33,181 nucleotides of DNA from Actinomycetota bacterium (GTDB taxonomy: Bacteria; Actinomycetota; Acidimicrobiia; Acidimicrobiales; Microtrichaceae): positions 1-33,181 of the forward strand of contig WLLG01000002.1 in assembly GCA_009700815.1 (NCBI GenBank). Reading direction: 5' to 3'. Of this stretch, positions 1 through 33,181 are shown piece by piece. The position numbers and the translations under genes are program-made. A model generated the notes under the pieces. That model was not told where the DNA came from. It ran no database searches and saw only the letters and a program-made list of their open reading frames with translations. Positions within the stretch are counted from its first letter, which is position 1, and each line of letters opens with the position of its first letter.

Positions 1-561
1 CTTCAGGCACAAGGTGAGTTTCCTCGCGAGTTTCGTGAAGCACTCGGGGACCGTATCTATGGCTGCGATGAATGCCAAGAGGTGTGTCCTCCAAGCCGCC
101 GGGCCGATACAGCGGGGAACATGGAGAGTCCACAACCAGCGTCATTGCCTACAACGGAACCCGCACAGGCAACAGCGAGCGAGCCGCAGCCGGGCCCTGG
201 CTCCTGGATCGATCTGCACTGGCTGCTGTCGGCAAGCGACGAGGAACTACTCAGCCAGGTTGGACGCTGGTACATCCCCGCACGTGAGCCGCGGTATCTA
301 CGCCGGAATGCTCTGGTTGTGCTCGGCAACGCTCAGCAACCGATCAACTCCGGTCTGCAACTGCTCTTGGCTGACTATCTGGACCATACAGATGACCTGC
401 TCGTTGGCCATGCCACTTGGGCTGCACTGCGCCTTGGGCTAGTGGAACTCCTTGATGAGTCAACTCGAGCGGCGCGGCCGGCGATCCTGCTCGAGCGAGC
501 CAACTGCGATGCAGAGAAACAACGAATCGCCATCTCGGTGCGTCCAGAGTTGGGCGACTGA
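1..561 (+). CDS. queG: Epoxyqueuosine reductase QueG, C-terminal part (5' truncated by window edge)
   Basis: QueG reduces epoxyqueuosine to queuosine in the wobble base of GUN-anticodon tRNAs, using cobalamin and two 4Fe-4S clusters. The frame is open from base 1, so the true start lies outside the window. The first visible residues include GDRIYGCDECQEVCPPSRR, the family's second ferredoxin-like cysteine cluster (CxxCxxxCP). Further on, the segment WYIPAREPRYLRRNALVVLGN-like (shortened here) matches the HEAT-like tail that follows the Fe-S domain in QueG. A Pro/Ser/Thr-rich linker of about 35 residues separates the cluster from the tail. An internal ATG at 82 would cut through the cysteine cluster and is not a plausible start. 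The gene is followed after 49 bases by a membrane-protein gene on the same strand. The family call is confident; the N-terminal catalytic half cannot be judged. Confidence 0.85.
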   Translation, partial: LQAQGEFPREFREALGDRIYGCDECQEVCPPSRRADTAGNMESPQPASLPTTEPAQATASEPQPGPGSWIDLHWLLSASDEELLSQVGRWYIPAREPRYLRRNALVVLGNAQQPINSGLQLLLADYLDHTDDLLVGHATWAALRLGLVELLDESTRAARPAILLERANCDAEKQRIAISVRPELGD

Positions 562-610
562 ACGCTCTCAAACGTGCTTCGGCCTGCTAGCGCCGCCATG
601 ATAGAGGTCA

Positions 611-1180
611 ATGAGCTCATCGCCCGAGGAGAAAACTCCCTCAAAACAGACTGCGGCGCAGGCTCGAGCAGAGTTCGAGGCCAACCGAGCAGCATCGGCC
701 GAGGCTCGGCGAGAGCGTATGGATGCAGCGTTCGGAGGGGGCATTCCTGGGCGGGCGATCGGTGTTATCTCTTGGTCCGCAACAGCTGTATTTGCAGTGG
801 TAACAGCTGCTGCAGTCATCAATCCGGAGCAATTTATTGGCGAGTTTTTTCTGGTGGCAGTTGGATTCTTTGCTGCGGGGAGCTTGTTGTTTGCTGCTGA
901 CATTGCACTTGCGGCGGCTCGAAGCCGAGATGACCTGATGGGCATTGGCGGGTTGTTCTTTCTATCTGGATGCGCACCCCGCTCGGTGCAGTTGAGTCTG
1001 CTGGGTTCGCTGATCGCGCAGCTCGTGATTGCCTGCAGTGGTGCAGCAGCTCGGCCATTCACCCCGCTTGCCTTTGGCATCTTGGTCCCAGTGCTGGGGT
1101 TATCGCTCTGTGGATTCTGGGCGGTTCGTTACGGTCTGTTCCCGGCTCAACAACCAGAGCCCGCTCGGCGTAGATCATGA
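611..1180 (+). CDS. Four-helix membrane protein of unknown function, overlapping the ArsA-type ATPase gene
   Basis: This 189-residue protein matches no family I recognise. It has a charged, soluble N-terminus (about residues 1-46, including an Arg-rich stretch EARRERMDAAF) and hydrophobic segments near 49-70, 78-103, 126-144 and 153-175, so it is probably a four-helix inner-membrane protein. A short Arg-rich C-terminal tail follows. The ATG at 611 has a purine-rich stretch (AGAGG) just upstream. The stop codon overlaps the start of the next gene in an ATGA junction, so the two are probably translationally coupled. The tight linkage to an ArsA/Get3-like ATPase suggests a functional pair, which is inference only. 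Confidence 0.75.
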   Translation: MSSSPEEKTPSKQTAAQARAEFEANRAASAEARRERMDAAFGGGIPGRAIGVISWSATAVFAVVTAAAVINPEQFIGEFFLVAVGFFAAGSLLFAADIALAAARSRDDLMGIGGLFFLSGCAPRSVQLSLLGSLIAQLVIACSGAAARPFTPLAFGILVPVLGLSLCGFWAVRYGLFPAQQPEPARRRS

Positions 1181-2358
1181 GAGTGTTGTTGTTTACTGGC
1201 AAGGGTGGAGTGGGAAAGACGACCACTGCAGCGGCAACCGCACTGCGAATAGCAGAGCAGGGCCAACGGGTCATTGTGACCTCGGCTGACCCCGCTCACT
1301 CGTTGTCCGACTCGATGGGACTCGAGCTTGGAACAGAACCCATTCAGATAGCTCCGAGGTGTTGGGCACAACAGCTAGATGCGCGTGAACGCCTAGAGGA
1401 GAACTGGGGAGAGATTCGCGTCTGGATGATGGAGATGCTTGATTGGGCTGGCGTCGAGGGCATCGAAGCCGAAGAACTCTCTGTTATTCCCGGCCTAGAC
1501 GAACTCTTTGCGCTGACCGAGGTCGAGTCCCTATGTGAATCAGGACTCTTCGACGTGGTGGTGGTGGACTGCGCTCCGACTGCAGAGACCATTCGCTTGT
1601 TGTCCTTGCCCGATATTTTGAGCTGGTACATGGAGCGGTTGTATCCGGCATCTCGACGGGTGAACCGACTGGTTTCCCCGTTGCTCTCTCGGTTGACCTC
1701 GCTCCCCGTTGCAGACGACGCAGTGTTCACCGCTGGTCAGCGTTTGTACGATTCGTTGGACTCGGTGCGGCGGATTCTTGCTGACCCAAAGATCACCTCT
1801 GCGCGACTGGTAATGAACCCCGAAGCAATGGTCATTGCAGAGGCGCGTCGGACCTACACGTATCTGTCGCTGTTTGGGTATCAAGTTGATGCCGTGATTG
1901 TGAATCGAATGTTGCCTGAACTGGCGCTTGACCCTTGGTTTGAAAAGTGGCGAGAGCAGCAGCAGATTCACTTGCAGACAATTGAGCAAAGCTTTGGTGC
2001 CTTGCCAGTATTTCGAGCAGAACACGTGGGTGGTGAGGTAGTCGGACTTGAGGCGCTAGCGGGCTTCGCTGATGGGCTCTGGGGGCAGGCTGACCCTTCG
2101 GCTCGGTTAGTCGCAGGTCGGCCACTTCGCGTAGACCGTCAGGAAGATGACTACGTGTTGTCCCTTGAGTTGCCGTTTGCGGATTCAGCCGATCTGGACC
2201 TGACTCGAGCGGGGGATGAGCTCTTTATTTCAATTGGGCCGCACCGTCGCAATCTGACTCTTCCGGACTCGTTGTCTCGCCGAGAGATCAGTTCGGCGGC
2301 GCTGCAGGATGGGTGCCTCGCAATCAAGTTTGTCGATGCAACTCAGCGATCGAACTGA
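1177..2358 (+). CDS. ArsA/Get3-family ATPase with C-terminal HSP20-like domain
   Basis: This is a SIMIBI-class P-loop ATPase of the ArsA/Get3 family. Visible motifs are the deviant Walker A GKGGVGKTT (residues 8-16, with signature Lys9), a switch I-like DPAHS (38-42), the switch II/Walker B segment VVVVDCAPT (127-135) and a downstream VNR near 242-244 in the position of the nucleotide base-binding motif. Residues about 316-388 form a beta-rich module (RPLRVDRQEDDYVLSLELPF) resembling the ArsA_HSP20 domain that ends many actinobacterial homologues. No arsenite-binding cysteine cluster or arsenic genes are visible, so arsenite export is unlikely. Such proteins are usually annotated only as ArsA-family ATPases. 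Its ATG overlaps the stop of the membrane-protein gene by 4 bases. A small acidic protein gene follows after 52 bases. Confidence 0.88.
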   Translation: MRVLLFTGKGGVGKTTTAAATALRIAEQGQRVIVTSADPAHSLSDSMGLELGTEPIQIAPRCWAQQLDARERLEENWGEIRVWMMEMLDWAGVEGIEAEELSVIPGLDELFALTEVESLCESGLFDVVVVDCAPTAETIRLLSLPDILSWYMERLYPASRRVNRLVSPLLSRLTSLPVADDAVFTAGQRLYDSLDSVRRILADPKITSARLVMNPEAMVIAEARRTYTYLSLFGYQVDAVIVNRMLPELALDPWFEKWREQQQIHLQTIEQSFGALPVFRAEHVGGEVVGLEALAGFADGLWGQADPSARLVAGRPLRVDRQEDDYVLSLELPFADSADLDLTRAGDELFISIGPHRRNLTLPDSLSRREISSAALQDGCLAIKFVDATQRSN

Positions 2359-2410
2359 ACCAAAAACGGCTCAACCTGACGAATCGCTGCAAAACGGCAA
2401 TCATTGAGGG

Positions 2411-2872
2411 ATGGAAGATTCCTCGGGAGCAGATTCTCATTCGGCAGGTTCTCGTTCAACAGACTCTCGTTCAGCAGCCTCTCTTTCGACAGAGGGTGTG
2501 GAGCATGTGCAGCGCGCTGCTCGCGAAATGATCAAGGCTGCTCGATCCTTTTTGGATCTAGTTGAAGAAGTTGTGGATGACCCGGATCGAATTACCGAAG
2601 CCGCCGCTTCGGTGGCTGACATGGTGAAGGGCAGCTTTAGCAAGCCAGAGCAGCCATGGGAGCGCAGCGCCTGGTCGGAGACCGATTCAGAGACTGAGAC
2701 TGAGACTGAGACTGAGACTGAGACTGAGACTGAGACTGAGGCCGATCCAGAGCCTGATTCTCATGCTGAGTCCGGCTCGGCGCCCATGAAAGAGCCTGAA
2801 TCTCCGCCGCCTTCGAAGAGAACTCCGCCATCTTCACGAGTTCGCCGAATTGCAGTAGACGGCGCTAGTTGA
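2411..2872 (+). CDS. Acidic low-complexity protein downstream of the ArsA-type ATPase
   Basis: This is a 153-residue protein of unknown function. Residues 1-28 are an imperfect five-residue Ser-rich repeat. Residues about 29-76 (EHVQRAAREMIKAARSFLDL and onward) look like a pair of amphipathic helices and are the only part likely to be a folded, conserved core. Residues about 90-115 are a (Glu-Thr)n run from a hexanucleotide array, followed by Pro/Ser-rich sequence. The C-terminus RVRRIAVD looks like a conserved short motif. The ATG has GAGGG directly adjacent, closer than ideal, so the start is uncertain; another start would change only the low-complexity N-terminus. It is co-directional with the ATPase and probably in its operon. 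The helical core argues for a real gene despite the repeats. Confidence 0.65.
   Translation: MEDSSGADSHSAGSRSTDSRSAASLSTEGVEHVQRAAREMIKAARSFLDLVEEVVDDPDRITEAAASVADMVKGSFSKPEQPWERSAWSETDSETETETETETETETETEADPEPDSHAESGSAPMKEPESPPPSKRTPPSSRVRRIAVDGAS
2432..2491 (+). repeat. 15-bp tandem repeat, 4 imperfect copies, coding
   Basis: Units begin at 2432, 2447, 2462 and 2477, each close to GRYTCTCGTTCRRCA. They encode DSHSA, GSRST, DSRSA and ASLST. The period keeps the reading frame. Confidence 0.8.
2690..2740 (+). repeat. GAGACT hexanucleotide array, 8.5 perfect copies, coding (Glu-Thr)n
   Basis: Eight identical GAGACT units (2690-2737) plus a final GAG encode alternating Glu-Thr. A diverged unit precedes the array. 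Perfect identity at synonymous sites points to recent expansion, and changes in copy number would keep the frame. Confidence 0.95.
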
Positions 2873-2948
2873 TTGGGAGATCTGAAAATTACTTGAGCTG
2901 CAATATTTAGTCACAGCAGGAATCGGCCGACAGTTACACAAGAATCTG

Positions 2949-5177
2949 ATGAAACTCTTACGCATCGACCAAGTAGCTCCACAAGGAGCACCGATTCAGC
3001 TGCACCCTCAGCTGACGGTTTTGCGCGGTGCAACCCCAGAGATGCGGCGCAAACTAATCGATCTGTTTCGGGCTTTTTCTACCCCAGCGACCTTGGAGTG
3101 CGCAGGCATGATCGAGGTTGGCGGCGTGCAACTCGCCCTTGATCAGCTCACTCTGCAGGGACTCGACCTTGACCCCAAGGTAAACGCCGTCCTGCACTGG
3201 AACCCTGCTAGTCCCAGCACAACTAGCCCGAGCACTGCTGACCCGAGCACTACTAGCCCGAGTACAGCTAGCCCGAACGCTGCTAGCCCGAACGCTGCTA
3301 GCCCGAACTGGGCGAGCCCTGAATCCGAATCAACTTTGGCAAGAATTCAGCAGCAGGTAGAGGGGCACCGTGAGGAGCTTCGGCAAATAGTTCTCAGTCT
3401 GAGCAGCTGTGCTGAGCGAATGGAGCAGACTCGGACAAGCCTTGACGCCGCAGCGGCACTCGATCTTGATGGGTGTCAAACTCGGATGAGCATCCTCGAA
3501 TCACAACGCTTGGATCTCCGGGCGCAGTGGGAAGATGATCGTCAACTTCTGCAGAACCGCCGAGTGGAATTGCTCGAGGAGATCAGCCTGCTGAATGAGA
3601 AACTCGACATGGTTGCCTTGCTTGACTTGCAAGCAGTTTGTTCAGCTCGAGATGAGCTCAAGAGCTTGATGACAGCCAGCTTGGTTCCAGACCCGGTGGC
3701 ACAGGAACTAGCGCTTCGCATCTATAACTCGCTGCGAAATCTGCGTGAGATCACTGACTTGGCCGTGGCTGCAACTTCACGCCGAATCGAGGCCGAGCAG
3801 AACCTAGATGCAGCTCAAGACGATCTTGTGGCAAGTACCTCTGCGAGTTTGTCGCAGCTGCCAAATCAAGATGACTTAGAGCGACTCGAGGAGTTACGCA
3901 ATCAGATTTTCTCGTACCCGACCACATTCTCTTCTCCTCAAGTACCGAAGCCGCAATTCTCACTTCAGGAGCTTCGATTAGAGGAGTCAGCGTTGCTGCA
4001 GCGGCTCGGGTATGAGTCCTATAGCGCTTACGTTCGCGGGATCCCCTTTGTACAGACAGACCTAGAGCGTGCCTCTCGCCGTGAGCGGGCTGTCGAACGA
4101 GTAGTGCAAGTGCAACAGGAGCTGCAGGGTCTGATTGAAGGTTCGCCTGATCCGCAAGACCTTGAGCTTGCAGAGATGGAACTTTCGGTGATGTTGCAGA
4201 CCGCAGCAGAGCTGTTAGCAACGGGTGAGCCAGCAGAACTCAGCGGGCAATCCCCAGTCTCTGCAGTCGTGTTGTCAGCAGCTGCAGCGGACGCTCAGCG
4301 CGCTGACAATGTGCGAGAGGTCGTTGCACTTCTGCGGGAGCGCAAAGTCGCAGCCGTAGTCCTCGATAGCGGGGAAGTACTCCAAGCGGCACACAGGCTT
4401 CGTCAAGCAGTGGAGCGCGCGGCTGGCCCGGGTCTGAACGAGACCTGGCTCCATGCCGAGAGCTCTACTGAGAGTCCAGAGGACCTTCTACGTGGGGTCG
4501 ATCTTTGGTTGGCAGTGTTTCAGGATCCCGCTGACTGGGTCGCGAGCACCCAATCCCAGATCAACGACCTCCGGGCACAGGTTTCTGCAGCAGAGGCCGA
4601 GGAATTTCACCAGGGCGACCTGAGCGAGTGGGCGCAGGTTGAAGCAGAGTTAGACCTGGTCATGGACCAGATGATTGAGGCTCAGAATCGGGTCGCTCAA
4701 CATGATCAGGCCATGATGCAGTTGGCTGCTTTGCGAGACCAAGAGTTGCAGCTGAGGAGCGAAGAGCGCGAGCTGCTGACGGTTTTGGCTCAGGAAGAAA
4801 CACAAGTGCAGCAGGCCCAACTCCAGGCCCAACTTCAGGCACAACTTCAGGTACCGGCGCTGCAAGTGCCGGCATCGAATCAGGTACTGCCCCCAACCTA
4901 TCGATCAGGTTCTAGCGGGGTTCATCAGCGATCAGCCGCTGATGATTGCGAATGGGCCTTGATTGAACGGGTAGCTCAGCAGCGGGCGATCTCATTCTTG
5001 GGTTCTGTCCCGCTCCTCATCGACTCCCTTCCGAGTGATCCGCTCGCACAGCACAAAGTGATTGAGCGTGCGCGCGAGATGTCGGCTGTCGTGCAAGTGG
5101 TCATTCTGAGCGAAAATCAGTGGTTGTTTGAGCAGGCGCAGTCAGGAAACTTCGCAGCCTCTGCAATCCAGTTCTAG
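2949..5177 (+). CDS. Large coiled-coil protein resembling an SMC/RecF-type ATPase with a degenerate P-loop
   Basis: This 742-residue protein has the outline of an SMC/RecF/YhaN-like ATPase. The N-terminal beta-rich segment (LRIDQVAPQG ... LTVLRG) aligns by eye with the start of such proteins. Where GxxGxGKS would be expected there is RGATPEMRRKLI (26-37), so the Walker A motif is absent. Residues 86-125 are a Ser/Pro/Thr pentapeptide repeat. Most of 130-660 is Glu/Gln/Leu/Arg-rich and predicted by eye to be coiled coil, including QAQLQAQLQAQL. The C-terminus has a Walker-B-like strand PLLIDSL (688-694) without the following Glu, then a strand VVQVVILSE like the last core strands of SMC heads. 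It is probably a pseudo-ATPase or scaffold. It lies in a same-strand run after the ArsA-type ATPase. No clear ribosome binding site precedes the ATG. I cannot assign a function. Confidence 0.75.
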   Translation: MKLLRIDQVAPQGAPIQLHPQLTVLRGATPEMRRKLIDLFRAFSTPATLECAGMIEVGGVQLALDQLTLQGLDLDPKVNAVLHWNPASPSTTSPSTADPSTTSPSTASPNAASPNAASPNWASPESESTLARIQQQVEGHREELRQIVLSLSSCAERMEQTRTSLDAAAALDLDGCQTRMSILESQRLDLRAQWEDDRQLLQNRRVELLEEISLLNEKLDMVALLDLQAVCSARDELKSLMTASLVPDPVAQELALRIYNSLRNLREITDLAVAATSRRIEAEQNLDAAQDDLVASTSASLSQLPNQDDLERLEELRNQIFSYPTTFSSPQVPKPQFSLQELRLEESALLQRLGYESYSAYVRGIPFVQTDLERASRRERAVERVVQVQQELQGLIEGSPDPQDLELAEMELSVMLQTAAELLATGEPAELSGQSPVSAVVLSAAAADAQRADNVREVVALLRERKVAAVVLDSGEVLQAAHRLRQAVERAAGPGLNETWLHAESSTESPEDLLRGVDLWLAVFQDPADWVASTQSQINDLRAQVSAAEAEEFHQGDLSEWAQVEAELDLVMDQMIEAQNRVAQHDQAMMQLAALRDQELQLRSEERELLTVLAQEETQVQQAQLQAQLQAQLQVPALQVPASNQVLPPTYRSGSSGVHQRSAADDCEWALIERVAQQRAISFLGSVPLLIDSLPSDPLAQHKVIERAREMSAVVQVVILSENQWLFEQAQSGNFAASAIQF
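3211..3315 (+). repeat. 15-bp tandem repeat, 7 imperfect copies, coding Ser-Pro-Ser/Asn linker
   Basis: Seven units start at 3211 and every 15 bases after. Most resemble GCCCGAGCACTGCTA or GCCCGAACGCTGCTA; the two at 3271 and 3286 are identical. They encode SPSTT/SPSTA/SPNAA pentapeptides in a linker between the N-terminal head-like segment and the coiled coil. Confidence 0.9.
4812..4851 (+). repeat. 12-bp tandem repeat, about 3.3 copies, coding QAQL
   Basis: Units at 4812, 4824 and 4836 (CAGGCCCAACTY-like) plus a partial unit encode QAQL three times in the coiled-coil region of the SMC-like protein. The heptad pattern is shifted by the four-residue unit. Confidence 0.8.
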
Positions 5178-5245
5178 CTAGACCTTGGCGAACAATTAGC
5201 TGCTGCACTGGCCCAGATTGTCAGACTGTGATCCACTTCAACGCA

Positions 5246-6277
5246 ATGGTTTCGGATCAGCAAACATCACATGTCGTAGGGGTTGACGTCGGAGGCACGA
5301 AAACGCTTGCGGCGCGTGTCCTCGTGCCGCAAGAGGTCCAAGAACAGGCTGTGCCTTCTGTGGCCTCTCAGACGGTGCAGGCCGAGGCGCCATCGGTGCA
5401 GGATCGTGAACTCGTCGGGTCATCTTCTCATGAGGAGGCCGTGCTCACTCAGATTGAGCATGCTGTCGCCGCGCTGTTTGACCGCTCCGAGCGGCGAGTT
5501 GATGCAATCGGCGTAGGTCTCGCCGGGTTCATTGGCTTAGACGGCATTGCGCGCTCGGCACCCAATGCCCCCGGACTCATAGGTGTTGACGTCGCAGCTG
5601 CTCTGACTACGCGCTTTGGGGTTCCGGTAGTAATCGACAACGATGCCAATTGCGTAGCCGTGGCAGCGCAGTCCATGTTTGGGACTCCCAGTTCTTCGAT
5701 TCTGGCCGTCACTCTTGGAACGGGCATTGGAGGCGGAATCGTCCTCGACGGCGAGCTCTACCGGGGGGCCCACGGGTTTGCAGGCGAGCCGGGGCATATG
5801 GTGATCAATCCGTTAGGCCCCGAGTGCCCCTGTGGTCAACGAGGTTGTTGGGAGCGCTATGCCTCTGGTTCGGGGTTGGGCTGGCTCGGCCGAACTGCCG
5901 CCGCAAGTGGTCAAGCAGAGGCTGTTTTGGCTCGCGCCGGTTCCGTAGATCGCATTGACGGCGAGATTGTTACTGAGCTTATGGAGCAGGGCGAGGCCGG
6001 CGCAGTCGGGATCTTTACTGAGTTCGCCGGGTATGTCGCCCTCGGTCTAGCGAATCTCATGCTGCTGTTCGACCCCAAAGTAATTGTGATCGGTGGAGGC
6101 CTCGCTGCAGTGGGTGAGCAACTCACTGCTCTGGTTCAAGCTGATCTACTTCAGCGGTTTCCTGCAGCCTCAAGGGATCGAGATGTGCAGATTCTCTCAG
6201 CGCCACTCGGCCCCGAGGCGGGGGCGCTCGGAGCGGCGCTCCTCGCTGCGAAGATGCTTGGCCGCTCAGGTTCCTAG
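5246..6277 (+). CDS. glcK: ROK-family glucokinase
   Basis: This is an ROK-family sugar kinase, most likely ATP- or polyphosphate-dependent glucokinase producing glucose 6-phosphate. The phosphate-binding motif GVDVGGTKT is near the N-terminus. Asp in VVIDNDANC is the expected catalytic base. GTGIGGGIV is the second phosphate loop. GEPGHM with CPCGQRGCWERYASG gives the ROK sugar-binding Glu-x-Gly-His and the CxCGxxGCxE zinc site. A low-complexity insertion rich in Val, Gln, Ala and Ser lies between the first strands (about residues 28-60). The ATG at 5246 leaves the usual ten residues before the first strand; an in-frame GTG at 5228 is an alternative, and neither has a good ribosome binding site. 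The gene follows the SMC-like gene and precedes an aminotransferase. A second ROK gene is at 26945. Confidence 0.85.
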   Translation: MVSDQQTSHVVGVDVGGTKTLAARVLVPQEVQEQAVPSVASQTVQAEAPSVQDRELVGSSSHEEAVLTQIEHAVAALFDRSERRVDAIGVGLAGFIGLDGIARSAPNAPGLIGVDVAAALTTRFGVPVVIDNDANCVAVAAQSMFGTPSSSILAVTLGTGIGGGIVLDGELYRGAHGFAGEPGHMVINPLGPECPCGQRGCWERYASGSGLGWLGRTAAASGQAEAVLARAGSVDRIDGEIVTELMEQGEAGAVGIFTEFAGYVALGLANLMLLFDPKVIVIGGGLAAVGEQLTALVQADLLQRFPAASRDRDVQILSAPLGPEAGALGAALLAAKMLGRSGS

Positions 6278-6308
6278 AAGGCTGCGCACAGAGGAGTAGC
6301 TTGAGGGC

Positions 6309-7484
6309 ATGGAGTTCCGTCGAATTACTTCGCTTCCCCCCTATGTCTTCACCATCATTGATTCGCTCAAGGTCGCCGCTCGTCGCGATGGGGCGGACAT
6401 TATTGACCTTGGCTTTGGCAACCCAGATCTTCCCTCACCTCCGATTGCAGTAGAGAAGCTCTGCGAAGCAGCGCAGAACGAAAAAAACCATCGGTACTCG
6501 GCATCTCGCGGCATCCCGAAACTAAGACAGGCTGCAGCTAGCTATTACAAGCATCGTTTCGATGTTGACATTGATCCTGATACCGAAGTCATCACCACGA
6601 TTGGCGCAAAGGAAGGGTTCAGTCACCTGATGTGGGTGCTACTCGAACACGGTGATGCCGCCTTGGTACCTTCGCCGAGCTATCCGATTCACATCTTTGG
6701 CCCGTTGTTCGCTGGTGCGAACGTTCGAGAGATCCCGTTGGGCACCGGAGACGAATTCTTTGCGAACATGGTCGAGGCTTGGGAGTACTCCTACCCGCGG
6801 CCACGAGTCATCGTGTTGTCCTTTCCGCATAACCCCACCACTACCTGTGTCGACCTTGCGTTCATGCAGCGTGTTGTTGACTTTGCCCGTGAACGAGACG
6901 TCATTTTGGTTCACGATAACGCCTATGCCGACTTGGGATTCGATGGGTATCGACCCCCATCCATTTTGCAGGCAGAGGGTGCAAAGGAAGTAGCGGTGGA
7001 GTTGTACTCCATGACGAAGTCGTTCTCTATGGCCGGTTGGCGCATGGCGTTCATGTTGGGTAATCCGCAGGTCATAGCGGCTCTTGCCAAGCTCAAGTCC
7101 TATCTGGATTATGGGACCTTTCAACCGATTCAGATTGCTGCCACCGTCACACTTAACGAGATGCAGGACTATCCCGTCGAGGTCAACCAGATCTATCAGG
7201 TGCGCCGTGATGCTCTGTGTTCTGGCCTGTCTCGCATCGGATGGCAGATGGAACCCCCCATGGGAACCATGTTTGCTTGGGCGCCGATTCCTGAGCCGTA
7301 CCTAGAGATGGGTTCGGTGGAGTTCTGTTCCTTCTTGGTACGCGAAGCAGGCGTGGCGCTGTCCCCCGGAGTGGGGTTTGGGCCCGGCGGTGAAGGCAAT
7401 GTCCGCTTCGCCCTGATCGAAAATGAACAGCGAATCAATCAGGCTGTGCGCAACCTGAAGCGGGCCCTGCCAAAACTCGGCTAG
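6309..7484 (+). CDS. alaC: Class I/II aminotransferase, AlaC-like (pyruvate/alanine or related)
   Basis: This PLP-dependent fold-type I aminotransferase has 391 residues. From the N-terminus (RRITSLPPYVF ... DIIDLGFGNPD) through YSASRGIPKLR and PSPSYPIHIFGPLFAGA it strongly resembles E. coli AlaC (YfdZ), the glutamate-pyruvate aminotransferase. PLP-site residues are visible: Asn175 in SFPHNP, Asp203 and Tyr206 in VHDNAYAD, Lys237 in SMTKSFSMAGWR as the Schiff-base lysine, and a C-terminal Arg in NVRFALIE for the substrate carboxylate. LL-diaminopimelate aminotransferase is a related possibility, so the exact substrate is inferred. It starts 31 bases after glcK with GAGGAG/GAGGG upstream of the ATG. 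It ends tail to tail with the TetR gene, sharing the palindromic stop CTAG. Confidence 0.85.
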   Translation: MEFRRITSLPPYVFTIIDSLKVAARRDGADIIDLGFGNPDLPSPPIAVEKLCEAAQNEKNHRYSASRGIPKLRQAAASYYKHRFDVDIDPDTEVITTIGAKEGFSHLMWVLLEHGDAALVPSPSYPIHIFGPLFAGANVREIPLGTGDEFFANMVEAWEYSYPRPRVIVLSFPHNPTTTCVDLAFMQRVVDFARERDVILVHDNAYADLGFDGYRPPSILQAEGAKEVAVELYSMTKSFSMAGWRMAFMLGNPQVIAALAKLKSYLDYGTFQPIQIAATVTLNEMQDYPVEVNQIYQVRRDALCSGLSRIGWQMEPPMGTMFAWAPIPEPYLEMGSVEFCSFLVREAGVALSPGVGFGPGGEGNVRFALIENEQRINQAVRNLKRALPKLG

Positions 7485-8125
7485 TCGCGCTGCCTAGCTC
7501 CGATGGCATCACGAGCGCTGACTCCGATGCCATCACACCCGCCAACTCCGATGCCATCGCGGCAGAACGAGACCACTAGATCGGCGACGAAATCGGGGTC
7601 CATATTTCGCCCGTCTATGTAGACATTCGTGAGCTGGTTCGATACGCCGATGATGGCCAAAGCCAGGGCCTCTGGGTCACGATCCGGGATCCGGCCCAGT
7701 TGAATGGCCTCTTCAAGGTGAACCTGAGCATCGCTGACAAGTACTGCTTGGCCGCTTTGCATTGCCTCTCTGAACCTGCCCTCGGTGCGAGCAAACTCAA
7801 AGAGCTTTCGCAAGTCGTTGTGTTCTGCCAGCCAGAGAACCCCGGCTCGGATACCGAGCTCGATGCGCTTCACGGGGTCCTCCACGCCAGTGATTGCAGC
7901 TTGTTGCTGCCGCCTCATTCCACGCTGCGAGGTACGCATGATCTCTACGAATAGTTCCTCTTTCGAAGAGAAGTACCAATAGAACACTCCCTTGCCAACT
8001 CCGAGGCCGTCGACGATGTCGGCAACAGAGGTGAGGTGGTACCCCTTCTCGGCGAACTCATGGGTTGCAAAGGTAATGAGCTGTGCCCGGCGTTCTTTTC
8101 CGCGAGGGGTGAGCTTTCGTGACAT
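7481..8125 (-). CDS. TetR/AcrR-family transcriptional regulator
   Basis: This one-component repressor has an N-terminal TetR helix-turn-helix: AQLITFATHEFAEKGYHLTS, then VADIVDGLGVGKGVFYWYF, with the typical YWYFxSKEEL after it. The ligand-binding half is helical and has no recognisable substrate signature. I chose the ATG at 8125 because the family motif begins about ten residues later and GGA lies eight bases upstream. An upstream in-frame ATG at 8212 would add 29 residues without domain character. The last 26 residues are an eight-residue repeat (DGIGVxxx) from a 24-bp tandem duplication and are probably disordered. It is divergent from the ACT-domain gene; an inverted repeat at 8252-8268 is a candidate operator. 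Its stop shares CTAG with the aminotransferase stop. Confidence 0.88.
   Translation of the reverse strand: MSRKLTPRGKERRAQLITFATHEFAEKGYHLTSVADIVDGLGVGKGVFYWYFSSKEELFVEIMRTSQRGMRRQQQAAITGVEDPVKRIELGIRAGVLWLAEHNDLRKLFEFARTEGRFREAMQSGQAVLVSDAQVHLEEAIQLGRIPDRDPEALALAIIGVSNQLTNVYIDGRNMDPDFVADLVVSFCRDGIGVGGCDGIGVSARDAIGARQRD
7498..7569 (+). repeat. 24-bp tandem repeat, 3 imperfect copies, at the 3' end of the TetR gene
   Basis: Units start at 7498, 7522 and 7546, each opening with CTCCGATGSCATC. On the minus strand they encode the octapeptides RDGIGVGG, CDGIGVSA and RDAIGARQ. The period keeps the frame; the array extends the regulator's tail up to its stop codon. Confidence 0.9.
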
Positions 8126-8251
8126 TTGTCCAAAGCTAGCAACCTTCCCTGCAACTGGGTCTAACGGGGGAAGCCCGGATGACGCCAAGGCAGACTGGGG
8201 GAGCAGGTCCACGGTCAGCCGTTTGGTTCACCGCTAGGAAACAGCCCGGTC

Positions 8252-8268
8252 ATCTAGCCCGCCTAGAT
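8252..8268. promoter_or_regulatory. Inverted repeat ATCTAG-N5-CTAGAT, candidate TetR operator overlapping a -10 hexamer
   Basis: Perfect six-base arms flank CCCGC, ending nine bases before the ATG at 8277. A TANNNT hexamer (TAGATT, 8264-8269) overlaps the right arm and sits seven bases before the ATG, as in leaderless actinobacterial transcripts. Its size and position between divergent genes fit a TetR-family operator. Binding by the neighbouring regulator is inference. Confidence 0.45.
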
Positions 8269-8276
8269 TGTCGGTT

Positions 8277-8885
8277 ATGGCCACCTTTGTGCTTCGAGTT
8301 TGGATCCCTGATCGCCCCGGAGCTCTCGGGGCGGTGGCGAGCAGGATTGGCTCTGTGAAAGCAGATGTTATTGGGATCGACATCATCGAACGCGGTGCTG
8401 GCCGAGCAATCGATGATCTAGTGATCGAGCTTCCCGATGCTGAACTCGTGGACCTTTTGTTGGCAGAGATCGCTCAGGTAGACGGAGTGGATGTTGAAGA
8501 TATTCGCGAACTTGATGGCCCCTTATTAGACCCCGCTATTCATGCTTTGCAGGTTGCAGGAGCTCTGCAACGTTGCAGTTCTTCGGTCGAGGCTTTGAAC
8601 ATGTTGGTGCAGGGAGCGGAACGACTGATCGGGGCCGACTGGGCAGCCGTGCTTGATTGCGATGCAGCGGCCGTGGTTGCATCGGTGGGAGAAGATGTGC
8701 CGAGCGAAAAATGGCTTGGTGCCTTTGTCGCTGGGGTGACAGCCGAGGGCGCTCGTGGTGATCATGATGAGTTGGCAGTCACATCCCTGCCCAACTCAAA
8801 CCTGAAACTCATTGTGAGTCGTAGTCGTTTGCCGCTTCGCTCTCGGGAGCGATCGGTTCTTGAAGCGCTCTGCGGCCTGCTGTAG
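8277..8885 (+). CDS. ACT-domain protein, possibly with a GAF-like C-terminal half
   Basis: The first 75 residues form an ACT domain: FVLRVWIPDRPGALGAVASR (strand, DRPG ligand loop, helix), then VIGIDIIERG and DDLVIELP, the usual beta-alpha-beta pattern. ACT domains bind amino acids or similar small ligands. The C-terminal half (from about residue 85) reads like a small GAF-type fold (LQRCSSSVEALNMLVQGAER then GADWAAVLD); I am less sure of that. There is no catalytic domain, so a sensory or regulatory role is likely. The ATG at 8277 is preferred over an in-frame TTG at 8268 because it gives the shortest natural ACT start and lies seven bases after a -10-like TAGATT. It is divergent from the TetR gene. 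A 17-bp tandem array follows its stop. Confidence 0.75.
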   Translation: MATFVLRVWIPDRPGALGAVASRIGSVKADVIGIDIIERGAGRAIDDLVIELPDAELVDLLLAEIAQVDGVDVEDIRELDGPLLDPAIHALQVAGALQRCSSSVEALNMLVQGAERLIGADWAAVLDCDAAAVVASVGEDVPSEKWLGAFVAGVTAEGARGDHDELAVTSLPNSNLKLIVSRSRLPLRSRERSVLEALCGLL

Positions 8886-8961
8886 GACTGGGCGCGCTGT
8901 AGGACAGAGCTTGATGAAGGACAGAGCTTGATGAACGACAGAGCTTGATGAACGACAGAGC
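8884..8961 (+). repeat. 17-bp intergenic tandem repeat, about 4.6 copies, between convergent genes
   Basis: Near-identical units at 8901-8917, 8918-8934 and 8935-8951 (AGGACAGAGCTTGATGA / ACGACAGAGCTTGATGA) are followed by a partial unit. A diverged unit at 8884-8900 starts within the ACT gene's stop codon (GCTGTAGGAC occurs at 8879 and 8896). The array fills the space between two convergent stops. No terminator hairpin was found. Confidence 0.9.
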
Positions 8962-8967
8962 CTGCCC

Positions 8968-10545
8968 TTACTCGCTGGCCCAGGATCGGCTGCGCTCCAC
9001 GGCCCTTTGCCACTGAGAATACGAAGCATCTGCCTGAGTTCGATCTGCAGTTGGTTCTGCTTGAGCGTCTGCCTGCCACTGCTGGGATACCTCTGATAGG
9101 TCAGCCCAGATTCCAGCGCCCAGACCGGCTAGGTAGGAGGCTCCAAGAGCAGTGGTTTCCGCTACGGATGATCGCAGCACCTTTACCCCGAGTTGATCGG
9201 CCTGGAGTTGCAGGAGTAGCGGCATGACCGAGGCGCCGCCATCGACTCGAAGCTCCTCGATTTGGGTACGAGAAGCTGTGGTCATTGCATCAACTACATC
9301 TCGGGTTTGATAGGCCATGGCCTCGACAACTGCCCGAGCGAACTCTGCGCGACCGGATCCTCGAGTGATGCCGAGCACAGTGCCGCGGGCATATGGGTCC
9401 CAATACGGCGAGCCGAGACCGGCGAAGGCTGGCACGAATACCACACCTCCGCTGTCAGGCACAGACTCGGCCAGTGGTCCTATCTCGGCCGCCTCTTGAA
9501 TGATTCCTAGCCCGTCGCGAAGCCACTGCACAGCGGCGCCAGTTGCAAAGATGGACCCTTCGAGAGCGTAATGAGTGGTGAGTCCGTCAGTGGTGAGTCC
9601 GTCAGTGCTGAGTCCCTCAGTGCTGCTTGAGCCACTGGAACCTGATTCAGTGCCCAGCATCTGCTTGGGGAGTGTCCAAGCAACTGTGGTGAGGAGTCCC
9701 TCTGATGGCTCGGGGCAGGTGGACCCGACGTTCATGAGGACAAAGGAACCTGTGCCGTAGGTGTTTTTGGCCATACCAGGGTGCACACAAGCCTGTCCGA
9801 AGAGTGCGGCTTGCTGATCGCCAGCGATGCCGGTGATTGGAATACCCTCTGCCAGACCCGAACCCGCTGCTGTGGTGCCGAAGATCCCAGCAGAGGGCCG
9901 CACCTGAGGCAGGGCCGAGATGGGTACACCGAACAGATCACACAGGTCCGCAGACCACTCACCTGAGCGAATATCGAACAACATGGTTCGACTTGCGTTC
10001 GATGAATCAGTCAGGTGCGCTGCGCCTCCGGTCAAGTTCCACAGGAGCCATGAGTCGATGGTTCCAAGCAACAGATCCTCGTCGGCTGTAACTCCGCCCT
10101 GCGTGAGCAGCCACTCAATCTTGGAAGCCGAGAAATACGGATCAAGGACGAGTCCAGTGGTGGTACGAATCGCTGGTAGCTCTCCCTGGGCTTGGAGTTG
10201 TTCACAACGCTGAGCCGTCCTGCGGTCTTGCCAAACAATCGCGGCATGTACTGGCTTCTTTGTGCGACGACTCCATGCCACGATGGTCTCTCGCTGGTCA
10301 GTGATGCCGATTGCAGCGACAGTCCTGCCAAGCTTCGTCACGAGTTCATGAATGACCTGTTGGGTCACCGCCCAGATCTCGGCTGCATCATGTTCTACCC
10401 AACCTGGTTTCGGGAAATACTGGGTGAACTCGCGGTAACTCCGTCCCACAGGGTGGCCCTGTAGGTCGACAGCGAATGCGCGAACTCCGGTGGTCCCGGC
10501 GTCGATGGTCAGGATGACTGCATTGTCAGCAGAAGGTTCAGACAT
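8968..10545 (-). CDS. glpK: Glycerol kinase
   Basis: This FGGY-family kinase phosphorylates glycerol to sn-glycerol 3-phosphate. Visible signatures are DAGTTGVRAF (phosphate-1), GWVEHDAAEIW, GITDQRETIVAW, AIVWQDRRTA, LDPYFSASKIEWLL, GIAGDQQAALFGQ, KNTYGTGSF (phosphate-2), GLGSPYWDPYARG and ELRVDGGAS, all in the order expected for GlpK. Length is slightly above the usual 500 residues because of a Ser/Thr/Gly-rich insertion from a 15-bp repeat just before THYALEGSIF. In the family that segment follows a surface loop. TAGTGT (10559 down to 10554) lies eight bases upstream of the ATG and no ribosome binding site is evident, so the transcript may be leaderless. It is divergent from pfkA and convergent with the ACT gene. 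No glpF or glpD is visible nearby. Confidence 0.95.
   Translation of the reverse strand: MSEPSADNAVILTIDAGTTGVRAFAVDLQGHPVGRSYREFTQYFPKPGWVEHDAAEIWAVTQQVIHELVTKLGRTVAAIGITDQRETIVAWSRRTKKPVHAAIVWQDRRTAQRCEQLQAQGELPAIRTTTGLVLDPYFSASKIEWLLTQGGVTADEDLLLGTIDSWLLWNLTGGAAHLTDSSNASRTMLFDIRSGEWSADLCDLFGVPISALPQVRPSAGIFGTTAAGSGLAEGIPITGIAGDQQAALFGQACVHPGMAKNTYGTGSFVLMNVGSTCPEPSEGLLTTVAWTLPKQMLGTESGSSGSSSTEGLSTDGLTTDGLTTHYALEGSIFATGAAVQWLRDGLGIIQEAAEIGPLAESVPDSGGVVFVPAFAGLGSPYWDPYARGTVLGITRGSGRAEFARAVVEAMAYQTRDVVDAMTTASRTQIEELRVDGGASVMPLLLQLQADQLGVKVLRSSVAETTALGASYLAGLGAGIWADLSEVSQQWQADAQAEPTADRTQADASYSQWQRAVERSRSWASE
9575..9619 (+). repeat. 15-bp tandem repeat, 3 copies, inside glpK
   Basis: Units at 9575, 9590 and 9605 (GTGGTGAGTCCGTCA twice, then a diverged copy). 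On the minus strand they encode LSTDG / LTTDG / LTT repeats in a surface insertion of glycerol kinase. Confidence 0.9.
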
Positions 10546-10553
10546 GACTCGTC

Positions 10554-10559
10554 ACACTA
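10554..10559 (-). promoter_or_regulatory. -10-like TAGTGT, candidate leaderless promoter of glpK
   Basis: A TANNNT hexamer lies eight bases before the glpK ATG, with no ribosome binding site between. The spacing matches leaderless actinobacterial genes. There is no convincing -35. Confidence 0.4.
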
Positions 10560-10599
10560 GCGAGCGAGTCGTTCCTAGAACTGAATCTTCTCGTGGGCC

Positions 10600-10605
10600 T
10601 ATTCT
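10600..10605 (+). promoter_or_regulatory. -10-like TATTCT, candidate leaderless promoter of pfkA
   Basis: TATTCT ends six bases before the ATG at 10612 and the intervening GAGCCG is too close to act as a ribosome binding site. The position predicts transcription starting at or next to the ATG. Confidence 0.45.
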
Positions 10606-10611
10606 GAGCCG

Positions 10612-11646
10612 ATGCGAATTGGCGTACTGACTTCTGGTGGTGACTGTCCTGGCCTGAATGCCGTAATCAGGGCACTCGTGCGAAAGACCGAAAAAGTTCA
10701 TGGCGGAACTGTTATCGGGTTCCGAGATGCCTGGCGTGGCGTTCTTGAAGATGACTTCGAGGTTCTCGACATCGAACGCTGCCGCGGAATTCTGCCTAGG
10801 GGAGGGACCATATTGGGCACCTCAAGGATTCAGCCCTATCAGTTTGAAGACGGAGTTTCACGAGTCGCAGATGCGATGCGCCGCCACGGCCTGGACGGGT
10901 TTATCGTGATCGGCGGAGATGGCTCCCTCAGTGCTGCTCGTGACCTCATGGCAGATGGCATTGCGTGCATCGGAATTCCCAAGACGATTGACAATGACAT
11001 TTCTGCAACTGAACTGACATTCGGATTTGATACTGCGGTTCATGTGGCCACCTCGGCAATAGACCGCTTGCATACAACTGCCGAGGCGCATGATCGGGTG
11101 ATGGTTGTAGAAGTCATGGGCAGAAACACCGGCCATATTGCGGTGCGTGCTGGACTTGCCGGTGGAGCAACCTTGACGCTCATTCCCGAAGTTCCATTTC
11201 AGATTGAGCAGATCTGTGAGGCCCTGACTCGTAGGCATAACGGGAATAAGTTTGCCTCCATTTTGGTCGTAGCCGAAGGGGCGCAACCAGCAGCAGGGTC
11301 AATGAGCGCGGCCACCTACGAGGTCGACCGTTTTGGTCATGAACGCCTAGGGGGCATCGGGCAGGTACTCGCCTCAGAAATTGAGGGCCGAACGGGCCTC
11401 GAGACTCGGGTCACGACCTTGGGGTACATCCAAAGAGGCGGAACTCCCACGGCATTCGATCGCATCCTGGCAACTCGATTTGGGGTGGCGGCCGCAGATG
11501 CTGCCGCCGAGGGCGATTGGGGCAAGATGGTTGCACTTCAGTCCGACAAGATCCGCCGAGTCGACCTTGATGCTGCGGTAAGTGCCCCAAAGACTGTGGA
11601 CCTTGATTTCTATGAGCAGGTCGTGTCGCCATTTTTTGCAGGTTAG
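10612..11646 (+). CDS. pfkA: 6-phosphofructokinase (group III, probably ATP-dependent)
   Basis: The enzyme phosphorylates fructose 6-phosphate to the 1,6-bisphosphate in glycolysis. The 344-residue length fits the short bacterial PfkA/PFP group. Motifs are TSGGDCPGLNAVIR (residues 8-20), GGDGS (101-105), PKTIDNDI (123-130, catalytic Asp127), VEVMGRNTGHIA and LGYIQRGGTPTAFDR. Residue 104 is Gly, as in ATP-dependent enzymes; pyrophosphate-dependent enzymes have Asp there. Residue 124 is Lys, as in pyrophosphate enzymes and in the ATP-dependent actinobacterial group III. The Gly104/Lys124 pair therefore predicts ATP use, but this is inference. It is divergent from glpK, so glycerol entry and upper glycolysis share one 66-base intergenic region. 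It converges on the GerMN lipoprotein gene with 14 bases between. Confidence 0.93.
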   Translation: MRIGVLTSGGDCPGLNAVIRALVRKTEKVHGGTVIGFRDAWRGVLEDDFEVLDIERCRGILPRGGTILGTSRIQPYQFEDGVSRVADAMRRHGLDGFIVIGGDGSLSAARDLMADGIACIGIPKTIDNDISATELTFGFDTAVHVATSAIDRLHTTAEAHDRVMVVEVMGRNTGHIAVRAGLAGGATLTLIPEVPFQIEQICEALTRRHNGNKFASILVVAEGAQPAAGSMSAATYEVDRFGHERLGGIGQVLASEIEGRTGLETRVTTLGYIQRGGTPTAFDRILATRFGVAAADAAAEGDWGKMVALQSDKIRRVDLDAAVSAPKTVDLDFYEQVVSPFFAG

Positions 11647-11674
11647 CAACTGATCGCTTTTTAGCAGCGAGTTG
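11647..11674. terminator. Possible bidirectional terminator between pfkA and the GerMN lipoprotein gene
   Basis: CAAC and TCGCT on the left pair with AGCGA and GTTG on the right, with a three-base bulge and a T-rich loop. It spans the only gap between two convergent genes and overlaps the end of the lipoprotein gene. The stem is modest, so this is tentative. Confidence 0.3.
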
Positions 11675-12296
11675 ACAGGCTGGCCCTACGGGCCTCGAGG
11701 ACGCGATTGTTCTCTGGACTTAGTCCTGCGCTTTTTGCATCGTCCTCTGTTGCGAGAAGTGGTGCGAAGTCACACGCAGTGACTGTGCCGGAGTCTCCGC
11801 GTGCTGGCGTGCTGATCTGAATCGGCTCACCGTTAATCTCAACGTTCAAGCTGCTGACCTCGGAGCGCTCTGTGGCAGTGAGGACGAGTTGCCCAATGGC
11901 TTGTTGACGTGACAGCCCGAGCACATTGCCGAACTCGCTTGACAAGTTCAGCGTCAGATTGCCAGCAGCTTCTCGCAGCCCAATCAATCGAGTTCCAGCT
12001 GGAATAGAGCTCAGAGTCCCATCCACTTCGGACCCGGCCTGCGGGGGTAGAAGATCGGCCTCGAGCACTGTCTGCAAGCTGCGGTCTGCGAGTTCGGAGA
12101 TCTGCGGAATCAGCGAGCCGTCATTGACGTAATACAACACCGATGTCACCCGGCCCGATGTCGGCCCGGCGGGAGTTGTCGAGGTCGAGGAGCTGGGCTG
12201 CAGAATTCTCGGGGTCGAATCCACTCCGACTCCGCAGGAACTCGCCACACAGAGCATCAGTGCTGCCGCACAGCCAAGGACTGAGGGGCGTTTCAT
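11661..12296 (-). CDS. GerMN-domain lipoprotein, LpqB-like partner of the sensor kinase
   Basis: This is a 211-residue predicted lipoprotein. The signal peptide has a hydrophobic stretch ending in VASSC (Cys21 as the lipidated residue). A Ser/Thr linker leads to a GerMN-type domain: VTSVLYYVND, IPAGTRLIGLREAAGNLTLNLSSEF and QQAIGQLVLTATE are the characteristic strands of this Sporulation/Germination module. It overlaps the sensor kinase gene by 4 bases. That order (response regulator, kinase, GerMN lipoprotein) matches MtrA-MtrB-LpqB in actinobacteria, where LpqB modulates MtrB and cell-envelope homeostasis. It is shorter than mycobacterial LpqB and lacks the long C-terminal beta-propeller-like part, so it is an LpqB-like minimal form at best. 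Confidence 0.8.
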   Translation of the reverse strand: MKRPSVLGCAAALMLCVASSCGVGVDSTPRILQPSSSTSTTPAGPTSGRVTSVLYYVNDGSLIPQISELADRSLQTVLEADLLPPQAGSEVDGTLSSIPAGTRLIGLREAAGNLTLNLSSEFGNVLGLSRQQAIGQLVLTATERSEVSSLNVEINGEPIQISTPARGDSGTVTACDFAPLLATEDDAKSAGLSPENNRVLEARRASLSTRC

Positions 12297-13921
12297 ACGG
12301 GTGGATCCGGACTCTCATCGAGTCGAATGGCTGGCATTTGCCCCGTGAGCGCAAAAGTCTCTGCCTCGGCGGGAGTCACGGCGGCAAGATCTTCGGGATC
12401 ATCTGCCTCGAGTGGCTCCATCATGGGAAGCTCCAAGACAAATCGCGATCCCTGACCGCCATCGTGGCGGTCCTCAACCCAAACGCTGCCACCCTGAAGC
12501 CGAGCATGTTCTGCAGCTAATGCCAGCCCCAGCCCGACGCCCATATCGATCCCGCGGCTGCCACCTTGGTCCCCGCGGTTAAAGCGGTCAAAGATCTTGT
12601 CCCGCTCGCCTTCTGGCACGCCCGGACCACTGTCTTCTACTGAGATGCGCACGGTGGGGGCCGACAAAATAATCCCGAGGTGGTCTGGCTCGTGCAGTTC
12701 TACGGTGACGCTGGTAGCCCCATCGGCATACTTTCGGGCATTGTCAAAGAAGTTGGCAAGGATGCGCACTAAGCGGCGCTTATCGCAGGCAATGACAAGG
12801 TCAGTTAGCTCGGGATCAGCTTCTACTGGCACTGCAGCGTGAGCAACCATTCGAACGGCGGCTTCTACAGTTGGCACCAGAGCTACCGCATCGAGTTCGA
12901 GCCGAACTGCTCCAGCATCAAAGCGAGAAATCTCCAAGAGATCCTCTACTAGCTGTGTAAATCGGCCCATATCCAGTGAGAGCAGGTCGAGGGCTTGTTG
13001 GGAGCGCTCAGGTAGTACTTCTCTGGTGTTTTGCAGGACCTCAATCGAAGCGTTGAGCGTGGTCAGCGGCGATCGAAGCTCGTGGCTGACATCGCTAGCA
13101 AAGCGTGCATCACGGTTAATGCGTTCCTGCAAGGCGCTCACCATGTCGTTGAAGTTGGCTACAAGTGGAGCTAGATCTGGGTCTGCTGCATAATCCGCAT
13201 ATTCGATTCGAGTGTCAAGTTGCCCCAGAGCTACAGACTCGGCCGCATCTCGGATTCGGTTGAGTGGCCGGAGTGCATACTTGCTCGCCCAGTAGCCAAG
13301 GCCGACTGCAACAAGCGTGGTGAGTAGCGCCGCAAACGCCAACCGAAGGCCCAGGCTGCGAATTGCTGTGTCGATGTCGCCGAGTTGATTGATCTGGAAG
13401 TAGCTGGCATTTGAATCGGGCAGAGCCACGCCCACCACGAGAAGCGATTCGCCGTCGAAACGAAACCGCATGACTGCGTTGTTTCGCTCCTGCACCACAG
13501 AGTCAAGAAACTCGGCGGGCAAAGCGTCAATGCCGTAGCGGGCATCTACTGAGACGGTGCTGGGATCCTCGCCGCTGAGCGGAACTGCTGCTCCGGTGAG
13601 GAGGAGTGGTGACCCTGACTCTGGTAGCGAACTCAACAGTGTTTGTAGGTCCGCAGTCTCGGCGGAGCCGAGCGCTCCCGACACAGTGTCGGCATTAGCA
13701 ATTGCCTGTGCCGTAAGGGTTTGTTCTCGAGTGGTCAGCAGGGTGTTCTTGGCAACAGTCACAGTGGTCACAGCGAGTACCACTGACAGCAGCATGGCAA
13801 CAGCAGCAACTGCTAAGACAATTCGACCTCGCAGGCCGATCTGAATAGCGCGCTGCAATCGGACCACGCTGCGCCGTTCGGTCTCAGGAGTCTGAGCGGG
13901 TACATCTTGCGGGCTGGTCAT
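12293..13921 (-). CDS. Sensor histidine kinase, MtrB-like
   Basis: This is a membrane sensor kinase partnered with the adjacent response regulator. From the ATG at 13921: TM1 about 33-58, an extracytoplasmic sensor region about 59-190, TM2 about 191-214, HAMP about 214-267, then a HisKA helix with FASDVSHELRSPLTTLNASI (phosphorylated His280), and a HATPase domain with NFFDNARKYA (N box), VEDSGPGVPEGERDKIFDRF (G1/F boxes) and GVGLGLALA (G2). The C-terminal 40 residues are acidic and Pro-rich. An in-frame TTG at 13945 would add eight residues; I prefer the ATG, which follows a GAGAA purine run. It lies between the regulator and GerMN lipoprotein genes, as in mtrAB-lpqB. The signal it senses is not visible from sequence. 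Confidence 0.9.
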   Translation of the reverse strand: MTSPQDVPAQTPETERRSVVRLQRAIQIGLRGRIVLAVAAVAMLLSVVLAVTTVTVAKNTLLTTREQTLTAQAIANADTVSGALGSAETADLQTLLSSLPESGSPLLLTGAAVPLSGEDPSTVSVDARYGIDALPAEFLDSVVQERNNAVMRFRFDGESLLVVGVALPDSNASYFQINQLGDIDTAIRSLGLRLAFAALLTTLVAVGLGYWASKYALRPLNRIRDAAESVALGQLDTRIEYADYAADPDLAPLVANFNDMVSALQERINRDARFASDVSHELRSPLTTLNASIEVLQNTREVLPERSQQALDLLSLDMGRFTQLVEDLLEISRFDAGAVRLELDAVALVPTVEAAVRMVAHAAVPVEADPELTDLVIACDKRRLVRILANFFDNARKYADGATSVTVELHEPDHLGIILSAPTVRISVEDSGPGVPEGERDKIFDRFNRGDQGGSRGIDMGVGLGLALAAEHARLQGGSVWVEDRHDGGQGSRFVLELPMMEPLEADDPEDLAAVTPAEAETFALTGQMPAIRLDESPDPPV

Positions 13922-13977
13922 CTTTGATTTCTCAACTCGGGTCAATCAACTCTGGCTGCGGGTTCGTTGGGCCACAG

Positions 13978-14658
13978 CTATGGCTGAAGCTTGTAGCCGA
14001 GGCCGCGAACAGTCATGACGTGGCGGGGGTTGGCAGGGTCTGCTTCAACCTTGGTTCGCAGGCGCCGCACGTGCACATCCACGAGGCGACCATCTCCGAA
14101 GACACCATGGCCCCAGACCTTCTCTAGCAAGTCTTCACGAGAAAACACCTTGCCGGGGCTATTGGCCAACTCGACGAGCAGTCGAAATTCGGTCTTCGTG
14201 AGGTGGATCTGTACGCCGTCTCGGCTGACTACTCCCTCTTGGGGAACGATCTCTAAGTCGCCGAACTGAAGGTGGGGGTTTCCCGGCTGAGCAGGTCGTG
14301 CACGTCGCAGCATCGCCCGAATTCGCGCAGAGAGTTCTTTGGGCTGTAGGGGTTTGGTCATGTAGTCATCTGCGCCTGCTTCAAGGCCAGCCACCACATC
14401 GTGGGTATCTGCACGTGCCGTCACCATGATGATCGGCACGTCACTTCTACGCCGTATCGTTCGGCAGACCTCAAACCCATCAATCCCTGGCAGCATGATG
14501 TCGATTAGGACGACATCAGTGGGGGACCGACCAAATGAGATGATTGCATCCTCGCCAGTTTCGGATTCGTCAACCTGCCAGCCCTCGTCCTCGAGTGCAA
14601 GCTTGACTGAACCACGGATGCGATGATCGTCCTCGACGTAGAGAATTCGTGTACCCAC
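13978..14658 (-). CDS. mtrA: OmpR/PhoB-family response regulator, MtrA-like
   Basis: The receiver domain has the acidic pocket YVEDD at the N-terminus, phosphoacceptor Asp53 in VVLIDIMLPG, Thr80 in MVTARAD and Lys102 in YMTKPLQP. A winged-helix DNA-binding domain follows: LTKTEFRLLVELA, FSREDLLEKVWG, VDVHVRRLRTKVE and VRGLGYKL. The overall sequence and the neighbouring kinase plus GerMN lipoprotein fit MtrA, which in actinobacteria couples envelope and division control. The GTG at 14658 is preferred because AGGGAG lies nine bases upstream and residue numbering then matches the family. The ATG at 14676 is the alternative. Orthology to MtrA rather than another OmpR-type regulator is inferred. 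Confidence 0.88.
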   Translation of the reverse strand: MGTRILYVEDDHRIRGSVKLALEDEGWQVDESETGEDAIISFGRSPTDVVLIDIMLPGIDGFEVCRTIRRRSDVPIIMVTARADTHDVVAGLEAGADDYMTKPLQPKELSARIRAMLRRARPAQPGNPHLQFGDLEIVPQEGVVSRDGVQIHLTKTEFRLLVELANSPGKVFSREDLLEKVWGHGVFGDGRLVDVHVRRLRTKVEADPANPRHVMTVRGLGYKLQP

Positions 14659-14712
14659 TGCTCTAGTCTCCCTCATCTCAGGGTGCAGATGCTCACTCCT
14701 CGGAGCGAGGAC

Positions 14713-15558
14713 TCAGACTCGGGCAGCACCAAGCATGCAGAGGAGTTCTTGGAGCGGGCCAAAGAGCAGTGGGCTAGCAGCAAGAATGCCTTCGGTTTCG
14801 GTCGAGCCTGGGTCAAGACTCCCTACCTGGGCTCCGGCTTCGGTTGCGATCAGAGCGCCGGCCGCAAAGTCCCAAGCGGAGAGGCCAACCTCGAAATACG
14901 CATCCACTCTTCCACCCGCAACCGAGCACAAGTCAACCGCTGCCGATCCGAGTCGCCGGATGTCCCGAATCTTTGGCAAGAGTTCTGCAATGACCTTGCC
15001 TTGGCGTGCTCTGCGCTCGGCTGAGTAGGAGAATCCTGTTGCAACGAGCGCTGTGGCGAGGAATTCCTCGCTGCTGCGATCAGTCGGGCGGTTGAGCTGA
15101 AGCTGCTCTAAGTTGCAAAATGCACCCCCGCCCAGAGTCGCGGTGAAGGTGCGGCTGTGAGTGGGGTCCGCAACAAGGCCAGCAACAGTTTGGCCGTCAA
15201 TCTGTGCCGCGATTGAGACTGCATAACCCGGAAGGTTGTAGACATAATTGGTCGTGCCGTCGATAGGATCTACGAACCACACCACCTCCGAGGCAGATTC
15301 TCGATTGTGGGTAAGGCCAGCTTGGGTTTCTTCGCCAATCACAACATCTTCAGGCCGGTGAGCGGCTATCACCCGTTTGATGAGATCCTCCGAAGCAAGG
15401 TCCATCTCGGTGACATGATCCGTGGCAGAGCTTTTTTGTTCAATCTGAAATGAACTTGGTCGGTTGGTGTAGATGAGTTCGACTGCACCTTGTGCAGCCA
15501 CGGATGCAATGTGGAGTAGATCTTGGTAGAGCTCCGAATGGTCAGTGGTGTGGGTCAC
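14713..15558 (-). CDS. suhB: Inositol-monophosphatase-family phosphatase (SuhB-like)
   Basis: This is a Mg-dependent, Li-sensitive-type phosphatase fold. Metal-binding motifs are IGEET (Glu76/77), WFVDPIDGTTNY (Asp97, Asp100, then Gly-Thr-Thr) and the C-terminal AWDFAAGALIATEAGA (Asp230), all in the family order. Substrates in actinobacteria include inositol phosphates, fructose bisphosphate and histidinol phosphate, so the exact one is uncertain; SuhB-like inositol monophosphatase is the most likely. I chose the GTG at 15558, two bases after the upstream gene's stop and preceded by AGAGAG. The longer ATG start at 15606 would overlap that gene and adds no domain sequence. It is probably co-transcribed with the small membrane-protein gene upstream and lies 54 bases before the response-regulator gene. 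Confidence 0.85.
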   Translation of the reverse strand: MTHTTDHSELYQDLLHIASVAAQGAVELIYTNRPSSFQIEQKSSATDHVTEMDLASEDLIKRVIAAHRPEDVVIGEETQAGLTHNRESASEVVWFVDPIDGTTNYVYNLPGYAVSIAAQIDGQTVAGLVADPTHSRTFTATLGGGAFCNLEQLQLNRPTDRSSEEFLATALVATGFSYSAERRARQGKVIAELLPKIRDIRRLGSAAVDLCSVAGGRVDAYFEVGLSAWDFAAGALIATEAGAQVGSLDPGSTETEGILAASPLLFGPLQELLCMLGAARV

Positions 15559-15560
15559 GG

Positions 15561-15863
15561 CTAGTTGCTCTCTGATTGCTGTTCCCGTTGCTGAATTGTG
15601 TCCCATTCGCCAAAGGCCCGCAGCGTCAGAACCGCAACCACGGCAACACCGCCAGCCCCGAGCAGCATGGAGATAAACGTGATGAACCCCAAATATGCGC
15701 CGCCAAAGCGGCCGAGTTCTGCGAAGGCATAGCCAATCAATCCTCCCGCAGCGGCACCAATAAAGATCGATCCGAATGCCAGTGCCCGGGCCAAGACAGA
15801 GGGCAGCGCCGTGTCTGGATCGCTGGGTTGGGGGTCTGGGCGTGAAGGTTCGACTCGAGCCAT
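15561..15863 (-). CDS. Small two-helix membrane protein of unknown function
   Basis: This 100-residue protein has a Pro/Asp-rich N-terminus, two hydrophobic segments (about 27-48 and 57-83) and a Gln/Glu-rich C-terminal tail. The first segment holds a Gly-rich stretch (GAAAGGLIGYAFAE) typical of tightly packed helices. I recognise no family. It lies directly upstream of the suhB-like gene and is likely in the same transcript. The ORF is well formed and is the only reading frame that fills this space. Confidence 0.65.
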   Translation of the reverse strand: MARVEPSRPDPQPSDPDTALPSVLARALAFGSIFIGAAAGGLIGYAFAELGRFGGAYLGFITFISMLLGAGGVAVVAVLTLRAFGEWDTIQQREQQSESN

Positions 15864-16000
15864 GAGTAGCGAGTTTACGGCCGGGCCGAATAAAAGGTTA
15901 AGGCAGGCTCTCCGGCTGCCGATTTATTGAGCGGCAGGAAAATTTCGACGAAGTCAATTCGGCCAGGCACACAGTGCTGGCAGCTAGGGAGACAAAGACT

Positions 16001-16798
16001 ATGCACTCACGACGTAACCCCGAAGAACCACTTGTTCCACCACATCGTCTTGGCGAACTCCTGTGCGAGGCTCGCTTGCACCAAGGGCTCAGTTTGGATG
16101 CCGCTGCTAACGAACTCGGGCCCGACTGGTCAGCTCTGACCCTGCTCGAGATCGAAACTGGCTACCGAACAATTCCAGATCAGGACCTGCTGATTCTGAC
16201 CGAGATGTACAAGATCGACACTGCAGCGCTGATCCCCTCGCGTTCTCACCTAGTACTCGAGATCGACGATCGAATCCAAGATCGAGGCAACCTAACGGTC
16301 CACTTTGTAGGTGGTGCAGGTGGCCCCGGCGATGAAGCTGAGAGTGCCGAGGCTGGGGAAGTGCTGACCCGCTATCTTGCTGCGCTGTATTCGATGCGTG
16401 GCATTGAACCAGGTGAGATCATTCCGCTCCGCAAGCCCGACATGAAGGTGCTCGCAGAGGCACTTGGGCGATCCGCAGAGCAAATTGAGCAGGAACTCAT
16501 TGAGATGATGCTGCTCAGCACAGAGTCGGTTCGAACTCGCGGTTCGAGGTTGCGAAATCGCGTGCTGATCCCAGCGCTCGGCATAGTTGTGGCCGTTACG
16601 GCCGTTGGCATGCTGCTGCTAGTCAGCGAAGAAAGTGGCGCCACCGACGCAGTGCAGTCTGGGGTTCAGCCCGCTGCCGCAGCTTCTGAGTCTGTCAACC
16701 CATCAGTGGGTTCGGCGGTCCCTACCGAGATTGGTGATGCAGTAGTTCAGGAGCGGTTGCCTGACGGATCCCCAGGACCGGTCCTGACCCGAGACTGA
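16001..16798 (+). CDS. Membrane-anchored helix-turn-helix (XRE-like) protein
   Basis: The N-terminal 70 residues form a Cro/CI-type helix-turn-helix: RLGELLCEARLHQGLSLDAA, then an LIEIETGYRTIP-like recognition region and DQDLLILTEMYKID. A middle region (about 80-175) contains a second short helical block (EVLTRYLAALYSMRG) followed by EIIPLRKPDMKVLAEALGRS, which resembles a degenerate second HTH. One transmembrane helix lies at about 185-208 (IPALGIVVAVTAVGMLLLV), then a Ser/Ala/Pro-rich outer tail of about 55 residues. This is an HTH-TM-outside layout like RodZ, though I see no RodZ-specific signature. The ATG at 16001 has AGGGAG nine bases upstream, which favours it over the ATG at 15974. 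No partner is obvious nearby. Confidence 0.75.
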   Translation: MHSRRNPEEPLVPPHRLGELLCEARLHQGLSLDAAANELGPDWSALTLLEIETGYRTIPDQDLLILTEMYKIDTAALIPSRSHLVLEIDDRIQDRGNLTVHFVGGAGGPGDEAESAEAGEVLTRYLAALYSMRGIEPGEIIPLRKPDMKVLAEALGRSAEQIEQELIEMMLLSTESVRTRGSRLRNRVLIPALGIVVAVTAVGMLLLVSEESGATDAVQSGVQPAAAASESVNPSVGSAVPTEIGDAVVQERLPDGSPGPVLTRD

Positions 16799-16825
16799 GT
16801 TCTGAACTGCTGGGGCCTGACTCCT

Positions 16826-16893
16826 GCAAGCTAGGGCCCTCAGCAAACTAGGGCCCTCTGCAAACTAGGGCCCTCTGCAAACTAGGGTCCCCT
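16826..16893 (+). repeat. 17-bp tandem repeat, 4 copies, ending two bases before a start codon
   Basis: Units start at 16826, 16843, 16860 and 16877; the two middle copies are identical (GCAAACTAGGGCCCTCT). Each carries an AGGG and, in the first three, the palindrome AGGGCCCT. The last copy's AGGG lies eight bases before the cupredoxin ATG at 16896 and is its most likely ribosome binding site. Confidence 0.95.
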
Positions 16894-16895
16894 GC

Positions 16896-17351
16896 ATGAT
16901 TCGACTTCGATCTGCTGGATTCTTTGTCCTAGCTAGCTGCTTCGTTCTAGCCGTGAGTTGCGCCGGTTCTAACTCTGCGGGTTCTCCAGATCCATCTGCT
17001 TCACCTGGTGATCAAGCAACTCAGGGTCTACCTGAAGTGCCGCAAAGCAAATTTGTAGACAAGACATCGCTTCCCGAGGTGACCGTCATTGTCAAGGACA
17101 ACGTGTACTCCCCGCAGTACATCACGGTCTCGCCTGGAACCAAAGTTGTGTTTAACAATCAGGGCCGGAACCCTCACAATGTGATTCCTGTGCAGAAAGG
17201 CGCATTCGAGCAGATCGCTACTGATGACCTGCAGCCTGATGAGCAGGCTCAGGTGATTTTCGACGAACCGGGCATGTATCCCTACTACTGCTCGCTACAC
17301 GGAACTCCTAAAGCCGGAATGAACGGTCGGGTTCAAGTAGCAGAGAGCTAG
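16896..17351 (+). CDS. Cupredoxin (plastocyanin/azurin-type) lipoprotein
   Basis: A signal peptide ends in LAVSC (Cys22 lipidated). A Ser/Pro-rich linker of about 35 residues is followed by a single cupredoxin domain, VTVIVKDNVYSPQYITVSPG to the end. Type 1 copper ligands are all present: His94 (NPHNV), Cys132, His135 and Met142 in YYCSLHGTPKAGM. It is probably a membrane-tethered periplasmic or surface electron carrier or copper chaperone. Its ribosome binding site lies in the 17-bp tandem array upstream. It converges on the DUF1996 lipoprotein gene with 35 bases between. No oxidase or nitrite reductase partner is visible, so the redox partner is unknown. Confidence 0.9.
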   Translation: MIRLRSAGFFVLASCFVLAVSCAGSNSAGSPDPSASPGDQATQGLPEVPQSKFVDKTSLPEVTVIVKDNVYSPQYITVSPGTKVVFNNQGRNPHNVIPVQKGAFEQIATDDLQPDEQAQVIFDEPGMYPYYCSLHGTPKAGMNGRVQVAES

Positions 17352-17386
17352 GAACTACGACGAGTGCTTCTGGCCGGAGGGGCTGT

Positions 17387-18331
17387 CTACTTAGGACCAA
17401 AAAGTGGGTCTTCATCTCGGTTCGAAGAGAGTCCACAGACCACATCGCGGTTCAGGCAGAGCTTGACCTCGTTCTCTAATCCTTCTTGGTCCCAGGAATT
17501 GATGAAGTCGGCATGGATTCCATAGGTCGAGCCCGATGCCAGCGTTAGGTCGTGACCAGCCCCAGAGATTGGGTAGGCCACTGCAAAGGTCAACTGCGGA
17601 ACGTGAACGGGGTGAGTCTTGGGGCACAGGCCTTGCGAGCTATTGACCATATGGCTGCGGTGATTCTTGCTGTCTGTGTTTACGCCATCCCAACAATCAG
17701 GAAATGTTATGACGGCTCGAAGTGGCGCCGAAGCCGGACACTGCGGGGGCGATGCGTCATGGGCGGAGGACACGCCGCAGGCCCAGCCTGCAAGGTCGGG
17801 GGAGAGGGGTTCGGTTGCAGTCATGTCACCGGCAATGATGTGAAGCCCTTCTGGGAAGGTCACCACATCTTTCGGGTTCACCCCCGGTGCTGCTCGGTAA
17901 TAGGCAACTGACTTCACCGGGGTGACGACTTGGCCGTTATCTCTGAGTTGCGGGGCCCAATACGCAGCAGTGTCTCGCTGCTTCTGACAAGTTGTAGCGC
18001 CCTTGAGTAGCGAGGCCGTAGAGGAGTCTGCGTTCGTGCTGCTGTTGCCAAAAAAGTCGTGCTCATGAGACATGCCGGGTTCGCCAGGAAACACGATCGG
18101 GTCATCCGGCGCAGAGTGGCTATAACCGCAGTCCGTCACGAACTGTCCGGCTAATCCCTGTGGGCCAGTGTGGCGGGCAGGGGAGAGGGGGCTCACCTGC
18201 GCTCTAGGGGGCTGCCCCGAGTTGCCTGCAGCCTCTGATATTGAGCAGGCCCCGAGCAAGAGTGCTGCACTGCTCATCAAGGCGATGGCAGCTGCACCCT
18301 GTGCTCGAGGCCTACTGAACAGCGAGGTCAT
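17387..18331 (-). CDS. DUF1996-domain lipoprotein
   Basis: The signal peptide ends in LLGAC (Cys29). The rest matches DUF1996: FVTDCGYSHSAPDDPIVFPG, MSHEHDFFGN, PVKSVAYYRAAPG, VITFPDCWDGVNTDS and HMVNSSQGLCPKTHPVHVPQ. The family is secreted and common in fungi and actinobacteria. Conserved His, Asp and Cys residues suggest metal or polysaccharide binding, but the biochemical role is unknown. It overlaps the upstream beta-helix lipoprotein gene by 4 bases, so the two are one translationally coupled unit of surface proteins. It converges on the cupredoxin gene. Confidence 0.88.
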   Translation of the reverse strand: MTSLFSRPRAQGAAAIALMSSAALLLGACSISEAAGNSGQPPRAQVSPLSPARHTGPQGLAGQFVTDCGYSHSAPDDPIVFPGEPGMSHEHDFFGNSSTNADSSTASLLKGATTCQKQRDTAAYWAPQLRDNGQVVTPVKSVAYYRAAPGVNPKDVVTFPEGLHIIAGDMTATEPLSPDLAGWACGVSSAHDASPPQCPASAPLRAVITFPDCWDGVNTDSKNHRSHMVNSSQGLCPKTHPVHVPQLTFAVAYPISGAGHDLTLASGSTYGIHADFINSWDQEGLENEVKLCLNRDVVCGLSSNRDEDPLFGPK

Positions 18332-19779
18332 GTACCTGCGGGGCGAGCGGGCAGAGCAATTGCGTCGATATCCACTTTTGGCGGACCGGTCGGCGCTGGG
18401 GTCACCGGTGCCTTTGCCGCATTTGGCATGTTGGGTTGAGCTGCAGGCTCGGGGGTTGTCTTGTACGTACCCTCGGGCGGTGCTGCTGCCGGTGATCCCA
18501 ACAAGCCCAGCAAGTCGAGTGCCCCCGCATCCCAGCTGCCGCCATTGCCCTCAGCATCGCAAGGGGCGAGTGCCTGAAGGTCATTCGGGGCGCTCGTGGC
18601 AAAGGTGTTACCGCTAAAGCAGTTGCGCAGCATGTCGGTTGTGACTCCAAGTCCCAGCAGGTCGACAGTTCCAACAGCTAGATCTGCTGCACCCGAACCG
18701 GAGATGGTGTTATCCAAAATCCGATTCTCATACGGGTTCCAAAATACGACGCAGCCCTTGAGTAGACCATCAACTGCTTTGCAGTCAGCAGCGGGAATGG
18801 GAGGGACCTCTACGTCATGGGTTTCTGAACAAGGGGTGTCCCACTCGGCAGCCTCGGGCGCTAGGTCGCTTGCGTCCTCTTCTGGGTAGGGCACAAGGCC
18901 AATTCCGGTTCGCTTGTGATTGAACACTTGGTTCCGCTGTACCAGGTTTCGTACGCCACCGGGCAGCAAAATCCCGTTGCCCTGGGCAAGCAAAGCAACC
19001 TCGATGGCTGGGGCTACTTCGTTGTTGTTTTCGTAGACCAGATTGCCCACCACCGTGGTGTCACGTTCTGGGTAGCAGAGTTCGTAACTGCCACTGTTCG
19101 GTACGACACCGGCACGGTTGTTCCTGAATGTTGAGTTCACAATGTACAAATCACCGCCAGAGTTCGTGCCGGAGTAACCCAAGCCGTTGTTCTCCGAAAT
19201 CACGTTGTCGATGAGCGCATTGCAGGGATAGCACTCGCCAATATAAAAGCCGGCGTCGGGGCTACCCGATCCGAGTGAATTGTCGAGTTGTCCGTTCACT
19301 GCGTCGAATGCATAGATCCCGTAATCTCCGTTGCGGTAGGCCGTCAGGTAAGAGCCGCGGTATCCCTCTACGCCAGTCCAATAAAAGCCATTGGAAGTAA
19401 AGTTGCGGGCCGTCATGTTTTCGACCACTACGCCGTTGGCTTCGAGTATGCGAACACCGTTTTCAAGCTTGAACTGTCCATCGAGGATCACCGTATTGCG
19501 GTCAAGTCCCCGCAGCGTCAGGTCGTCCGTCGTGACATCAACATCTTCGTTGTAGACCCCCGGGCTAATCAGGATGAGGGCGCCCGGCTTTGCCGCATCA
19601 ACGGCATCTTGGATGGTGGGCTGGTCAGCAGGAACCGCAATAGTCATGGCCGAATCTGAACCTGAATCAGCGTTATTTGAGTCTCCTCCCGATTCGCTGT
19701 CAGACCCGCTGCAAGCTGTAGCGAATAGTGCAAGTGTGGCCAAAAATGCCAACATGAGCTTGAAAGTTGCCTTGCGCAT
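18328..19779 (-). CDS. Right-handed parallel beta-helix lipoprotein (NosD-like)
   Basis: The signal peptide ends in LFATAC (Cys23) with an acidic Ser/Asp/Asn linker after it. The body is a right-handed parallel beta-helix: TIQDAVDAAKPGALILISPG is the typical cap, followed by repeated short rungs such as VVVENMTARNF, ALIDNVISENNGLG and YIVNSTFRNNRAG (PbH1/NosD type). Seven or more Cys residues, including a CYPC pair, are scattered in the rungs. The C-terminal 50 residues are Pro/Ala-rich. The ATG at 19779 is chosen because AAAGGGGAT lies upstream and a normal signal peptide begins there. NosD itself takes part in copper-site maturation of nitrous-oxide reductase, but no nos genes are present and similar folds bind carbohydrate. 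It is coupled to the DUF1996 gene. Confidence 0.82.
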   Translation of the reverse strand: MRKATFKLMLAFLATLALFATACSGSDSESGGDSNNADSGSDSAMTIAVPADQPTIQDAVDAAKPGALILISPGVYNEDVDVTTDDLTLRGLDRNTVILDGQFKLENGVRILEANGVVVENMTARNFTSNGFYWTGVEGYRGSYLTAYRNGDYGIYAFDAVNGQLDNSLGSGSPDAGFYIGECYPCNALIDNVISENNGLGYSGTNSGGDLYIVNSTFRNNRAGVVPNSGSYELCYPERDTTVVGNLVYENNNEVAPAIEVALLAQGNGILLPGGVRNLVQRNQVFNHKRTGIGLVPYPEEDASDLAPEAAEWDTPCSETHDVEVPPIPAADCKAVDGLLKGCVVFWNPYENRILDNTISGSGAADLAVGTVDLLGLGVTTDMLRNCFSGNTFATSAPNDLQALAPCDAEGNGGSWDAGALDLLGLLGSPAAAPPEGTYKTTPEPAAQPNMPNAAKAPVTPAPTGPPKVDIDAIALPARPAGT

Positions 19780-19902
19780 TTCATCCCCTTTGAGGTCGCG
19801 TAGGTACACGACAAGGTCTAATCATGCCCCACAGCTTGCGAGGAGTGACGCATTATTGGACTGCTGTTTCTTGAGGCCGCTAGTTGCTGGCAAACTAACG
19901 AC

Positions 19903-20475
19903 ATGCGCGACTGGTTCGTGGGTGGAGCGGTGATCCAAGCTGGATCCCTCGCGGCCAACAACTCTGCCGGTTCAAGTCCGGCCTCTCTTCAGGATGCAGG
20001 GCAGGCAGGGGATGCAGGGCAGGCACCCTCCGGCGTGCTGCTCGTAGAGAACCTCCGACAGAACGGCAAGTCGGACTGGACAACTCCCGGCGGTGTCATC
20101 GATCCTGGCGAGACTCTGCTGAGCGGACTGACGCGAGAGGTTCGCGAAGAGACTGGTCTGAACGTGATGCGTTGGTCGGGTTTGCTCTACGAGATTCTTG
20201 TAGAGGCTCCTGGGCTGAACTGGCGGCTCCGTGTCGAGGTGCACCTTGCTCTCGAGGTGCATGGAGAGGTGACGCTCGGCCATGACCCGGACGGCATCGT
20301 GATTTCATCTGACTGGGTGTCACCGCAGGTCTGTGCTGAGCGGTTGCAGCATGCACAGCCTTGGGTTCGCGAGCCGTTGATGGAGTGGATGACAGAGAGA
20401 TTCGAGTCTCCACGAGAATTTGTTTATGAGTTGCACGGAGATGCCCCGCATGATGTCTCGGTAACTCGCAAGTGA
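19903..20475 (+). CDS. Nudix hydrolase, coupled to dinB
   Basis: The Nudix box is intact: Gly at GGVIDPGE, then Glu, then REVREETGL, with the usual GX5EX7REUXEEXGU spacing. Such enzymes hydrolyse nucleoside diphosphates linked to another group; members include damaged-nucleotide sanitisers. A 30-residue low-complexity insertion (Ala/Ser/Gly/Gln) sits in an early loop between FVGGAVI and GVLLVEN and holds an 18-bp tandem repeat. The C-terminal part (EFVYELHGDAPHDVSVTRK) is unusual. The stop overlaps the GTG of dinB, so the two are probably translated together, which would pair nucleotide-pool cleaning with a translesion polymerase. The substrate is not predictable from sequence. Confidence 0.85.
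   Translation: MRDWFVGGAVIQAGSLAANNSAGSSPASLQDAGQAGDAGQAPSGVLLVENLRQNGKSDWTTPGGVIDPGETLLSGLTREVREETGLNVMRWSGLLYEILVEAPGLNWRLRVEVHLALEVHGEVTLGHDPDGIVISSDWVSPQVCAERLQHAQPWVREPLMEWMTERFESPREFVYELHGDAPHDVSVTRK
19990..20025 (+). repeat. 18-bp tandem repeat, 2 copies, inside a Nudix gene
   Basis: GGATGCAGGGCAGGCA occurs at 19992 and 20010, and encodes DAGQAG then DAGQAP in a surface-loop insertion. Confidence 0.8.
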
Positions 20476-21830
20476 GCCAAGATTCGGCTCGGGTAATTCT
20501 TCATGTGGACATGGATGCATTCTTTGCATCGGTGGAACTCCTCCGCCACCCAGAGCTTCGAGGGTTGCCCGTTGTGGTTGGCGGCACCGGCGATCGAGGC
20601 GTAGTCGCGGCCGCCTCGTATGAGGCCCGTTCCTACGGTGTCTACTCGGCAATGTCCTCGGTCCAAGCGCGACGCCTGTGTCCCGACGCAGTGTTCTTGC
20701 AGGGCGACCATGCTCACTACAGCCGCACCTCGGCCGTCATCATGGAAATATTTCGGACCCTAACTCCGCTGGTTGAACCGCTCAGCCTTGATGAAGCCTT
20801 CCTCGATATCTCAGGGTCTCGTCGCCTACTTGGGGAGCCTTTGGATGTGGCTCAGCGGCTGCGGTGCAGCGTCAAAGAAGAGACAGGTCTGTCCTGCTCG
20901 TTGGGCATAGCGCCGAATAAGTTTCTGGCGAAGCTCGCAACCACCTCGGCCAAACCAACTGCCTCCCGCGGTGGCCCCATTGAAGGCCCAGGGGTGGCTG
21001 TGGTGTCGCCGGGTGAGGAGCTTGAGTTTCTGCACCCGCTGCCAGTGGGGCGGCTCTGGGGCGTAGGCCCCGCCACGTTGGCAAAGCTCGCACCCCTTGG
21101 CGTAGTCACCATTGGGGACTTGTCAGAGGTTCCGCAGGAGCTGCTAGTGGTTGTTCTTGGCCCTGGTGCTGGGGCGCATCTTCATCAACTGTCTCTGGGC
21201 CGCGATAACCGTCCTGTCGTGGCGAACTCCGAACCCAAGTCCATGAGCCAGGAACAGACCTTCGCTCAAGACATTTCCTCGATGGATGCGCTCCGATCAG
21301 AGCTCGTTCGTCAGAGCGAAGCAGTTGCGAGCCGCCTGCGTCATCACGGGTACCGAGGCAGAACCGTGCAACTCAAGGTTCGGTATCGAGATTTCACTAC
21401 GGTCACTCGTTCGCAGACCCTCGAGGCTCCAACCGATCGCGGCACTGACCTGGTGCGAACTGCTTGGTCGCTTTTGTTGCGGTTGCCAGTTGAACGAGGC
21501 GTGAGATTGCTTGGAGTGGGAGTGGCGAATCTCCTGCGTGGCGAGTTGCAACAGCAACTCTCCTTCGATGACGCTCTTGCTGGCCTGCGGGACGACCCGG
21601 GGCGACGCAACCCAAGCCGAGCAGCCCTTGACGCATCTGACTCCGAGTGGGATGCCACGAACTCTGCCGTGGATGCTATTCGGAACAAATTTGGTGCGGA
21701 ACTGATTGGTCCTGCTCGTCTTGCTGGTCAAGCCAAACAGGCTCACGGCCAGCAATGGGGACCCGCTGCGGAACATGATGTGGATACGGCGAGCAAGTCG
21801 GGTGTGCCGCCGCCGGCTGAGACTTCCTGA
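20472..21830 (+). CDS. dinB: DNA polymerase IV (translesion, Y-family)
   Basis: The palm catalytic motifs are HVDMDAFFASVE (Asp13, Asp15) and SLDEAFLDI (Asp107, Glu108). Finger/thumb motifs include YEARSYGVYSAMSS, GLSCSLGIAPNKFLAKLA and LWGVGPATLAKLAPLG (helix-hairpin-helix). The little-finger domain follows, and QLSFDD (362-367) is a good sliding-clamp-binding peptide. A low-complexity tail of about 85 residues extends past it. DinB bypasses damaged template bases with low fidelity and a tendency to slip. It starts with a GTG overlapping the Nudix stop. Its position upstream of DUF3040 is common in actinobacterial division clusters. Confidence 0.93.
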   Translation: MSQDSARVILHVDMDAFFASVELLRHPELRGLPVVVGGTGDRGVVAAASYEARSYGVYSAMSSVQARRLCPDAVFLQGDHAHYSRTSAVIMEIFRTLTPLVEPLSLDEAFLDISGSRRLLGEPLDVAQRLRCSVKEETGLSCSLGIAPNKFLAKLATTSAKPTASRGGPIEGPGVAVVSPGEELEFLHPLPVGRLWGVGPATLAKLAPLGVVTIGDLSEVPQELLVVVLGPGAGAHLHQLSLGRDNRPVVANSEPKSMSQEQTFAQDISSMDALRSELVRQSEAVASRLRHHGYRGRTVQLKVRYRDFTTVTRSQTLEAPTDRGTDLVRTAWSLLLRLPVERGVRLLGVGVANLLRGELQQQLSFDDALAGLRDDPGRRNPSRAALDASDSEWDATNSAVDAIRNKFGAELIGPARLAGQAKQAHGQQWGPAAEHDVDTASKSGVPPPAETS

Positions 21831-21904
21831 AGGATCAAAAACTGCCCGACCCCACGAACGGGTGAAATTGGCAGTATCTTTAGGGAGTTGAAGGAAGTAT
21901 CTTT

Positions 21905-21936
21905 GAACAAAAGCAGCACAGAACAAACGCAGCACA
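21905..21936 (+). repeat. 16-bp tandem repeat, 2 copies, upstream of the DUF3040 gene
   Basis: GAACAAAAGCAGCACA and GAACAAACGCAGCACA (one mismatch) lie side by side in the dinB-DUF3040 gap. A separate 9-base repeat (AGTATCTTT at 21873 and 21896) lies just before. Confidence 0.75.
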
Positions 21937-21963
21937 CTTATCATGACAATCGGGTGATCAGAC

Positions 21964-22353
21964 ATGCCGCTCTCTGAGGACGAACAGCGAATCCTGGGCG
22001 AGATTGAACAAAATTTGCGCGCCAGCGACCCAGACCTTGCTCGGCAGGTCGGTTCTACAACTGTGTATACCGAGTCCATGCGGCGTCTCAAGTGGGGCGT
22101 GTTTGGTTTTGTTCTGGCGCTCATCGCTTCGGTGCTCTTGCTAGCAGTCAGCTATTTGGCTGCCTTCGCTGGCTTTCTTGTCGTCTTTGCACTGGCCATC
22201 TTTATTGAGTCTCATGCCCGTCAACTTGGGCGCGCCGGCATGAACGAGGCCACCCAGGCCCTGCGTAATAACGGCAGCGGAAGTCTGAAGGACTACTTCA
22301 ACGATGCCAGCACAAAGGCAAAAGACCGACTGCGTCGTCCCGAGGACGAATAG
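21964..22353 (+). CDS. DUF3040 membrane protein
   Basis: The sequence MPLSEDEQRILGEIEQNL is the hallmark start of DUF3040, an actinobacterial family of small membrane proteins that often sits next to the dcw cluster. Two hydrophobic helices lie at about 44-63 and 65-82. The N-terminal helix is acidic, and the C-terminal tail is Arg/Lys/Asp-rich and predicted to be cytoplasmic. The last 61 bases overlap the convergent tgpA-like gene. A GGGTGA nine bases before the ATG is an acceptable ribosome binding site. Function is unknown. Confidence 0.88.
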   Translation: MPLSEDEQRILGEIEQNLRASDPDLARQVGSTTVYTESMRRLKWGVFGFVLALIASVLLLAVSYLAAFAGFLVVFALAIFIESHARQLGRAGMNEATQALRNNGSGSLKDYFNDASTKAKDRLRRPEDE

Positions 22354-24701
22354 CGGATCAGCTCTTCTACTGAGTCGGCTGCTTGTTGCGCCTTGATTCC
22401 CAGATGTGAAGACTCGCCAATCTGGCCGTACCGGCGAGCAGTCTCTGAGTTGGCCAGAGTGCGCAATGATGTTCTACCTAGCACCGTGGCCTGTGGGTTG
22501 CCCTCGGTGGTAGGAAGCAAGTTTGAGGCTCGGCTTGCAAACTCCGCTGGCGTTTCGAAGGTAGTAGGACGAATGTCTACGAGGGACAGCCACAGCAGAG
22601 CTCGCTTCCAAGCGTCCTCAACGAAGAGCGCATCGAGCAAGGACTGTTCTTCCTCTGATGCCTCTTGTAAGTCCTGCAACCCTTGACGGCGTTTTTGCTG
22701 TTTGAGTAGGCGTGCAGCCCAGATCATCAACCCAGACAAGATTCCTATGCCCAAGATGAGCAACAGCAGACTGAAGGCGAAACGTTTGAGAGCAGTGCCG
22801 CTGTTGTTCGGGGTTGAGGAGCTGGTATCTGCCTCTGGGCTTGGCTTCGGGGCAGGCAGAGCGGAACTGTCCTCAGTTGAGGTTGTCGGAACCGAAGTAA
22901 CGGCATCTCCATTGTTGGTGACTCCGTTGTTATCGGTCTCAGTGGAACCGCCAGCAGTTGTGGCGGGAGGGGTGGCTTGTGCAGCACCAACCCCTGTGTA
23001 GGGCGCAGTCTGAGGGTCACCTCGGCCCGGAGTTGGCTCAAAGGGAACCCATCCGAGATCGGCGAAATAAATCTCGGGCCATGCGTGGGCATGCCGGCCT
23101 CGTACCCGGTACTCACGGGTACCTGCACCTGACTGCTCTGGCTGGTTCGCAACCCCGACGGGGTCTCCTGGGGTGAACCCAACTGCGACGCGACTCCCAA
23201 GTCCTAGCGCTCGCGCAAAGAGCGCAAAGGCAGAGGAGAACTGCTGGCAAAAACCTGCAGCAGTCTGCAAGAACTCGGCCAGCGGGTCGGCGGATTGGCT
23301 GAAGTCGACAGTGTCGTCATAACGGAACTGGCTGCGGAACCAATTCTGAAGGGCAATGGCTTGTTCAAAGGGTGTTGTCGTGTTTGCCGTAATCTGCGCC
23401 AGCAACTCTGGAGTAATCGCAGGACTTTGGCTCTTCTCAAAGTAGATCGGGTCGAGCTCCTGCTTGGTGCCCGCTTGAGCTTGGGCTGCGGCAGCAAAGT
23501 CTGGGATGAGCGAGTCCAACTGATATTTCGGTGTGAGTTTGGAATCAGGTGAAACCAAGATGATCGAGGAGGATTCTCGGTCAAAGCTGACCTCAGTGTC
23601 TGTTGTGATCTGCGCTGGCTGGTAGGCACCCGGAAGCCATAGGCCCGTCAGTTCCGAAATCTGAATCTCTTGACGAAGGGTGGTTCCCGAAACCGTTGGG
23701 CCAAGGTTGGATGGAAGTTCACCATCGCTGCGTTGATAGGTGCCACGAGAGATCCAGATGTTGCGATCCGGATCAAATTCCTCTAGTGCGGTCAGTCTCC
23801 AATAAGCCGGAGCATCTGCTCGGACTGTGAATAATTCTGTATTGCTGCGCTCTCCGAGCAGCGACCCGATTCCAACAAACGGACTCACAACAGTTCGAGG
23901 TTCGGGACTGCGACCAAGCTGTCGCAGGTTGACTACCGGGTCTGTGGCCCCTGCTACGGCAGGTCCAAGAAGTAGTCCCCCAATGACTGCGAGGCTGCCT
24001 ACAAGGACGGCCGAGCGCGCCACCCCAGCAGTTGCGCTTCTGTGCGGTAACCCATCCCAGCGAGTTCTAGCCGCTCTCAATGTGAGCTGCGTGACCGTAA
24101 AGACTAAAAGACCCGCCAAGAAACACGCTGTTGAACTGATGCGCGCAGAGTCTCTCGAGAGGAGGCCAACGGCCAGAAAGGTCGTTAGGAATGGGGTAGC
24201 TGCCTGAGCGGGACCTGCGAATCGAAATGCAGCAGCATCGGCAAAACTAATGAACAGCCAGAACCCGACAGCAATGACGATCATGAAGCCTTTGGTTGCA
24301 GGCACGGGAGCCACGAGCTGGGAGAATTCGGTGAACGAGGTCGAGATACTGCTGCTCAATAGGCGCGCCGTTGCGGGAGTGGGAAGCAAAAATCTGCTGC
24401 TTCCGGGAGCGAAAAGCGCCGTGAGAAGTACCACCGCCGCAAGCAGTTGTGCAGCCAAAGCGGCAGCTAAGCCCACCCGTAATCTGCGTAGGGTCAGAGC
24501 AAGCAGCCATGGAGCAACAAGCGCAATGGCAAGCTCCGATACAAAGCTCCAAGTGTCAAACAGACGTAGAAAGCTGGCTGCTGTGCCCACAGCCAAGGCC
24601 AAGAGTCCGAGTTCAGCGGCAAAGGCTGGAACGGAATCGGGCCTGCGACTAGAACCGTCCTCTTGTGCTGCGGGCGCACCCGGTGAGGACTGCGGACTCA
24701 C
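22293..24701 (-). CDS. TgpA-like transglutaminase (DUF3488 + transglutaminase core)
   Basis: The N-terminal half has six or more hydrophobic segments (about 30-250) of the DUF3488 type. An extracytoplasmic transglutaminase/protease-like core follows, with Cys485 in AAGFCQQFSSAFA, His539 in RHAHAWPEIYF and Glu555 in GWVPFEPTPG where many family members have Asp. A Ser/Thr/Pro linker, one more membrane helix (about 655-685) and a cytoplasmic DUF4129-like helical tail complete it. Actinobacterial members sit with MoxR and DUF58 genes, as here, and are linked to cell-envelope processes. It overlaps the DUF58 gene by 4 bases and ends 61 bases inside the convergent DUF3040 gene. Substrate is unknown. 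Confidence 0.9.
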   Translation of the reverse strand: MSPQSSPGAPAAQEDGSSRRPDSVPAFAAELGLLALAVGTAASFLRLFDTWSFVSELAIALVAPWLLALTLRRLRVGLAAALAAQLLAAVVLLTALFAPGSSRFLLPTPATARLLSSSISTSFTEFSQLVAPVPATKGFMIVIAVGFWLFISFADAAAFRFAGPAQAATPFLTTFLAVGLLSRDSARISSTACFLAGLLVFTVTQLTLRAARTRWDGLPHRSATAGVARSAVLVGSLAVIGGLLLGPAVAGATDPVVNLRQLGRSPEPRTVVSPFVGIGSLLGERSNTELFTVRADAPAYWRLTALEEFDPDRNIWISRGTYQRSDGELPSNLGPTVSGTTLRQEIQISELTGLWLPGAYQPAQITTDTEVSFDRESSSIILVSPDSKLTPKYQLDSLIPDFAAAAQAQAGTKQELDPIYFEKSQSPAITPELLAQITANTTTPFEQAIALQNWFRSQFRYDDTVDFSQSADPLAEFLQTAAGFCQQFSSAFALFARALGLGSRVAVGFTPGDPVGVANQPEQSGAGTREYRVRGRHAHAWPEIYFADLGWVPFEPTPGRGDPQTAPYTGVGAAQATPPATTAGGSTETDNNGVTNNGDAVTSVPTTSTEDSSALPAPKPSPEADTSSSTPNNSGTALKRFAFSLLLLILGIGILSGLMIWAARLLKQQKRRQGLQDLQEASEEEQSLLDALFVEDAWKRALLWLSLVDIRPTTFETPAEFASRASNLLPTTEGNPQATVLGRTSLRTLANSETARRYGQIGESSHLGIKAQQAADSVEELIRYSSSGRRSRSFAFVLASLK

Positions 24702-25894
24702 TGTTTCGCTCCGGCGGCAGAGCGAGTCGCTTGATCCCAGACTCGATTCAGCGCCGAGCCATCAGGCCAATCGATATGCAACCAACCCTGCTGCTGAGGG
24801 GACTGATCACTTGTGCTTTGTTTCTGCTCCGATCCGCTCGAGGTGAGCAGTACTCGCGAAGAAAACTGACGGCTACCTCTCTGGATCACGTCTAGGTCGG
24901 TCGAAGTCATGGAGCCCGCACAGATGACTAGGCGGCCACCATCTTGAGCGTCAAGAAGTTGCAGCAGACTCTGGATAGAAACAGCTTTGGGGGACTGCGC
25001 CACCTGAGCTAGGCGGTCCTGAAGTTGATCGAACTGATCCGCAGCATTGACGAACTCGATTCCGCTAAGTGCAACCGATTGAGCTGCCGTGGTCACCAAG
25101 CGAATGAGACCACCTTGTTCTGCCTCAAGGGCAACCACACTCGCTGCCGCCGACACGCTGCGCTCGAAGGACGCCGAACTCATCAGGTCAAGCAGCACTG
25201 TGGTTCGGTGTTGTAGCGGCAGTTCAAACTGTCGCATCACTGGCCGGCCAGTCCGTGCCGTGGTTGGCCAATGGATTCGCCTCAAGTCATCACCGGGTAA
25301 GTACTCGCGTAGGCCAGCGAACTCCTCTGCAGGCCTCGAGATGAAAGCTGCTGCGTGCGATGGTGTCATGTTCTCTTGACCGAGGACTGCCAGAAGCGGT
25401 GAGAGTGGCCAGAGTTTGGGCAGGACCAGAACCCGGGTCTCAGTCCCTGCGGGGCGGGTCGAGCGCAGCAGGCCGAATGGGTCTTCAACCTGAACCGTCG
25501 TTGGGAGAACGACTTGGCGTCCTCGAACATGAGTGGGGAAGATGTAGCTGGTCATGCTCTGCTCGCCAGATGGAACGGGAGCGATTTGTATGCGAAGCGA
25601 GTCAACAGCTTCTATGCGCTCGGTCAGAAGGAGCGGAGCGGTGGATCGGCTACCGGTATTGAGGATCTGGAGTTGAACTCGGCAAGGTTCTCCTACCCGT
25701 GGTCGAGTTGGCAGGATCGAACGCTGAACGTCTACAACTGCTGCACGGGCTTTGGTCCAGACTGCAGCGACGAGTACGAGGAGCGCAGCGCAAGCCGAGA
25801 GCACCGCAGCCTCTGGCAATCCGAGCAGCCATGCTGCAAGCCCTAGGACCGGTGATGTTGCGAGCACAGCCGCACCGCGCTGCGTGAGGCGCAT
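24698..25894 (-). CDS. DUF58 protein (VWA-like partner of MoxR)
   Basis: Two N-terminal membrane helices (about 8-48) are followed by a beta-rich segment and the DUF58 signature EFAGLREYLPGDDLRRIHWP near 190-210. The C-terminal part (HRTTVLLDLM and onward) resembles a von Willebrand A fold with a partial metal site. DUF58 proteins act with MoxR ATPases in assembling or activating other proteins. It starts two bases before the moxR stop and overlaps the tgpA-like gene, so all three genes form one tight operon. Confidence 0.9.
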   Translation of the reverse strand: MRLTQRGAAVLATSPVLGLAAWLLGLPEAAVLSACAALLVLVAAVWTKARAAVVDVQRSILPTRPRVGEPCRVQLQILNTGSRSTAPLLLTERIEAVDSLRIQIAPVPSGEQSMTSYIFPTHVRGRQVVLPTTVQVEDPFGLLRSTRPAGTETRVLVLPKLWPLSPLLAVLGQENMTPSHAAAFISRPAEEFAGLREYLPGDDLRRIHWPTTARTGRPVMRQFELPLQHRTTVLLDLMSSASFERSVSAAASVVALEAEQGGLIRLVTTAAQSVALSGIEFVNAADQFDQLQDRLAQVAQSPKAVSIQSLLQLLDAQDGGRLVICAGSMTSTDLDVIQRGSRQFSSRVLLTSSGSEQKQSTSDQSPQQQGWLHIDWPDGSALNRVWDQATRSAAGAKQ

Positions 25895-25895
25895 C

Positions 25896-26861
25896 TCAGT
25901 GCGTGATCGGGGTTGAACGGATCAATTCCTCAATGGCACTGGCCGGACTGAGTCCTTTGTGGCGGGCTTCGGAACTCAGGATGACTCGGTGCGCTAGCAC
26001 GGGCACAGCAAGATTTTTGAAATCGTCTGGTGTCACAAAGTTGCGGCCCTCGGCAGCCGCCCAGACTCGCGCCGCGCGCAGCAGACCAAGTGTTGCTCGT
26101 GGCGAAATTCCAAGTTCAAACAGCGCGCTGTTACGAGACTGATCGGCTAGCTCAACTAGGTACTGCGTCAGCGAGTCGGCAACGTACAACTGTTGGGCGG
26201 CAGCACCCATAGCGAGGATCTCCGCAGAGGTTGCAACTGCAGCTAAGGAACTTAGGACTGCGTCGTGGTCCGGCTCGCGAAGCAAAGCCCGCTCTGCCTC
26301 TTTGCCTGGATACCCAATGGACAGCTTCATCATGAATCTGTCGAGCTGACTTTCGGGTAGCGGAAAAGTCCCGTGATGCTCGAGCGGGTTCTCGGTGGCG
26401 ATCACCATGAATGGTTTCGGGAGGTGATACGTCGTCCCATCTGCGGTGACTTGTTCTTCCGCCATGGATTCGAGCAATGCGGACTGAGTCTTTGGCGATG
26501 CCCGATTGATCTCATCGGCTAGTAGCAGGTTGGCAAAAACAGGTCCTCTGCGAAATGCAAAGCTGCCGTCCTGTTGATTCCAGACCGAGGTTCCGACGAG
26601 ATCTGAGGGGAGCAGATCGGGGGTGCACTGCACCCGGGCAAACTCGCCATCCACGGATCGAGCAACTGCTTTTGCAAGCGAGGTCTTTCCGACACCTGGT
26701 ACGTCCTCCAACAGGAGGTGGCCGTGAGCAACCAGGCTGGTAACGGTCAGGCGGACAACCTGCTCCTTTCCCCGAACCGCGAGTCCGATATTGGCGCAGA
26801 TTGAGTCAAAGTGTTCCGCAAAAGTTGTTGAGCCTTGTGCACTGCTCGGGGTACTGCTCAC
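25896..26861 (-). CDS. moxR: MoxR-family AAA+ ATPase
   Basis: An AAA+ ATPase with Walker A VPGVGKTSLA (54-63), Walker B LLLADEIN (112-119), sensor 1 in VIATENP and the arginine finger region in FPLPESQLDRFMMKL. MoxR proteins are thought to work as chaperones for VWA-domain partners such as the DUF58 protein next to it. The start is a GTG at 26861 with AAGGGA seven bases upstream. It is divergent from the ROK gene at 26945, with 83 bases between. The moxR-DUF58-tgpA order is conserved near actinobacterial division clusters. Confidence 0.93.
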   Translation of the reverse strand: MSSTPSSAQGSTTFAEHFDSICANIGLAVRGKEQVVRLTVTSLVAHGHLLLEDVPGVGKTSLAKAVARSVDGEFARVQCTPDLLPSDLVGTSVWNQQDGSFAFRRGPVFANLLLADEINRASPKTQSALLESMAEEQVTADGTTYHLPKPFMVIATENPLEHHGTFPLPESQLDRFMMKLSIGYPGKEAERALLREPDHDAVLSSLAAVATSAEILAMGAAAQQLYVADSLTQYLVELADQSRNSALFELGISPRATLGLLRAARVWAAAEGRNFVTPDDFKNLAVPVLAHRVILSSEARHKGLSPASAIEELIRSTPITH

Positions 26862-26931
26862 CGTGGTCCCTTCAAGGTTCGAATGAGTTCAGTCTGTCAG
26901 AGCTTCCTCGGCTGAGAGGTGCTGTAACTGG

Positions 26932-26937
26932 TAGTTT
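26932..26937 (+). promoter_or_regulatory. -10-like TAGTTT, candidate leaderless promoter of the ROK gene
   Basis: TAGTTT ends seven bases before the ATG at 26945. The bases between are pyrimidine-rich (TCTTCTT), so there is no ribosome binding site and a leaderless transcript is likely. Confidence 0.45.
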
Positions 26938-26944
26938 TCTTCTT

Positions 26945-27847
26945 ATGGGTCAGCAGAAAACTCCGGAGTCACCTGCCCAAGACTCGGTAGTACTGGCCGT
27001 AGACATTGGTGGAACCAAGATTGCTGCTGCAATCCTCGATACTCAGGGACAGCTGCTAGCCCGTTCGCAGATAGCGACTCAGGACGGTACTGGTGTTGAC
27101 CTCTTCGACCGGCTGACGGCGTTGATGGATTCTGTCGTAGCCGAAGCTTGTCTGGCGCCCGATGTGATTGGTGTTGGCTGCGGCGGACCAATGACGCTGC
27201 ACGGGCAGACCGTATCGCCGCTCAACATTCCACAATGGCGGGATTTTCCCCTGCTTGAGCGTCTGCAGCAGACCTATCCGATCCCCATCTATATCGACAA
27301 TGATGCCAAGGCGTTCGCACTAGCAGAGGGTTGGCTAGGAGCTGCCCGCGGAGAGTCCGACTACATGGCGATGGTGGTTTCCACCGGGGTTGGTGGTGGC
27401 ATCGTTCTGAACGGAACGCTTCTCGATGGGGGCTGTGGTAACGCTGGTCACATCGGTCACGTCATTGTTGAACCTCTGGGCCGTGACTGTGTGTGCGGGG
27501 CGCAGGGGTGCCTAGAAGCCGAAGTCTCGGGAGCGGCCATCGCAGCATTCACTGGCGAGCCGGCCATGTATGCATCCACCGAAATCCGGCGCAGATCTGG
27601 ACTTCTCGTCGGCCGAGCAGTGTCCTCGGTAGCAAACCTGCTGGACTTGCGACTTGCAGTTGTTGCTGGCTCGGTTGCTCTGGGCTTTGGGCAAGATTTC
27701 TTTCAGGCTGCTCAACAAGAGGCTGATCGCAGCGCCCGTCTAGCTTTCTCTTCTGGGCTACGGATTGTTCCATCCGGTTGTGAAGATCGTGGACCATTGC
27801 TGGGGGCAGCGGCTGTGGGCCGAGCTGGATTGGCTGCGCAGAGTTGA
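26945..27847 (+). CDS. ROK-family sugar kinase or kinase-like protein
   Basis: A second ROK protein (300 residues). AVDIGGTKIAAAIL is the phosphate-1 loop, YIDNDAKAFALAEGW holds the catalytic Asp, STGVGGGIV is the phosphate-2 loop, and GNAGHIGHVIVEPLGRDC with CVCGAQGCLEAEVSG forms the His/Cys zinc site. Asp and sugar-site residues look intact, so it is probably an active kinase for glucose or a related hexose or hexosamine. The ATG at 26945 is chosen because the earlier frame-open start at 26801 would overlap moxR on the other strand and adds no domain sequence. It differs clearly from the glcK-like gene at 5246, so it is not a recent duplicate. Confidence 0.85.
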   Translation: MGQQKTPESPAQDSVVLAVDIGGTKIAAAILDTQGQLLARSQIATQDGTGVDLFDRLTALMDSVVAEACLAPDVIGVGCGGPMTLHGQTVSPLNIPQWRDFPLLERLQQTYPIPIYIDNDAKAFALAEGWLGAARGESDYMAMVVSTGVGGGIVLNGTLLDGGCGNAGHIGHVIVEPLGRDCVCGAQGCLEAEVSGAAIAAFTGEPAMYASTEIRRRSGLLVGRAVSSVANLLDLRLAVVAGSVALGFGQDFFQAAQQEADRSARLAFSSGLRIVPSGCEDRGPLLGAAAVGRAGLAAQS

Positions 27848-27950
27848 AGAGCGTCCCTGCTAGCAGTGCGCTGACCTTACGGTCCGCCAAGATGCAGTCC
27901 CGCTACTCTTGGGGTAAGACCTTGAGAAACTTCAGAGAGCAGCTACGCCT

Positions 27951-28226
27951 GTGACCCGATCTTCAACCCAAATCACCTGGCCGATGATTCGGGTCGTGCT
28001 GGGCCATCCATCGCTGTGGCCCACAGCCATTCGGCAGATGTTTCTTCTTGCACCATCAGGTTGGTGGCGACGAGCCCCGTTCCTGCCGCTGCCCGATGCT
28101 GCGTACCTACGCTTTCGGATGGTAACTGCCTACGGTGGTGATGGAACTGCTGTGGCTCAACCGGATGACTTGCTGACGTATCTGCGCTGGTGTCGGGCTT
28201 GGCCGGCAGCGACATCCCGCTCGTGA
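27951..28226 (+). CDS. Small protein of unknown function, coupled to menC
   Basis: This 91-residue protein has no family I can name. It is Trp/Pro/Arg-rich, with a central block PSGWWRRAPFLPLPDAAYLR and RFRMVTAYGGDG, then a DDLLTYLRWCRAW helix. The composition and motif density look like a genuine conserved small protein, not a shadow frame. It begins with GTG after an AGAGAG purine run. Its TGA overlaps the menC GTG, so the two are probably translated together. Confidence 0.6.
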   Translation: MTRSSTQITWPMIRVVLGHPSLWPTAIRQMFLLAPSGWWRRAPFLPLPDAAYLRFRMVTAYGGDGTAVAQPDDLLTYLRWCRAWPAATSRS

Positions 28227-29407
28227 GCGGGGGCGCCCCCGCAGAGATTCGATTTCTGCGAGTCAACCTTCCGCTGCTGCACCACCATTCTGCTGCTCAC
28301 GGAACGGAACAGATCCGCGATGTGATTCTAGTGAGTTGGCAACTTTCCGATGGCACCGTTGGGTGGGGCGAGTGCCCCACGCTGTCATCTGATGGGTATG
28401 TAACTGAGTCCACGGAAAGGGCATGGGTTGGCCTGACCACTCAGCTAGGACCCGCTGTCCTGCGCAGTGGCTTAGCTGCTGCTACGAGCTCTGCTCTGTC
28501 TATTGGGTCTGCTGGGTCTGCTGGGTCGGTTGGGTCTGCTGTGTCTGGGGGACTGATCGCTTCTGCTGCGGCGCTAGCGGATGCATCGCTCGATGCCCGG
28601 CTCCGCTCGGAAGGAAGATCCCTGCTCGAGGAGTTGCTCAGTCTGAGCGGCAGCCCACCAACAGGTGAGCGGCCGATTGCCAAGCAGGCACTTTCGCGCT
28701 GTGCGGTCATTGCTGACCTCGGCGCATCACCAACGAAACTCGCCGAGCTTGCGAGCGAAGCCGCTGAAGGCGGTGCTGCGATGGTGAAAATCAAGATTGC
28801 CCCCGGTCACGACGTCGAGGAGCTCCTAGCGGTTCGTGCGGCCATTGGCGACCTACCGCTAGCAGCCGATGCAAACGGGAGTTACGCCGGCCTGAGTGAG
28901 ATTCTGGCAGTAGATGCCTTGGGGTTGGTTTTTCTGGAACAGCCGTTCCCTGCAGGATTGCCTTGGGAGGAGCTTGCTGGGCTTCGCTCCTCGATGCTCA
29001 CACCGCTGGCCTTAGATGAATCACTGTCCTCGATCGATGCGGTGAAGTGTGCCGTGCTAGCGGGAGCTGTTGATGTGGTCTCGGTCAAGCCTGCTCGACT
29101 TGGCGGCATGAGAGCCGCTGCCTTGGCAGTGGAAACTGCATCTTCTGCAGGCCTCGGCGTTTTTGTTGGAGGCATGCTGGAACTTGGGATCGGGCGTGCG
29201 GGTGCAACAGCCGTGGCGGCTCTGCCTGGTTGCAATCTGCCTACGGATCTGGGGCCGAGTCAGCAGTACGTGGACAGCGATATCTGTGATCCGATCAACG
29301 TGAACCCTGCTGGCGAACTGATCTTGCCGACGGGGCCGGGGATCGGCCGAGTACCGCGGGAAGAGCAGTTGCAGCAGTTCTGCGTGGAAGAGTTCGTGCT
29401 CAACTAG
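28223..29407 (+). CDS. menC: o-Succinylbenzoate synthase-like enolase-superfamily enzyme
   Basis: MenC dehydrates SHCHC to o-succinylbenzoate in menaquinone synthesis. The catalytic set of the OSBS/muconate-lactonizing subgroup is present: MVKIKI (first Lys pair), Asp in LAADANGSY, Glu in FLEQPF, Asp in LALDES and the second Lys in VSVKPARLGG. The capping domain has a Gly/Ser-rich insertion from a 9-bp repeat. I chose the GTG at 28223, which overlaps the upstream stop; a GTG at 28190 is the alternative. N-succinyl-amino-acid racemase or dipeptide epimerase remain possible, since no other men genes are visible. It converges on a Nudix gene 25 bases away. Confidence 0.75.
   Translation: MSGGAPAEIRFLRVNLPLLHHHSAAHGTEQIRDVILVSWQLSDGTVGWGECPTLSSDGYVTESTERAWVGLTTQLGPAVLRSGLAAATSSALSIGSAGSAGSVGSAVSGGLIASAAALADASLDARLRSEGRSLLEELLSLSGSPPTGERPIAKQALSRCAVIADLGASPTKLAELASEAAEGGAAMVKIKIAPGHDVEELLAVRAAIGDLPLAADANGSYAGLSEILAVDALGLVFLEQPFPAGLPWEELAGLRSSMLTPLALDESLSSIDAVKCAVLAGAVDVVSVKPARLGGMRAAALAVETASSAGLGVFVGGMLELGIGRAGATAVAALPGCNLPTDLGPSQQYVDSDICDPINVNPAGELILPTGPGIGRVPREEQLQQFCVEEFVLN
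28499..28543 (+). repeat. 9-bp tandem repeat, 5 imperfect copies, inside menC
   Basis: Units TCTATTGGG, TCTGCTGGG (twice), TCGGTTGGG and TCTGCTGTG encode SIG, SAG, SAG, SVG and SAV in a loop of the capping domain. Confidence 0.85.
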
Positions 29408-29432
29408 TTCTGGCTCGAGTCGGTCTGGCTGC

Positions 29433-30002
29433 TTAGCCCTTAGGAGGGGAGGCCTGCTCATGCCACCTGGCAACATGGTGTTCATCCGGCGTGATATCGA
29501 TCGGATCGCCAGCGAATTGACCGCCGATGACATGGGGAAGAAACTCCGCCATCCGGTATGGAATAGTGCGGGGTTGGTGCTCAAGCAGGTCCTCGAGGGT
29601 CCACCATCGCTGCTCGCCGAAAGCAAGCACTTCGAGTGCCTCGAGGCCCTGGGGTCCCTCCGATACACCCTCGCAGCGGGCGATGTGTACCCACTCATCC
29701 TGATCAAAATGCCAGCCACCAAAAGAGAACTGCACACGTTGGAACCACACGCATGGTCCGATCTCTGCCTCGGCTATGCCCGCTTCCTCCCAGAGTTCGC
29801 GTCGAGCAGCCTCTTCGGTGCTTTCGCCGTGGTCGATACCACCACCTGGGATCTCCCACCAGCCGGGGCCATTGCGATGAAGCGGGTCGCTCGCATTGAT
29901 AAGAAGAATTCTGTCGAGTGGGTCAAGGACAACAACTCGCGCTGCGCGCCGCCGTGACCCGGGTGAAGCACCAAACCCATTTGGCAACTCGCCGTTCTCC
30001 AT
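29433..30002 (-). CDS. Nudix hydrolase
   Basis: Another Nudix protein, with an intact box: Gly at PGGGIDHGE, Glu, then RRELWEEAGI. The strand RVVVLDPLDRILLINA leads into it, and GPGWWEIPGG is the common lead-in. It also has W-rich segments (FGGWHFDQDEW, EQRWWTLEDL) found in nucleoside-diphosphate-linked hydrolases. I chose the ATG at 30002; a TTG at 30026 is possible. A long plus-strand frame covers the same bases but has no domain character. It is divergent from lplA and convergent with menC. Substrate unknown. Confidence 0.85.
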   Translation of the reverse strand: MENGELPNGFGASPGSRRRAARVVVLDPLDRILLINASDPLHRNGPGWWEIPGGGIDHGESTEEAARRELWEEAGIAEAEIGPCVWFQRVQFSFGGWHFDQDEWVHIARCEGVSEGPQGLEALEVLAFGEQRWWTLEDLLEHQPRTIPYRMAEFLPHVIGGQFAGDPIDITPDEHHVARWHEQASPPKG

Positions 30003-30067
30003 CCTGTGCAGGTTACTCCTGAGCAAGACTTAGTTTTTTGGCAGGACTGCGTTCGGAGTGCTCTGAG

Positions 30068-30084
30068 ATGGGGGAGAATCCCAT
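30068..30084 (+). promoter_or_regulatory. Small hairpin masking the lplA ribosome binding site
   Basis: ATGGG and CCCAT (arms at 30068 and 30080) flank a seven-base loop holding most of the GGGGGAG ribosome binding site of the ATG at 30088. It could sequester the site, but the five-base stem is weak evidence. Confidence 0.3.
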
Positions 30085-30087
30085 GCA

Positions 30088-30873
30088 ATGACTAGTGCCG
30101 CGCCAGGACAAAGTCCCTGGATCACTGAGTTCTTGAGCGGGAACGCTCATGAATTGCATCAATCCGAGATGCCACCTGCGCAGAGGTGTGTCCGACTGCA
30201 TTCCCTCACCCGACCTGCGGTGGTCTTGGGAAGCGCTCAAGTCGCAGGGTCAAGACTTGGATCCTCCGAGAAGTTGGCGGTTGTTGCTGCCGAAGTGCTG
30301 GAGCAATTCGGTTGTGACCTTGCCGTGAGACGTTCGGGGGGAGGCGCAGTGTGGCTCTCGCCCGGTGATCAATGCTGGGTTGATATCTGGTTGCCAGCGG
30401 GTGATCCGTTGTGGCGCTCCGACGTGGGTCAGTCCTCGTGGTGGCTGGGGGAGTGTTGGGCAGAGGCCTTGGCTGAAACGAGTCAGCTAGCCGCGCAGCC
30501 AGTGGTTCACCGGGGCCCCCTGCTGCATCGTGATCTTGCAGAGGTGGCTTGTTTTGCTGGACTGGGGCCAGGCGAGGTCACAGTTGATCAGAAGAAGATT
30601 GTGGGTATTTCTCAGCGCAGGTCTCGACTTGGGGCGCGATTTCAGTGCGTTGTCTACACGCACTGGGACCCCAAGCCCTTGTTGGAAGTTCTGCAGTCTT
30701 GTTACCCGCAGACTGCTGCGGGAACCGAGTTTGGTCATGCACTCGGCGATGCATTGAATAGTGGAGTACTAGCAGTGCAGGTAGCCCCAGCAGAACAGGT
30801 AGCCCCAGCGCCCTCGGGGGTTACTGCAGAGCGGCAGATCCTCAACGCACTGCTAGCAAGCCTTCCGCGCTAG
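30088..30873 (+). CDS. lplA: Lipoate-protein ligase A-family protein
   Basis: A BPL/LplA-fold ligase (261 residues). The RRSGGGAVWLSPGDQCWVDIW block (residues 81-101) is the lipoate-binding strand-loop of the family, and Lys170 in VDQKKIVGISQRR aligns with the catalytic Lys. Such enzymes attach lipoate or octanoate to E2 and GcvH domains. The C-terminus carries a duplicated QVAPAE segment, and the small accessory domain of E. coli LplA is absent, as in LplA-like or LipM-like proteins. The ATG at 30088 follows GGGGGAG. A 13-bp duplication covers its stop codon. Whether it is a salvage ligase or an octanoyl-transferase-type enzyme is not settled. Confidence 0.78.
   Translation: MTSAAPGQSPWITEFLSGNAHELHQSEMPPAQRCVRLHSLTRPAVVLGSAQVAGSRLGSSEKLAVVAAEVLEQFGCDLAVRRSGGGAVWLSPGDQCWVDIWLPAGDPLWRSDVGQSSWWLGECWAEALAETSQLAAQPVVHRGPLLHRDLAEVACFAGLGPGEVTVDQKKIVGISQRRSRLGARFQCVVYTHWDPKPLLEVLQSCYPQTAAGTEFGHALGDALNSGVLAVQVAPAEQVAPAPSGVTAERQILNALLASLPR
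30778..30813 (+). repeat. 18-bp tandem repeat, 2 copies, near the 3' end of lplA
   Basis: CAGGTAGCCCCAGCAGAA is followed by a second copy at 30796. They encode QVAPAE then QVAPAP. Confidence 0.85.
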
Positions 30874-30888
30874 CCCTCCGCGCTAGCC
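30864..30888 (+). repeat. 13-bp duplication covering the lplA stop codon
   Basis: TCCGCGCTAGCC occurs at 30864 and 30877. The first copy includes the lplA stop TAG. The second is a downstream copy of the gene end. Confidence 0.8.
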
Positions 30889-30906
30889 AACTCGAAACTC
30901 CCCCTG

Positions 30907-30953
30907 GATTGGCGCCGGAAAGCGACGGATTCCGTAGCTTACCGGCGCCAATC
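30907..30953. repeat. 47-bp near-perfect inverted repeat in the lplA-mraZ gap
   Basis: The outer arms GATTGGCGCCGG and CCGGCGCCAATC are perfect over 12 bp. The inner arms add eight pairs, interrupted by two mismatches, around a three-base ATT centre. A C-rich tract on the left and a G-rich tract on the right lie outside. There is no T run after it. It could be a rho-independent-like terminator for lplA, a structured RNA, or a protein-binding or mobile palindrome. Confidence 0.6.
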
Positions 30954-30988
30954 GATGAGGGGGGTCCACTATGAGCGCGAGAGCACGC

Positions 30989-31069
30989 GCGGAAAGTGTG
31001 ATTTTTTCTGACCAATTCCAAAGAAATGCTTGATCGTGGAGGAAATAGGGTTAGGATGGCGGAAAGTGG
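30989..31069 (+). promoter_or_regulatory. Candidate MraZ boxes: GCGGAAAGTG at 30989 and 31060
   Basis: Two identical decamers contain AAAGTGT and AAAGTGG, which resemble the AAAGTG[T/G] direct-repeat boxes described for MraZ in Mollicutes. The second copy lies at the predicted transcription start of the mraZ promoter (TAGGAT, 31053-31058). Autoregulation by MraZ is a plausible role. Confidence 0.4.
31031..31058 (+). promoter_or_regulatory. Candidate mraZ (dcw operon) promoter
   Basis: A -35-like TTGATC (31031-31036) and a -10-like TAGGAT (31053-31058) are 16 bases apart; a second TANNNT hexamer (TAGGGT) abuts the -10. A start near 31065 would leave a leader of about 160 bases before mraZ. 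Confidence 0.4.
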
Positions 31070-31135
31070 AGCAAAAGGGAAGCTTTAGGGGGAATTGCCC
31101 AAGGTTCTTGGTTCGCTCCATTCGGGACCAGCAGT

Positions 31136-31161
31136 ACCGGCCAGCAAAACCGGCCAGCAAT
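31136..31161 (+). repeat. 13-bp duplication in the mraZ leader
   Basis: ACCGGCCAGCAAA is followed at once by ACCGGCCAGCAAT. It lies in the predicted untranslated leader, between the promoter and the mraZ start. I see nothing else recognisable in the remaining leader sequence. Confidence 0.8.
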
Positions 31162-31228
31162 AACGATTAGCAGCAGCAAGCGATCTAGTGAGCCAACCAG
31201 CCGCCGAGCGGCTTGAGCGAGTGAGGGT

Positions 31229-31663
31229 ATGGAATTCTTCGGTCAGTTTGAACACACGATCGACGATAAGGGCCGCATGGTCCTCCCTTCTGCGTACCGC
31301 TCCGAATTTGTCGACGGTGCGTATCTTGCGTTTCTCGGTAGTTCAGCGGCGTTGTTCACCCCGGACGGGTGGGATCGCTACCGCAGAAAAATTGAACTGA
31401 GCGGAAAATTCGAGCGCCAAGACATGCAAGTGCTTTTGTCACTAGTGAGCCCTGCCACGCCTGACTCCCAGCATCGCGTCACGGTCAGTTCACAGCTGAG
31501 AGAGATTCTGGGCCTGCAACGTGAAGTCACGATTGTGGGTTCGGGCAGTTTCGCTGCGATCTATGACCGATCAGTCTGGGCTGCACGACAGAGCGAAACC
31601 TTGTCGAGAGATGAACAAGGACAGACCTTGGCCGACAAATTCAACGAATTGACGTTCTTATGA
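31229..31663 (+). CDS. mraZ: Transcriptional regulator MraZ
   Basis: An AbrB/SpoVT-fold regulator of the dcw (division and cell wall) operon. The start MEFFGQFEHTIDDKGRMVLP is the family hallmark and holds the first DxxGRxxxP motif. The second motif is degenerate here (DSQHRVTVSSQLRE, with His in place of Gly). The ATG at 31229 has GAGTGAGGG just upstream. Length (144) is normal. It begins the dcw cluster (mraZ, rsmH, ftsL) and is expected to repress its own promoter through boxes upstream. Confidence 0.93.
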   Translation: MEFFGQFEHTIDDKGRMVLPSAYRSEFVDGAYLAFLGSSAALFTPDGWDRYRRKIELSGKFERQDMQVLLSLVSPATPDSQHRVTVSSQLREILGLQREVTIVGSGSFAAIYDRSVWAARQSETLSRDEQGQTLADKFNELTFL

Positions 31664-31858
31664 GCCGCAGCGACTCCAGCGCCAACTGCAACGAAAGATC
31701 AAGCACCATCTATCCGCCGGCCATGCCGGTGGGCAGCTTCCCGGTCAACGTGAGGGTTGGCCTTGAACTCCGCCCGCGCCGATTCGGACTGACCGGGGAG
31801 ACATCCCGGCAGTCGTCGCGTGATCGGGAGGCTGTCCTCCAGCAAGGCCGGAGCAGTT
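31664..31858 (+). ncRNA. Hairpin-rich mraZ-rsmH gap, candidate mraW RNA motif
   Basis: The 195-base gap holds four hairpins: CCGGC-CAT-GCCGG (31717-31729), GGTCAAC-6-GTTGGCC (31743-31762), CCGGG-7-CCCGG (31793-31809) and GGAGG-4-CCTCC (31827-31840). It also contains CUUCCCG (31737-31743), close to the CUUCCCC loop I recall for the actinobacterial mraW RNA motif, described upstream of mraW operons. A 69-codon frame from 31660 covers it but has no protein character. The family match is unverified. Confidence 0.45.
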
Positions 31859-32803
31859 GTGTCCGATGACTTCGTACACAAGCCAGTCCTGCTCGATCGC
31901 ATCGTGGACTTGTTCAGCGAAGTTCCCGCTGGACTCTACGTGGATGCGACCCTTGGGGGAGCAGGCCATGCGCGTGCGGTGCTGCAAGCCAATCCGGGGT
32001 TGCACTTACTCGGCCTTGACCGAGATGAAGTCGCCCTCTCAGCGGCGATGCGGAATTTGGCAGACATGCCGGACCGGTTCGAACTTGTCCGAACCGGTTT
32101 CGATCAATTGGAACATCTTGTACGAGACCGAACCCATCAAGGAGCGAGTGCTGTGCTACTAGATCTTGGAGTTTCTTCTCCTCAGCTTGATCAGGCCGAG
32201 CGAGGGTTTTCGTATCGATCAGCAGCCCCGTTGGACATGCGGATGGATCGCCGCGAACCAAAGAGCGCAATGCAAGTGGTGAACGAATACACCTACCCCG
32301 AGCTTGCGCGTGTGATTCGGACCTATGGGGAAGAGCGGTTTGCCTCTCGAGTCGCCCGAGCGATCGTCGAAGCCCGCCCCGTTACGGACACAGCAGAACT
32401 GGCTGAAATCATTCGTAATGCCATTCCTGCAGCAGCACGGCGTACTGGAGGTCACCCTGCTAAGCGGACGTTCCAGGCAATCCGAATCGAAGTCAATTCT
32501 GAGCTCGAACAACTCTCTGATGCGCTAGACGGTGCGTTATCGGTCTTGGCCCCAGGTGGGCGACTTGCAGTGCTCTCGTACCATTCGCTTGAAGACCGAA
32601 TGGTCAAGTCTGCGTTTCGGCAGGCTGAAACTGGCGGCTGTGTCTGTCCCTCGGGGCTGCCCTGTGCGTGTGGGGCGGAGCCAACCGTTCGACTTCTGAA
32701 GCGCGGCGCTTGGAAAGCCGCTCCAGAAGAGATCGCTGTGAATCGACGGGCAGAGAGTGTCCGTCTGAGGGCCGTTGAGCGACTCGAGGAGCAGGCCTCG
32801 TGA
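31859..32803 (+). CDS. rsmH: 16S rRNA (cytosine1402-N4)-methyltransferase RsmH
   Basis: RsmH (MraW) methylates C1402 in the decoding centre of 16S rRNA, using S-adenosylmethionine. HKPVLLDRIVDLF opens the fold; YVDATLGGAGHA is the SAM-binding motif I and LLGLDRDEVAL the following acidic strand. LDLGVSSPQLDQAERGFSY, FASRVARAIVEARP, RTFQAIRIEVNSELEQL and LSYHSLEDRMVKSAFRQ are the catalytic and C-terminal signatures. A cysteine-rich loop (GCVCPSGLPCACG) precedes the end. The GTG at 31859 has GGAG five bases upstream; a GTG at 31820 would add 13 residues. The gene ends in a GTGA overlap with ftsL. Confidence 0.95.
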   Translation: MSDDFVHKPVLLDRIVDLFSEVPAGLYVDATLGGAGHARAVLQANPGLHLLGLDRDEVALSAAMRNLADMPDRFELVRTGFDQLEHLVRDRTHQGASAVLLDLGVSSPQLDQAERGFSYRSAAPLDMRMDRREPKSAMQVVNEYTYPELARVIRTYGEERFASRVARAIVEARPVTDTAELAEIIRNAIPAAARRTGGHPAKRTFQAIRIEVNSELEQLSDALDGALSVLAPGGRLAVLSYHSLEDRMVKSAFRQAETGGCVCPSGLPCACGAEPTVRLLKRGAWKAAPEEIAVNRRAESVRLRAVERLEEQAS

Positions 32804-33181
32804 CAGCTGTTCGTAGCCGATCCGCTCGGAGATCACCCGCAGTAATTCAACCCAAGTCAACTACGCGCCGCACTAGCGCTGCAGCTAGCAGCACAAAGTC
32901 GCGAGCTGTGGTCCGGCCGCTCCCCCAGAAGGCGGCCGGACCACAGCTCCGAATATTTCCTCGCAGGGTTGTGTCGCTCCGCCTCGCCGTGCTTATGGCC
33001 GTCTTGTTGTTCTTTGGATTTTTGTTCGGAGCGGTTGCGATTCAGAGCCAGCGCATCTCGGGCCAACGCCAGATTGATCTGCTATCAGCCGAGATCAGCG
33101 CCCAGCAGGACACCAACCATGCTCTGCGCGCTCAGGTGGCGGAACGAGAGGCGCCCGAGCGAATCACCGCAGAGGCTGAGA
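32800..33181 (+). CDS. ftsL: Cell-division protein FtsL-like (3' truncated by window edge)
   Basis: The frame opens with a GTG overlapping the rsmH stop and stays open to the window edge (127 codons visible). It has a basic, Ser/Thr-rich cytoplasmic N-terminus of about 60 residues, one membrane helix (about 63-82: LAVLMAVLLFFGFLFGAVAI) and the start of a periplasmic coiled coil (QRISGQRQIDLLSAEISAQ and onward), with an ERITAEAE-like stretch. Position after rsmH, topology and size fit FtsL, a bitopic subunit of the FtsQLB division complex. FtsL sequences are very divergent, so the call rests on context and layout. A perfect 18-bp inverted repeat (32903-32949) lies inside its N-terminal coding region. 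Confidence 0.8.
   Translation, partial: MTAVRSRSARRSPAVIQPKSTTRRTSAAASSTKSRAVVRPLPQKAAGPQLRIFPRRVVSLRLAVLMAVLLFFGFLFGAVAIQSQRISGQRQIDLLSAEISAQQDTNHALRAQVAEREAPERITAEAE
32903..32949. repeat. Perfect 18-bp inverted repeat inside the ftsL reading frame
   Basis: Arms GAGCTGTGGTCCGGCCGC (32903-32920) and its exact complement (32932-32949) flank an 11-base loop. They encode AVVRPLPQKAAGPQLR in the disordered N-terminus of ftsL. In RNA this would be a very stable hairpin about 100 bases after the ftsL start. There is no T run after it. Confidence 0.85.

Follow-up and report, generated by a model that had tools for sequence, protein, structure and literature searches.

A dispersed family of intergenic palindromes in the genus of strain IMCC26207, with one copy between lplA and mraZ

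REP/BIME elements are short, dispersed, extragenic palindromes of genus-specific sequence that often lie at gene 3′ ends, form mismatched, asymmetric hairpins and are sometimes clustered, and the family described here resembles them in each of these respects. REPs have been defined as GTAG- or CGTC-tagged palindromes (Di Nocera et al. 2013, PMC3733652). In contrast to REP/BIME, our family is longer (∼45 bp) and has far fewer copies (∼20, low for REP), has no such tag outside the stem and no RAYT, and shows gain and loss of gene blocks between copies. MITEs and small palindromic repeats are likewise multi-copy, non-coding inverted-repeat elements that were apparently mobile in the past, but here the entire element is one hairpin, for which neither a target-site duplication nor a partner transposase was found. 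With attC sites and CALINs the family shares a palindromic site after single genes, cassette-like content that includes toxin–antitoxin genes and a species-specific sequence, whereas R-box motifs are found in none of 76 copies and the sites are scattered over the chromosome. The U-tract-less terminators of actinobacteria are similar in being long, GC-rich hairpins after genes and tRNAs, but members of our family are near-identical at unrelated loci.

The window, by which we mean the whole 33,181-nt stretch that was analysed, belongs to a genome assembly of 2.46 Mb in 364 contigs that is 73% complete (GCA_009700815.1, contig WLLG01000002.1). A preliminary description had placed a 47-bp near-perfect palindrome between lplA and mraZ in this window, and reading the sequence showed its position to be exact. 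The features of the region are:

30088..30873, + strand: lplA-like lipoate ligase gene (Pfam LplA-B_cat)
30900..30960, + strand: extended stem of the lplA–mraZ copy, with outer C/G tract
30907..30953, + strand: lplA–mraZ copy, 47-bp near-perfect palindrome, own-genome member of the 45-bp repeat family; orientation +, marker GCGACGG...CCGTAGC
30922..30938, + strand: hairpin centre with the orienting asymmetric G.A mismatch, inner stem ACGG/CCGT and ATT loop
31229..31663, + strand: mraZ, first gene of the dcw cluster (Pfam MraZ)

The palindrome begins 33 bp beyond the lplA stop codon and ends 275 bp before mraZ. It reads GATTGGCGCCGGAAAGCGACGGATTCCGTAGCTTACCGGCGCCAATC, and its 22-nt arms pair around ATT at 20 of 22 positions, with A.A and G.A as the mismatches; the pairing, the ATT centre and the outer C/G tracts are all as first described. 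A C tract (30900–30904) and a G tract (30959–30964) lengthen the stem to approximately 30900–30960, and the extended inverted repeat has 30-nt arms (83%). Among short-loop inverted repeats in the window this palindrome is the longest; an arm-18 scan returned two palindromes in the window, as against none once its sequence had been shuffled. None of 200 shuffles equals its fold as DNA (z = −7.1), and the same holds for its fold as RNA (z = −5.3; 0/200). At the palindrome we found neither a sigma-70-like promoter nor a T-tract terminator, and there are no tRNA genes within the window. In an Rfam covariance search the best match was MIR8008, at 27.8 bits against a gathering threshold of 66, and we reject this identity as a sub-threshold hairpin artefact. 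The ftsL palindrome (32903–32949), with which a common length and a difference in sequence had been noted, is indeed 47 bp long, with perfect 18-bp arms and an 11-nt loop; its sequence is unrelated and the likeness in length is coincidental. The ftsL inverted repeat also persists in two congeneric genomes, G005 (L047) and the diverged G003 (L159), and constitutes a conserved hairpin within coding sequence; in G003 it carries a paired T-to-C/A-to-G change.

A search of the genome for homologous copies of the lplA–mraZ palindrome returned 10 full copies and one partial copy, the outcome tied to a repeat element in the preliminary description. Of the four options raised there, the evidence supports a mobile palindrome: near-identical copies occupy unrelated intergenic sites, the lplA–mraZ locus shows presence and absence between species, and blocks have been gained or lost between copies. 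The genus is that of strain IMCC26207 ("Ca. Limnosphaera", Acidimicrobiia), and each of the five congeneric genomes searched has copies, at ∼20 per genome and 21 in IMCC26207. We analysed 76 copies from loci of six congeneric genomes, five of which are MAGs that are 62–84% complete, G005 (92%) alone being near whole.

BLAST-level copies were absent from 55 further genomes of the same family and order, and a 20-base arm pattern searched against the genomes of 84,980 species gave 48 matches, all 48 within the genus, including the isolate IMCC26207 (LCZK01). This strain ('Ca. Limnosphaera aquatica') is a member of the Microthrix cluster of the Acidimicrobiia (PMC5962788). No copy was found in the plasmid collection searched, nor in the viral contigs searched, where the match in one contig is to a single arm within a structural gene and is thus attributed to chance; within these collections, carriage by phage or plasmid is rejected. 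A literature search for the lplA–mraZ repeat element returned nothing. Elsewhere in the order, a covariance model picked out five genomes with weaker matches (E 1e-8 to 1e-4), and these have the hairpin architecture in common with our family; because the model selects for similar centres, we do not claim common descent. In 400 kb of one of these five genomes, which is of another genus (G009; L212–L231), a model-free scan found 28 palindromes with 18-bp arms as against two in shuffled DNA. Gene calls for G009 were unreliable, and the strand context of its palindromes was left out of account. These form several multi-copy families, often with a common outer TTCTG...CAGAA-like end and differing interiors, and long palindromic repeats may be common in Acidimicrobiia, each genus having its own sequence. 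A two-copy palindrome in G005, GTCTTGCGCCTGACCCCC..GGGGGTCAGGCGCATAAC (L240:6488–6527 and L245:9077–9116), is unrelated to the repeat family. Several CAMDLX01/CAMDAT01 contigs (L070, L071 and others), titled Bifidobacterium breve, match G004/G002, which belong to the IMCC26207 genus, and the label on these MAGs is apparently wrong.

The repeat core is ATTGGCGCCGGTAAGCGACGGWWTCCGTAGCTTACCGGCGCCAAT, and the consensus of the 76 copies is ATTGGCGCCGGTAAGC-G-ACGG-WWT-CCGT-A-GCTTACCGGCGCCAAT. GGCGCC is intact in both arms of 74 copies, and a G.A mismatch close to the centre gives the element its orientation. Partly conserved flanks, C..GCA before the core and TGATTCAGG after it, are reversed relative to the centre in a few copies, which look as if recombination between the arms had flipped the interior. 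As for the suggestion of a structured RNA, pairing is maintained in 96.7% of cells, but substitutions are so few, and leave A.A, T.T or G.G mismatches so often, that they make no case for RNA over a DNA palindrome. Variation is mainly A/T or G/C exchange; the change from AT to TA is seen in seven copies at one pair and in 10 copies at a second, and A.A and T.T intermediates occur. Thus, the symmetry of the palindrome is kept and specific RNA pairing is not demonstrated.

By our home-made gene calls, all copies are intergenic save for overlaps of up to ∼30 nt with gene ends. Many directly follow gene stops and some precede genes. Twenty-one of the 76 copies are 18–102 bp from a tRNA gene that is transcribed toward the copy (tRNA-Leu (TAG, CAG, AAG), tRNA-Ser (TGA, CGA) and tRNA-Met), and a second stem-loop, GGACCGAACC TGCA GGTTCGGTCC, usually lies between tRNA and palindrome. 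At Leu/Ser tRNA genes this interval also has a third stem-loop (GATGTCTCGCGACATC), and the second and third are common to different tRNA loci, forming a composite of hairpins (seen to the right of the copy in L016, L048, L051, L054, L063, L066, L125 and others). The copies are also clustered: the 21 of IMCC26207 include seven pairs no more than 3.5 kb apart, where 0.48 are expected, a number reached in 1 of 20000 simulations.

Such placement raises the question of whether the palindrome acts as a bidirectional terminator, or as a stabiliser of RNA 3′ ends, for lplA, the tRNAs and other genes. The hairpin is strong on both strands, many copies lie shortly after a gene stop or beyond a tRNA whose transcription runs toward the copy, and actinobacterial terminators can be without U tracts. 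A role of this kind nevertheless seems to us rather doubtful: near-identical arms at unrelated loci exceed what a terminator needs, the stem-loop GGACCGAACC..GGTTCGGTCC usually precedes the palindrome at tRNAs, and some copies stand before genes. A T-tract is present at only 2 of 76 copies on the + strand and 4 of 76 on the − strand; given these counts and the lack of one at the lplA–mraZ palindrome, a T-tract intrinsic terminator is rejected. The same observations, together with the near-invariant arms, speak against the suggestion that the palindrome would insulate the dcw promoter.

Copies are vertically inherited: comparison of flanks places most of them in loci common to several species. 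In 21 ortholog pairs, which are not independent of one another, the core is 97.5% identical and the aligned flank 90.9%, with the core higher in 20 of 21. Even in G003, the most diverged genome at ∼80% identity to the other congeners in aligned DNA, three orthologous cores match at 42–43 of 43 bases. In all 10 G003 copies the first base past the right end of the core is A; elsewhere it is T in 62 of 66. A change at so many loci at once implies either a shared reader or homogenisation, and recognition in trans is likely. Homogenisation is incomplete, since in most species the peptidoglycan-binding-protein locus retains a TTAGC/GCTAA-type variant of its own.

These patterns bear on a second alternative, in which a sequence-specific DNA protein with a chromosome-organising or regulatory role binds the palindrome, and selection keeps it at ∼20 intergenic positions. 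Indeed, a functional role, as a binding site or as an RNA, could explain just as well why old copies are so strongly conserved. The arms are nearly invariant across copies and species, the core is conserved beyond its flanks, no copy lies inside a called gene past its last ∼30 nt, and the genome-wide concerted base of G003 is what a changed reader protein would be expected to produce. On the other hand, presence at a given locus varies between species, the copies are grouped around tRNAs and variable blocks instead of being evenly spread, and 45 bp with partly conserved tails (GCA..TGATTCAGG) exceeds a typical single-protein site. On balance we regard a binding site as somewhat unlikely.

The gene content between copies is variable in a way that is bounded by the copies themselves. 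Three loci illustrate this: (i) in G004 only, an SfLAP-family gene lies between two direct copies 899 bp apart, where G000, G001, G002 and G005 have a single copy; (ii) in G005 and G002, HipBA lies between direct copies 2.2 kb apart, where G000, G001, G003 and G004 have one; and (iii) in G005, a VapBC-like pair and a 490-aa gene lie between direct copies 2.4 kb apart, where G002 has one. In all three, homology to the single-copy alleles breaks at the copies. The VapBC-like DNA (Phd/YefM and PIN) is found only beside copies: G004 has it, 84% identical, at a site unrelated to that in G005, and a remnant beside HipBA marks a third site. Together, these observations identify the copies as junctions of gain and loss, and the best reading is that the repeat serves as a recombination junction. 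An AbiEi-like gene sits between two inverted copies. A GGDEF diguanylate cyclase gene is also located between two copies (L052:3800–5080 and L064:650–1980), as one 354-aa frame in G002 and as two shorter frames in G005.

Gene-then-palindrome units in direct orientation, with cassette-like presence and absence, toxin–antitoxin cargo and species-specific sequence, are also what would be expected if the palindromes were recombination sites for gene cassettes, in a system of integron type using some unknown integrase. We judge this very unlikely. The attC R-box pair GTTRRRY/RYYYAAC is found on neither strand of any of the 76 copies, and attC identity is rejected on this ground; each genome encodes one to three recombinases that are assigned to the tyrosine recombinase family (PF00589); and the copies are scattered, not in one array. 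Furthermore, the repeated stretch at the SfLAP locus is ∼131 bp long and takes in ∼74 bp of flank specific to the locus, as would suit homologous recombination and not a self-mobile cassette. It is similarly improbable that Acidimicrobiia have an integron-like system that moves toxin–antitoxin and other cassettes between scattered palindromes with no recognisable integron integrase, perhaps through Xer or another chromosomal recombinase acting on folded single strands. The SfLAP locus favours homologous recombination over a dedicated recombinase for block exchange.

We return to the palindrome as a repeat element, and consider it likely that the family is a genus-restricted, dispersed, intergenic repeat that forms hairpins or cruciforms, REP/MITE-like and non-autonomous, with no detectable RAYT. 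The copies may have spread in the ancestor of the genus, aided by a trans-acting factor that read the GGCGCCGG arms. Pairs of direct copies, which have 30–130 bp of flank in common, would now provide short homologies for the insertion and deletion of blocks, often toxin–antitoxin genes, with ordinary homologous recombination as the probable route. RAYT genes (Y1_Tnp, PF01797) were found in none of the six congeneric genomes and none of five others with similar hairpins, in a search whose control was positive in 5 of 14 known genomes, and no clean empty site with an insertion footprint or target duplication was seen among the loci compared. Identity with a tagged REP is rejected, as GTAG occurs within 10 nt outside the core in 5 of 76 copies and CGTC in 2 of 76, and RAYT is absent. 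If the repeat-element reading is right, an aquatic class that has been little studied would gain a transposase-orphan palindromic family, which has stayed conserved between genomes that differ by ∼20%. The family would mark sites where toxin–antitoxin and other blocks are exchanged in freshwater actinobacteria and offer concrete, testable junctions for their spread.

It would also be a warning against reading the lplA–mraZ hairpin as a dedicated dcw regulator. Conservation of the palindrome in this gap, which the preliminary description had asked of relatives, holds in part. G004 and G005 have a copy at the same place as our genome, whereas G003 has lplA and mraZ with no palindrome between them; the gap in G003 has diverged too far for a footprint to be defined, and may represent a loss. 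The locus had no match in the G001 and G002 assemblies. Across the genus, dcw expression thus does not require the copy, which is probably a neutral or mildly useful insertion in the 3′ flank of lplA, not a dedicated dcw regulator. The outer CCCC..GGGG is also found at this locus in G004 and G005, although the intervening sequence differs. Several MAG contigs (L124, L134, L140 and L015) stop within ∼60–250 bp of a copy, as though assemblies broke at the repeat.
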